Origin: an uncultured Luminiphilus sp.
GTDB lineage: Bacteria; Pseudomonadota; Gammaproteobacteria; Pseudomonadales; Halieaceae
Length of the DNA: 64,000 bases
Reading direction: 5' to 3'
NCBI GenBank assembly: GCA_943787485.1
Contig: CALSMP010000006.1
Span: 62,001 to 126,000 of the forward strand
A program made the position numbers and the translations under genes. Positions 1-64,000 of the stretch are shown here, one piece after another; positions within the stretch are counted from its first letter, which is position 1, and each line of letters starts with the position of its first letter. The notes under the pieces were generated by a model. That model did not search any database. It had not been told where the DNA came from and saw nothing but the letters and a program-made list of their open reading frames with translations.

Positions 1-502
<502 letters not shown>

Positions 503-573
503 AACGGGTTCTGATTGCGTCCGAGGTCTTCAGTGGCTAGCATCGTCCCATAGATCGACGTAACGGGAAGGAT

Positions 574-1176
574 ATGCCACAGCCACGCTCTGAACGCCGC
601 GAACAGATCCTGCAAACGCTGGTTGTGATGCTGGAGGAGAATGCTAGCAGCAAAATTACCACCGCCAGACTGGCAGAGCGCGTTGGCGTCTCCGAAGCAG
701 CGCTCTACCGCCACTTTGCCTCAAAAACCAAAATGTTCGAAGCGCTGATCGAATTTGCCGAAGACACGCTATTTACTCGAGTGCGGCAAATAAGCGAAGA
801 AGGCTCCAGCGCCCTTATCGCCTGTGAAAGGATGCTGGCTCTGTTTCTTGGCTTTTGCGAGCGTAATCCTGGTATTGCGAGAATCCTTCATGGCGAGGCA
901 CTTGCCAACGAGGAGCCTAGGCTTCACCTTCGAGTGAGCCAAATCTACGACCGGCTTGAAACCCAGTTGAGGACTACACTAAGACAAGCAGAAAACCATG
1001 AATCTCTGCGACCACAACTGGTCCTCAACGACGCCGCGACCTTGTTGATGGCCGCTGCAGAAGGCAGGTTAAGCCAGTTTATTCGGAGCCAGTTCAAAAG
1101 ATCACCCCTCACAGGCTGGCCCGAACAATGGGCCGTACTCACGGGGGGCTTTATGCGAGAGGTTCCAACCCAATAA
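574..1176 (+). CDS. slmA: Nucleoid occlusion factor SlmA (TetR family)
   Basis: N-terminal HTH (RREQILQTLVVMLEE...TTARLAERVGVSEAALYRHFASKTKMFEALIEFAEDTLF) typical of SlmA; argB/pyrE neighbourhood. Confidence 0.9.
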   Translation: MPQPRSERREQILQTLVVMLEENASSKITTARLAERVGVSEAALYRHFASKTKMFEALIEFAEDTLFTRVRQISEEGSSALIACERMLALFLGFCERNPGIARILHGEALANEEPRLHLRVSQIYDRLETQLRTTLRQAENHESLRPQLVLNDAATLLMAAAEGRLSQFIRSQFKRSPLTGWPEQWAVLTGGFMREVPTQ

Positions 1177-1179
1177 ACT

Positions 1180-1830
1180 CTAGTTCCTTTGGCGCTCCAT
1201 GCTCTGCCGAAGAGCCACCACGTCTTGTAGCTGCTGAAATCGATCAATGTCCATCTGATACCCCTCATTTACCGTATCGACTTGTGCTTCCCGCTCTTCT
1301 ATCTGCCGTTCGGTGGCGTCTATTTCCGTTTTGGCAATCGCAATATAATCAAGATCTTCGATTCGGGGCTGGACCCCCAAACGCTCGCTCTCAGCAACAC
1401 GTGCCTGTGCATTTTCAACCTGCTGACGCAAGCTGCGACGATTGCTTTTAAGGATCGACACCCGGATCTTCAGGTCTCTCAACGCTCTGTCTCTTGCAGC
1501 CTCGATATCCTCAGTAGTCGAGTACCGGAGCAGCAATGACTCATCCCAAGCCTGGAGGCGCTCCTGCTCGGAAATAGCCTCGGACTCAAGCTTCCTCGCC
1601 TTGTTAGCATCCTGCTTTTCCTCCCCAGTCAGCGCTCGTGGGACAACCCGCAATACCCGGCCCGTTTCATCAAGAACCTCATAACCATGATCGATAAATT
1701 CAGCCGGCACACGCCAATCAACCACCACGATCCCCGCATCATCTTTATAACGGTAAAGATTGTCCGAATGAGCCCAAGACGCACCGAGAGCCAATCCCAG
1801 AGCCCACCATATCAGCAGACGATTAAACAC
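1180..1830 (-). CDS. DUF4124-domain-containing secreted protein with coiled-coil
   Basis: Signal peptide, [35 protein letters not shown] (DUF4124-like), then coiled-coil. Confidence 0.7.
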
Positions 1831-2488
1831 CGTAGTTATCCCGATATTTCAGCATGGCATCGAGGTACTGGCGCCTGTCCCCCTGCGCAGCTAACCATTC
1901 AATGACGTCATGGAGGTTGATTACACTGATAACACGGAGGCCAAACTCTTCCTGTACCTCTTGCACCGCTGACAGCGCTCCCTGACCCCGCTCACAGCGA
2001 TCGAGCCCGATAATCACCCCTGCGGCAACAGCTCCCTGCTCAGAAATTAACTGCACGGACTCTCGTATTGCCGTTCCTGCAGTTATCACATCATCGACAA
2101 TGGCCACGTGACCTTTTAGCGGCGCACCCACAATGACACCGCCCTCACCATGGGCCTTGGCCTCCTTTCTATTAAATGCGTAGGGTATGTCTACCGCGTG
2201 ATGCAGAGCGAGCGCCACTGCCGTCGTTGAGGCCAGCGGAATGCCTTTGTAAGCGGGTCCAAACAACGTATCAGGCACCAAGTTGCAAGACACCATCGTA
2301 GCGGCATAACACGCGCCCAGAGTGGCCAGAGCCGCTCCCGTGGCGAAGGCGCCGGCATTGAAGAAGTAGGGGCTGACCCGCCCGGACTTGAGCTCAAAAT
2401 CGCCAAACTTCAACACATCACAACGCACCGCCAAATCGATGAACGCCTCGCGCGCCTCTGACTGACTGAAAGCCCCCTCGCTATCCAC
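1823..2488 (-). CDS. pyrE: Orotate phosphoribosyltransferase
   Basis: [20 protein letters not shown] motif [17 protein letters not shown]. Confidence 0.96.
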
Positions 2489-2624
2489 GCGAATCTCCTG
2501 GCTCTACCATTTCTGCCACCCCTACAGACCTCCTGCCACACTCATGATTCTTTCTACCGAGAAACCGTGGCGTCCGACGCCTTATATCTCCTATCATATC
2601 GGGCTTGTATTGGCAGGGCTAGCA

Positions 2625-3386
2625 ATGAGAGTTATCAGTTTAGTGGTTGAGGGTTTAGAGCGCGCTAACGAGGAGGGCTTAATGTCGTGGCTGCTTGCTC
2701 AAGATGCCGACGTAATTTGCCTCCAAGACACCCGTTGCTCAGAGTACTCGCTTAAAGACAACAGCTTTTTCCCACGTGAATATAATGCTTATTTTTTAGA
2801 TAACTTTGTCGACCATCGCATCAACGGTGTCGCCATTTATTGCAAAACCCTTCCCAAAGCCATTATGACAGGCCTAGGCTTTGTCAATTTTGACGATAAG
2901 GGCTTATACATACAGGCAGATTTTCAGAACCTCAGCATAGGCTCGCTATTAATGCCCTCTGGAGTCGGCAGTGACCAGGCAATGAATACCAAACTCAAAT
3001 TTATGGACTTGCTTGGCGGACACTTACAGAAAGTCAAAAATAAGCGGCGAGATTTTATTCTTTGCGGTGGCTGGGAGCTCGCCTGCAAATCCATAGACGT
3101 TGAGGAAGCCGGCAACCGCATGGACATACCGGGCTTTAGTACCATTGAGCAAGATTGGCTGAACACGCTTTATAAAACCGGTTACTGCGACGCCTTTCGG
3201 TCGTTAAATTCAGACGCCGATGAATTCAGCTGGTGGCCGGAGGGTGACGATGCAGGTGCGTTGCGAACCGACACACAGGTTGTATCCATAGCGCTGTGCA
3301 ATCGAGTTGACAGTGCATCGATTTACACCGCTGATGCATTCTCGGGTCACGCTCCCGTGATCATCGACTACGACGTCGATATGTAA
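2625..3386 (+). CDS. crc: Catabolite repression control protein Crc-like (ExoIII fold, degenerate catalytic site)
   Basis: SWLLAQDADVICLQDTR, KAIMTGLGF, ADFQNLSIGSLLMPSG, FSWWPEGDD; pyrE-crc-rph order as in Pseudomonas. Confidence 0.85.
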   Translation: MRVISLVVEGLERANEEGLMSWLLAQDADVICLQDTRCSEYSLKDNSFFPREYNAYFLDNFVDHRINGVAIYCKTLPKAIMTGLGFVNFDDKGLYIQADFQNLSIGSLLMPSGVGSDQAMNTKLKFMDLLGGHLQKVKNKRRDFILCGGWELACKSIDVEEAGNRMDIPGFSTIEQDWLNTLYKTGYCDAFRSLNSDADEFSWWPEGDDAGALRTDTQVVSIALCNRVDSASIYTADAFSGHAPVIIDYDVDM

Positions 3387-4118
3387 TTACCGCGCGAGTG
3401 CCGAGCGTTGCGCGGCGACAATTTCAGCGCCTGCTTTTTCCGCCAGATCAAGCATTTCGGAAAGCGCACCGCGATCAAAAGTTGCTCCCTCCGCGGTACC
3501 CTGTACCTCAATCAGGCCGCCGCCCTCCGCCATAACCACATTGACGTCACTATCCGCGGTCGAGTCTTCCGCGTAGTCCAAATCAACCACTGGCTGGCCG
3601 CGCCAGATACCGACTGATACCGCCGCAACCAAGTGACGCAGCGGGTCTGTTGTGAGTTTCTTTTCTCGCTGCAGTCCATTGATAGCATCGACGACGGCAA
3701 CACAGGCTCCAGAGATGGACGCTGTACGCGTACCCCCGTCTGCCTGAATAACATCACAGTCTATTTGGAGGGTATTTTCTCCAAGAGCGCTCAAATCTAT
3801 GGCCGCTCGAAGTGAGCGGCCAATCAAGCGCTGTATCTCTACCGTGCGGCCCGATTGTTTGCCCCGGGCCGCCTCCCTATCCATACGTGAGCCTGTTGAG
3901 CGTGGCAGCATGCCGTATTCTGCTGTGAGCCACCCCTGCCCCTTACCCCGCAAAAACCCTGGCACCCCTGGGCTAATGCTCGCCGTGCAAATAACCCGCG
4001 TCCGCCCGAATGACACCAATACCGAGCCCTCGGCATGACAGGTGAACTGCCGTGTGAACTCAAGCGCGCGGAGTTCATCAAACTCGCGACCACTCGGCCT
4101 TTTGTCAAACTGAGACAT
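3387..4118 (-). CDS. rph: Ribonuclease PH
   Basis: [41 protein letters not shown]... full length. Confidence 0.97.
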
Positions 4119-4236
4119 CCAACACTCTCCTTCCTGGGCCGCGCCGGGCTGGAGGCATCCCTGCGGCTTTCATACTGGTAGACTACCCCAGTTTCTATTT
4201 TTGAATTAGCGTCACCGGTATAAATAAGAGGTTACT

Positions 4237-5100
4237 GTGACACAGAGCATGACGGGCTTCGCCCGCGGCAGTGTAACAACAGGTGAGATGACTATCACGG
4301 TTGAGTTGCGCTCCGTAAATAATCGCTTTCTTGACTTGCACATTCGCTGCCCTGAGTCACTGCGGGTTTTCGAACAGCCGTGGCGACGAAAAATTGGCGA
4401 GCAGATCCACCGCGGTAAAGTGGAGCTCCACATAAAACTGAATGACCAAACCGACAATCGCTTGGCAGAAATAGATAGCGAAGGATTGTCTCGGCTGCAC
4501 AAAATGCTCGATCAAGTCGCACGCGTGATTCCCGACACCACCGCTCCCGACCAGCTGTCGGTACTGGCCGCACCCGGCGTGTTATTGAGCGCAATGATCG
4601 ACGAGGATGCGTTGGGCCAATACGTCGCAAAGGCGCTCGATCAGGCCTTGTCACAGCTCGTTGTCAATCGCCGAGAGGAGGGCGCGGTACTTGCAACCGT
4701 TGTTCTTGACCGGGTTGCAACGATGCGGGAGTTGCTCGACCTGCTAAAAGCCAACCTGCCTATTCTGCGCGAACAACAGGAGCAACGGATTCTGCATCGA
4801 CTGGCCCAAATAGACGTTGAACCCGACGCCAAGAGGCTGGAGGAAGAACTCGTCTACAGCGCGCAAAAATCCGACGTAGAAGAAGAGCTTGATCGACTTG
4901 ACGCCCATCTAAACGCAATTGAAAAGGCGCTGCAGGGCAGCGCTCCCTGTGGCAGACGGCTTGATTTTTTAATGCAAGAACTCAATCGAGAGGCCAACAC
5001 CTTGTCCTCCAAAGCCACCGCATTGTCGACCACTGAAACCGCGGTAGAATTTAAGGTGCTTATCGAACAAATGCGTGAGCAAATCCAAAATATTGAATAG
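4237..5100 (+). CDS. yicC: YicC family endoribonuclease/stress protein
   Basis: MTQSMTGFARGSVTTGEMTITVELRSVNNRFLDLHIR; C-terminal FLMQELNREANTLSSKA. Confidence 0.95.
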   Translation: MTQSMTGFARGSVTTGEMTITVELRSVNNRFLDLHIRCPESLRVFEQPWRRKIGEQIHRGKVELHIKLNDQTDNRLAEIDSEGLSRLHKMLDQVARVIPDTTAPDQLSVLAAPGVLLSAMIDEDALGQYVAKALDQALSQLVVNRREEGAVLATVVLDRVATMRELLDLLKANLPILREQQEQRILHRLAQIDVEPDAKRLEEELVYSAQKSDVEEELDRLDAHLNAIEKALQGSAPCGRRLDFLMQELNREANTLSSKATALSTTETAVEFKVLIEQMREQIQNIE

Positions 5101-5134
5101 GGTGAGGCGGCCTCTTATCGTGCCAGAAACGACC

Positions 5135-5746
5135 ATGGGTAATCTATATACCGTGTCCGCGCCAAGCGGCGCCGGAAAGACCTCGCTGGTCCGGGCGCTG
5201 ATTGAGCGGCGTCAGGACTTGGTAGTGGCGGTTTCGCACACAACCCGCCCCCAGCGGCCAGGGGAAGAGAACGGCGTGAACTATCACTTCGTGGACCGGC
5301 CAACCTTTGAACACTCTGTGGCAAGCGGGCAGTTTTTCGAGTGGGCTGAAGTTTTTGGGAACCTCTACGGAACTGGCCGCGCCGAGGTGGAATCTCGGCT
5401 GCAGCAGGGGCTCGATGTGATTTTGGAAATTGATTGGCAAGGGGCGCAACAGGTCAAACTAGCTGTACCCGGTAGCTGCGCGATCTTTATCGTACCGCCA
5501 TCGCTGGAGTCACTACGCGAACGTCTGACGGGACGCGGTCAGGACGACAGCAACACCATTGAGCGCCGGATGGCAGACGCTAAAAATGAGCTCGCGCACT
5601 GGCGTGATGCCGACTTTATTGTACTCAATGACGACTTCGACCGCGCTCTTTTAGATCTCGAGAGTATTATTAGAAGCCAGCATTTACGTCGTGATCACCA
5701 GGCAAACCGTCTTGCTGACACCCTGTCCGAATTGGGTTCAGGCTAG
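5135..5746 (+). CDS. gmk: Guanylate kinase
   Basis: P-loop SAPSGAGKTSLVRAL; start chosen at MGNLYTVSAPSGAGK. Confidence 0.96.
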   Translation: MGNLYTVSAPSGAGKTSLVRALIERRQDLVVAVSHTTRPQRPGEENGVNYHFVDRPTFEHSVASGQFFEWAEVFGNLYGTGRAEVESRLQQGLDVILEIDWQGAQQVKLAVPGSCAIFIVPPSLESLRERLTGRGQDDSNTIERRMADAKNELAHWRDADFIVLNDDFDRALLDLESIIRSQHLRRDHQANRLADTLSELGSG

Positions 5747-5859
5747 GCATTTTTCACATCACCCCTTCCCGGATGATATGCGTTACACTATCCGGCTCGG
5801 CGTAGCCGGGGAATATCGTTAGCAATCATGCACTGCGCAACACTGAAAGAGATACCATC

Positions 5860-6117
5860 ATGGCACGAGTAACCGTTGAAGACTGCCTCGACAATGTAGA
5901 CAACCGATTTGAGCTGGTTATGCTCGCTTCCAAGCGTGCCCGCCAAATTGCCATTCAGGGAAAAGATCCCATGGTCGATGAAGAGAGCGACAAGCCCACC
6001 GTGATCGCCCTCCGAGAAATAGCCGAGGGAATGGTAACCCCTGAGCTGATGGCTCGCGAAACCGAAATCGAAGCTGAAGAGGAGTTAGCAGCGAGCTTCG
6101 AAACACCACTTTATTAA
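5860..6117 (+). CDS. rpoZ: DNA-directed RNA polymerase subunit omega
   Basis: [31 protein letters not shown]; gmk-rpoZ-spoT synteny. Confidence 0.97.
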
Positions 6118-6135
6118 GGCCGCCGAGCGAGCGCT

Positions 6136-8355
6136 GTGGTCACAAGCACCCTACAGGTTCTCAGCGGCTCGCTCACAGATGTCACCGCGCGGCTCTTGCT
6201 GCGCAGCCCCGCAGAAATCCATCCTCAAGGCGCGGTCCCTACAGACAGCGCGCTAGCGCTGTTCGAAAAAAATCTCCAGAAATACCTGACATCTGATCAG
6301 GTCGTGCAGGTGAAGCGCGCGTATTTTTTTGCAGAGCAGGCGCATTACGGTCAGGTGAGACGCAGCGGTGAGCCATACGTTACGCACCCTCTGGCAGTTG
6401 CCGGCGTGCTGGCAGAGATGCACATGGACCATCAAAGCCTCATGGCAGCACTTCTGCATGACACCATTGAAGATACGGGCGTCACCAAAGATGACATTGG
6501 CGCTCAATTTGGTCCAGATGTCGCGGAACTGGTTGACGGGGTGAGTAAACTGACCCACATCGAGTTCGATAGCGTCGAGCTCAAACAGGCTGAAAATTTC
6601 CAAAAGATGGCGCTTGCCATGGCCCGTGATATTCGTGTCATTTTGGTAAAGCTCGCCGATCGACTACACAACATGCGCACGCTGGGCGTCCTCAATCGGG
6701 ACAAAATGCGCCGCATTGCGCTGGAGACTCTCGAGATCTATGCCCCAATAGCAATGCGCCTGGGCATGAACAATGTGCGAATGGAGTTTGAGGATCTCGG
6801 CTTCAAAGCGCTCTACCCCATGCGGGCGCGGCGCATTCAGGCGGCTATACAAAAATCCCGGGGTAACCGAAAAGCGCTGGTCGAACAAATAAAAGAACAG
6901 ATCGAGTCGCTACTGATAAAAGAGGGGCTCCGCGTCGAAGTGCAGGGCCGCGAAAAGCACCTCTATAGCATCTATTCAAAAATGCGGGCGAAGCGAAAGT
7001 CCTTTTCCGAAATTATGGATATTTTCGCGTTCAGAATCATTGTCGACTCAGTTGACGCCTGCTACCGCACCCTGGGGGCCGTTCACAGCCTCTACAAACC
7101 CGTCCCCAAAGAGTTCACGGACTACATCGCTATTCCCAAGGCCAACGGTTATCAATCCCTGCATACCGTGCTTAAAGGCATGCACGGCGTTCCAATCGAA
7201 ATACAGATTCGAACCCACGAAATGGAGGATATGGCCAACAACGGAATCGCCGCGCACTGGCTTTACAAGTCCAATGGCGGCTCAACCAGCGCTTCGCATA
7301 CCCGGGCTCGGGAGTGGGTTCAGGGGTTGCTCGAAATGCAGCAACGCGCAGGCAATCCGCTTGAATTTATTGAAAGCGTGAAAATGGACCTATTCCCAGA
7401 TGAGGTTTATGTCTTTACGCCTAAGGGTGACATCATGGAATTGCCGCGGGGTGCCACTGCCATCGACGCCGCTTATGCGATTCACACCGACATAGGCAAT
7501 CGCTGTGTTGCTTGCCGAATTGATCGGCGCCTTTCACCATTATCGGAGCCTTTGGAAAGCGGCCAAACCATAGAGATTGTGACTTCCCCCAGCGGGCGCC
7601 CTAACCCCGACTGGTTTAACTACGTGGTAACGGCGAGAGCTAGAACCCATATTCGGCACTTTCTCAAGGATCAGCGGCGAGAGGACTCTGTTGAGTTGGG
7701 GCACAATCTACTCAACAAGGCGCTGATGCCCTACAACGTCCGCCTTGATGGAATCGATAACGAGTTAATGTCCCAGACACTTACCAAGTTTGGTAAGGCT
7801 GATCAGCAAAGCCTGTTCGTGGATATTGCTCTTGGCAATTTGCTCCCTAACATTATCGCTAGCCGCCTCGCGGGCGCGAATGCAGGGCCTGTCGATCCAG
7901 CGGACATAGAGGCTGTCGCTATTCGAGGAACAGAAGGCTTTGTCGTAACCTACGCCAAGTGCTGTTGCCCACTCCCGGGCGACCCCATTGGCGGTTATCT
8001 GAGTGCCGAAAAAGGGCTGGTAGTCCACCGAGAAAACTGTGCCAATCTGCTAGAAATGCAAGATCAGCCAGAACGCCTGATGACCCTTCGATGGGATGAC
8101 GAGGTTCAGGGCGCCTTCCCTGTCGGCATGCGGCTAGAAGCCGTCAACGCGCGAGGTCTCATCGCGGTGGTGGCCACGCGGCTTAACGCCATCGGTATGA
8201 ATATCGACCGAATCTCAACGCAAGACAAAGACATTCAATACACCTATGTCGATATTGAGCTCCAAGTGAATAGCCGAACCCATCTAGCCAGAATTATGAA
8301 ACGGTTGAGGACCGTTGAGGGTGTTCGCCGAGTAGTCCGCACCGCTAGGCGATAA
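6136..8355 (+). CDS. spoT: Bifunctional (p)ppGpp synthetase/hydrolase SpoT
   Basis: HD motif LLHDTIEDTG, DYIAIPKANGYQSLHTV, TGS and ACT domains. Confidence 0.96.
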   Translation: MVTSTLQVLSGSLTDVTARLLLRSPAEIHPQGAVPTDSALALFEKNLQKYLTSDQVVQVKRAYFFAEQAHYGQVRRSGEPYVTHPLAVAGVLAEMHMDHQSLMAALLHDTIEDTGVTKDDIGAQFGPDVAELVDGVSKLTHIEFDSVELKQAENFQKMALAMARDIRVILVKLADRLHNMRTLGVLNRDKMRRIALETLEIYAPIAMRLGMNNVRMEFEDLGFKALYPMRARRIQAAIQKSRGNRKALVEQIKEQIESLLIKEGLRVEVQGREKHLYSIYSKMRAKRKSFSEIMDIFAFRIIVDSVDACYRTLGAVHSLYKPVPKEFTDYIAIPKANGYQSLHTVLKGMHGVPIEIQIRTHEMEDMANNGIAAHWLYKSNGGSTSASHTRAREWVQGLLEMQQRAGNPLEFIESVKMDLFPDEVYVFTPKGDIMELPRGATAIDAAYAIHTDIGNRCVACRIDRRLSPLSEPLESGQTIEIVTSPSGRPNPDWFNYVVTARARTHIRHFLKDQRREDSVELGHNLLNKALMPYNVRLDGIDNELMSQTLTKFGKADQQSLFVDIALGNLLPNIIASRLAGANAGPVDPADIEAVAIRGTEGFVVTYAKCCCPLPGDPIGGYLSAEKGLVVHRENCANLLEMQDQPERLMTLRWDDEVQGAFPVGMRLEAVNARGLIAVVATRLNAIGMNIDRISTQDKDIQYTYVDIELQVNSRTHLARIMKRLRTVEGVRRVVRTARR

Positions 8356-8388
8356 CCTTTGCACCGCTGACATCTTGAGGAGAATGTC

Positions 8389-8772
8389 TTGTCCAATCGA
8401 GCTATCATTTCTACCGATGCCGCCCCTGCGGCTATCGGCCCCTACTCACAAGCTATCAAGGTTGGTAACACTGTTTGGATTTCGGGACAGATACCGCTTG
8501 ATCCGGAAACTATGGAGCTAGTACCCGGAGGCATCGAGGCAGAAGCCACACGTGTCTTTCAAAATCTTGCAGCGATTGCAAAGGCGGCAGGGGGATCTCT
8601 AAACGATGCCGTGAAGATCAATATCTCCATAACGGACCTCGATAATTTTGGTACTGTAAACACCATCATGGCCAGTTTTTTCGAGGAGCCTTATCCCGCC
8701 AGAGCCTGTGTTCAGGTAGCGGCCTTGCCGAAGGGCGTCGGGATAGAGGTAGAGGCTATCCTCTGCATCTAG
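8389..8772 (+). CDS. ridA: RidA family reactive intermediate/imine deaminase
   Basis: APAAIGPYSQAIKVGNTVWISGQIPLDPET...EPYPARACVQVAALPKGVGIEVEAI. Confidence 0.95.
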   Translation: MSNRAIISTDAAPAAIGPYSQAIKVGNTVWISGQIPLDPETMELVPGGIEAEATRVFQNLAAIAKAAGGSLNDAVKINISITDLDNFGTVNTIMASFFEEPYPARACVQVAALPKGVGIEVEAILCI

Positions 8773-8803
8773 CCACAAGGCTACAGCAGATCGTAGAGGG
8801 CCC

Positions 8804-9670
8804 CTAGCTCGACTTAGAGGCCTTCAGCCCGCCATAGCCAGCGCGATAATCCGGATAGCGAAAAGTGAATCCCGCTGCTTTTAATCGGCTGTTGTCGCAG
8901 CGTCGATTACCCCTTTCACCACCATGGCTTTCTGCGGCGCTTGCAGCGTAAGGGACGCCGATCTGTTCAGCAAGCCAACGTTCTACATCGCTCATCCGCG
9001 CTGGTAAATCGTCGCTTGCCACGAAAATTCCGTCCAAGGGGTTTTTGGCCTCCGCTTGCAAGAAGGCAAACTCTATCGCCGTAGCAATGTCATCTCGATG
9101 GATCCGGTTGCTATAGCGGTCTCCTGCTTGGCTAAACAAACCCTGGGCTATGCGAGACACCAAATGACCCTGCGGCGAGCCATCGTACAGCCCGCTTGCT
9201 CGAAATACTGTAGCCCTAGAAATCAGCGCTAAAAAGATTTTTTCGGCCTCGATAATCGAACTAGCAAAGGGGTCATTGGTGGCCAATGCTGAGGTTTCGT
9301 CTACCCAATTGCCAGAGGTTTCAGCAAACACACGCGTTGATGACACGAGAACACCGCCCCTGAGAGATTCAGCGGCGCCAATCTCTGCGATTGAGCTCAT
9401 CGCACCGGAAAAACCCCGCCGATAACCCTGTTCATCCCGTGATGCAGGCGTCGGTGTAAACAATAGATAGTCCGGCTTTACATCGGCGAGCGAAGCCAAA
9501 CCCCCGTCGGTGGTGTAATCGCCGGCGAAAGCCTGAAACATACCGGGCAAGTTTTCAGGCTGTCTGCGCAGGGCACTAATGTGCCATCCGCGTGCAGAGA
9601 GGCCACGCCCTACGCGCGTACCAATGTCGCCACAGCCGACAATAAGAAGATGTGGGTTTGTCACGGCCAT
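8804..9670 (-). CDS. NAD-dependent epimerase/dehydratase (SDR) family protein
   Basis: LLIVGCGDIGTRVGRGLSARGW Rossmann motif; full-length ORF. Confidence 0.8.
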   Translation of the reverse strand: MAVTNPHLLIVGCGDIGTRVGRGLSARGWHISALRRQPENLPGMFQAFAGDYTTDGGLASLADVKPDYLLFTPTPASRDEQGYRRGFSGAMSSIAEIGAAESLRGGVLVSSTRVFAETSGNWVDETSALATNDPFASSIIEAEKIFLALISRATVFRASGLYDGSPQGHLVSRIAQGLFSQAGDRYSNRIHRDDIATAIEFAFLQAEAKNPLDGIFVASDDLPARMSDVERWLAEQIGVPYAASAAESHGGERGNRRCDNSRLKAAGFTFRYPDYRAGYGGLKASKSS

Positions 9671-9729
9671 TACTCTTAGCCCAAAAGTGTGGGACAGTAT
9701 GCCAGTGTCAGAGCTTGCGCGAAAAGTGA

Positions 9730-11802
9730 ATGAATGATGACGTCAGCCTAGGCAAGCCTACCCCCATTTCAGTTCTCAAGGGTGTTGGACCCAAGCTGTC
9801 TGAGCGACTTATCGCGCTCGGAATAAGCTCTGTGGAGGAGCTGCTTTTTCATTTCCCCCTGCGCTATCAAGACAGAACCCGTGTAACACCCATCGCCGGG
9901 CTGAAAGAAGGATTAGATGCCGTTGTACAGGCGGAGGTCCGAATGGCAAGCATCATACCGGGGCGACGCCCGTCCCTGGTAGTCAAGGTGGCCGATGCCT
10001 CGGGTCTCCTGACGCTGAGGTTTTTTCACTTTCGGCGAGCACAGGCCAACCAGTTCAAGCCGGGTGCACCTATATCACTCTTTGGCCAAGCCCGATCGAG
10101 CCGGCATGGCGGAGAGATGATCCATCCGGAATACCGGTTGGGTGCAACGGCCAGCTTTCTGGAAAGTGCACTGACCCCAATTTACCCAACTGCAGAGGGG
10201 TTGGGCCAGGCGATTTGGCGCAAACTGACCGACCAGGCACTTGAACGGCTGATAAAGCACCCTCCTGTCGATCTCCTTGCACCCGTGTACCCCGCTTCCT
10301 TAAGCCTCAGTGACGCCATTCACTACCTCCACAGACCGCCGCCAGACGCACCCGTCGGGCTGATCAAAGACTGGCAGCACCCCGCGCAGCTGAGGCTTTC
10401 ATTAGAGGAATTGGTTGCACACCATCTATCACTACAAGCTCTTCGTGCCAAAGAGCGCGCCTTTGAAGCGCCCAAAATCGCACCATACCCTGAGCTGTGC
10501 AAGATGTTCTTAGACACTCTGCCGTTTCAACCTACCGGTGCTCAAGAGCGGGTGATCGGGGAGATAATGGCCGACCTCTCAAGCCACGCCCCAATGCTTC
10601 GTCTTGTCCAGGGAGACGTCGGATCGGGCAAAACACTCGTGGCGGCAGTCTCAGCGCTTTCGGCTATAGCAGCGGGGTATCAGGCGGTGTTGATGGCCCC
10701 GACAGAGCTTTTGGCAGAACAGCACCTGAGAACTTTCAGAGCCTGGCTTGAACCCCTAGGAGTCACTATCGCGTGGTTGAGCGGCAAAGTTAGAGGTCAG
10801 GCGAGAAAAGAAACCCTACAAGCCATCGTTGAGGGAGATGCCACACTAGTCGTAGGCACCCATGCCCTTTTTCAGGAGGGTGTTAGTTTTAATGCTCTCG
10901 CGCTGGTTATCATCGATGAGCAGCATCGGTTTGGTGTCCATCAGCGACTCGCGTTGACAGAGAAGGCCTCTGGTGCCGGTTATCCACACCAGTTGGTACT
11001 GACAGCAACACCCATTCCGAGAACGCTGTCGATGGTGGCCTACGCTGATTTGGACAGTTCCATCATCGACGAACTCCCTCCGGGTAGAACCCCCGTCACC
11101 ACCACGCTGGTCGATAGCGATCGCCGCGCGGAAGTCATCGCGAGAGTCGGCGCAGCCTGTGCGGCGGGTCGCCAAGCATATTGGGTCTGCACCTTGATCG
11201 AAGAGTCCGACACCCTCAACGCGCAGGCAGCAGAGGCCACGGCCGAACTGTTAAAAAGCCATCTGCCCAAGGTAGCCGTCGGGCTTATTCATGGCCGCCA
11301 AACGCCCCAAGAGAAAGAGCGCGTTATGGCCCGCTTTGCCTCCGGTGACTTGTCCCTGCTCGTTGCAACCACGGTTATTGAGGTCGGCGTCGATGTGCCC
11401 AACGCCAGCCTGATGATTATTGAAAACCCCGAGCGGCTCGGACTGGCACAGCTGCATCAGTTACGCGGGCGTGTGGGTAGGGGCTCGACTGATAGCTTTT
11501 GCCTATTGCTTTACCAGCAGCCGCTTAGCCTCATAGGAAAAGAGCGCCTTAACGTGCTTCGGGAAAGCAACGACGGGTTCTTCATCGCTGAGGAGGACCT
11601 CCGACTCCGTGGTGCGGGGGAGCTTTTAGGGACCCGCCAAACCGGAGCGGCTACATTTCGTGTCGCCCAGCTACCGGAGCACGAACATTTACTTGATGAG
11701 GTTCAATCCCTCGCGCAGGCGCTACTGGCAAAACATCCTAGTCTTTGTGAGTTGCTTATCACCCGGTGGACCGGGGAAAGACAAGCTTTCGCGCGGGTGT
11801 GA
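9730..11802 (+). CDS. recG: ATP-dependent DNA helicase RecG
   Basis: Wedge domain, Walker A QGDVGSGKTLVA, DEQHRFGV, RGRVGRG. Confidence 0.97.
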   Translation: MNDDVSLGKPTPISVLKGVGPKLSERLIALGISSVEELLFHFPLRYQDRTRVTPIAGLKEGLDAVVQAEVRMASIIPGRRPSLVVKVADASGLLTLRFFHFRRAQANQFKPGAPISLFGQARSSRHGGEMIHPEYRLGATASFLESALTPIYPTAEGLGQAIWRKLTDQALERLIKHPPVDLLAPVYPASLSLSDAIHYLHRPPPDAPVGLIKDWQHPAQLRLSLEELVAHHLSLQALRAKERAFEAPKIAPYPELCKMFLDTLPFQPTGAQERVIGEIMADLSSHAPMLRLVQGDVGSGKTLVAAVSALSAIAAGYQAVLMAPTELLAEQHLRTFRAWLEPLGVTIAWLSGKVRGQARKETLQAIVEGDATLVVGTHALFQEGVSFNALALVIIDEQHRFGVHQRLALTEKASGAGYPHQLVLTATPIPRTLSMVAYADLDSSIIDELPPGRTPVTTTLVDSDRRAEVIARVGAACAAGRQAYWVCTLIEESDTLNAQAAEATAELLKSHLPKVAVGLIHGRQTPQEKERVMARFASGDLSLLVATTVIEVGVDVPNASLMIIENPERLGLAQLHQLRGRVGRGSTDSFCLLLYQQPLSLIGKERLNVLRESNDGFFIAEEDLRLRGAGELLGTRQTGAATFRVAQLPEHEHLLDEVQSLAQALLAKHPSLCELLITRWTGERQAFARV

Positions 11803-11847
11803 AGAGGGTACACTTGGACGTTAATCACCGACAGACTGAAACGCGGC

Positions 11848-12741
11848 ATGAGTACTGATCTCCAAAAACCTACAATCCAAGCTCCGCCTGTAACGAAATG
11901 GCAGGGGTTGTGGGAGCTTATGCGCTTTCACAAGCCCATCGGGACCTGGTTACTTGCAGCGCCGACTGCGTGGGCGCTAGTCATCGCTAGCAACGGCTGG
12001 CCAGAGGCTAAGCTGCTTATCATTTTCAGTTTAGGGGTTGTAGTCATGCGGTCTGCTGGCTGCGTTGTAAACGACCTCGCGGATCAGGACCTCGACGGTC
12101 ATGTAGAGCGAACCCGGACCCGACCGCTCATCACCGGCGCGGTCACCGCCAATGAAGCGCTTGTTCTGCTGGGAATCCTCTTGTTTCTCGCGTTGCTGTT
12201 AGTTCTTATGACCAACCCTTTCACAGTGATGCTGTCTTTTTTTGGTGCCGGTCTCGCCATGATCTATCCCTTCATGAAGCGCTGGACCCACCTGCCACAG
12301 TTTGTTCTCGGGGCGGCGTTTTCATGGTCAATCCCCATGGCATTTGCCGCTGTCACCAACACATTACCCCAGGGGTTATGGTGGTTATTCGCTGCCAATT
12401 TGTTGTGGACCGTTGTTTATGACACCCAATATGCCATGGTCGACAGAGATGACGATCTTGCTGTCGGCGTCAAGTCGACCGCGATCCTTTTTGGTCAGCT
12501 GGACCGGCGTTTGATTGGCTTTATGCAATTGGTTTCTCTTGAGTGCTTTGTGATGGCGGGTGTGAGCTTTCAGCTTGGGCCCCCTTACTTTGTCAGTATT
12601 GCAGCGGTCGGCACGTTATTCCTCTGGCATCAGTGGCTTATCAGACATCGCGATAGAGAAGGGTGCTTTAAGGCCTTCAATCAAAGCAAATGGATTGGTC
12701 TGATCGTGCTTTTGGGGATAGTGGGACAGTTTGCCCTCTAA
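11848..12741 (+). CDS. ubiA: 4-hydroxybenzoate octaprenyltransferase
   Basis: RFHKPIGTWLLAAPTAWAL, NDLADQDLDGHVERTRTRPL, DTQYAMVDRDDD. Confidence 0.95.
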   Translation: MSTDLQKPTIQAPPVTKWQGLWELMRFHKPIGTWLLAAPTAWALVIASNGWPEAKLLIIFSLGVVVMRSAGCVVNDLADQDLDGHVERTRTRPLITGAVTANEALVLLGILLFLALLLVLMTNPFTVMLSFFGAGLAMIYPFMKRWTHLPQFVLGAAFSWSIPMAFAAVTNTLPQGLWWLFAANLLWTVVYDTQYAMVDRDDDLAVGVKSTAILFGQLDRRLIGFMQLVSLECFVMAGVSFQLGPPYFVSIAAVGTLFLWHQWLIRHRDREGCFKAFNQSKWIGLIVLLGIVGQFAL

Positions 12742-12786
12742 CCCGTATACGTTCCTTTTAGCTGCGATTACCTGCCGACACCCACG

Positions 12787-13933
12787 ATGGAGCTCTTTGT
12801 ATACGGAAGCATTGGTGACATTCCACGAGATGAGTGGGATGGGTGGTTTGGTAGCGACTATCCATTTCTTGGCTACGATTTTCTGCTGGGCCTTGAGACC
12901 GCTGACTGCACCACCGTAAAAAGCGGATGGGCGCCTTTTCATTTAGTTCTCCGCGAAGGGGGCGTTGCCATTGGCGCCGCTCCCGGGTTCTTAAAGGAGC
13001 ACTCTTATGGGGAGTACGTCGTTGGACTGGGCTTGGGCAGACGCTTGGCATCGGCAGGGGCTTGAGTACTATCCGAAGCTGGTTACCGCTGCGCCTTTTA
13101 CCCCGGCCACGGGCCCGCGACTCTGGGCCGATCCAAATCGACCTAACGCGCTGGGTGAGTTTTCAAACGCTGTTACAGCGCTGTGTGAAGAAAAAGGTAT
13201 CACCGGTTGGCATATTCTTTTTGCTGACGACTACCCAGCGCTAGAAGAGTTGCCTGGGGGCGATTTTGTTGAACGAGTGACCTGCCAGTTTCATTGGATA
13301 AATCGTGGCTATCGCGACTTTGAAGACTTTTTACAAACCTTCAGCAGTAGAAAAAGAAAGAATCTTCGCAAGGAACGCGCGAGTATTGTGCAACAAGGGT
13401 TATGCCTGTACACCTTTCGCGGCAGCGCCATCACCAGTGCGCACTGGCAGTTGTTTCATCACTGCTACCAAACCACCTACGCCAAACGCAGTGGCCACGG
13501 CGGTTATCTGACTAAAGCTTTTTTTTTAGAGGTCTGCGCGACCTTAGGTGACATCCCGGTCATGGTGATTGCTGAGGATGAGGGAGGGTTACCTGTAGCA
13601 GCGGCACTTTATTTTGAGTCGTCACACACCCTGTATGGCCGCTACTGGGGGTGTTTGCGGGAATACGACAACCTCCATTTCGAAGCCTGCTATTACCGGG
13701 GTATTGAGTACTGCATTCAGAGGGGATTACAGCGCTTTGACCCGGGAGCTCAAGGTGAACATAAAATTCAACGAGGATTCGAACCGACGCTGACACGATC
13801 CCTGCACTGGGTGGCAGAGCCGGGTTTTAGGGAGCCTATCGCCGCTTTTTGCCGTCGTGAAAGAGATCAAGTTCGCGCCTATCAACAAGAAGCGAGTGCT
13901 TTGCTTCCATTCAAGAACATGGGAGGCGAATGA
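12787..13933 (+). pseudogene. GNAT/peptidogalycan biosynthesis family protein (DUF482, COG3146), split by a +1 frameshift near 13024
   Basis: Frame 1 ...HSYGEYVV joins frame 2 [33 protein letters not shown]; span 1147 nt = 3n+1. Could be a sequencing indel rather than a true pseudogene. Confidence 0.8.
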
Positions 13934-13937
13934 TCGT

Positions 13938-14720
13938 TTAGGCGCCTGGTGGCTTGTCCCGTAAAAAGACAAGCTCACTTGCGGTCGATAAGGTCTTACT
14001 GAAATAATAGCCCTCGGCATCAAATTCCTTTAAGCCCTCGGGGTCATTAAGCTGACGATCAATAATAAAGCGGGCCATCAAGCCCCGTGCTTTTTTTGCA
14101 AAAAAGCTAATCATCTTATACTTCCCTTGCTTGAGATCCTTAAATACTGGGGTGATAATTTCCGCGTCAAGGGTCTTCGCATTCACCGATTTGAAGTACT
14201 CATTTGACGCCAAATTAATCAGTAAAGGGCTGCCGCTTTTTTTAAGGTCTGCCTGAACCGCGTCGGAGATATCGTTACCCCAAAACTCATACAAATTTTT
14301 ACCCACCCGGTTGTTAAATCGAAGTCCCATTTCGAGGCGGTAAGGTTGCATTAGATCGAGCGGCCGCAACAAGCCGTAGAGACCGGACAAAATACGCAGG
14401 TGTTTTTGCGCAAACTTAAGTCCTTTAGCGTCCAGCGTCTCCGCTGCCAATCCGGTATAGACATCGCCCTTAAACGCCAACAATGCTTGCTTGGCGTTTT
14501 GAGGAGTGAATTCGGGGTGCCAATTCATAAACCGCTCATGATTCAGATTAGCAATGCTCTCGCTGACCCCCATTAAGCGTTGAATATCCCCGGGGGTAAG
14601 GCGGCGGGCGTCCTCAACCAATTCGCCGGCTCGAGACAAGAACGCGGGTTGGGTTGCCTGTCGTGTGATAGCCGGCGTCTCGTAATCGAGCGTCTTCGCG
14701 GGCGAAATAACAGTTAACAC
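13938..14720 (-). CDS. yaaA: Peroxide stress protein YaaA (DUF328)
   Basis: MLTVISPAKTLDYETP...SGLYGLLRPLDLMQPYRLEMG. Confidence 0.95.
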   Translation of the reverse strand: MLTVISPAKTLDYETPAITRQATQPAFLSRAGELVEDARRLTPGDIQRLMGVSESIANLNHERFMNWHPEFTPQNAKQALLAFKGDVYTGLAAETLDAKGLKFAQKHLRILSGLYGLLRPLDLMQPYRLEMGLRFNNRVGKNLYEFWGNDISDAVQADLKKSGSPLLINLASNEYFKSVNAKTLDAEIITPVFKDLKQGKYKMISFFAKKARGLMARFIIDRQLNDPEGLKEFDAEGYYFSKTLSTASELVFLRDKPPGA

Positions 14721-14788
14721 AGCCTAATCTCCCTGAATTTTTGACGGCAACAATGATAACCTGTTCAGCGGCCCAAAGGACCCCCGTA

Positions 14789-15322
14789 ATGGACAACACC
14801 CCGCCCCACCCACCACTTGTTAGTCGCATTCTGGATACAGCCTCCCAACTGCTGCTGCCGGCTATCGCCTGGTTTCCCTTGGCAATGGCTATTCTGACGG
14901 TTGCGGTAGTATCGCTGCGATATGGCTGGGGGATTGGTGCGATAGCGGCTCAGGAGGGGGTTCTCTACCTACACAGCGCCCTTTTCCTGCTGGGAATCTC
15001 CTGGACTCTTGCGGCTGACGGTCATGTGCGGGTCGACATTTTTTACCGCCAGTTCTCCAGCCGCCAAAAAGCCTGGGTGGATGCCCTCGGCCACACTATA
15101 TTCACACTGCCGTTGTGTGTGCTGATAGGCATCACCAGCTGGGGCTATGTTGCAGAATCCTGGGCCATTGCGGAGGTGTCACCGGAGCCTGGTGGCATTC
15201 CCGCAGTGTTTCTTTTAAAAAGCCTTATTCCAATAATGACGGGGCTGCTGTTTCTGCAGGCCTGCTCTGAGATCGTAAAGGCTCTTCAAATTCTGATCTC
15301 CGAGACCGCTTATGCAGGGTGA
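14789..15322 (+). CDS. TRAP transporter small permease (DctQ type)
   Basis: Four predicted TM segments, EGVLYLHSALFLLGISWTLAADGHVRVDIFY; adjacent to DctM. Confidence 0.9.
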   Translation: MDNTPPHPPLVSRILDTASQLLLPAIAWFPLAMAILTVAVVSLRYGWGIGAIAAQEGVLYLHSALFLLGISWTLAADGHVRVDIFYRQFSSRQKAWVDALGHTIFTLPLCVLIGITSWGYVAESWAIAEVSPEPGGIPAVFLLKSLIPIMTGLLFLQACSEIVKALQILISETAYAG

Positions 15323-16673
15323 ATTCGCTCTCGCTCTATTTGCCGCTGTCTGCGTAGTCTTAATGCTGGGATTTCCCGTAGCGCTGACTCTCGCGGGGGT
15401 CAGTTTAGTTTTCGCAGCATTGGGCACCCTTGCTGGGGCCTTCGACCCAAGTTATCTGCTGGCCTTACCGGCCCGTCTGTTTGGCACCATGACAAACGAA
15501 ACCTTAGTCGCTGTTCCCTTGTTTATTTTGATGGGAAATATTCTCGAGCGCGCCCGCATCGCCGAGGATTTGCTTAACAACTTAGCTCAAATTTTTGGCG
15601 AGCGCCCGGGAGGTCTCGGTATTTCCGTTGTGCTCGTGGGCGCCCTTCTTGCCGCCAGCACAGGTATTGTCGGTGCCACCGTCGTTACGATGGGGCTGCT
15701 GTCGCTGCCGACCATGCTTCGCGCCGGATATAACCCAAGCCTTGCGGCGGGGACGATCTGCGCCACCGGCACGCTAGGTCAGATCATTCCGCCTTCCATC
15801 GCACTGGTCTTGCTCGGAGATATCATCTCTAGCGCCTATCAGCGTGCCCAACTCGAGATGGGGGTGCTTAATACCGCAACCGTCTCGGTAGGAGACCTAT
15901 TCATTGGGGCGCTGGTTCCAGGCGTCATTTTGGTGACTTGCTACGTCTTGTGGATTGCCGTGACCGGCTGGATCGCGCCACAAAACGTGCCACCGATAAA
16001 GACCTCTAAGGTTTCCGTTATGCAAGTAGCCAAGGTCTTGTTACCACCGCTCGGCTTAATCACTTTGGTACTTGGGTCAATTTTGGTGGGCGCAGCCACC
16101 CCTACCGAGGCGTCTGGCGTAGGAGCGATAGGTGCGTTGGTCCTCGCTATTTTACGCAACGAGATGTCATGGCAGCGCCTGCGGGAAATTGGCCAGAGCA
16201 CCCTACAAGTTACCAGCATGATTTTTCTCATACTGATTGGCGCCTCTGTCTTCTCTTTAGTTTTTAGGGGATTTGGGGGTGAAGAAATGGTGCAGGAGTT
16301 TTTCCACACCATGGACGGGGGCCCCGGTGCCGCGTTCCTGTTGGTAATGGTCACTATCTTTTTGCTCGGCTTTATTCTCGATTTCATTGAAATCACGTTT
16401 GTTGTCGTGCCTATTGTCGGGCCCATCTTGTTGGCAATGGGTTTCGACCCGGTGTGGCTGGGCATTATGATCGCTGTGAATCTACAAACATCATTTCTTA
16501 CGCCGCCTTTTGGCTTTGCTCTTTTTTACCTGCGAGGCGTCGCCTCCGACGAGGTCAGCACTGGTGCGCTTTACCGCGGAGTAATCCCCTTCGTACTTCT
16601 TCAGCTAGGTTTATTGGTGATCTTGTGGTTTTTTCCAGAGCTCATCTCTTGGCTGCCAAACAAACTCAATTGA
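15312..16673 (+). CDS. TRAP transporter large permease (DctM type)
   Basis: FPVALTLAGVSLVFAALG, LVAVPLFILMGNILERA, GTLGQIIPPSIALVLLGD; multi-TM. Confidence 0.95.
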   Translation: MQGEFALALFAAVCVVLMLGFPVALTLAGVSLVFAALGTLAGAFDPSYLLALPARLFGTMTNETLVAVPLFILMGNILERARIAEDLLNNLAQIFGERPGGLGISVVLVGALLAASTGIVGATVVTMGLLSLPTMLRAGYNPSLAAGTICATGTLGQIIPPSIALVLLGDIISSAYQRAQLEMGVLNTATVSVGDLFIGALVPGVILVTCYVLWIAVTGWIAPQNVPPIKTSKVSVMQVAKVLLPPLGLITLVLGSILVGAATPTEASGVGAIGALVLAILRNEMSWQRLREIGQSTLQVTSMIFLILIGASVFSLVFRGFGGEEMVQEFFHTMDGGPGAAFLLVMVTIFLLGFILDFIEITFVVVPIVGPILLAMGFDPVWLGIMIAVNLQTSFLTPPFGFALFYLRGVASDEVSTGALYRGVIPFVLLQLGLLVILWFFPELISWLPNKLN

Positions 16674-16776
16674 CCTATGGTTTTTGTGATATTACGAGAC
16701 TAACAGTGCAGGTAAACTGCCCACCGAATACCGCCATTAATCAATTTAACCAGGTGCTAACTCGAGGCCTCACCAC

Positions 16777-17169
16777 ATGAACGAGATCGATGCCAACCCA
16801 GCTCCTCAGGGGGATTTAAGCTTGCAAGCAGTGGCTATGCCCTGCGACACCAACCCGCACGGGGATATTTTTGGGGGCTGGTTAATGTCACAGATGGACT
16901 TAGCGGGGTACGTCACAGCCTGTGAGGTCGCTGACGGACAGGTTGCTACTGTCGCTGTCGAGGGTATGTCGTTTCTCACACCTGTGCACGTCGGCGCGGT
17001 GGTGAGTTGTTACTGCGACGTGGTTGAGGTCGGCCGTAGTTCTGTTCGTGTAGTGGTCGAGGTGTGGATCAATTCCAAGCACGACGGCGAACCCCTGAAG
17101 GTTACTGAAGGAACCTTTATCTACGTCGCCATCGACAACGAAAAGCGCACTCGTATTATTGCTCAATAA
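16777..17169 (+). CDS. Acyl-CoA thioesterase, YciA-like hotdog fold
   Basis: LQAVAMPCDTNPHGDIFGGWLMSQMDLAGYV hotdog motif. Confidence 0.92.
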   Translation: MNEIDANPAPQGDLSLQAVAMPCDTNPHGDIFGGWLMSQMDLAGYVTACEVADGQVATVAVEGMSFLTPVHVGAVVSCYCDVVEVGRSSVRVVVEVWINSKHDGEPLKVTEGTFIYVAIDNEKRTRIIAQ

Positions 17170-18310
17170 AATTTACTGGGGGTAGCACCTTGTCTCTTGC
17201 ATTGAGAAAGGCCCGCTCCGAAATCTCGTGATAAGCCCTTACATCCCGCGCGAACGCTTCGTAGGAGTCAGCGATTTTTTGTGCCATAGGGTCACTCTCA
17301 ATCAGTGACTCAAGCACTAAAATTGATTTGTCATACAGCAGCTGCAAAACATCGTCCGGGAGAACGCGCAACTTGCTGCCGCCGGCTAAAAGTGTGCGAA
17401 GAGATTCATTGTTACGCGCAGTGAATTCATCAAGCATATTCTGGTTTGCCGCCCGAGCTGCGTATTCCACAATCGCCTGGAGATCCTCAGGAAGTGCTTC
17501 AAATGCCTGTGTATTGACCGTAAATTCAAGCATCGCGCCGGGTTCATGCCACCCCGGGTAGTAATAGTATTCCGCGACTTCATTAAGCCCTAAGGTTCGA
17601 TCATTGTAAGGACCGACCCATTCCACTGCGTCGATTACACCGGTTTGCATCGACGTATAGATTTCACCGCCCGCTATTCTTACCGCTGTTCCACCGGCAG
17701 CATCAAAAACCTCGCCCGCCAAACCAGGAATACGCATTTTCAAGCCTTTTAGGTCAGCAGCACTACGTAGCTCTCGGTTAAACCATCCCGCCATTTGAAC
17801 GCCAGTACTGCCGCCGGCAAAGGGTGTTACACCGAAGGGAGCGTAAAGTTCGCGCCACAAGGCGAGGCCATCCCCGTAATGCAGCCAGCCATTCATTTCT
17901 TGCGCAGTCATGCCGAACGGAACCGCCGTATAAAAGACGGCTGCGGGTATCTTCCCCTTCCAGTAATACGCTGCTCCGTGACCCATTTCGGCCACCCCTT
18001 GTGACACCGCATCGAAAACTTCAAATGCAGGAACGATTTCGCCAGCGCCGTACACGCGAATAGTTAAACGCCCTGCGCTCATTTTGTTGACGTAGCGGGC
18101 AAAGTTTTCAGGCGCCGCTCCGAGGCCAGGCAGGTTTTTAGGCCAAGTGGTCACCAGTTTCCATTGGTAGCTAACAGAAGATAAGCCATCGCTGGATGAG
18201 TTAAGCGGGCTCTGGGTGTTAGCTCTATCGACGGCCCACAGGGAAACAACTGTGACAAGTAGCGCCACTAGGATCACTACTAAAACAGGTAAATAACGAC
18301 GTTCAAACAT
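17156..18310 (-). CDS. TRAP transporter substrate-binding protein (DctP superfamily, TakP-like alpha-keto acid type)
   Basis: WKLVTTWPKNLPGLGAAPENFA, DLKGLKMRIPGLAGEV, GVIDAVEWVGPYND, EYYYYPGWHEPG. Confidence 0.9.
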   Translation of the reverse strand: MFERRYLPVLVVILVALLVTVVSLWAVDRANTQSPLNSSSDGLSSVSYQWKLVTTWPKNLPGLGAAPENFARYVNKMSAGRLTIRVYGAGEIVPAFEVFDAVSQGVAEMGHGAAYYWKGKIPAAVFYTAVPFGMTAQEMNGWLHYGDGLALWRELYAPFGVTPFAGGSTGVQMAGWFNRELRSAADLKGLKMRIPGLAGEVFDAAGGTAVRIAGGEIYTSMQTGVIDAVEWVGPYNDRTLGLNEVAEYYYYPGWHEPGAMLEFTVNTQAFEALPEDLQAIVEYAARAANQNMLDEFTARNNESLRTLLAGGSKLRVLPDDVLQLLYDKSILVLESLIESDPMAQKIADSYEAFARDVRAYHEISERAFLNARDKVLPPVNFIEQ

Positions 18311-18357
18311 TATATGTCTCCAGCGGGGGTCCCACTCGAAATATCAATTAGATAACC

Positions 18358-20518
18358 TTACAACACCTGCAGATTCGCGTATTGCAGTACCAGCCACTTT
18401 GAACCAGCATCAAAGCTCACCTCGACCCGGGCGTTGCCACCTCGGCCCTCAAAATTGACGACAACTCCCTCACCAAAAACCTGGTGCAGCACTCGCTGCC
18501 CCAGTTGAACCCCGGCCTCAATCGACGCCGAGGCTTGGGAAGATGATAGAGAAGACATGGGTCGAGCCACAGACGAGCTTAGCCTAACCTCGTTGATTAG
18601 CTCTGAGGGAATTTCTCGCACAAAACGGGAGGGAGTGTTGTAATTTTCTGACCCATGAAGCCGACGGCTCTCTGCGTAGGTCATGATAAGTTTCTGCATA
18701 GCGCGGGTGATCCCCACGTAACAAAGTCGACGCTCTTCTTCCAGCCGGCCGGGTTCGTCCAGAGACATTCGATGCGGGAAAAGGTTTTCTTCCATTCCCG
18801 CCAAGAACACCAAGGGGAACTCCAATCCCTTTGCGGAGTGTAGGGTCATGAGTTGCACGCTGTCTTCGTGGGGATCAGCCTGCGCGTCACCGGCATCAAG
18901 TGCGGCACTGTCGAGGAATTGCTGTAGTGGGCTCAGCTCACCTTCTTCAGCAACAAACGACTTCGCTGCTGACACCAGCTCTTCTAAGTTCTCTACCCGA
19001 GCCTGCCCACGCTCTCCTTTTTCGGCCCGATAGTACTCGATCAAGCCCGCCTGTTGGATCACATGCTCGGCCAGCTCATCAAGGGCGAGCTCAACCGTTA
19101 TCGAGTCCATTTCATTAATAATTGTTTGAAATCCACCTAGCGCGGAGAGCGCTCGCGCCGGGAAAAGCTTCTCTTGCTGCGCAACCTCTATTGCCTGCCA
19201 AAGAGGGAGTTGTCGCTGACGTGCCACTTCGCGAAGCCCCTCCACTGTTTTTGTGCCTATCCCCCGCGGCGGAACATTGAGAATGCGCTCGAGAGCGGGA
19301 TCATCGTGGCGGGCGATCAACAGGCGCAGATAGGCGAGTGCATTTCGAATTTCAAGGCGTTCGTAAAAGCGCTGGCCCCCATATATGCGGTAGGGGATCT
19401 GGCTCCTGATCAGAGCCTCCTCCAAAACCCGCGATTGGGCGTTTGACCGGTACAGAATTGCGATGCTCTGGCGTTGGTTACCCCCCCTCAATCCATCCCT
19501 CGACCCGTTCTACAATAAACCGCGCTTCATCTTGCTCATTAAAACCCGCGTAGAGACTGATTGGCTCGCCTTGATCCCCCGCGGTCCATAACTCCTTTCC
19601 GAGACGGCCAAAGTTGTGAGCGATCAGGCCGTTAGCGGCGCTGAGAATCGTTTGGGTTGAGCGGTAATTTTGCTCAAGGCGCAGGATTTGGGTTTGAGCA
19701 AAATCCTCACCGAAGCGCTGAATGTTTTCGATGCGCGCGCCGCGCCAACCATAGATCGACTGATCATCGTCTCCGACCGCCACAACCGGTACCGATGCCC
19801 CCGCAAGCACCCTAAGCCAAGCGTATTGAATAGTGTTGGTATCCTGAAACTCGTCGACCAGAATAGTGCGGAAGCGACGCTGGTAATGCTCCAGCGTCTG
19901 GGGGCTTTTTAGCCAAAGCTCGTGCGCCCGAAGCAAGAGTTCGGCAAAATCAACAAGGCCACCCCGTTCACACACCTCTTCATAGGCCGAGTAAATGCGA
20001 TGCAAGGTTTTGGCATGCAAGTCTCCATACGGTGGCTCGACGTGTGCTGCCCGCAGCCCCTCGTCTTTTTGCGCATTGATGTACCACTGAGCCTGCTTCG
20101 GCGGCCAACGCGCTTCGTCAAGATCCATATCGCGGCACACTCGCTTTACTAAGCGAAGCTGATCATCGCTGTCCAGAATCTGAAATCCTTGGGGGAGCTG
20201 GGCTTCTTGCCAGTGTTGTTTGAGCAATCGGTGAGCTAGACCATGAAATGTGCCTACCCACATGCCCACTGTCGAAATGCCTAGCATCTGTTCGATACGC
20301 CCCCGCATCTCCCGGGCCGCTTTGTTGGTAAAGGTCACCGCCAGAAGCGCGTGGGGAGACACACCCTCAGCCCGAATCAACCAGGCAATTCGATGCACCA
20401 GTACGCGGGTCTTACCAGAGCCTGCACCCGCCAGCACGAGGAGATTGCCAGAATCAGCAGCGACAGCCTCTCGCTGGGCTTCATTTAAATCAGTGAGGAT
20501 ATCGGAAACGTCCATCAC
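18358..20518 (-). CDS. uvrD: DNA helicase II UvrD, interrupted by a frameshift at a G7 run (plus-strand C7, 19481-19487)
   Basis: N-terminal ORF 19478..20518 (AGAGSGKTRVL, DEFQDTN, GDDDQSIYGWRGA) and C-terminal ORF 18358..19491 (SIAILYRSNAQSRVLEEAL, LMTLHSAKGLEFP); removing one G gives WIEGGNQRQSIAILYRSNAQSR. Confidence 0.93.
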
Positions 20519-20708
20519 CCGAGTTTACCGGAATTGGTTTTTTTGTAAGCCATCCCTTGGAAAAACCTCACGTCAGTCGTAAATTTGACCCTGTTTTTCT
20601 ATGCTAAATTAAGACAACCTACGGCGTGGTGGAGACTCTTTCGCAAGCCGGGGCGAACGAGTATCGTCGAGCTCCGGCATTAAAACCAGGACATTCGATA
20701 ACGAAACC

Positions 20709-21891
20709 GTGGACAGCGAAAAGACACCTGAATCAACCTTGGTCGACCACTCGTTCGTTGCTAAACCAGCACCAACCAAGCTTTGGCCTCTAGCACTGGG
20801 AACTTGCGCTATATTTTTGACGGTCGGCAGCGTCGTGACTGGCTATTCGCATTTCGAGGGTCTGAAGGCCGAAATAAAAAGGCTATCGGGGGAGCTTGTT
20901 TACTCCCGAAAACAGGTGGCTGAGCTGATAGCGGAAAATGCCATTCTTAACAAAAAGCTCGCGACGACGGGCTCAGATAGCACCCCAACTCCACCCTCTC
21001 CCGCCGCAACAGGCCTGACTGGTAGCACTTCTTACGAAGACGAGCGCGCAGGGGAAGCCTTTCTTACAGATGAAATCGGTGTGGGGGTGTTCGATCGAAA
21101 AAATCCGAGCGAAGAGTTGGAAGAGAAATCGCCATCGGAGGTACCTTCAGCTGACTTATATGAAGGGGTGTTGGAAAACGTCTCCATGGATGGGAGCGAC
21201 ATCCAAAACCAAACCGACGATTCCCTAATCAGCGACGAAGGGGCTATTGTCGAGCACCTGACGGGCAGCGATCAATGGAGCATTACCGTTGGTACGTTTG
21301 CTGATAGCAAAAACAAGGACCGGTTAGTTGCCAACCTAGAGCGCGATGCCTATACCGTTTCGGTAAACCCCATCACACGGGATGGGCGTTCGATGGTGCG
21401 AGTGGTTGTTTTGGGTTTTTCGACTCCGGAACAAGCCGAGGAAGCCGCTACAGCGATCGAAAAAAAATATAGAACCGGCCCACTGCGGGTTAACCGCGAT
21501 ACAATGCAGGATTCAAATTCATTGTCAGAAACACCCGCCAAAGACGATTTAGGGGTTACGAGTACGCCCTCGGGTTCCTCAAACGACGCTGGAATGAAAG
21601 AAAACGGTAACGCTTTGCTAGAGGCAGCCGCCCCTCAGCCGCCCAAAGTCGTTCGATCTGGTTGGTTCATTTATGTCACCACGTTTGAGAACAGCAGTGC
21701 TGCCAGTAAACTCGCTCAGGAGTTGGTGAAAGGACGGGTATAATACAAAAGTAGCCGTCGAGTATCGATCCGGGAACTTATACTACCGGGTTCAGGTCGT
21801 AGGAATCGGGGACAGATCCTCGGGAGAGGCGTTATTGCAGGGCCTGGTGAGTAGAGGTGACCTACCCAACGTGCAATTACGCCATTATTAA
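20709..21891 (+). CDS. Membrane-anchored SPOR-domain protein, frameshifted near 21736
   Basis: One TM segment, two SPOR-like repeats (WSITVGTFADSKNKDRLVANLERDAYTVSV; WFIYVTTFENSSAASKLAQELVKGR); removing one G extends to YNTKVAVEYRSGNLYYRVQVVGIGDRSSGEALLQGLVSRGDLPNVQLRHY*. Confidence 0.75.
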
Positions 21892-21916
21892 GCTTATGTT
21901 TATGAAGGGGTCTATT

Positions 21917-22282
21917 ATGTTACGTGCAATTTTTATTAGCTCCGCGCTATCACTGGTTGCCAGTAATATGGCAGTCGCACAAGGTTGCGTAAAACCAACT
22001 AAACCCATGATTCCTAACGGCGCTTCAGCGTCCATGGAAGAGATGGTAGAGGCGCAAACCGCCGTTAAAGCCTATCAAACCGGGATGGCCGACTTCAGAA
22101 AGTGCCATGAAGCTAACATGGAAGCCATGAAACCTGGTTTTGCTGAGGCTGAAGGTGCCGCAACAGCAAGCTACATGGGGTCAAACAGAGCATTTAACGA
22201 CTCGGTTTCTCAAGAAGAGCAAGTGGCGGCGGAGTTTAACACCGCCATTAAGGCCTACAAGGCCGCCAATCCTAGCGAATAG
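21917..22282 (+). CDS. Small secreted/periplasmic protein of unknown function, two cysteines
   Basis: Signal peptide MLRAIFISSALSLVASNMAVAQ, mature GCVKPTKPMIPNGASASMEEMVEAQTAVKAYQTGMADFRKCHE; terminator downstream. Confidence 0.7.
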   Translation: MLRAIFISSALSLVASNMAVAQGCVKPTKPMIPNGASASMEEMVEAQTAVKAYQTGMADFRKCHEANMEAMKPGFAEAEGAATASYMGSNRAFNDSVSQEEQVAAEFNTAIKAYKAANPSE

Positions 22283-22362
22283 CGTCATAACGCAAAGCTT
22301 GGGTATAACAGGGCGCTGCCTTTAAATAAAAGGCAATCTGTCACTCAGGCTATGTAATAAAT

Positions 22363-22385
22363 AGCGCCCTTTCGGGCGCTTTTTA
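22363..22385 (+). terminator. Rho-independent terminator
   Basis: AGCGCCC-TTTC-GGGCGCT hairpin followed by TTTTT. Confidence 0.85.
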
Positions 22386-22436
22386 TTAACCAGTCCGGCG
22401 ATTCACTGGGAGCACTCAAGCCCCAACAAACTAACC

Positions 22437-24254
22437 TTACTCCACCGTTACCGACTTCGCCAAATTCCGAGGCTTATCGACATCCGTTCCTCGGGCGACG
22501 GCTACATAGTAGGAAAGGAGTTGCAGCGCGACAGTGTAGGCAATCGGTGCCGCCAACTCATCGCAGTGTGGCATCGCAAGCACATGAACCCCAGGACCGC
22601 TTTCGAAGCCGGATGCCTCATCGGCAAACACAAACAGTTCCCCGCCCCGCGCCCTGACCTCCTCAAGGTTAGACCGAAGCTTTTCCAACAGCGCGTTATT
22701 GGGCGCCACCGCAACAACGGGCATATCAGAATCCACGAGCGCCAGAGGGCCATGCTTTAACTCGCCAGCAGGATAGGCTTCTGCATGAATGTATGAGATT
22801 TCCTTGAGTTTGAGCGCCCCCTCCATCGCTATTGGATAGAAGACCCCTCGACCAAGAAACAGCGCGTGATGTTTGGCAACAAAATGGTTGGCCATCGCCT
22901 TAATCTTGGGCTCTAACGCCAGCACGGCAGTAACCGCTGCGGGCGCCGATGCCATGGCGCTAGCGAAGATCCCATGATAGTCGTTTTTATTTGTTATACC
23001 CGCTAACTGGTCGGTCAGCGCCATAAGCGCCGCAAGCTGGGTAGTGAATGCCTTGGTTGAGGCCACCCCGATCTCGGCGCCGGCTTGAGTGAGAAAAACC
23101 AGCTCACTTGCCCGAACAATAGCAGAGTGATCGACATTGCAAACGGCGAGGCGGGCGAGCCCTTGCCCGCCAAGATGGTTAATGGCCGCCAAGGTATCGG
23201 CAGTCTCGCCGCTTTGAGAAATACTGACGATCAACGTCCCATCGACAACCACAGGTTCGCGATAACGCAGCTCAGAGGCGACCTCTACCGAGCACGGAAT
23301 TTTTGCGAACGCTTCAATCCAATACTTTGCGACCAGCCCGGCGTGGTAGCTAGTGCCGCAAGCAATAATTTGCACGGCTTTGGTGCGGGAAAACACCTCC
23401 GCCGCAGATGCGCCAAAATCCAAGGCGGACGGTGGCTTCCCAGGTGGAATAGTGTCCCTGAGCCGTTGTGGCTGCTCATGAATTTCCTTGAGCATGTAGT
23501 GATCATAACTGCCCAGCAAGTCGTCTTTTTTAGGCGGTTCAAGCTGTGAAACCTCACGCTCGATAGTGGCGCCTGTCGAATCAAACACCTCATAGGATCC
23601 GGCTTTCAAGCAGCCTATGTCGCCATCTTCTAAATAAATAAAGGTGTCGGTGACAGATCTCAAGGCGAGGGTGTCGGAGCCCGCAAACATCTCACCGATG
23701 CCAAGGCCGATAACCAAAGGGCTACCGTCGCGGGCGACAACCAATGTTTCAGGCTCATCACTGTCGATGACGGCTATGGCGTAGGCGCCCTCGAGTTTTT
23801 TAACGACTTGCTGGACTGTGGCTAATAGATCGCTACACGTCGGTCGCAGCTGGTCGATGAGATGGACGATGACCTCGGTGTCGGTTTGGGAGAGGAAGAC
23901 GATGCCGCGGCCTTCTAAGTCGCTTCGCAGGACGGCGTGGTTTTCGATAATGCCGTTGTGAACGACAGCGAAACGATTGCCCGCCGTATGGGGGTGTGCA
24001 TTGGCGGCACTCGGCACTCCATGAGTAGCCCATCGCGTGTGCGCGATGCCCAAACAACCTAGTAACGGCCTTTGTCGTTGAGCCGACTCCAATTCAGCAA
24101 CGCGACCCAGCGCCTTGTGAAGCTGAAGGTTTTTGTCGTTATCAACGAGCGCTATACCGGCAGAATCGTAACCCCGATATTCAAGCCGTCTTAGGCCCTC
24201 CAATAAGATTTCGGATACCTCGCGTTTGGCTGCTGCTGCAACGATGCCACACAT
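22437..24254 (-). CDS. glmS: Glutamine-fructose-6-phosphate aminotransferase (isomerizing)
   Basis: MCGIVAAAAKREVSEILLEGLRRLEYRGYDSAG ... DKPRNLAKSVTVE. Confidence 0.98.
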   Translation of the reverse strand: MCGIVAAAAKREVSEILLEGLRRLEYRGYDSAGIALVDNDKNLQLHKALGRVAELESAQRQRPLLGCLGIAHTRWATHGVPSAANAHPHTAGNRFAVVHNGIIENHAVLRSDLEGRGIVFLSQTDTEVIVHLIDQLRPTCSDLLATVQQVVKKLEGAYAIAVIDSDEPETLVVARDGSPLVIGLGIGEMFAGSDTLALRSVTDTFIYLEDGDIGCLKAGSYEVFDSTGATIEREVSQLEPPKKDDLLGSYDHYMLKEIHEQPQRLRDTIPPGKPPSALDFGASAAEVFSRTKAVQIIACGTSYHAGLVAKYWIEAFAKIPCSVEVASELRYREPVVVDGTLIVSISQSGETADTLAAINHLGGQGLARLAVCNVDHSAIVRASELVFLTQAGAEIGVASTKAFTTQLAALMALTDQLAGITNKNDYHGIFASAMASAPAAVTAVLALEPKIKAMANHFVAKHHALFLGRGVFYPIAMEGALKLKEISYIHAEAYPAGELKHGPLALVDSDMPVVAVAPNNALLEKLRSNLEEVRARGGELFVFADEASGFESGPGVHVLAMPHCDELAAPIAYTVALQLLSYYVAVARGTDVDKPRNLAKSVTVE

Positions 24255-24266
24255 AAACCCGCCTTC

Positions 24267-25625
24267 TTAGTTTTTCTTTGGGGGCTGCCACCCGCTGATA
24301 TTGTGTTGACGTGCCCGACCAATCGCCAACTCTCCGCGTGGGACATTGTCAGTGATGACTGACCCCGCACCCACAAAGCCGTCATCCTCGATCACCACCG
24401 GCGCCACAAGAGTGCTGTTTGAACCGACAAAAACGCGATCCCCAAGTCGGGTGGGGTGCTTGTTAGCACCATCGTAATTGCAGGTAATCGTGCCCGCACC
24501 GATATTGGCGCCAGCGCCGATATCGGCATCACCCAAATAGGCCAAATGATTCGCCTTACTGCCCTCACCCACCTTTGTATTTTTAGTTTCAACAAAATTG
24601 CCCACTTTGCTGGTTGGGTCTAGTCGCGTGCCCATGCGAAGCCGTGCATAGGGGCCGACCTGGCAGTTCTGACCAATAACCGCTGACTCAATATGACAAA
24701 AGGGCTCAATCACCGACCCCGCTGCGATCTCTGTGTCTTTCAGGACGCAGTGGGCACCAATCTTTACGTCATCCCCCAAAACAACGCGACCTTCAAAAAC
24801 CGTGTTTACGTCGACGGAAACACCTTCTCCGCATATCAACTCTCCACGGATATCGATTCGCCGGCGATCGCTGATGGCTACGCCCTGCCGCATGAGGGCT
24901 TCTGCATAGCGCTGCTGAGCCGCGCGCTCTAACGCTTCTAACTGCAAGCGATCATTGACGCCCGCCACCTCAATAATGTCGCTCGTGGTGTGAATCGAGA
25001 CGGATAACCCGCCGGCACGAGCAAGGCCCAGTATGTCAGGGAGATAATATTCCCGTTGCTGATTGGTGTTGGTCACTTGCTTCAAAAGCGTAGTCAACAA
25101 ATTAACGGGGGCAGCCAAGATACCGGTGTTCACCTCTTTGATATGGCGCTGGTCTTGGGTCGCATCCTTGTCCTCGACGACCGCGTGAAAACACCCCTGT
25201 GCGTCCCGGACGACCCGGCCGTAACCATCAGGCTTTTCGAGTAACGTTGACAGCATAGCGGGGGATTGGGTGGCCGCTTCGCACAGGGCGCTCAGTGTCT
25301 TAGTTTGAATAAGCGGCACATCACCATAAAGCACCAAAACAACACTGTTAGATTGGCAGTGCGGGATCGCCTGCATGACCGCGTGGCCCGTGCCAAGCTG
25401 GTCGGCTTGCTCATGAAATAGAACGGATTCTTCAAGAAAAGCTGTCCGCACAGCGTCCGCCCCATGCCCAACAACCACGTGGATGGCGCGGGGATTGAGT
25501 TTTTTTGCTGTGTTAATTACGTGCTGGAGTAAGGGGACGCCAGCCAGCGCATGCAGCACTTTTGGAAGCGTGGATTGCATACGGCTGCCCTTGCCGGCAG
25601 CGAGAATAATGACCTCTAACACCAT
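24267..25625 (-). CDS. glmU: Bifunctional UDP-GlcNAc pyrophosphorylase/GlcN-1-P acetyltransferase
   Basis: VIILAAGKGSRMQSTLPKVLHALAG; left-handed beta-helix C-terminus. Confidence 0.98.
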   Translation of the reverse strand: MVLEVIILAAGKGSRMQSTLPKVLHALAGVPLLQHVINTAKKLNPRAIHVVVGHGADAVRTAFLEESVLFHEQADQLGTGHAVMQAIPHCQSNSVVLVLYGDVPLIQTKTLSALCEAATQSPAMLSTLLEKPDGYGRVVRDAQGCFHAVVEDKDATQDQRHIKEVNTGILAAPVNLLTTLLKQVTNTNQQREYYLPDILGLARAGGLSVSIHTTSDIIEVAGVNDRLQLEALERAAQQRYAEALMRQGVAISDRRRIDIRGELICGEGVSVDVNTVFEGRVVLGDDVKIGAHCVLKDTEIAAGSVIEPFCHIESAVIGQNCQVGPYARLRMGTRLDPTSKVGNFVETKNTKVGEGSKANHLAYLGDADIGAGANIGAGTITCNYDGANKHPTRLGDRVFVGSNSTLVAPVVIEDDGFVGAGSVITDNVPRGELAIGRARQHNISGWQPPKKN

Positions 25626-25700
25626 GTTGACCCGGCCTGTGACTTACCAAACATCGAAGGAGGCATAGAATAGCAACGGTTGGTGATGTAAAACCCTACA

Positions 25701-25726
25701 AAAAAACCGCCTTTAAGGCGGCTTTT
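25701..25726 (-). terminator. Rho-independent terminator downstream of the atp operon (potentially bidirectional)
   Basis: AAAAAACCGCCTTTAAGGCGGCTTTTT, palindromic stem flanked by A- and T-tracts. Confidence 0.85.
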
Positions 25727-25767
25727 TCACATTTCTTATGGTTGGGTAGTGCTTAGTGGGTTTTGGT

Positions 25768-26196
25768 TTACCCGCGGCCAGCCCGGTTTTTTAACTTTCT
25801 GAGCGTGGCGAGCTGCGCCGAAGCCTCTGCCAGCTGTGCTGACGCGCGACCGTAATCCAGCTCTGCTCCCTGATTCGCCAACTGGTCCTCGGCAGCCTGA
25901 CGTGCAGCCTCAGCAGCTGCCTCATCGACATCATCGGCACGAATAGCGGTGTCCGCAAGCACCGTCACCACATCACCCTGAACCTCCAGAAAACCACCTG
26001 AAGCGTAGTAGATATGCTCTTCACCGCCTTGCTCAACAACACGAATGGGGCCTGGCACAAGGCTAGTCAACAGTGCAGCATGGCCATAACAAACACCCAG
26101 CTCACCATCGGCGCCGGTAGCAACCAGCAGCTCCACCAAGCCTGAATAAATCTGGGCTTCAGCAGAAACAATGTCGCAGTGTATGGTCATAGCCAT
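25768..26196 (-). CDS. atpC: ATP synthase F1 subunit epsilon
   Basis: [49 protein letters not shown]. Confidence 0.97.
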
Positions 26197-26217
26197 AAAT
26201 CTATCTCGCGTCTAGCC

Positions 26218-27614
<1,397 letters not shown>

Positions 27615-27684
27615 GTTTGAGCCTCACTCTTTTCTTTCTCGTGGCGGCTAACACCACCAACCCCATCAAATTTTATGTGCTATT

Positions 27685-28548
27685 TCAGCTGATCGCCGCC
27701 GCACCACCAACAATTTCGGATAGCTCTTGGGTAATCGCCGCTTGGCGCGCTTTGTTGTAAACCAACTGAAGATCATCAATCAGCGTGCCAGCATTATCGC
27801 TAGCGTTCTTCATGGCTATCATTCGCGCCGCCTGCTCACAGGCACCATTTTCAACAACCGCCTGATAGACAAGTGACTCTATGTACCGGGTCAACAACCC
27901 ATCGAGCAGCTCTTTAGCATCGGGTTCATAGATGTAGTCCCAGTGGTGGGACAGTTTTTCATCATCTGATGCCTCCAAAGGAAGAAGCTGCTCCACCTGT
28001 GGTGTTTGGGTCATTGTATTAACGAACTCATTGCTGACCAAATAAAGCTTGTCGATATCCCCGGCCACATAGGCATCCAGCATCTGTTTGACACCACCAA
28101 TGAGCTGCTCGACCGTGGGCTCTTCCCCAATATCGCGCACACTCGCGACCACATTACCGCCAACGCTTTTAAAGAAGGCCATCGATTTAGCACCAATGAG
28201 CGAAAGGTCTACCTGGGCATCCTGCTCGGACCAGCCGCGCATCGCCTGAATTGCCGCCTTAAAAAGGTTGATATTCAAACCACCACACAGGCCGCGGTCG
28301 GTGGAGATAATGACAAAACCAACACGCTTAACCGGTCGCTCGGTCATGTAAGCATGACGATACTCCGGCACAGAATTGGCAATATGACCCACAACGGCGC
28401 GCATTCTTCGTGCGTAGGGCTTACCGAGCTCCATCCGGTCCTGGGCTCGCCGCATTTTACTTGCAGCGACCATCTCCATCGCGCTCGTAATTTTCTGCGT
28501 TGAGCGGATGCTGGAAATTTTTGTTCGGATTTCTTTTCCGACGGCCAT
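27685..28548 (-). CDS. atpG: ATP synthase F1 subunit gamma
   Basis: [33 protein letters not shown]. Confidence 0.98.
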
Positions 28549-28554
28549 GACCGG

Positions 28555-30098
28555 TTACCAGGTTTGTGTGGACTTAAAGGTTTCAATCGCTGACTTGAAG
28601 GAAGCCTCTCGGGCATCATCCCAGCCACCGTCGGCGGCAATCTCATCCATGAGCGCACCGTGCTCTGAACGCATGTAAGCGATAAGTGCGGCCTCAAAAG
28701 CACCCACCTTTGCCACCTCGACATCCTTCAAATGCCCCTCGTTGGCGGCGTACAAAACAAGTCCCATCTCAGCAATTGATTGCGGGGCATATTGTTTTTG
28801 CTTCATAAGCTCGGTAACGCGCTCACCATGATCTAGTTGTGCTCGAGTCGCGTCATCGAGATCAGAAGCGAACTGGGAGAAAGCGGCGAGTTCGCGATAT
28901 TGTGCCAACGCTGTCCGGATACCCCCGGAGAGTTTTTTCACAACCTTGGTTTGTGCCGCACCACCCACCCGGGATACAGAAATACCCGCGTTCATGGCCG
29001 GACGAACGCCTGCATTGAACATATCCGCTTCAAGGAAGATCTGGCCGTCAGTAATTGAGATAACGTTGGTAGGAACAAAAGCCGAGACGTCGCCCGCTTG
29101 CGTTTCAATAACCGGTAGGGCTGTGAGGGAACCTGTTTTTCCTTTGACCGCGCCATTGGTGAAGCTCTCAACATAATCAGCGTTAACTCGAGCTGCACGC
29201 TCCAACAGACGCGAATGAAGGTAGAACACGTCACCGGGATAGGCTTCTCGACCCGGGGGACGACGAAGCAGCAAAGAGATTTGTCGATAGGCAACAGCCT
29301 GTTTGGACAAGTCATCGTAAATAATCAGCGCATCCTCGCCTCTATCGCGGTAATACTCCCCCATGGTGCAGCCCGCGAAGGGCGCAAGGTATTGCATCGC
29401 AGCTGGGTCTGACGCATTTGCAGCAACCACAATGGTATGCGCCATAGCGCCATGTTCTTCGAGTTTGCGCACCACCGCAGCAACTGAAGACGCTTTTTGG
29501 CCAACCGCCACATAGATACATTTAATGCCCGTGCCTTTTTGGTTGATAATGGCATCAATGGCAATCGCTGTTTTGCCAACCTGGCGATCCCCAATAATTA
29601 GCTCACGCTGCCCTCGCCCAATGGGGACCATGGCGTCGATGGCTTTAAGACCAATCTGCACAGGCTGATCAACGACTGTCGCGCAATAACCCCTGGGGCG
29701 ATCTTTTCAATCGCGTCGGTCTCACTGGCTTCTATCGCTCCTCGACCGTCAATCGGACTACCCAAAGCATCAACTACTCGGCCCTGAAGGGCTGGCCCAA
29801 CCGGGACCTCCAGAATACGACCAGTACAACGACATGTCTGACCCTCGGCGAGCTTCTTGTAGTCGCCGAGAACAACCGCGCCCACCGAATCACGCTCGAG
29901 GTTAAGCGCCAAGCCGTAGACGCCTCCTTGGAACTCAATCATCTCACCGTATTGCACCTCGGTGAGCCCATGAATACGAATAATGCCGTCGGTAACGGAG
30001 ACGATGGTGCCTTCATTCGTCGCTTGCGTCGAAACATCAAGCTGCTCGATACGCTGCTTAATGATGTCGCTGATTTCTGAAGGGTTAAGTTGTTGCAT
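28555..30098 (-). CDS. atpA: ATP synthase F1 subunit alpha, interrupted by a -1 frameshift near 29673
   Basis: ORFs 29598..30098 and 28555..29661; adding one G gives [37 protein letters not shown]; span 1544 nt = 3n+2. Confidence 0.96.
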
Positions 30099-30113
30099 GA
30101 CCTGTTTCCTCTA

Positions 30114-30651
30114 TCAGGGTGTCAGCGCACCGGCTAGCTTCGCCAGCCGGCCGCGAACAGAGCCGTCGATAACCATATCGCCAGCCCGGATTACTGCCCC
30201 GCCCCAAAAGTGCGGGATCTGTCTGGTGTGTAAGAGATACGCTGCGAGCAAGCTGCTTCTCGAGAGCGCGCGTTAAAGTTGCCGCATCACCTTCGGAAAG
30301 CTCAAACGCCGAGACCACCTCGACAGCTACTGACGTTTCCAGGGCTTGCTTTAGCTCTGTAAAGAGAGAAAAGACCTCTGGTAGTAGTGCCAAGCGATCA
30401 TTTTCCGCCAATACGTTAATAAAGTTTTGTTGCGATGCCGAAACGTCAGCCTCAACCAATCTCCCAAAAGCCTCCGCCTGCTGGTCACCGGTTTTATCGG
30501 GACTAACAATAAGCGCCGCCACTTTCGGCTGGGTGCAAAGGGCCGCCAGCTCTGCCAGCACCCCGGACCAATCACTCAGCGCATCCTGAGAGCGCGCGAC
30601 GTCAAAGGCCGCGCGTGCATAGGGGCGAGCGAGAGTCCTAGGCTCAACCAT
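30114..30651 (-). CDS. atpH: ATP synthase F1 subunit delta, +1 frameshift near 30201
   Basis: ORF 30085..30651 ends in non-homologous [14 protein letters not shown]; removing one base gives [31 protein letters not shown], the normal delta C-terminus. Confidence 0.93.
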
Positions 30652-30652
30652 T

Positions 30653-31123
30653 TCAGCGCTCCACCGTCAGGCTCGCCAGCATGGCTGCGTGTTTTTCTGC
30701 GTCCACCTCCGCCGCGAGTATTTTCTCTGCGCCCTGAATAGCGAGCTGGCTCACCCGAGCCATAAGCTCTTCCTGCGCTCGAGCGCGCTCCTGCTCAATT
30801 TCGGCTGACGCAGCCGCCTTTACGCGATCCGCCTCGACAACGGCAGCCGCCTTCGCTTCATCAATGAGCGCAGCGGCCCTTTTATTAGCAGATTCGATAA
30901 TGCCGGCAGCCTCTTTTTTGGCCTCCGCCATTTGTGCTGTCGCGTTTTTCTGCGCAAGCTCCAAATCGTGGCTGGCTCTATCTGCTGCCGCCAACCCGTC
31001 GGTTATTTTTTGCTGGCGCTCCGCCATGGCAGCGACAATGGGCGGCCAGACAAAACGCATGCAAAAGGCGACGAACGCGATAAAGGCGATCAGCTGGCCA
31101 ATAAGCGTAAGATTGATATTCAC
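30653..31123 (-). CDS. atpF: ATP synthase F0 subunit b
   Basis: [37 protein letters not shown]. Confidence 0.97.
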
Positions 31124-31188
31124 TGTTTGCTCCTGTTAATAACCGACACGATGCCCACTAGGGTGGGACTGGTCGACTGTTCTCCCGG

Positions 31189-31425
<237 letters not shown>

Positions 31426-31463
31426 CTACTTAATGGTTAGCACTAGTGCTTGTGTTAAAAAAA

Positions 31464-32354
<891 letters not shown>

Positions 32355-32384
32355 TTATCTATGATTCTTCTCTTTTAAGCGAAC

Positions 32385-32780
32385 TTAGCCGCTTTTCGTT
32401 GCTTTTGTCCGCTCTTTCACGGCAAATACTGTTGGCACTGCGCCTATGGCTATCACCGCACCAGCAAGCACTGCCAACCCATTAATTGGGGTTTTCAGCG
32501 CAAAAAGGGCTGCAAAACCTGCTCCCGCCAAGGGGTACTTGGCGAAAGCCAGCATCCCAGGTTTCCCACTCCATCGCTGGGACCCCAACTGATAGGCCAA
32601 CCAGCTTTGAGGCAAGATCACCACAAGGCCACCCAAAAACAGGTCAACGCCCGGCTGAACCCCGACCAGAAGCGCCAAAAGGCCACCCCCAACTGCAATA
32701 GCAGTGGTAGTAACGAGTAAGGCTGAGAACATCCGTGCTTTGACCGCCTTAAATGGGCTGGTTGCCGGCCGGTATGTCAC
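32385..32780 (-). CDS. atpI: ATP synthase subunit I
   Basis: Small 4-TM protein at head of atp operon. Confidence 0.85.
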   Translation of the reverse strand: MTYRPATSPFKAVKARMFSALLVTTTAIAVGGGLLALLVGVQPGVDLFLGGLVVILPQSWLAYQLGSQRWSGKPGMLAFAKYPLAGAGFAALFALKTPINGLAVLAGAVIAIGAVPTVFAVKERTKATKSG

Positions 32781-32849
32781 CTGAGCTGGGGGCCCAAAAA
32801 ACGAGGGCGAGTGTAAAGGATGTGGTGTGCCATATCAACAAATGCCACC

Positions 32850-33761
32850 CTAGCGGATCCTCGACAAAATGCCGTCTAGCTCCTCGTTGCTTGAGAAGGT
32901 AATAACCAGCTTGCCTCCTCCCCCGCGACGGGCTTGTAACGCCACTGCCGCACCCAGTCTCTCAGCAAGATCTCGCTCTAATCGCTGCACATCGGGATCT
33001 CGCCGGCCTTGGTCGTGTGATTTATTTTGATCGGGGTGAAGGATGGTCTTCACCAGCCGCTCTGTTTGCCGGACAGAAAACCCGGATTTCACCACTTTTT
33101 TAGCGGCTGCAACTTGTTGCCGCCCCTCAAGAGCAAGAAGCACCTTGCCGTGCCCGGGACCGATTACCCCCTGCTCAATCATTGTTCGAACGTCGGGTTC
33201 CAGTGACAAAAGTCGCATGGCGTTGGCAATGGCGGGCCTTGATTTGCCAACCCGCTCTGCCACCTGCTGCTGGCTGAGCTCAAACTCATGTTGCAGTCGC
33301 TTTAAGGCGACTGCCTCCTCAACCGGGTTTAAGTCTTTTCGCTGGATGTTTTCTATCAGCGCCATGGCAATCGCCGCATCGTCACCCACCTCTCGCACGA
33401 GGGCGGGAATTGTGTCGATGCCGGCTAACTGACTCGCCCGCCACCGCCTCTCACCGGCGATGATCTCCCAGACACCTCCCTCAACAGGCCTGACGATTAT
33501 AGGTTGCATCACACCTTGATGTTTAATGCTGTCCGCCAATTCCTGAAGAGATGCTGGGTCAAAGTCTCTTCTCGGCTGGTACTTGCCACGCCGCAATTTT
33601 TCGAGGGGTATCTGCCTTAGCCCCAATGCGGCCGCGGCGGGGAGTGATTCCATCTGGTCACTTGTGGTTGATGTCTCAGCTGGCGTCGACGTAATAGCGG
33701 TAGCGCTCAACAAGACGTCAAGGTCTTTGCCCAAACTTCCTCGTCGTTTTCGTGCGCTCAC
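32850..33761 (-). CDS. parB: Chromosome partitioning protein ParB
   Basis: RRGSLGKDLDVLL, PLEKLRRGKYQPRRDFD, ELADSIKHQGVMQPIIVRP, GERRWRASQLAG. Confidence 0.97.
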   Translation of the reverse strand: MSARKRRGSLGKDLDVLLSATAITSTPAETSTTSDQMESLPAAAALGLRQIPLEKLRRGKYQPRRDFDPASLQELADSIKHQGVMQPIIVRPVEGGVWEIIAGERRWRASQLAGIDTIPALVREVGDDAAIAMALIENIQRKDLNPVEEAVALKRLQHEFELSQQQVAERVGKSRPAIANAMRLLSLEPDVRTMIEQGVIGPGHGKVLLALEGRQQVAAAKKVVKSGFSVRQTERLVKTILHPDQNKSHDQGRRDPDVQRLERDLAERLGAAVALQARRGGGGKLVITFSSNEELDGILSRIR

Positions 33762-33812
33762 TTGATATTCCTCGATCTCTGTGCAAACTCGCTAGTGGAG
33801 TCACCCGATCCT

Positions 33813-34598
33813 TTAGGCCGGACGTTGGATGCTTGTCCGGTCGCCCTGACGTTTCACGAACTCCCCCGCCAATGCCGCGTATGCTCTCGCTCCCGCACTG
33901 TAACGGTCGTAATGCAATGCCGGCAATCCATGACTGGGTGCCTCTGCCAGCCTGACATTCCGTGGAATCACTGTCCTGTAGACTTTATCACCGAAATGCT
34001 TATGAAGCTGCGCCGAGACCTCATTAGTCAATGAATTGCGGGGATCGTACATGGTGCGCAGTATGCCTTCTAACTCTAACCGCGGGTTTGCGGTCTCTTT
34101 CACCCTTTCTATCGTTGCCAGCAGTGCCGACAGCCCCTCTAGCGCGAAATACTCACACTGCATCGTAACAATCACCGAATGGGCGGCAATTAAGGCGTTG
34201 ACCGTGAGCATGCTCAATGAGGGGGGACAATCGATGAGAATGACATCGTACTGGAACCCCGTCGCCAAAGCGTTTGCAAGGCGGTGCTCTCGTTGCTCCA
34301 ACGCCAACAGCTCTACCTCTGCAGCCGTGAGATCTCGATTTGCCCCAACGAGTGAATAACCGTTGTCGGCTGCGGGCACGATAACCTCTTTAAGTGGCAT
34401 GGCATCGACCAATAAATCGTAGGCCGTGTACTCAAGGTTGTGTTTGTCCACTCCTGAGGACATCGTCGCATTTCCCTGCGGGTCAAGATCCACTAGCAGA
34501 ACCTCCCGCCCCATTGCAGCGAGACTGGCTGCCAGGTTAACGCTGGTGGTGGTTTTACCAACACCGCCCTTTTGGTTAGCTACAGCAACGATTTTCAT
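33813..34598 (-). CDS. parA: Chromosome partitioning ATPase ParA (Soj)
   Basis: [27 protein letters not shown] deviant Walker A. Confidence 0.97.
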   Translation of the reverse strand: MKIVAVANQKGGVGKTTTSVNLAASLAAMGREVLLVDLDPQGNATMSSGVDKHNLEYTAYDLLVDAMPLKEVIVPAADNGYSLVGANRDLTAAEVELLALEQREHRLANALATGFQYDVILIDCPPSLSMLTVNALIAAHSVIVTMQCEYFALEGLSALLATIERVKETANPRLELEGILRTMYDPRNSLTNEVSAQLHKHFGDKVYRTVIPRNVRLAEAPSHGLPALHYDRYSAGARAYAALAGEFVKRQGDRTSIQRPA

Positions 34599-35248
34599 GC
34601 GCTCGACTCATTGGTACAGGGTGTCGGTTTAAGGATGACTAGGACCCTCGATTCATCGAGATAGGGTACTTGCAAGACGCTTTTTTCTAGCACCGATACT
34701 CTCGGGTCAAGGCTTTCCAGCTCCTGATCAGCGCTCATCGATTTCATAGCCAAAATAGTGCCTGACGCCGTCAGCAAATGGGCGCATTCATCCACTATCT
34801 TAGCACTAGTCGCAAATGCCCTCGTCACGACATGGTCATATCCGGCGGTACCTTTATGGTCCTTGGCCCGAGCATGAAAGATACGTACATTGCTGAGGCC
34901 GAGCGAAGTGACTACTTGATGTAGAAAGCGCGTTTTTTTACCGTTACTGTCAAGCAGCGCGACTGTTTTTTCGGGCTGGATAACTGCTATTGGAATGCCC
35001 GGTAAGCCGGCGCCCGTGCCCACGTCAATAACCGATGAACCCATAACACTAGGGACCACCGATAGGCTATCAAGGATGTGGCGCACCGCTATATCTGATC
35101 TATCGCGAATGGCAGTGAGGTTATAGGTCTTGTTCCAGTGCTCAAGTAAATCGACATAGGCCACCAAACTCTTTAATTGGTGACTGCTGACCTCCAAACC
35201 AAGCTTAGCAATCCCTTTTTCCAGTAGGGAGCGGGCCACATCAGCCAT
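34595..35248 (-). CDS. rsmG: 16S rRNA (guanine527-N7)-methyltransferase
   Basis: [29 protein letters not shown]. Confidence 0.96.
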
Positions 35249-37136
35249 TGGCAGCGCGGCCAGTCGACTCTGTTTTTTTAAGGTACACCAACAGCAGCGA
35301 AAGGGCGGCCGGGGTCACACCAGAAATTCGACCGGCTCTTGCAAGCGACGTTGGCCTAGCTTCGGTGAGTTTCTGACAAATTTCATTCGACAGCCCTGGT
35401 ACTGAAGAGTAATCCAAGTCTGGCGGTAATGCGGTTTCTTCCTGCCGTCTGAGCCGTGCAATATCATCGGTTTGGCGTTCAATATAGCCTGCGTACTTTA
35501 GTTGGATGGCTACTTGATCAGCGGCGTGTTTCGTTGATACCAGCGGCGTGCCAGATAGTGGTGCAACATCCTTGTAGGTAAATGTTGGACGGCGCAGTAA
35601 ATCGGCCAACGAGTACTCTCTTGATAGCGGTTTATCCAAGAGATTAGATAGCTGAGCGGCCTCCGGTGAATTGGGCTGGATATACGTGGTTTCTAGGCGT
35701 TTCTTTTCAGCATCAATGCTCTCTCGGCGTTCCGTGAAAAACCGCCACTGCTCATCAGTAATAAGTCCCATTGCTCGACCAGCTTCGGTCAGCCTGAGAT
35801 CCGCATTGTCCTCTCGTAATAACAGTCGATATTCCGCCCGGGAAGTGAACATGCGATAAGGCTCCTGAGTACCAAGAGTCACCAAATCATCGACCAAAAC
35901 ACCGAGGTATGCTTGGTCTCGGGTTGGCTCCCAAGCCGATAGCGCCTTCACTTTTCGTGCCGCATTCAAACCGGCGAGCAGCCCTTGAGCTGCTGCCTCC
36001 TCATAACCCGTCGTGCCATTAATCTGGCCGGCAAAAAACAATCCTGAAACTGCTTTTGTTTCCAGTGAGTGTTGCAAATCTCGGGGATCAAAATAATCGT
36101 ACTCGATCGCGTAACCTGCCCGCGTGATGTGACTATTTTCAAGTCCGCGAATTGACCTAACCAGAGACAGCTGCACATCGAACGGTAGGCTTGTTGAAAT
36201 ACCGTTTGGATAAAGTTCGGTCGTGCAAAGCCCCTCTGGCTCAATAAATATTTGATGCGAGTCTTTATCGGCAAAACGATGGATCTTGTCTTCGATACTG
36301 GGGCAATACCGAGGTCCAGTACCTTCGATAACACCGCCGAATAGTGGCGACCTGTCTAATCCAGCACGGATAATGTCATGGGTGTTTTCGTTGGTTGCAG
36401 TAATCCAACAGCACCGTTGTTCTGGATGCGTATTCTCAGAACCATAAAGGGACATAACCGGTCTCGGTGTGTCACCCCACTGTTCTACCATGACTGAAAA
36501 ATCGACCGTAGTGGCGTCTATCCGTGGAGGGGTCCCTGTTTTTAGGCGGCCTACTCGAGGGCAAAGCTCTCGCAACCGATCGGCAAGGGTTATAGAGGCA
36601 GCGTCACCCGCTCGCCCTCCCGATGTATTTTCTAACCCAACATGTAACCGTCCATTTAAAAAAGTACCCGCTGTGAGCACTACTGTTGAGGCACGAAAAA
36701 CCAGTTTGTTTCGAGTGACAACACCCGTAACGCGCTCGCCCTCCAGGGTGATATCTTCCACGGCATCCTGAAAAATATTCAGATGTTTTTGCTGTTGAAG
36801 CGTCTGGCGGATCGCGTTTCGATAAAGGACACGGTCAGCCTGCGCCCGGGTGGCTCTGACGGCAGGGCCCTTCCTCGCGTTTAATACGCGAAATTGAATA
36901 CCGGCCCGGTCGGTAGCGCCCGCCATCGCACCACCCAAAGCATCGATCTCCCGAACGAGGTGGCTTTTTCCGATGCCGCCGATAGCAGGGTTGCAGGACA
37001 TTTGACCCAAGGTATCAATAGCATGTGTCAGCAATAAGGTTTTAGCACCCGCCCTGGATGCGGCGAGCGCGGCCTCGGTGCCAGCATGGCCCCCACCCAC
37101 GACAATCACATCGAATTGAAAATCAGTTTTACTCAC
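35241..37136 (-). CDS. mnmG: tRNA uridine-5-carboxymethylaminomethyl modification enzyme MnmG (GidA)
   Basis: [56 protein letters not shown] start preferred. Confidence 0.97.
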
Positions 37137-37662
37137 ACGAACGCCACTTAAGCTAATTGCAATGAACAGCACGCCAGTATAAGTCCTGAGGCCTACCGAA
37201 GGAACGCCTTAAATAACGGTAGAAATGTCACCCTGTCGAGGATTGGCTCAGCGGTCTAAAGTTGATGGGTTCCCAGTGGCGGTAAAAATTTATCGCGATG
37301 AGTAGTAACTTTAATAAAGATATAAATTATTAGAGAGAGTTAAGTTATATTGATGTTGTTGTTATTAGGGGCCCTATTAACGGTTGATAAGTCTTTCAAT
37401 CGCCGACAGGCACAGGCTTTCCTCACGGTATAACCCGGATTAAAACCATACTTAAGCTGGCGTATAGGGCTGGGATGTCTTGGGGATAAGCCGCTACCAA
37501 AATCGGAAGCGGTTAAAGACCAAGAAGAGTCCCCTACTCATCCCCTCCTAATACACAGGATAAACATGCTGTGTCAGGCGTTTATCAAATAGTTGGCGAT
37601 TAGTTGGGGCGTTGGACTATAACGGGGTAGAAACTGTGAGTAACCCGTGCGTATCGGGTGGG

Positions 37663-39012
37663 TTATTTGCCGATGCAAAAGCTCGAGAATATTTCTCCCA
37701 ATAGGTCATCTGTGGTGAGGCGACCTGTGATTTGGCCGAGCTCATCATGGGCACGTCGAAGATCTTCGGCAAGTAACTCTCCAGCACCTGTTTGAGCAAA
37801 AGAGACCCTGGCACCGTCGAGCATCTCTTCCACAGCGTTGAGCACATTAAGATGGCGCTGACGGGCGCTAAAAACAGAAGGGGCATCAGCTGAGACACCA
37901 AGAAGAGAGGTGATGATGTTTTTGAGGGCGTCTATTCCGTCGCCGGTTTTGGTGGAGATAGCAACAGAGACGCCGTTCTCGTTTTTTGTGGCGCCGGCTG
38001 GGCGCTGTGAAAGGTCAACTTTATTGAAAACCGTGCAATAAGAGCCCTCAAAAAAAAGTGGGTCACTGTCTGGGTTCAGTACCGTGTCATCAATTACGTG
38101 CAGAATGAGATCTGCATCTTCTATCGCAAATCTGGCGCGACGGACGCCCTCAAGTTCAACATCGTCATTGGTTTCGCGTAAACCAGCTGTATCGGTTAAT
38201 AGGACGGGGATGCCGTTTAGGTTTACCCGAGCAGTAAGAACATCTCGAGTTGTTCCAGCGTGTTCGGTAACAATAGCGATAGGTTCCTTTGCCAGCACGT
38301 TAAGTAAGCTGCTCTTTCCCGCATTAGGAGCGCCCGCTAGCACGACGGTTGCACCCTCTTGATACAACTTGCCTTGGGTGGCTATGGCCAGAATGTCTTT
38401 GGTTTTCTGGCATACGCTGGTAAGACGCTCCAGCACTTTTCCATCGGAGAGAAAATCAATCTCCTCCTCTGGAAAATCAATGGCGGCCTCAATGAAAACC
38501 CGTAGAGCTACCATCTCTTCTGCCAGAGTCTTAATGACCTCGGAGAACTCTCCTGTGAGCGACGCTCTTGCCTGGCGAGCGGCGGCGCTTGTTTGCGCGT
38601 TAATAAGATCGGCAATGGCCTCAGCTTGTACGAGATCAATCTTGTCATGAATAAAAGCACGTTCAGAAAACTCGCCGGGCCGGGCCTGTCGTGCCCCTAG
38701 GTCAACGCAAGCAGCGACCAATTGGCTGAGCGTCATGCGACTGCCGTGAATTTGGCATTCCACGACGTCTTCGCCTGTGAACGAACCTGGTGCGGGAAAA
38801 AACAGCAGAATTCCGTCGTCAATAGGATTTAGATTGTTATCAACAAACTGTGAGTAATGAGCGACTCTTGGGGTAAGGCTTCTTCTCTGCGAGAGTGTTA
38901 GTGCGATGCTCTCTGCACGTGACCCAGACAGCCGAACTACGCCAATCCCACCCGGACCGGCCCCTGATGCAATTGCAACGATGGTGTCGTTATCCAGAGT
39001 CGCCGTGTTCAT
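37663..39012 (-). CDS. mnmE: tRNA modification GTPase MnmE
   Basis: DTIVAIASGAGPGGIGVVRLSG, GAPNAGKSSLLN, C-terminal FCIGK. Confidence 0.98.
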   Translation of the reverse strand: MNTATLDNDTIVAIASGAGPGGIGVVRLSGSRAESIALTLSQRRSLTPRVAHYSQFVDNNLNPIDDGILLFFPAPGSFTGEDVVECQIHGSRMTLSQLVAACVDLGARQARPGEFSERAFIHDKIDLVQAEAIADLINAQTSAAARQARASLTGEFSEVIKTLAEEMVALRVFIEAAIDFPEEEIDFLSDGKVLERLTSVCQKTKDILAIATQGKLYQEGATVVLAGAPNAGKSSLLNVLAKEPIAIVTEHAGTTRDVLTARVNLNGIPVLLTDTAGLRETNDDVELEGVRRARFAIEDADLILHVIDDTVLNPDSDPLFFEGSYCTVFNKVDLSQRPAGATKNENGVSVAISTKTGDGIDALKNIITSLLGVSADAPSVFSARQRHLNVLNAVEEMLDGARVSFAQTGAGELLAEDLRRAHDELGQITGRLTTDDLLGEIFSSFCIGK

Positions 39013-39026
39013 AAAGCCCTCATCGA

Positions 39027-40712
39027 TTACCGGGCCAAACCCTCACGCTCTATTTGTCGAGTAATGACATATTGCTGAGCCATGGAAAGCAGGTTGTTTA
39101 CCACCCAATAGAGCACGAGGCCCGAGGGAAACCAAAGAAAGAAAAAGGTAAAAACAACCGGCAGCCATTGCATGATCTTGGCCTGCATCGGATCCGGTGG
39201 TGGCGGATTGAGTTTTTGCATGAAGAACATGGAAGCGCCCATTATTAAGGGCAGCACAAAGTAGGGATCCATCGCAGATAAGTCGTCGATCCATAGAGCA
39301 AATGGCGCCTGCCGCAATTCAACCGATTCCATGAGCACCCAATAGAGAGCTATAAAAACGGGCATCTGAATCAAAATAGGTAAGCAGCCTCCCATGGGAT
39401 TAATTTTTTCTTTTTTGTACAGCTCCATCATGGCTTGAGACTGTTTTTGCTTGTCTTCAGCGTACTGTTCTCTAATCGCCACCATTTTGGGCTGTACTTT
39501 GCGCATTTTGGCCATCGAGCGATAGCTGGCAGCTGACAGTTGAAAAAAGGCGGCCTTGACCAGCAGGGTTAGCACTATGATCGCGAGCCCCCAGTTAACC
39601 ACGACACTTTGAATCGTGGTGAGCAACCAGAACAAGGGTTGTGCAATCCACCACAACCAGCCGTAATCAACGACGAGATCGAGGTGAGTAGCGAGGGCGG
39701 CTAAAGCGGGTTGGTTTTTCGGTCCGGCATAAAGTGTTGCGGACCAGCTGCCACGCTCTCCCGCGCCGACAAGCAAAGCCGGGCTGGTGAATCCCGCAAT
39801 ATTTAAGCCGGAGTTTGTTTGGCGCGCTGAATAAGAGTGGGTGTCATCTTTGTTTGGCACCCAGGCTGAGACAAAATAGTGTTGGATCATGGCAATCCAA
39901 CCCCCGATCACTTGTGCCTTCCAAGGGTCGTCAGCCATATCGTTAAAGGTAAACTTTTTAAATCGATCTTCAGCGGTAGTTGTCGCGGCACCCAAAAAAG
40001 GCTGCATACCAAAACCACTGGTGTCGGCATCGGGTGGCGCTGTGCTGTCGCGCTTTATTTGTGCGAATGGAACGGCTCGCCAGGTGTTCTCGCCGTTGTT
40101 TTCAATATCGTAGCTTACATCGATGGCATAGCTACCGGGTTCAAAAGCAAATCGTTTGGTGACGACGACAGAGTCAATGGTTTCGAACAAAAGCGCGATT
40201 TCCAACGGTGTGTTTGGGGTCATTTCATAGCGGTTTTTCGCAACCGCGAACAGAGCGCGGGATTCGGAGTCAATGCCGTCGGGGCCAACTAACCCCGACT
40301 GGGCTGTATAGGTTCGCTGATTGCCCTGTTCTAAAAGAACGAACGGGATGTTGGGCGTCTCTATGTTTTCTGGGTACGCTAGAAGAGCGGTTTCAACAAC
40401 ATCTCCGCCGACTAAATCAATGACCACTTCCAGCACATCAGTTTTCACTGAAACAAAACGGGATGAGTCACTCGCTTCTGTCGGTTGCTGTGGTGTGTTT
40501 TCTAGCGTGGCGCTTGGGAGTTCGTCAGCGGCGTTCTGATCTGATAATTCAATCGTGCCACCGGTAGGCAAAGAACCTTCAAGGCTGGTTTTTGACAGCC
40601 GTTGCCGTTCTATTGGTTCCTGGTTTTCAGCGCGAAAGGCGGTCCACTCTACCAATAGCAGGAGGGTAATGGCGGCGGATGCGGCGATCAGTAAAAAACG
40701 TTGTAAATCCAT
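39027..40712 (-). CDS. yidC: Membrane protein insertase YidC
   Basis: MDLQRFLLIAASAAI; 60KD_IMP domain MAKMRKVQPKM...NPMGGCLPILIQMPVFIALYWVL. Confidence 0.97.
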   Translation of the reverse strand: MDLQRFLLIAASAAITLLLLVEWTAFRAENQEPIERQRLSKTSLEGSLPTGGTIELSDQNAADELPSATLENTPQQPTEASDSSRFVSVKTDVLEVVIDLVGGDVVETALLAYPENIETPNIPFVLLEQGNQRTYTAQSGLVGPDGIDSESRALFAVAKNRYEMTPNTPLEIALLFETIDSVVVTKRFAFEPGSYAIDVSYDIENNGENTWRAVPFAQIKRDSTAPPDADTSGFGMQPFLGAATTTAEDRFKKFTFNDMADDPWKAQVIGGWIAMIQHYFVSAWVPNKDDTHSYSARQTNSGLNIAGFTSPALLVGAGERGSWSATLYAGPKNQPALAALATHLDLVVDYGWLWWIAQPLFWLLTTIQSVVVNWGLAIIVLTLLVKAAFFQLSAASYRSMAKMRKVQPKMVAIREQYAEDKQKQSQAMMELYKKEKINPMGGCLPILIQMPVFIALYWVLMESVELRQAPFALWIDDLSAMDPYFVLPLIMGASMFFMQKLNPPPPDPMQAKIMQWLPVVFTFFFLWFPSGLVLYWVVNNLLSMAQQYVITRQIEREGLAR

Positions 40713-40722
40713 GGAGTCGTCT

Positions 40723-40944
40723 TCAGGCGGTTTGGTCGGGTGTCTTGGGTTTTTTCTCAGGGACTGGATCATACCCTCCATCGCACCCTGGGTGACAGCG
40801 GAGGATGCGCCTGATACCTAGCCAGGCCCCAAATATCAGCCCATATTCTTGTATAGCGTTCTCTGTATAGACTGAACATGTCGGTTCAAAGCGACAAAAC
40901 CGTCCCACCCAGGGGCTGAACACTAAGCGGTACGATTTAATCAT
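40723..40944 (-). CDS. yidD: Membrane protein insertion efficiency factor YidD
   Basis: MIKSYRLVFSPWVGRFCRFEPTCSVYTENAIQEYG...RCHPGCDGGYDPVP. Confidence 0.95.
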   Translation of the reverse strand: MIKSYRLVFSPWVGRFCRFEPTCSVYTENAIQEYGLIFGAWLGIRRILRCHPGCDGGYDPVPEKKPKTPDQTA

Positions 40945-41005
40945 CAAAATTCCAACGTGAGCGGGAATAGAAAAACACCGGTCTATCAGATTTGAGTTCA
41001 ACACG

Positions 41006-41389
41006 TTATGGCTTCGCTATTGCATCGCGAGCGCCAAGGCGCTCATCAACTCGCGCCCAAAGGGATTGGAGGACCGCGGTGATGTCATCATTGGACAGCT
41101 CGGCTATTCCGGCCTTACAGAGAAAGACGCAGTCGACAGGTGTTTGTGGCCCCTCGCAACGAAACGATTCCCGGGTTAAGCGTTTGATGCGGTTGCGCTG
41201 TGTAGCAAGGCGCACGTGTTTTTTGGCGATGATCAATCCAAGGCGCGCCTTAGAAAGGTTTTTGGTGCGCGCGAGAACCATCGCGTATTGATTATGGGCT
41301 TTCGCTTGGGGCGAGTTAAAAACCCACTGGTAGTCAGCGGGCTTGAGTAAGCGCCGGTCGTGACCGAACTTAAAATCGGTCTTTAACAC
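41006..41389 (-). CDS. rnpA: Ribonuclease P protein component
   Basis: ARLGLIIAKKHVRLATQRNRIKRLTRESFR. Confidence 0.96.
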   Translation of the reverse strand: MLKTDFKFGHDRRLLKPADYQWVFNSPQAKAHNQYAMVLARTKNLSKARLGLIIAKKHVRLATQRNRIKRLTRESFRCEGPQTPVDCVFLCKAGIAELSNDDITAVLQSLWARVDERLGARDAIAKP

Positions 41390-41439
41390 GGAGTGTTGCT
41401 GCTATAAACGAGCGTGAGCCTTACAGATTGAAACGAAGA

Positions 41440-41574
41440 TTACGCAGAAAGACGTTTTCTGCCACGCGCCCTTCTTCGAGACAGCACATGACGGCCAGCC
41501 TTCGTGGCCATTCTCGCGCGGAATCCGTGGGTGCGCTTTCGCTTGAGAACGCTGGGTTGAAACGTGCGCTTCAT
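41440..41574 (-). CDS. rpmH: 50S ribosomal protein L34 (44 aa, not in supplied ORF track)
   Basis: Reverse strand translates [44 protein letters not shown]. Confidence 0.98.
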
Positions 41575-41933
41575 GGTGACTACCTGTCATTCGTATGTGG
41601 GGCGCGGAGTTTAGGCTACTGGGCAGGGTGATTCAAGCGGTTGGTAATACTTGTGTCTGGCGCCCAGCCCCTTATCAGAGTGGTGTCCGGGGTAAGAGGG
41701 GTGGTGTTAAAAATCCAGTCACCGGTTGTGGGTTGTTCGTGGGGTTTGTTCCTGGTTCGTCACCCAGATCTTATACATTCAATCAAAATCCCAAAAAACC
41801 AGACGTTTTTATTTTTTGTTGGTCTTTACTATCAATTTGAGCCCTTAACCCACAGGGACTAGACCTAAAAACCGGACAAAAAAGCGCAACAAATAAACCA
41901 CTTAACGCCAACATATAAACAGGTTATCCACAG

Positions 41934-41942
41934 ACTCGGCGG
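41934..41942 (+). promoter_or_regulatory. DnaA box TTATCCACA
   Basis: Exact 9/9 match in acaggTTATCCACAgactc. Confidence 0.9.
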
Positions 41943-42043
41943 GCGCTGCTCTTGCGCTAAACTCAAAAACCGGCTAGAGCAGCATGGCGACCATAACCTT
42001 CTGTTATTTATAAATAAAAAACCGTTTGCGCGCCGTGTTTTTT

Positions 42044-42052
42044 TGTGGATAA
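42044..42052 (-). promoter_or_regulatory. DnaA box TTATCCACA (reverse)
   Basis: Exact TGTGGATAA in ttttTGTGGATAActtac. Confidence 0.9.
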
Positions 42053-42202
42053 CTTACAACCCATGGCGCCGGAGTCGACGTTCCGGAACGAAAGTGACTG
42101 AACACCTATAATCGAACAAAAACGGTGTTTGAGAGTATTTCGGCCAAAGCCCTGTCGGTGGTGTGTAATGCCGTATGGGACTTGGTCATTTGGAGAGAGT
42201 TT

Positions 42203-43678
42203 GTGTCCTTAAGTCCTACCAATATCGATGTTTGGCAGCATTGCCTGTCCCGTTTGCGAGATGTGTTACCGCTCCAACAATTCAACACCTGGATCCGGCC
42301 GTTAAAGGCGAGTCATACCGAGGGTGGTGTCACGCTGGCGGCCCCTAATCGGTTTATCCGGGATTTTGTCGAGGACAAATACGGGGGACTCATCGCCGAG
42401 GTCGTTTCGGAAGCAACATCTCCGGGCGTTGCCTGCTGGTCCATCGTTGTTGGCGAGAAAGCGCCAACCCTGACGATGGGCCTGACAAGTAATTTGGAAC
42501 AGAGCTCAGAATCAAACGTACGTCCAATGGTGTCGGCGTTGCAGCCATCGTCATCGGCGAGCAGCGGAGGGGCGACGTTGCCCTCGGCTGGTGGCTTTGT
42601 ACCCAGTTCCCAGCCCCCTATTTCAATTCGGTCTGGTGCGGCAATCGCTCCTACCCATCAGCACAATCTGGTCGAAAGCTATACCTTTAGTTCTTTTGTT
42701 GAGGGTAAAAGCAATCAGCTTGCGCTTGCAGCGGCTCAACAAGTAGCCGAGAACCCCGGCGATTCTTATAACCCGCTGTTTTTATATGGCGGTGTGGGTC
42801 TGGGTAAAACCCATCTGATGCACGCCGTTGGAAATGCTTTGCGCAAGTCTAAGCCAGACGCGAGGATCGTTTACTTACACTCTGAGCGGTTTGTCGCGGA
42901 TATGGTTAAAGCATTGCAGCTAAATGCGATTAGTGATTTTAAGCGGTACTACCGCTCGGTGGATGCATTGTTGATTGATGACATTCAGTTTTTTGCCAAC
43001 AAAGATCGGTCCCAAGAAGAGTTTTTTCACACCTTCAATGCTCTCCTCGAGGGGGGCCAACAAATGATTCTGACCTGCGATCGATACCCCAAGGAGATCG
43101 AGGGCTTAGAGGAGCGACTGAAGTCTCGTTTTGGTTGGGGGCTGACGGTGGCTGTGGAGCCACCCGAGCTAGAGACCCGCGTGGCAATCCTGATGAAAAA
43201 AGCAGAACAAGCCAATATAGATCTGGCGCCAGACGCTGCGTTCTTTATAGCCCAGCGTATTCGTTCTAACGTGCGAGAGCTGGAGGGTGCATTAAAGCGG
43301 GTAATAGCCAGCGCAAACTTTACGGGCAGGCCGTTTGACATTGACCTTATTAAGGAGAGTTTGCGGGATCTGTTGGCTCTGCAGGACCGGCAGGTCAGTC
43401 TCGACAATATCAAGCGGACTGTCGCGGAGTATTACAAGATAAAATCCTCTGATCTTTTGTCTAAAAGACGCAGTCGATCGGTGGCCCGTCCGCGCCAAGT
43501 TGCCATGGCGCTGTCCAAGGAGTTAACCAACCACAGCCTCCCCGAAATAGGCGATGCTTTCGGCGGCAGAGATCACACGACAGTGTTGCACGCTTGTCGT
43601 AAAATCAAGGAGCTTCGCGAGACCAACACCGACATTCGTGAAGACTACAAAAATTTATTACGCTCGCTGACCACTTAA
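42203..43678 (+). CDS. dnaA: Chromosomal replication initiator DnaA
   Basis: GTG start [65 protein letters not shown]. Confidence 0.97.
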
Positions 43679-43730
43679 ACGTAGAATAATCGGCGGAGTT
43701 GTTTAACGTTTTTCTAGAACAGGGCAAACC

Positions 43731-44828
43731 ATGAAGTTCAGTATTTCGCGCGACGCATTATTAAAGCCGCTAAACCTTGTGGCGGGCGTGGTTGAGCGAC
43801 GACAAACGTTGCCAATTCTTTCCAATGTGCTGTTAAGCCTTGAGGGTAAAAAGCTCTCGCTCACTGGTACGGATCTTGAGGTGGAGCTGGTGGGCCGCGT
43901 TGAGCTGGATTCGGCCGGGGTAGACGGCGAGATTACGGTTCCCGCGCGCAAACTTGTTGATATCTGTAAATCACTGCCAGACGGGTCCACTATAGAACTT
44001 AATGTTGAGTCCGGTAAGGCAATGGTCAAAGCGGGTCGCAGCCGCTTTACCTTGTCGACTCTGGCAGCGACAGAATTCCCTTCTGTCGAAGAGGGGGTGG
44101 GTGAGCTGGCGCTGGATTTACCGCAAACCACGGTCAAACGGCTGATTGAACGAACCGCGTTTGCCATGGCGCAACAGGACGTCCGGTACTACCTTAACGG
44201 CATGTTGTTAGAGTTGAAGTCGGGCAGGCTACGTATGGTTGCCACCGATGGGCATCGGTTGGCGCTTTGCACGGCGCCAGAGCCCGTCAGCGCGGGAGAC
44301 GCTTCGGTGATTATTCCTCGGAAGGGGGTTCTCGAGCTGTCGCGTCTCTTGGAGGGGGAAGAGTCCATCTCCCTGGTTATTGGGAGCAACCATGTCAGGG
44401 CATCAAACCCGCAATTTACCTTCACTTCTAAGCTAGTTGACGGCAAGTTCCCCGAATATGAGCGCGTTTTACCCAAATCACCCGATAAAACTGTGATTGG
44501 CGATAGGCTTGAGCTCAAGCAGGCGTTTGCCCGAACAGCGATTCTTTCTAACGAAAAATATCGCGGTGTTCGTTTAAAGCTCAGTAATGACACGCTCGAC
44601 ATCATGGCCAACAACCCAGAACAAGAGCAGGCGGAGGAGGTTGTGGCTGTCGATTACAAAGGCGACAAGCTTGAGGTGGGTTTTAACGTGAGCTACCTTC
44701 TGGATGTCTTATCTGTTCTGGATGGAAAGCAGGTTCGAATGTCACTCGCAGACTCGTCGAGCAGCGCTCTTCTGGAGGAGGCAGAGGCAGGGGACTCCCT
44801 GTATGTTGTTATGCCAATGCGACTTTAA
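43731..44828 (+). CDS. dnaN: DNA polymerase III subunit beta (sliding clamp)
   Basis: MKFSISRDALLKPLNLVAGVVERRQTLPILSNVLL...YVVMPMRL. Confidence 0.98.
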   Translation: MKFSISRDALLKPLNLVAGVVERRQTLPILSNVLLSLEGKKLSLTGTDLEVELVGRVELDSAGVDGEITVPARKLVDICKSLPDGSTIELNVESGKAMVKAGRSRFTLSTLAATEFPSVEEGVGELALDLPQTTVKRLIERTAFAMAQQDVRYYLNGMLLELKSGRLRMVATDGHRLALCTAPEPVSAGDASVIIPRKGVLELSRLLEGEESISLVIGSNHVRASNPQFTFTSKLVDGKFPEYERVLPKSPDKTVIGDRLELKQAFARTAILSNEKYRGVRLKLSNDTLDIMANNPEQEQAEEVVAVDYKGDKLEVGFNVSYLLDVLSVLDGKQVRMSLADSSSSALLEEAEAGDSLYVVMPMRL

Positions 44829-44869
44829 GGGGCTTAAATCACGCTAGTCCGCGCCGCTTGGGAGGCTCA

Positions 44870-45955
44870 GTGCACCTAGAGCGCCTGTATATCGACCGGG
44901 TCCGTAATCTTACCGAGCAGCGTTTGACCTTGGGGCCAGGCGCAAACTTTGTTGTAGGTGGCAACGGCAGTGGCAAAACAACCATTTTAGAAGCAATTAG
45001 TTTACTAAGTACCGGCCGGTCGTTCCGAACTTCTACGGCGCGGCCGCTTATTCAACACACACAGCCAGCTTGCACAGTACAGGGCCGGCTTGTCGGTGAG
45101 GCCGTTCAAAAGGAGTTGGGTGTTCGAAGGCATCGTAGCGGTGAGGTGGAGCTTCGGGTGAATGGCATTAGCGTGGCTTCGCTGGTTGAGCTGGCCTCGG
45201 CGCTGCCTACCGTGCTAATCGACACCAGCGCCTCCGATCTTATCGTTGGGCAACCGGAGTTGAGAAGGCGGTATTTAGACTCCACCATGTTCCACGTGGA
45301 ACAGCGGTTTTTGGCGTGCTGGAGGCGCTATCATAAAGCCCTTCGCCAGCGAAACGCTGGGCTCCGTCGTGGTATGATCTCTGGGTATTCTGCCTGGTGC
45401 GCAGAGGTGGCTGGGTCGGGTGAGGTGTTGTCAGCATTGCGAGAGCCGGTGGCACAACAATTAAGTCAACGTTTTGCCCGTACTGCAACAACGTTAAGCC
45501 CCTCGCTGTCGGGCGTTGATTTGAGTTTTCGCCCTGGCTGGAGCCGCCCAGACACGCTTGAGCAAGTTCTCAGGGTGGGCTTGGACACGGATAGGTCGCA
45601 GGGGTATACCCGGGCTGGCCCTCACCGTGCCGACCTTCGAATGGTAGTTAATGGTCGGGCAGCTTCAGAGGTGTTATCTCGGGGCCAGCTTAAGTTGGCG
45701 GTTGTGGCGCTGAAGGCGGCCCAAGCTGAGGTGATGGTAGATATGGGGGTCTCGCCCCCCGTGTTTTTGGTGGATGATTTGGGGTCAGAGCTGGATGGGC
45801 CCCATGCGGCGGCGGTCTGTGGTCTTCTCGCCCAGACCGGATCCCAGGTGGTTTTAACTGCCGTGGCTGAACAGGAGTTACAGCAGTATTGGCGGGGTGG
45901 GGATCAGTGCTTGTTCCACGTGGAACAGGGTTGTGTTTCCCCAGCTCGTGGGTAA
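44870..45955 (+). CDS. recF: DNA replication and repair protein RecF
   Basis: VGGNGSGKTTILEAISLLSTGRSFR; GGAGG upstream of GTG start; dnaN-recF-gyrB order. Confidence 0.96.
   Translation: MHLERLYIDRVRNLTEQRLTLGPGANFVVGGNGSGKTTILEAISLLSTGRSFRTSTARPLIQHTQPACTVQGRLVGEAVQKELGVRRHRSGEVELRVNGISVASLVELASALPTVLIDTSASDLIVGQPELRRRYLDSTMFHVEQRFLACWRRYHKALRQRNAGLRRGMISGYSAWCAEVAGSGEVLSALREPVAQQLSQRFARTATTLSPSLSGVDLSFRPGWSRPDTLEQVLRVGLDTDRSQGYTRAGPHRADLRMVVNGRAASEVLSRGQLKLAVVALKAAQAEVMVDMGVSPPVFLVDDLGSELDGPHAAAVCGLLAQTGSQVVLTAVAEQELQQYWRGGDQCLFHVEQGCVSPARG
45288..45303. promoter_or_regulatory. parS site (ParB binding)
   Basis: Perfect 16-bp palindrome TGTTCCACGTGGAACA within recF. Confidence 0.93.
45912..45927. 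promoter_or_regulatory. parS site (ParB binding)
   Basis: Second identical TGTTCCACGTGGAACA near the recF 3' end. Confidence 0.93.
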
Positions 45956-45990
45956 CTCAAAGCAAATAATGGGTTATTGGCTGACAATAG

Positions 45991-48429
<2,439 letters not shown>

Positions 48430-48548
48430 CTAGAAGTGTTTGCGATGCTGCCCGCCTATTGCCACATCTGGCGTCTGCTGTCAGCCGCGCTTTTACATGG
48501 GGTCGGCGGCACGCGGTCACACAAGTGCAGCGCAGGGTGATGCTGATA

Positions 48549-49802
48549 TCAGTGTCGACTAGTGTCTTTCGAGTCGGAACTGTTCTCATCGAGCAACTGT
48601 AACCGATCATTTTCGGTAGCGATGGGCCGCAGGTCCTCAGGAAACTCCCGTGTGGCTTTGGCAGACAGCGATTGAAATCGCTCTACTTTGCCTTGCAGCC
48701 CCTGGCGCCCCGTTAACGCTGTGACGGTGTCGTTATACTTTTTCGATGCCGTTTGCAGGCTACCTCCAAGGCTGGCAAGACGCTCAGCAACCAGGCTAAC
48801 AGAGTTAAAAACATCTCCCGCTCGTGAGCTTATCTCCCGCGCTTCTTCATTACTACGCTCTACCATCCATAAATTCGCAACGGTGCGCAAAATGGGCATT
48901 AACGTCGAGTGGGACACCATCACAACCCCCTTCTGGTATCCATAGGCAAATAAATCCCGGTGGTTTCGCATCACCTCGATGTAGGCAGGTTCTACGGGCA
49001 TAAACATCATGACGAAATCGGGACTCGATAACCCTGGAAGCTGCTGATACGCCTTATCAGCCAGGCTATCGATGTGCGCCTTTACCGCTTGAGCGTGGCG
49101 CTTCAGCGCAGCATCCCGCTGGGGCTCGGAGTCGGCTGCGACCGCGGCTTCGTAATCAACCAGCGATACCTTGCTATCGACGACCAGGTTTTTGCCCTCG
49201 GGTAGGCGAATGACAAAATCTGGTAATAACCGCTTTCCCGACTCATCTTTAAATGCTGTCTGACTATCATAATGCTCCCCAGCGCGAAGCCCTGCCAGCT
49301 CGAGGGTGCGCTCAAGCTGGGCTTCCCCCCAGTTCCCCACCAGCTTTTTATCTCCCTTAAGGGCGTCGGTGAGGTGTTGTGCATCAGCACTGATCGACAG
49401 CCCCACCGTTTCGAGCTGTTTAATTTGCTGAATGAGCGAGGCGGAGTTCTGAACCATATCGGTATGAACTTGGTTAACTCGATGTTGAAAGCCATCTATC
49501 TTTTCGGCCAGCGGCTTTAATATGGCTCCGAGGCTATCTTTGTTGGCGTCTCGGAGCTCTTTATCTCTTGCGGCTAGCAGCTCTCTACTGAGATTTTCAA
49601 ACTCAATTTTGAGGCCCGCTTTATTGGCGTCGCTTTGCGCAAGCTGCTGTTCAAAGGAGCGCGCTTTTTCTTCGGCTTTTGCTTGTTCAAGTTTGAGCTC
49701 ACTTTGCAGATGCAGTTGTTGCCGGCTAGCCCACAACCATGTTGCGAAAGCACCTACTGCAAGGCCGATGCCAATACCAATAAATAAAGCCGCCTCCCCC
49801 AT
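48549..49802 (-). CDS. rmuC: DNA recombination protein RmuC
   Basis: N-terminal TM + coiled coil; LVGNWGEAQLERTLELAGL, LPEGKNLVVDSKVSLVDYE. Confidence 0.93.
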   Translation of the reverse strand: MGEAALFIGIGIGLAVGAFATWLWASRQQLHLQSELKLEQAKAEEKARSFEQQLAQSDANKAGLKIEFENLSRELLAARDKELRDANKDSLGAILKPLAEKIDGFQHRVNQVHTDMVQNSASLIQQIKQLETVGLSISADAQHLTDALKGDKKLVGNWGEAQLERTLELAGLRAGEHYDSQTAFKDESGKRLLPDFVIRLPEGKNLVVDSKVSLVDYEAAVAADSEPQRDAALKRHAQAVKAHIDSLADKAYQQLPGLSSPDFVMMFMPVEPAYIEVMRNHRDLFAYGYQKGVVMVSHSTLMPILRTVANLWMVERSNEEAREISSRAGDVFNSVSLVAERLASLGGSLQTASKKYNDTVTALTGRQGLQGKVERFQSLSAKATREFPEDLRPIATENDRLQLLDENSSDSKDTSRH

Positions 49803-49811
49803 ATTCGCTCC

Positions 49812-51884
49812 TTACCCGGATAGCAGTGCAATATCCGCAATACGGATAAAGCTGTTTCGCAAAGCACTGAGCAATTGCAGTCGGTTTAAACGAAGTGCTG
49901 GGTCCTCGGCGTTCACCATCACCCGATCAAAAAAAGCGTCAATAGGTGCTCGCAATGCCGACAGGTCCTCTAGCGCGCCGGCGTAATCACCGCTAAGTAT
50001 CTTGGGTTCTGACAGGTCATTAATATGGGTAAGCGCCTCAAACAACGCTTTTTCTTCCGCTTCTTGAAGCAAGCTTTTCTGGGGTGTGCCCGTAACGCCG
50101 TCGGCTTTGGCCAGAATATTTGCCACGCGTTTGTTAGCGGCCGCCAGCGCTGCAGCGGCGTCTGACCCACTGAAAACATGGAGCGCCTGCACACGCCTAT
50201 CAATCTCTGCGGGACTGGTGATGCCTGTCGCCGTTACCGCCCGTAACGTTTCAACAGGAATGGATTGATCCTCATACCACGCGCGTAGACGATCAATCAC
50301 GTAGTTGAGCAAGGTAGCTGCAGTGTCTTTTTGCAGGGTCTCTTTGGGATAGCCCGAAATCGACTGGTCGATTAAGACTCCTAGGTCCAACTCGTTGGGT
50401 AGCGCGAGCAGGATTCGAATAACGCCAAGCGAGGCTCGCCTGAGTGCGAAAGGGTCTTTTGACCCCGTAGGGATCTGGCCCAACCCAAAAATACCCGATA
50501 GCGTATCCAGGCGGTCTGCGAGCGCAACACAGGATGCCTCCAAGCTCTCCGGGAGCGCATCGCCCGAAAACCTGGGCCAGTAATGTTGTTCGATGCACAC
50601 AGCAACTGCTTCGGGTTCGCCATCATGTCGAGCATAATGCCCACCGGCTATTCCCTGAAGCTCCGGGAATTCTAAGACCATGTCAGAAACAAGGTCGCAT
50701 TTGGCGAGCTCAGCCCCGCGCCGCGCGATGGCGCTATCACCGCCCAGAGTTTCGGCAAGCCACCCGGCAAGCTCAGCCATGCGCCGGGTTTTATCACCCA
50801 CGGAGCCCAATTGCTGTTGAAAAATAACGGCGTCCAATTTTGATGCGCGCTGTGCGAGCGGGGTTTTTTTATCGGTTTCGAAAAAGAAGGCGGCATCGCT
50901 TAACCTGGGCCGAATAACTTTTTCATTTCCAGAAACCACTGACGCGGGAGAGTGACTAGCGATATTTGACACAGTAATAAAAAGTGGCAGTAACTCGCCC
51001 GAGCTATCAAGCAGGTGAAAATATTTTTGATGCTCTTTCATAGACGAGATCACGGCTTCTGACGGTACGGCAAGAAAAGCGGGGTCAAAACTTCCAGACA
51101 GGGTCACTGGCCACTCGACCAAGCCAGTCACCTCCTCCAACAAATCATCGTCAATAACGGCGTGCGCCCCAAGTTCTAGGGCTTTCGCCTGTACTTGCTC
51201 ACGAATCAAGCTTTGGCGAGCCACAAAATCTGCAACAACAAAGGCAGCGTGGAGTTCTCGCTCGTATTCGCTCGCGGCGCTAATTATCACTGGCTCTGTG
51301 TGATGGAAACGGTGTCCCCGGCTTTCTCGTGCACTGCTTAACCCAAAGAGTTCAACGGGCAGCACCCTGTCACCTAGCAGAGCGACCAACCATTGCACCG
51401 GCCTCAAAAACTCATGACGCTCTCGCCCCCAACGCATGCGCTTGCTGACAGGGATGGCTGCGACGGCATCGGTAATAATCTCTGGCAGCACGTCAACGGC
51501 ATGCGCGCCTTTTTTTACACGCAGTAATCCCAAGCGTGGGCCCTTCGGGTCATTGATTTCAATCAATTCTTCAGGAGCTACCCCCTGTTTTTTAGCAAAA
51601 CCCAGAGCTGCCGGACTCCATTGGCCTGCCTCGTTCTTGGCACTTGCCATCGGCGGGCCAGCGACTTGCACTCGCTCGTCCTGTGCTTCCGTCACCAGCT
51701 TGGTGACTACAACAGCCAATCGCCTTGGCGTCGCGAAGCGATGAACCTCTCCGTGGGTTAGTCCCTTCTCCGATAGTCCAGCCACAATGTGCTGTTCCAG
51801 CGCAGCGACCATGGATTGAAGTGCCCCTGCGGGAAGTTCCTCGGTACCAAGTTCGAACAAAAAATCAGCGGTTTCTTGATTCAT
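49812..51884 (-). CDS. glyS: Glycine-tRNA ligase subunit beta
   Basis: [34 protein letters not shown]; paired with glyQ. Confidence 0.98.
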
Positions 51885-52804
51885 AGTGACGCTTCCAGTG
51901 CTTGTGCACGGAGATCGGCGTCGGCTTGAGGAAACCCCATGGCAGCCCGAGAGGCGTAATAGGCTTGCGCGGCCGCCTTTGCCAGGTTTCGCACCCGCAG
52001 AATGTAGCGCTGTCTTTCGGTGACGCTGATAGCATGGCGGGCATCGAGTAGGTTGAAGGTGTGAGAAGCTTTCATCACCAATTCATAGGCGGGTAGGGGT
52101 AGTTTTTGATCGGCGAGTCGCTGCGCCTCGCGTTCGTAAAAGTCGAAGTGGGCAAATAGTTGATCGATATCCGCCTCTTGAAAGTTGTACGTCGACATTT
52201 CCACCTCGTTTTGATGGAACACATCACCATAGGTAACCGTGCCCGCGGGGGTCTCGGCCCAAACTAGGTCATACACCGATTCGACGGACTGCAAATACAT
52301 TGCAATGCGTTCAAGCCCATAGGTGATCTCCCCGGTCACCGGGAAGCACTCGATCCCACCCGCCTGTTGAAAGTAGGTGAACTGGCTGACCTCCATGCCA
52401 TTTAGCCAAACCTCCCACCCCAATCCCCAGGCGCCTAGCGTGGGTGATTCCCAGTTGTCCTCGACAAAACGGACATCGTGTTCCAGGGTGTCGACCCCTA
52501 AGGCTTTCAGGCTATCTACGTAGAGCTCCTGAAAGTTGGCGGGGCTGGGCTTCATCACCACTTGAAATTGATAGTAATGCTGAAGTCGATTGGGGTTTTC
52601 CCCGTAGCGACCATCTGTTGGGCGCCGGCTTGGTTGCACATAAGCGGCGTTCCAGTTCTCCGGGCCTACGGCGCGCAAAAAGGTTGCCGGGTGAAACGTA
52701 CCCGCGCCTACTTCCATATCTAAAGGTTGTAGGACGATACAGCCATGGCTGGCCCAGAAGCTCTGCAACCGCAGAATCAGCTCTTGAAACGTTTGGGGAA
52801 TCAC
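51881..52804 (-). CDS. glyQ: Glycine-tRNA ligase subunit alpha
   Basis: [41 protein letters not shown]. Confidence 0.98.
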
Positions 52805-52892
52805 AATGGGATCCGATCATCGGTAGTTGTGACCTTAGTATACCCGCGATCGACAGGGCATAATAAGACCTCGTTGTTAACGGGTTGGTGCA

Positions 52893-53870
52893 TTGTCCTC
52901 ATTATTCCAGTGGTTTCGCAATCGTGCAGCACGAGTGTTGCTGGGAGGCTCATTGTGGTTGATGGCGAGACTCCCCATTGGCTGGGCGCGGGCTATGGGT
53001 CGGTTGCTGGGCCGCTTGAGCTATCAATTAGACGGGAGAAGTCGACGGGTGGCGGAGCGCAACATCGCGCTAGCATTCCCTGAAATGGATGAGGTGCAGC
53101 AGGATGGTTTGGTTCGAGAGACCCTGCAGGAAACTGGGTCGCTGGCTGCCGAAATGGGCCATGTGTGGTTGCGGCCGTGGAGCCGCACCGCGGCACTGAT
53201 CAATCGCGTAGAGGGAGAGGGTTCGGTGAAGGCCGCTCTGTCCCGAGGTCGTGGGGTCATTGTTCTTGGTCCGCATCTCGGTAACTGGGAGGTGTTGGGC
53301 CTGCATCTGGCGACCTTGGGCGAGATGGTTGCCTTGTACGAGCCGCCGAAATTAGCCAGCCTTGGTCCAATGATTAAACAAGCGCGAGAGAGAAGTGGCG
53401 GTTTGTTGGTCCCCACTACCCCCCGGGGCATCGCGTCGTTGGCTAAGAGCGTCAAGGCGGGGGGAATTTCCGGCGTTCTTCCTGACCAGGTTCCCGATGC
53501 TCCAACGGGCGGGCTTAACGTGCCTTTCATGGGGGTTGAGTGCGGCACCGCAGCCCTTGGTTGTAACTTGATACAGCGAACCGGCGCAGCAGCCTTTATG
53601 GGGGCAGCCTTTCGTTCCAAGGGCGGTTTCGATGTGGTTTATGTTCCCGCCCCGGAGGCGCTCCATAGTGATGATCTTGAAGTTGCATTGACCGCAATGA
53701 ACGACGCTGTTGCGCTGTTATTGGCAGGTCATGAGGCCCAGTATCAGTGGCAATACAAGCGTTTTCGAACGCAGCCCAACAACGGTCTTGATCATTATCA
53801 AGACCTCAAGGTCGCGCGCAGTCAGTTTCAGCGTCGACCATCATTCTTTGAGCAGGAGCCTAGGGCTTGA
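52893..53870 (+). CDS. Lysophospholipid/lipid A biosynthesis acyltransferase (LpxL/HtrB family)
   Basis: VIVLGPHLGNWEVLGLHLA (HX4D/E-type motif), PDQVPDAPTGGLNVPFMGV. Confidence 0.9.
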   Translation: MSSLFQWFRNRAARVLLGGSLWLMARLPIGWARAMGRLLGRLSYQLDGRSRRVAERNIALAFPEMDEVQQDGLVRETLQETGSLAAEMGHVWLRPWSRTAALINRVEGEGSVKAALSRGRGVIVLGPHLGNWEVLGLHLATLGEMVALYEPPKLASLGPMIKQARERSGGLLVPTTPRGIASLAKSVKAGGISGVLPDQVPDAPTGGLNVPFMGVECGTAALGCNLIQRTGAAAFMGAAFRSKGGFDVVYVPAPEALHSDDLEVALTAMNDAVALLLAGHEAQYQWQYKRFRTQPNNGLDHYQDLKVARSQFQRRPSFFEQEPRA

Positions 53871-54673
53871 CCGCTATCACAGGAAAAATTATTGCCGGTG
53901 TTATCGGCTATATCACCTTAGGCCCGGTTGGTTTGCTGTTTGGTATTGCGATTGGTCACGCCTTTGATCGCGGTTTGTGGCAAGCCCTTCAGGCGGCAAA
54001 TCCCGATAACTTGGCGCAAATGCAAAAACAGTTTTTTGCAACCACTTTTACGTTACTCGGTTATGTAGCGAAGGCTGATGGTCGTGTTAGCGAGGCGGAA
54101 ATCGCCCAGGCAGAAGCGCTTTTCAGACAGCTTCGTTTGGGCCCGCAGCAGCGCCAGGATGCCATCCAACGATTTAAAAAGGGTGCCGAGGCTGGCTTCG
54201 ACCCGGCTGAGACTATCCGCGCATTTACAGGGCGCGTTGGCATTCGCCGACAAGCACATAGCACTCTGCTGATGTTTCTTGCCAGCATGGCACTGGCGGA
54301 TGGAACTTTGGATGGTGAGGAGCGCGATGCCCTGCACACGATCTCCAGCTTGCTGGGCGTTCCAATCCGCGAGGTAGATCGACTACTGGCAATGTTAGCC
54401 GCCCAATCCCGCTTTCACAGGGAGAGCGGTTATCAGTCACCTCAGGCGTCCCCAGCAAAGCGATTAGAAGATGCTTACGCAGCGCTGGGTATATCCGAAG
54501 CCGCGACCGATGCGGAGGTGAAGCGAACCTACCGTAGGCTCATGAGTGAGAATCACCCCGACAAACTGATGGCCAAAGGGGTGCCGGATGAGATGTTAAG
54601 AGTGGCCACAGAACGATCCCAGGAGATCTCGACGGCCTATGAGGTCATCAAGGAGTCTAGGGGTATGCGCTAA
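53867..54673 (+). CDS. djlA: Co-chaperone DjlA (TerB + C-terminal J domain)
   Basis: Single TM, TerB region, J domain with HPD (RLMSENHPDKLMAKG). Confidence 0.93.
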   Translation: MTAITGKIIAGVIGYITLGPVGLLFGIAIGHAFDRGLWQALQAANPDNLAQMQKQFFATTFTLLGYVAKADGRVSEAEIAQAEALFRQLRLGPQQRQDAIQRFKKGAEAGFDPAETIRAFTGRVGIRRQAHSTLLMFLASMALADGTLDGEERDALHTISSLLGVPIREVDRLLAMLAAQSRFHRESGYQSPQASPAKRLEDAYAALGISEAATDAEVKRTYRRLMSENHPDKLMAKGVPDEMLRVATERSQEISTAYEVIKESRGMR

Positions 54674-54680
54674 ACTTGAA

Positions 54681-56129
54681 CTATGGGCGCCAGAATGCAG
54701 GGGTAAACAACACCAGCAAGGTAAATACCTCAAGCCGGCCGGCGAGCATGGCCACACACAAGAGAAGTTTTCCGGCTTCGTTCACCCCGGCGTAACTTGC
54801 TGCGACCGATCCGAGACCCGGCCCCAGGTTGTTGAGTGCGGCGGCGGTTGCCGAAAATGCAGAAGTAAAGTCCAGACCCGTCGTGAGCATTAGCAGCATA
54901 ATGGTCACGAGAGTGACCATATAAACCGCATAAAAACTCCAAACCGCGCTTACTACCGAGGGCTGGACCCTTCGGGAGTCGAGTTTTAGAGGAATCACGG
55001 CGTTGGGATGGAGCAACTGCTTAAGCTCGCGCATCCCTTGGCGAAAGATCAGAAGAAGACGCATTGCTTTGAGTCCACCTCCGGTTGACCCCGCACAGCC
55101 ACCCATAAAGGAAAGCATCAGCAAGAAAAAAGGGAGGAAGGTCGGCCAAGACGCAAAATCCTGTGTGGTAAAGCCGGTGGTCGTCGCGATAGATACCGTT
55201 TGAAATAGACCGTGAATCAGCCCCTCTGAGGGAGGTAGGGCTTCGCTCAAAATAAGCGTGGCACAGGTGACGACGGTCGCTGCGCCAATTACCACACTGA
55301 AAAAAGTGGTTTCTGAGTCCTGGGAGTAAATGCGCAGGTTTCTTCGCTGTAGGGCGATAAAATGCAGGCCAAAATTGATCGCCGAGATCATCATAAAGAC
55401 CGTACAAACAAGCAATACTTTGTCGTTTTGAAAGAACCCCATGCTGCCGTCATGAGTCGAGAAACCGCCGATCGCAACTGTCGAAAACGCATGACAGATC
55501 GCATCAAACACGGGCATACCCACAAAGCTGTAGCTTAAGGCGCAGAGCGCTGTCAGGCATACATAGATCTGAAACAATGCTTTGGCAGTACCGGTGATGC
55601 GGGGGGTGAGCTTTGTATCCTTTGCGGGTCCTGCACTTTCAGCGCGGTACAGCTGCATACCGCCAACCCCTAGCATTGGCAAGATCGCCACAGCCAATAC
55701 AATAATACCGATGCCGCCCAACCATTGGAGCAGTTGCCGGTACAGTAATAGCGATCTCGGCAGGTCATCCAGTCCAATGATCACAGTGGCGCCGGTGGTT
55801 GTCAGGCCGGATATCGATTCAAAAACAGCCCCGGCCAGAGAAAGTTGTAGTGCGTCACTGGTGTAAAAAGGGATCGCACCGAAGCACCCGAGGACAATCC
55901 AAAAAAGGGCGGTCACAAGGAAACCATCCCGGATTCGTAAGTCTCTGTCGGCATCTCGAAAGGGCAGCCAGATCGCAAGCCCGGCCAAGATATTAATACC
56001 AAAAGCCAAGCCAAAGGGTCGGGCCGAGCCGTCTTGGTCGTACAGGGCAAGCAGGAGGGAGGGAAGCATCGCCACGCTGAAAATCATTAGCAGTACGCCG
56101 GTGATTCGCAGGGAGATGGAGAGGTGCAT
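54681..56129 (-). CDS. trkH: Trk potassium uptake system membrane protein TrkH
   Basis: SISGLTTTGATV, GCAGSTGGGLKAMRLLLIFRQG; overlaps trkA. Confidence 0.95.
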   Translation of the reverse strand: MHLSISLRITGVLLMIFSVAMLPSLLLALYDQDGSARPFGLAFGINILAGLAIWLPFRDADRDLRIRDGFLVTALFWIVLGCFGAIPFYTSDALQLSLAGAVFESISGLTTTGATVIIGLDDLPRSLLLYRQLLQWLGGIGIIVLAVAILPMLGVGGMQLYRAESAGPAKDTKLTPRITGTAKALFQIYVCLTALCALSYSFVGMPVFDAICHAFSTVAIGGFSTHDGSMGFFQNDKVLLVCTVFMMISAINFGLHFIALQRRNLRIYSQDSETTFFSVVIGAATVVTCATLILSEALPPSEGLIHGLFQTVSIATTTGFTTQDFASWPTFLPFFLLMLSFMGGCAGSTGGGLKAMRLLLIFRQGMRELKQLLHPNAVIPLKLDSRRVQPSVVSAVWSFYAVYMVTLVTIMLLMLTTGLDFTSAFSATAAALNNLGPGLGSVAASYAGVNEAGKLLLCVAMLAGRLEVFTLLVLFTPAFWRP

Positions 56130-57505
56130 CAGAAAAACCCAAATCCCACTGCAAACAAATGCTCTACATCGGCAATTTTATTGCGGTCGGTCAGGAATAA
56201 AATTACGTGGTCATCGGTTTCCACCACGATATGGCTGTGAGCAATTAGCACTGAGTCGCCCCGGAGGATCGCACCAACGGTCACCCCTGGGGGCAGCTTG
56301 AGTTCGTCGAGGCGACGACCAACGACTTTTGAGGATTTAGTATCGCCGTGTGCCGTCAGCTCAATCGCTTCGGCAGCGCCTCGCCGCAGCGAGTGGACGT
56401 TACCAATATCCCCACGCCTGACATGGGTTAACAAACTGCTTACCGTTATCTGCTGGGGTGAAATGGCGACATCGATGTCGGCACCAACTAACTCTGCATA
56501 AGCCGAGTTGGCAATGAGGGTGATGACCTTTTTGGCCCCGAGTCGTTTTGCCAGCACCGACATCATGATGTTTGACTCATCGTTGTTAGTCAGCGCACAA
56601 AACACATCGGTTTGTTCAATGTTTTCCTGCATGAGGAGCGCCGGCTCATTGGCTTTACCATGAAGCACCACGGACTTCTCCAGCATTTCCGACAGAGTGC
56701 GACACCGGTCATAGGACAGTTCGATGACTTTTACTTGGTATTGGTGCTCTAGGCGACTTGCCAGAGTCGCGCCGATGTTTCCACCTCCAGCAATCATGAC
56801 GCGCTTGTAAGGTTCGTCGATGGTTCTAAGCTCAGCGGTCACGGCCCGAATGTTTTCCCGCGCGGCGATAAAAAATACCTCGTCGTCGGGCTCAACGACC
56901 GTTGTTCCTTCGGGAATAATTGGTGGTGAATTTTCCCTAAAGATTGCGGCGACACGGGTGTCGATATTGGGCATGTGTTCTCGAATTTCTTGTAGTTGGC
57001 GACCGACAATAGGGCCGCCCTCAATCGCACGGACCGCGACCAGTCGTATGCGGCCGTCGGCAAAATCCAACACCTGGAGTGAGCCCGGGTTGGCGATCAG
57101 CTGTTCGATATTGTTGGTGACTAACTGTTCAGGTCCGATGATGACATCGACCGCAATAGCGCCGCTGTCAAAGAGCTCTTTGGCTTTCTCTAAGTAGTCA
57201 CCCGACCGGACCCGCGATATTTTTGTCGGCGTTCGATATAGGGTGAAGGCGATTTGGCAGGCGAGCATGTTCATCTCGTCTGAATTTGTTACCGCGATCA
57301 GCATTTCTGCGTGTTCGGCGCCGGCATTGAACAGCGTACTTGGGTGTGCTGCATCCCCGAGAACGGTTCTGATGTCTAGGCGTTCTTGTAGGGCGCGCAG
57401 GGTCGAAGCTTCGCTGTCGACGACAGTGATCTCATTCTGCTCATCAGCGAGGTGCTCGGCCAAGGTTCCGCCGACTTGGCCGGCTCCTAGAATAATTATC
57501 TTCAC
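56129..57505 (-). CDS. trkA: Trk system potassium transporter TrkA
   Basis: MKIIILGAGQVGGTLAEHLADEQNEITVVD; two RCK N/C repeats. Confidence 0.97.
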   Translation of the reverse strand: MKIIILGAGQVGGTLAEHLADEQNEITVVDSEASTLRALQERLDIRTVLGDAAHPSTLFNAGAEHAEMLIAVTNSDEMNMLACQIAFTLYRTPTKISRVRSGDYLEKAKELFDSGAIAVDVIIGPEQLVTNNIEQLIANPGSLQVLDFADGRIRLVAVRAIEGGPIVGRQLQEIREHMPNIDTRVAAIFRENSPPIIPEGTTVVEPDDEVFFIAARENIRAVTAELRTIDEPYKRVMIAGGGNIGATLASRLEHQYQVKVIELSYDRCRTLSEMLEKSVVLHGKANEPALLMQENIEQTDVFCALTNNDESNIMMSVLAKRLGAKKVITLIANSAYAELVGADIDVAISPQQITVSSLLTHVRRGDIGNVHSLRRGAAEAIELTAHGDTKSSKVVGRRLDELKLPPGVTVGAILRGDSVLIAHSHIVVETDDHVILFLTDRNKIADVEHLFAVGFGFF

Positions 57506-57596
57506 GGGTTCAGCATCCCTCCCGATAAAGTTGCACCGACCTTAAACCTGAATGCAGATATTTTCATGGGGAATTTGCCCGTAATCTTGATGGCCA

Positions 57597-58895
57597 CTAG
57601 TCAGTCCGGACCAGCCCGGCAAAGAACAGGCCGTCTCCCGCATGAGTTTGTGGTAGCACTTGATATCCGTATTTTGTCATCACCGCCCCCGGGACTTTAA
57701 GCGCCAAAGGCTCGCAGTGGGGTAGCTGCTCAAGTGCAAACGCGACTACGTCATCATTTTCCTCTTTGAGCACCGAGCAGGTGACATAATAAAAGCGCCC
57801 CCCCGGTCGCAGCAGCGGCCAGAGACTCGTAACAATAGCGCGCTGTTGGGTCTGGAATTGAACAGCATCGGTGGCGCGTCGCAATAATTTGATGTCTGGG
57901 TTTCGCCGGAGCACACCTGTGGCTGAGCAGGGCACGTCAGCCAGGATAATGTCAAAGCGCTGGTGCGGGTTTAGCGCTGCTATTTGTGTTGCATCGCCGC
58001 ACTGAATTCTTATATCCAGGGAAAGCCGTTCGGTGTTTTCCCGAATTCGCTCGAGGCGATCTTCGCTAATGTCCAGAGCGGTAATGTCAGCCAGCGGCGC
58101 AACCTCCTTTAGGTGGCAGGCCTTTCCGCCCGGTGCGGCACAGGCATCGAGAACAGCATCCCCTGGCCTCGGTGCAATAACGCTCGCTGCAAGCTGGGCG
58201 GTTTCGTCTTGAACGCTGCAAACCCCCGCCTTAAAGTCGGGTAAGGCCCACACATCGGTGGGCTCTTCGAGTTGAATACCGACTGGAGAGTGCAAGCAGG
58301 GAGAGGCAGCAATACCTGACTGCTGCAGGGCTCCCAGGTAGGCATCACGGTCAGTATGATTTTGGTTGATCCGAAGGCTCATCGGCGGACGACTTCTTGC
58401 GGCAGCAGCAAGTGGCTCAATGTGATCGGGCCAGTCCTTGGTGAAACGATCGAGCAGCCAATCAGGGAGAGCGAGCTTCTCGGCGGGGGTTAAGGCCCGT
58501 TCCAGTGCTTCAGCTCGCCGCTGGTAATTGCGCAAGACCCCATTCACGAGGCCTTTGGCCCACCCTTTCCCAAGGGCCTGGGTGGCGGAAACGGTTTCTG
58601 ACACCGCGGCATGGGGCGGGATACGGAGTTCAGAGAGTTGATGAATCCCCAGCGCCAGCAGCGCCGCTATATCTCGGTCTTTTTCTTTCAACGGCTTGGC
58701 CATCAACTGCTTGAGTAGGCCCTGAAGTCGCGGCCACTCCCTGAGCGAGCCGTACACAAGGGTTTTAAAAAGGGCGAACTCTCTCGGGTCCCTATCCTTC
58801 ACATACTCAGGCATCACCTTCGCCAGCGACTTGCCTGCCATGACCGCTGCGACACATCGTGCCGCGCTCGCGCGAACCTGGTGAGCAGAGGACAA
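57597..58895 (-). CDS. rsmB: 16S rRNA (cytosine967-C5)-methyltransferase
   Basis: NusB-like N-terminus; DACAAPGGKACHLKE, ADVPCSATGVLRRNPDIK. Confidence 0.96.
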   Translation of the reverse strand: MSSAHQVRASAARCVAAVMAGKSLAKVMPEYVKDRDPREFALFKTLVYGSLREWPRLQGLLKQLMAKPLKEKDRDIAALLALGIHQLSELRIPPHAAVSETVSATQALGKGWAKGLVNGVLRNYQRRAEALERALTPAEKLALPDWLLDRFTKDWPDHIEPLAAAARSRPPMSLRINQNHTDRDAYLGALQQSGIAASPCLHSPVGIQLEEPTDVWALPDFKAGVCSVQDETAQLAASVIAPRPGDAVLDACAAPGGKACHLKEVAPLADITALDISEDRLERIRENTERLSLDIRIQCGDATQIAALNPHQRFDIILADVPCSATGVLRRNPDIKLLRRATDAVQFQTQQRAIVTSLWPLLRPGGRFYYVTCSVLKEENDDVVAFALEQLPHCEPLALKVPGAVMTKYGYQVLPQTHAGDGLFFAGLVRTD

Positions 58896-58897
58896 AA

Positions 58898-59860
58898 TCA
58901 GGGTACCAATGGCGAGAACTTGCGGCCCGGGGCAAGCGCTGCCTTTCGGCCGTTTATTAACTCGAGTGCGGGAAGAGGTTTGGCATTGGGAAATTGAGCC
59001 ACCTCAATCACCAGCCCGTTACGACCACAAGCCACAAGGATTCCCTCTCGATCAGCACTCACGATGGTGCCGGGCTCTGTTCCATCGAAGGACCTATCTA
59101 TCGCACGCGCTTGATAAATTTTGACTCGCTGGCCATCGAGAAAACTATAACTCGTGGGCGATGGGTTAAAGGCTCGGATTTGGCGGGCTATTGCGATGCC
59201 GTCCCCACCCCAGCAAATCTCGGCTTCTTCCTTACTGATTTTTGCGGCGTAAGTTGCTAGAGCACCATCCTGCTTGATCGCGTTTTCTCGATGTTCTTGT
59301 AGCCGGTCCAACGTTTTTATAAGTAACGGCGGAGCCATTGTGGCCAGTTTTTTGAACACCGCATCACTGGACATTGTGGGATCTAGCGGGAAAGCCTCGC
59401 TGGCCAGAACATCTCCGGTATCGAGCCCTTGGTCCATTTGCATGATAGTGACCCCGGTTTCATCATCCCCTGCCTCAATGGCCCGTTGGATCGGCGCTGC
59501 ACCGCGCCATCTCGGGAGCAGCGAGCCGTGGACATTGAGACAGCCATATTTCGGGATGTTGAGCACCGGGGGGGGAAGCAGTAAGCCGTAAGCTACCACG
59601 ACCATGACGTCGGGCGCCCAAGCCGCGATAACGGCCTGGTCTTCTGTTGGCCGCAGAGACTGGGGTTGTAACAGGGGTAGTTGTGCGTCCAGCGCCAGCG
59701 TTTTTACAGGAGAGGGCAGCAGTTTTTTTCCCCGCCCCGCAGGCCTATCTGGCTGGGTGAGCACACCAACGACTCGATGTGTTGATTCAAGCAGTGCTTC
59801 GAGGTGGCGTTGAGCGAACACCGGGGTGCCCGCAAACACAATCGATAGAGGTGTCGACAC
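58898..59860 (-). CDS. fmt: Methionyl-tRNA formyltransferase
   Basis: IVFAGTPVFAQRHLEALL; NVHGSLLPRWRGAAPIQRAI. Confidence 0.97.
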   Translation of the reverse strand: MSTPLSIVFAGTPVFAQRHLEALLESTHRVVGVLTQPDRPAGRGKKLLPSPVKTLALDAQLPLLQPQSLRPTEDQAVIAAWAPDVMVVVAYGLLLPPPVLNIPKYGCLNVHGSLLPRWRGAAPIQRAIEAGDDETGVTIMQMDQGLDTGDVLASEAFPLDPTMSSDAVFKKLATMAPPLLIKTLDRLQEHRENAIKQDGALATYAAKISKEEAEICWGGDGIAIARQIRAFNPSPTSYSFLDGQRVKIYQARAIDRSFDGTEPGTIVSADREGILVACGRNGLVIEVAQFPNAKPLPALELINGRKAALAPGRKFSPLVP

Positions 59861-59862
59861 GT

Positions 59863-60369
59863 TTAGGCGCGCTGTCTGTGTGCTTTTTCCAGCTTGCCTC
59901 TGATCCGCTGGCGTTTGAGGGGGGAGAGATAATCAACAAATAACTTGCCTTCAAGGTGGTCTATTTCGTGTTGCAAACAGATAGCCATCAATCCCTGTAG
60001 TTCTTCTGTGAAGGTTTCGCCTTCTTTATTGAGCGCAGTGACAGCGATCCGTGTTGGTCGATTGACGGTCTCGTAGAAGCCGGGTACTGATAAACAGCCC
60101 TCATCATATTCCCCAAGGGTTTCATCGAGAATGACCACGGTGGGGTTGATAAAAACCCGCGGCGCTTGCTGATTGTCAGAAATATCCATGACGATTACCC
60201 GCTCATGAACATCGACTTGCGTGGCGGCCAAGCCGATGCCTGGGGCCGCGTACATCGTCTCAAACATGTCATCAATGAGTGTTTTTATGCGGCTATCGAC
60301 CTCATTGACCGGCTCCGCTACCTTGCGCAGGCGGGGATCTGGAAACTCGAGGATGGAAAGTCGCGCCAT
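59863..60369 (-). CDS. def: Peptide deformylase
   Basis: [30 protein letters not shown]; start chosen at [14 protein letters not shown]. Confidence 0.97.
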
Positions 60370-60563
60370 GGGGATAATTTGCCTGTAATGGATGGGTAGG
60401 AGCAGAAGATGGCAGGATTTGTGCTTGCCTCTTCGGGATACCGCGCTCAAACTGCCATTATAGCGCGGCCTTGTGCCCAGCGTCTCGGGTAGCCGAGGCG
60501 CTTTGACGACAGGCAACTGATGCGTCCGGTACGGACCGCCAGGGAAGGTGAGGGGATATAAAC

Positions 60564-61793
60564 GTGGGGATAGCAAACACGCAGCGCACGACGAGAGGCC
60601 GTTTTCACGCCCTGTTGTGTCGATACACCGAAAACTTTTTGGGTTGGTGCTCTTTGGCGAAGCTTACTCGGGCAATGCTTACACAGCCGGCATTTGCACA
60701 GACACAGGCAGTACTCACTCGATCAGTGTGTCGCCCTTTGGCGGCAATGCTTCGAGGGGTGCTGGCCTTCACAGTCCTGTTCGGCTTAACCACCGGCACT
60801 CTTGCGCACGCCGATGAGCTTTCGCTGAGGCCTGATGTGCCTCTTTCTTATGTGGTTAAAAAGGGCGACACCCTCTGGGATATCAGTGACCTTTACCTCA
60901 AAGAGCCTTGGCGCTGGCCTGAGCTATGGGATAACAACCCCCAGGTTGATAATCCGCATCTTATATATCCTGGAGACGAGTTGGCATTGCGTTGGGATAA
61001 TGGTGTGCCCCGCTTGGGTCTCGTCAGACGTAGTGATGTCAAACTGACACCCGAACTACGAAGCGAGCCTCTTGACACAGCAATCCCACCCATTCCTCGT
61101 GGTCAAATAGACCCCTTCTTGCGCGAAAACAAAGTGTTGGTGCCGAGCCAGCTTGACACACTTGCGTATGTGATCGCGGGTGACGCGGGTCGGATTATCA
61201 GTGCTCTAGGGGATCGCATTTTTGTTCGCGGCAGCCTGGAGCCAGAGGATAAGGCATTCAATATTTTACGTCAGGGAGATGTGATCGCTGACCCCGTGAC
61301 GGGGGAAGTGCTGGGAGTTATAGCTAGCGACATCGGAAGTGCGTCACGTCTTAGTATGGATTCACAGGCGGCGGGTAATGCGGACGTTGAAGAGCTTGAA
61401 GTGACCCGAATGGCGGAAGAGGTCAGGATTGGTGATCGACTGTTGCCCCTTGAAGAGGGCGTTTTGGACGCCTATTTTCAGCCCAAGGCTCCGAGTGTTG
61501 CCGTTGAGGGCGCGTATATGATCGGTGTTGCGTCCGGCGTGACGCAAATTGGCCAGATGAACATTGTGACGGTGAACCGCGGAGACCGTGAGGGCCTCGA
61601 GGTGGGTGATGTTCTGGCTATTTACCAAACGGGCCAGGTTGTCGAGGATCCCGTTACCCGGGAGATGGTTGCGCTCCCCGATGTGCGGGCCGGAGTGCTC
61701 ATGATTTTCGCGGTCTACGAGAAGGCGAGTTTCGGCCTGGTGCTCACAGCCAGCCGACCGCTTGCGGTCGGCGACAAACTCAAAAACCCCTAA
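60564..61793 (+). CDS. LysM peptidoglycan-binding domain protein (start uncertain; downstream starts give a better signal peptide)
   Basis: [47 protein letters not shown]. Confidence 0.9.
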
Positions 61794-61855
61794 CAGGATG
61801 TTGATAGCCGTTACCTTCTGAAGCGGCGCGGTCTCAGTGCTCACGGAGGAGCCAA

Positions 61856-63040
61856 TTGCCGTATTTTCTTGGACAGTGTCCGGTGGCGGATAGTCGCTGG
61901 TTTCGATTCCTGCAATCCCCGTTGCTCAATCACGAGGCGCGCCGTTGGCTGCTCAGAAACGGCGTTGATCCGGCAACCCCCCAAACCTTAAAAAGCGTTG
62001 AAGCCGATCCCGGTTCAACCACACAAACAGCGGTTTTACGTGATCTTTTTCAGGAGCTGCAGCGCCCAGGCGCCATTCCTGCGCCGAACCCTGACCCGTT
62101 GGTTCGGCTTTGTTCGCTGGGTGAACCCGATTATCCGCCGCTCCTCGCAGAACTAGCCGATGCCCCGCCAGCTCTTTTTTGTCGCGGTCGGTTTTCAAGC
62201 CTGTCGAGGCCAGGAATTGCTATTGTGGGGACGCGTCACCCTTCTATCGCCGGCACCAAGATTGCGAGGACTTTGGCCGCGGAGCTAGTGCAAGCCGGTT
62301 TTTGCGTTGTCAGTGGCTTAGCGCAAGGGATTGATACAGCGGCGCACCAAGGCGCTGCGGACGCAGGGGGGCCGACAGTTGCGATCATGGCTACCGGGTA
62401 TGACCGGATTTACCCTCGCCGCAACCAGAGGCTCGCTGCGGAAATTCAACGTAACGGGCTTTTGATGACGGAGTTTTGTGCCGGTGCCGCTCCCCACCGG
62501 TGGCACTTTCCCCGGAGGAATCGAACACTTTCCGGGTTGGCGCTGGCGACGGTCGTCGTCGAGGCGGGTCGACCCAGCGGCACATTGATTACTGCAGCAG
62601 CAGCGGGGGAGCAGGGTCGGACCGTATTTGCCTTTCCTTGGTCAGTGCAGCATCCGGGCGGCCAAGGGTGCCTGCATTTGCTGAAACAAGGCGCGACGCT
62701 TGTTACCTCAGCCCGGGACGTGGTCGAGCAGCTGTCCAGCAGCCTGCGTGCTTGGTACGAGCTCACCTCTTTTCCGCCGCTAGGTGAGTCGGAAGGTGGA
62801 AGTGAGTGTCTCGAGGAGCCAGGCACGACCGTATTGCTGCCTGAGCACAAAGGGTTGGCACGTGACGCCCAAGATCTTTTGGTGGCCCTTGGTGACTCCG
62901 CACTGGATATAGCATCACTGTGCCAAGAGCGCGGAATGGAGCTCCCCCATATGATGATCTTGCTCACGCAGCTTGAGGTTGCAGGCCATGTCGAGCAGAC
63001 TGCGCATGGTTTTTGGCGCGCAAGGGGCGCGGGTACGTGA
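61856..63040 (+). CDS. dprA: DNA processing protein DprA/Smf
   Basis: IAIVGTRHPSIAG, VVSGLAQGIDTAAHQGA, FPRRNRTLSGLALATVVVEAG; GGAGGA upstream of TTG. Confidence 0.95.
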   Translation: MPYFLGQCPVADSRWFRFLQSPLLNHEARRWLLRNGVDPATPQTLKSVEADPGSTTQTAVLRDLFQELQRPGAIPAPNPDPLVRLCSLGEPDYPPLLAELADAPPALFCRGRFSSLSRPGIAIVGTRHPSIAGTKIARTLAAELVQAGFCVVSGLAQGIDTAAHQGAADAGGPTVAIMATGYDRIYPRRNQRLAAEIQRNGLLMTEFCAGAAPHRWHFPRRNRTLSGLALATVVVEAGRPSGTLITAAAAGEQGRTVFAFPWSVQHPGGQGCLHLLKQGATLVTSARDVVEQLSSSLRAWYELTSFPPLGESEGGSECLEEPGTTVLLPEHKGLARDAQDLLVALGDSALDIASLCQERGMELPHMMILLTQLEVAGHVEQTAHGFWRARGAGT

Positions 63041-63588
63041 GTAAATTCAGGACGCAGACATTATCAGCTTTTGTGACAGCGGGGGAGGTCGTGGCGTGCC
63101 CTGCTGAGGCGGTGTGGGGGCTTTCTTGTGACCCCTTTTCGGAGTCGGCTGTCGAGGCGCTACTGGCAATGAAGGGGCGCGCGGTCAACAAGGGGTTAAT
63201 TGTTGTCGCCGCCGATGTCGGTATGTTGGGCACCGTCTTTACGTCGCTATCAGCGTCTGAGCGCAACGAGGTGATGTTGAGTTGGCCCGGCAACAACACG
63301 TGGGTATTGCCAAACCAGGGTTATTTCCCCGCATGGATTACGGGTGACAGTGGTTATGTTGCGGTTCGCCTAACCGCATCCCCTGCGCTTCGCGCATTGA
63401 GCGCTACGGTTGACGGACCCCTTGTTTCCACCTCAGCCAACCCAGCGGGTGCACTGCCTGCGCGTCATGGGTTTCAAGTCGTGAATTATTTTGGCCCCGG
63501 TTTGCCTCGGGCTGTGGGGCAGGTTGATCTTCACGGGCGCCCTTCCACCATCCGCCAGATTGGATCTGATGAGATAATTCGGGCTTAA
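63037..63588 (+). CDS. tsaC: L-threonylcarbamoyladenylate synthase (TsaC/YrdC)
   Basis: VVACPAEAVWGLSCDPFSESAVEALLAMKGRAVNKGLIVVA; GTG start overlapping dprA stop. Confidence 0.94.
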   Translation: MSKFRTQTLSAFVTAGEVVACPAEAVWGLSCDPFSESAVEALLAMKGRAVNKGLIVVAADVGMLGTVFTSLSASERNEVMLSWPGNNTWVLPNQGYFPAWITGDSGYVAVRLTASPALRALSATVDGPLVSTSANPAGALPARHGFQVVNYFGPGLPRAVGQVDLHGRPSTIRQIGSDEIIRA

Positions 63589-63608
63589 TTCGTCCCAATC
63601 TGAAATAA

Positions 63609-64000
<392 letters not shown>

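Follow-up and report, generated by a model that had tools for sequence, protein, structure and literature searches.

The recF gene of an uncultured Luminiphilus sp. carries two identical 16-bp palindromes, which are almost certainly parS sites. We consider it about 93% probable that the 16-mers are parS, that their twin arrangement in recF is old, and that selection acting on the DNA fixes the codons together with the residues H, V, E/K, and Q/H of RecF at these places. In ParABS systems, ParB loads at parS, slides as a CTP clamp, and builds a partition complex; segregation of the origin region is carried out by ParA.

Two identical palindromes in recF near the replication origin

The window, i.e. 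the whole stretch of 64,000 nucleotides that was analysed, contains parB and parA, gidB, gidA, yidC, dnaA, dnaN, recF, and gyrB in this order, which is a standard origin region. The features discussed here are as follows.

32850..33761, minus strand: parB, predicted parS-binding CTPase with N-terminal, HTH, and C-terminal dimerisation domains
33813..34598, minus strand: parA, partition ATPase
41924..41932, plus strand: exact DnaA box, part of the presumed oriC
42044..42052, minus strand: exact DnaA box, part of the presumed oriC
42125..43678, plus strand: dnaA, origin-region marker
43731..44828, plus strand: dnaN
44858..45955, plus strand: recF, 365 codons, carrying both sites; Pfam SMC_N (RecF/RecN/SMC), E = 3e-24
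45288..45303, no strand assigned: parS site 1, TGTTCCACGTGGAACA, perfect 16-bp palindrome, M-F-H-V-E-Q as (A)TG TTC CAC GTG GAA CA(G)
45912..45927, no strand assigned: parS site 2, 16-mer identical to site 1, L-F-H-V-E-Q in frame
46000..48429, plus strand: gyrB

The recF product matched solved RecF structures (best E = 1.7e-31). The sequence-only reading had placed the exact 16-mer twice within recF, both times in the frame encoding FHVEQ, and both the coordinates and the frame were reproduced. Both 16-mers match the palindrome of chromosomal parS, TGTTYCACGTGRAACA, exactly. At up to three mismatches, TGTTCCACGTGGAACA had two matches in the window, both in recF, while 0.21 were expected from dinucleotide shuffles. 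Site 2 ends close to the end of recF, which follows 28 bp later, and the gyrB start codon lies 72 bp downstream of the site.

The dnaA-dnaN-recF-gyrB genes span 42125–48429, and both DnaA boxes are directly upstream of dnaA. This gene order and the boxes place the 16-mers about 3.2–4.0 kb from the presumed oriC, which bears out the proposal that the sites are origin-proximal. The distance to parAB, given earlier as 11–12 kb, was measured as 10.7–12.4 kb from site 1. The whole-genome scan that the sequence-only reading had suggested showed that the 16-mer is not scattered: no further copy of TGTTCCACGTGGAACA at up to two mismatches was found in the organism's own genome (2,674,828 bases in 23 contigs), and the whole detectable centromere thus lies inside recF. 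Since this genome is 89.68% complete, additional parS sites are possible in the missing part.

The cognate partition proteins and known parS sites

ParB and ParA are encoded near oriC on the same chromosome as both 16-mers. Aligned to Caulobacter ParB (6t1f), the window ParB has R/A/S/G at Caulobacter positions 173/179/184/201; the chain index was mapped to the published numbering with an offset of 10, by which all four published residues were recovered. R173 and G201 are absolutely conserved in ParB and altered in Noc, in which positions 179 and 184 are K and the full set is Q/K/K/R (PMC7383237). The window ParB therefore has the parS-type specificity residues, namely the equivalents of R173 and G201. 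Noc and its binding site (NBS) resemble this system in being a paralogous family that binds palindromes, but in the window the residues that set specificity, like the DNA site, are of the ParB/parS type. The 16-mers were accordingly rejected as an NBS, the window ParB lacking Q173, K179, K184, and R201.

The 16-mer TGTTCCACGTGGAACA is identical to parS2/parS3 of P. aeruginosa, the ParB targets of highest affinity (PMC4368675), and recF of that species contains parS1 and parS2 (PMC3909081, PMC5521831), with its recF parS sites being bound by ParB and functional (PMC4368675, PMC5098823, PMC5521831). Working in P. aeruginosa PAO1161, where parS3/4 act as back-up, Jecz et al. altered the sites within genes with the protein unchanged and found that any single one of parS1–4 is enough for segregation; Lagage et al. 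confirmed the requirement for parS1–4, including by ChIP-seq (PMC5098823). Because sequence, place, and partner agree, the 16-mers are assigned to a ParABS system, and by analogy we infer ParB loading and segregation at both of them in the window organism.

The closest likeness is to P. aeruginosa parS1/parS2, a two-site arrangement in recF near oriC, of which parS2 is identical to the window 16-mer and parS1 has one mismatch. However, beyond the recF pair, P. aeruginosa has parS3/parS4 elsewhere as well as weaker sites, whereas the window genome, 89.7% complete, has none outside recF at up to two mismatches. Spo0J-parS of B. subtilis and ParB-parS of Caulobacter share the three-domain ParB, ParA, and the origin-near 16-bp palindromic parS; unlike in those systems, all sites detected here lie in a fixed frame in the coding sequence of a single gene of the replication operon. 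The occurrence of parS in recF is already known from Pseudomonas and is not new in kind. A class-wide constraint of this type was not found in the literature searched, in which only the P. aeruginosa papers described such sites (the Livny 2007 survey and most subscription papers were outside the scope).

The twin sites are conserved in most sampled Gammaproteobacteria

Among 38 relatives, 31 had matches to the 16-mer at up to one mismatch, nearly always in two copies about 618–660 bases apart. One relative (G007) had a third match (L013, G007:C16), on the gyrB side and 5 bases short of the end of its contig; this is most likely recF site 2 again, repeated through an overlap in the assembly.

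For a broader comparison, we used 278 gammaproteobacterial recF genes, 20 from the genus and the remainder drawn evenly over order and class. The RecF proteins were aligned, the 16 bases at both positions were read, and a site was scored as parS if it had no more than two mismatches to TGTTYCACGTGRAACA. Both positions carried parS in 229 genes, one position in 31, and neither in 13, with five genes unscorable. Mismatches were sharply two-peaked, at either 0–2 or at least 4, with a single exception at 3. The two sites were 600 to 837 bases apart and in frame throughout, indicating that the distance between them is not fixed. Such a distribution, read from sequence, suggests that the twin recF pair is ancient. 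For both 16-mers, the conservation of position and sequence in relatives exceeded protein constraint.

The recF of a SAR86 MAG (L291) had the one-mismatch variants TGTTCTACGTGGAACA (encoding FYVEH) and TGTTCCACGTAGAACA (encoding FHVEH with GTA).

Codons at the sites are constrained at the DNA level

FHV[EK] was encoded at 484 sites, and the codons CAC-GTG-RAA were used at 471 of them, where the codon usage of these genes predicts 34. Of the 13 exceptions, 12 had CAT-GTG, and the sole GTA among the 484 sites was found in genome G309. The sequence-only reading had proposed comparing codons among recF orthologues, and no synonymous divergence was seen: in the 20 congeners, whose RecF proteins had a median identity of only 43%, the F-H-V-E codons were invariant in 8 of 8 cases, while none of the 68 other conserved columns was codon-invariant. 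As the other columns come from the same genes and the same tree, shared ancestry is controlled for in this comparison.

Independently of this, the silent choice of Phe codon also predicted the charged residue three codons on. TTC was paired with Glu and TTT with Lys, with odds ratios of 17 and 15 and in every GC3 stratum, as expected if the palindrome is to keep matching halves. On a tree built without the site columns, the coupling ran in the predicted direction in nearly all informative independent pairs. The supported pairs were few, however (informative pairs numbering about 4 and 5, with median p values of 0.125 and 0.0625 in sign tests), and we therefore count the coupling as supporting rather than decisive.

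Loss and relocation of parS

The tree shows at least 20 changes in the presence of parS at site 1 and at least 13 at site 2. Among the 35 genes lacking parS at site 1, 2 had V as the third residue, 6 had E/K as the fourth, and 24 had His; among the 22 genes lacking it at site 2, the corresponding counts were 7, 7, and 4. The comparison with parS-carrying genes is partly circular, since residue changes themselves score as mismatches. Phe was nearly always retained at both sites, and a hydrophobic third residue persisted at site 2. The earlier claim that the DNA site dictates the residues thus stood for most of them, as for V at site 1 and H at site 2, but did not extend to Phe at both sites, His at site 1, and the hydrophobic residue at site 2; these outlast parS, which suggests that the motif is partly favoured by the protein. 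The support that is not circular comes from how rarely FHVE occurs with drifted codons and from where parS lies in genomes that lack it in recF.

In genomes that had lost recF parS, sites were found elsewhere near the origin, kilobases away. For example, they were 13–19 kb from recF in genome G085 and formed a cluster 16–20 kb from recF in G142. Three genomes (G071, G126, and G150) retained one recF site and had the other about 2.6 kb downstream, and two (G104 and G153) had a second parS copy at the recF 5' end. Family f26 had lost both recF sites; its identification as Acinetobacter was rejected, with an Acinetobacter MAG (L290) clustering apart. Across families f26, f38, f6, and f13 and in G142, recurrent moves of parS over up to about 20 kb were observed, and either a single recF position or the pair had lost its site. 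In another family with ParB present (f183; L304, L307, L310, and L313), site 1 was lost and site 2 was TGTTYCATGTGGAACA, with a CATGTG core.

No intact CAC/CAT-GTG core was found at either recF position in the ParB-less lineages (G309, families f181 and f182, and E. coli). G309 is a 1.0-Mb genome in a single contig (paired with G192 as L254/L229; genus code g111) with TGTTCCATGCGGAACC and TGTTCCACGTAAAACG at its recF positions. It gave no match to the ParB HTH, and it has kept recF with both parS positions decaying; both ParB and parS are present in its congener G192. No chromosomal-type ParB was matched in f181, f182, or E. coli, and the E. coli recF positions read GCTTTCACAACGAACC and TGTTTACCGTGGAAAA. 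RecF of the f182 genomes is 80–82% identical to that of E. coli; the enteric-like genomes were taken from a draw over the phylum. In two ParB-less f182 genomes (L303 and L306), recF site 2 was TGTTCCGCGTGGAACA, one base off parS; this remnant indicates either that decay is incomplete or that RecF also constrains the segment.

Alternative explanations

FHVEQ could be a functional RecF motif under protein selection, with the identical DNA resulting from codon bias. What remains in RecF where parS is gone speaks for such an explanation: Phe at both sites, His at site 1, and, in third place at site 2, a hydrophobic residue. Yet protein selection does not account for one codon set at 471 of 484 sites (34 expected) when all 68 other conserved columns vary in codon within the genus, nor for residues that alter once parS leaves recF or a silent Phe codon that forecasts Glu or Lys, and we regard it as highly improbable. 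A chance 16-mer in a conserved gene would have only the FHVE-like protein background in its favour. The two exact matches, with none elsewhere at up to two mismatches, and the conservation at matching codon positions in most of the Gammaproteobacteria sampled refute it, leaving its probability practically negligible.

The palindromes could also be bound by a different regulator, such as one acting on the gyrB promoter, or by a Noc-like protein. Site 2 sits 72 bp 5' of the gyrB start codon, and in P. aeruginosa this operon is expressed less when ParB is in excess (PMC5521831). But site 1, which is 0.7 kb upstream of gyrB, is equally conserved, and the sites follow ParB and relocate rather than being tied to gyrB. 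The 16-mer is moreover a proven parS of P. aeruginosa, and at the equivalents of positions 173 and 201 the window ParB has R and G, common to all ParB and unlike Noc. This explanation is thus very unlikely, and parS function under DNA-level selection remains the preferred reading.

Proposed mechanism and implications

By analogy with characterized ParABS systems, ParB dimers would load at both recF parS sites, and the loaded ParB would close as a CTP-dependent clamp and slide onto adjacent DNA. ParB on the DNA would form a partition complex, which ParA would move and which may recruit SMC. The same stretch would serve as both RecF coding sequence and ParB-loading sequence, at two fixed codon positions in most sampled Gammaproteobacteria, and recF codons and residues would drift where parS is relocated or ParB is lost. 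The twin pair is probably the ancestral centromere of most Gammaproteobacteria, with ParB loading underlying the RecF motif FHV[E/K][Q/H], palindrome symmetry underlying the alternation of Glu and Lys, and RecF being freed wherever parS moved away or ParB was lost. As to why recF should be the carrier, we speculate that a syntenic gene of the replication operon would hold the centromere near oriC, and that RecF already tolerates Phe-containing segments at both places.

Within the literature searched (the 2007 parS survey being outside its scope), we found no earlier account of this twin pair across the class or of its mark on RecF residues. The pair and its mark offer a clean natural case of a DNA stretch that is both protein-coding and centromere across deep evolutionary time, with built-in controls in the relocated sites, the ParB-less lineages, and the silent codons that forecast a charged residue. 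They also call for caution, since strong conservation of a protein motif such as FHVE in RecF may stem from selection on the DNA. As a practical marker, gammaproteobacterial parS can usually be located at two defined recF codon positions, and whether a centromere in a syntenic replication gene stays pinned near oriC can now be tested.
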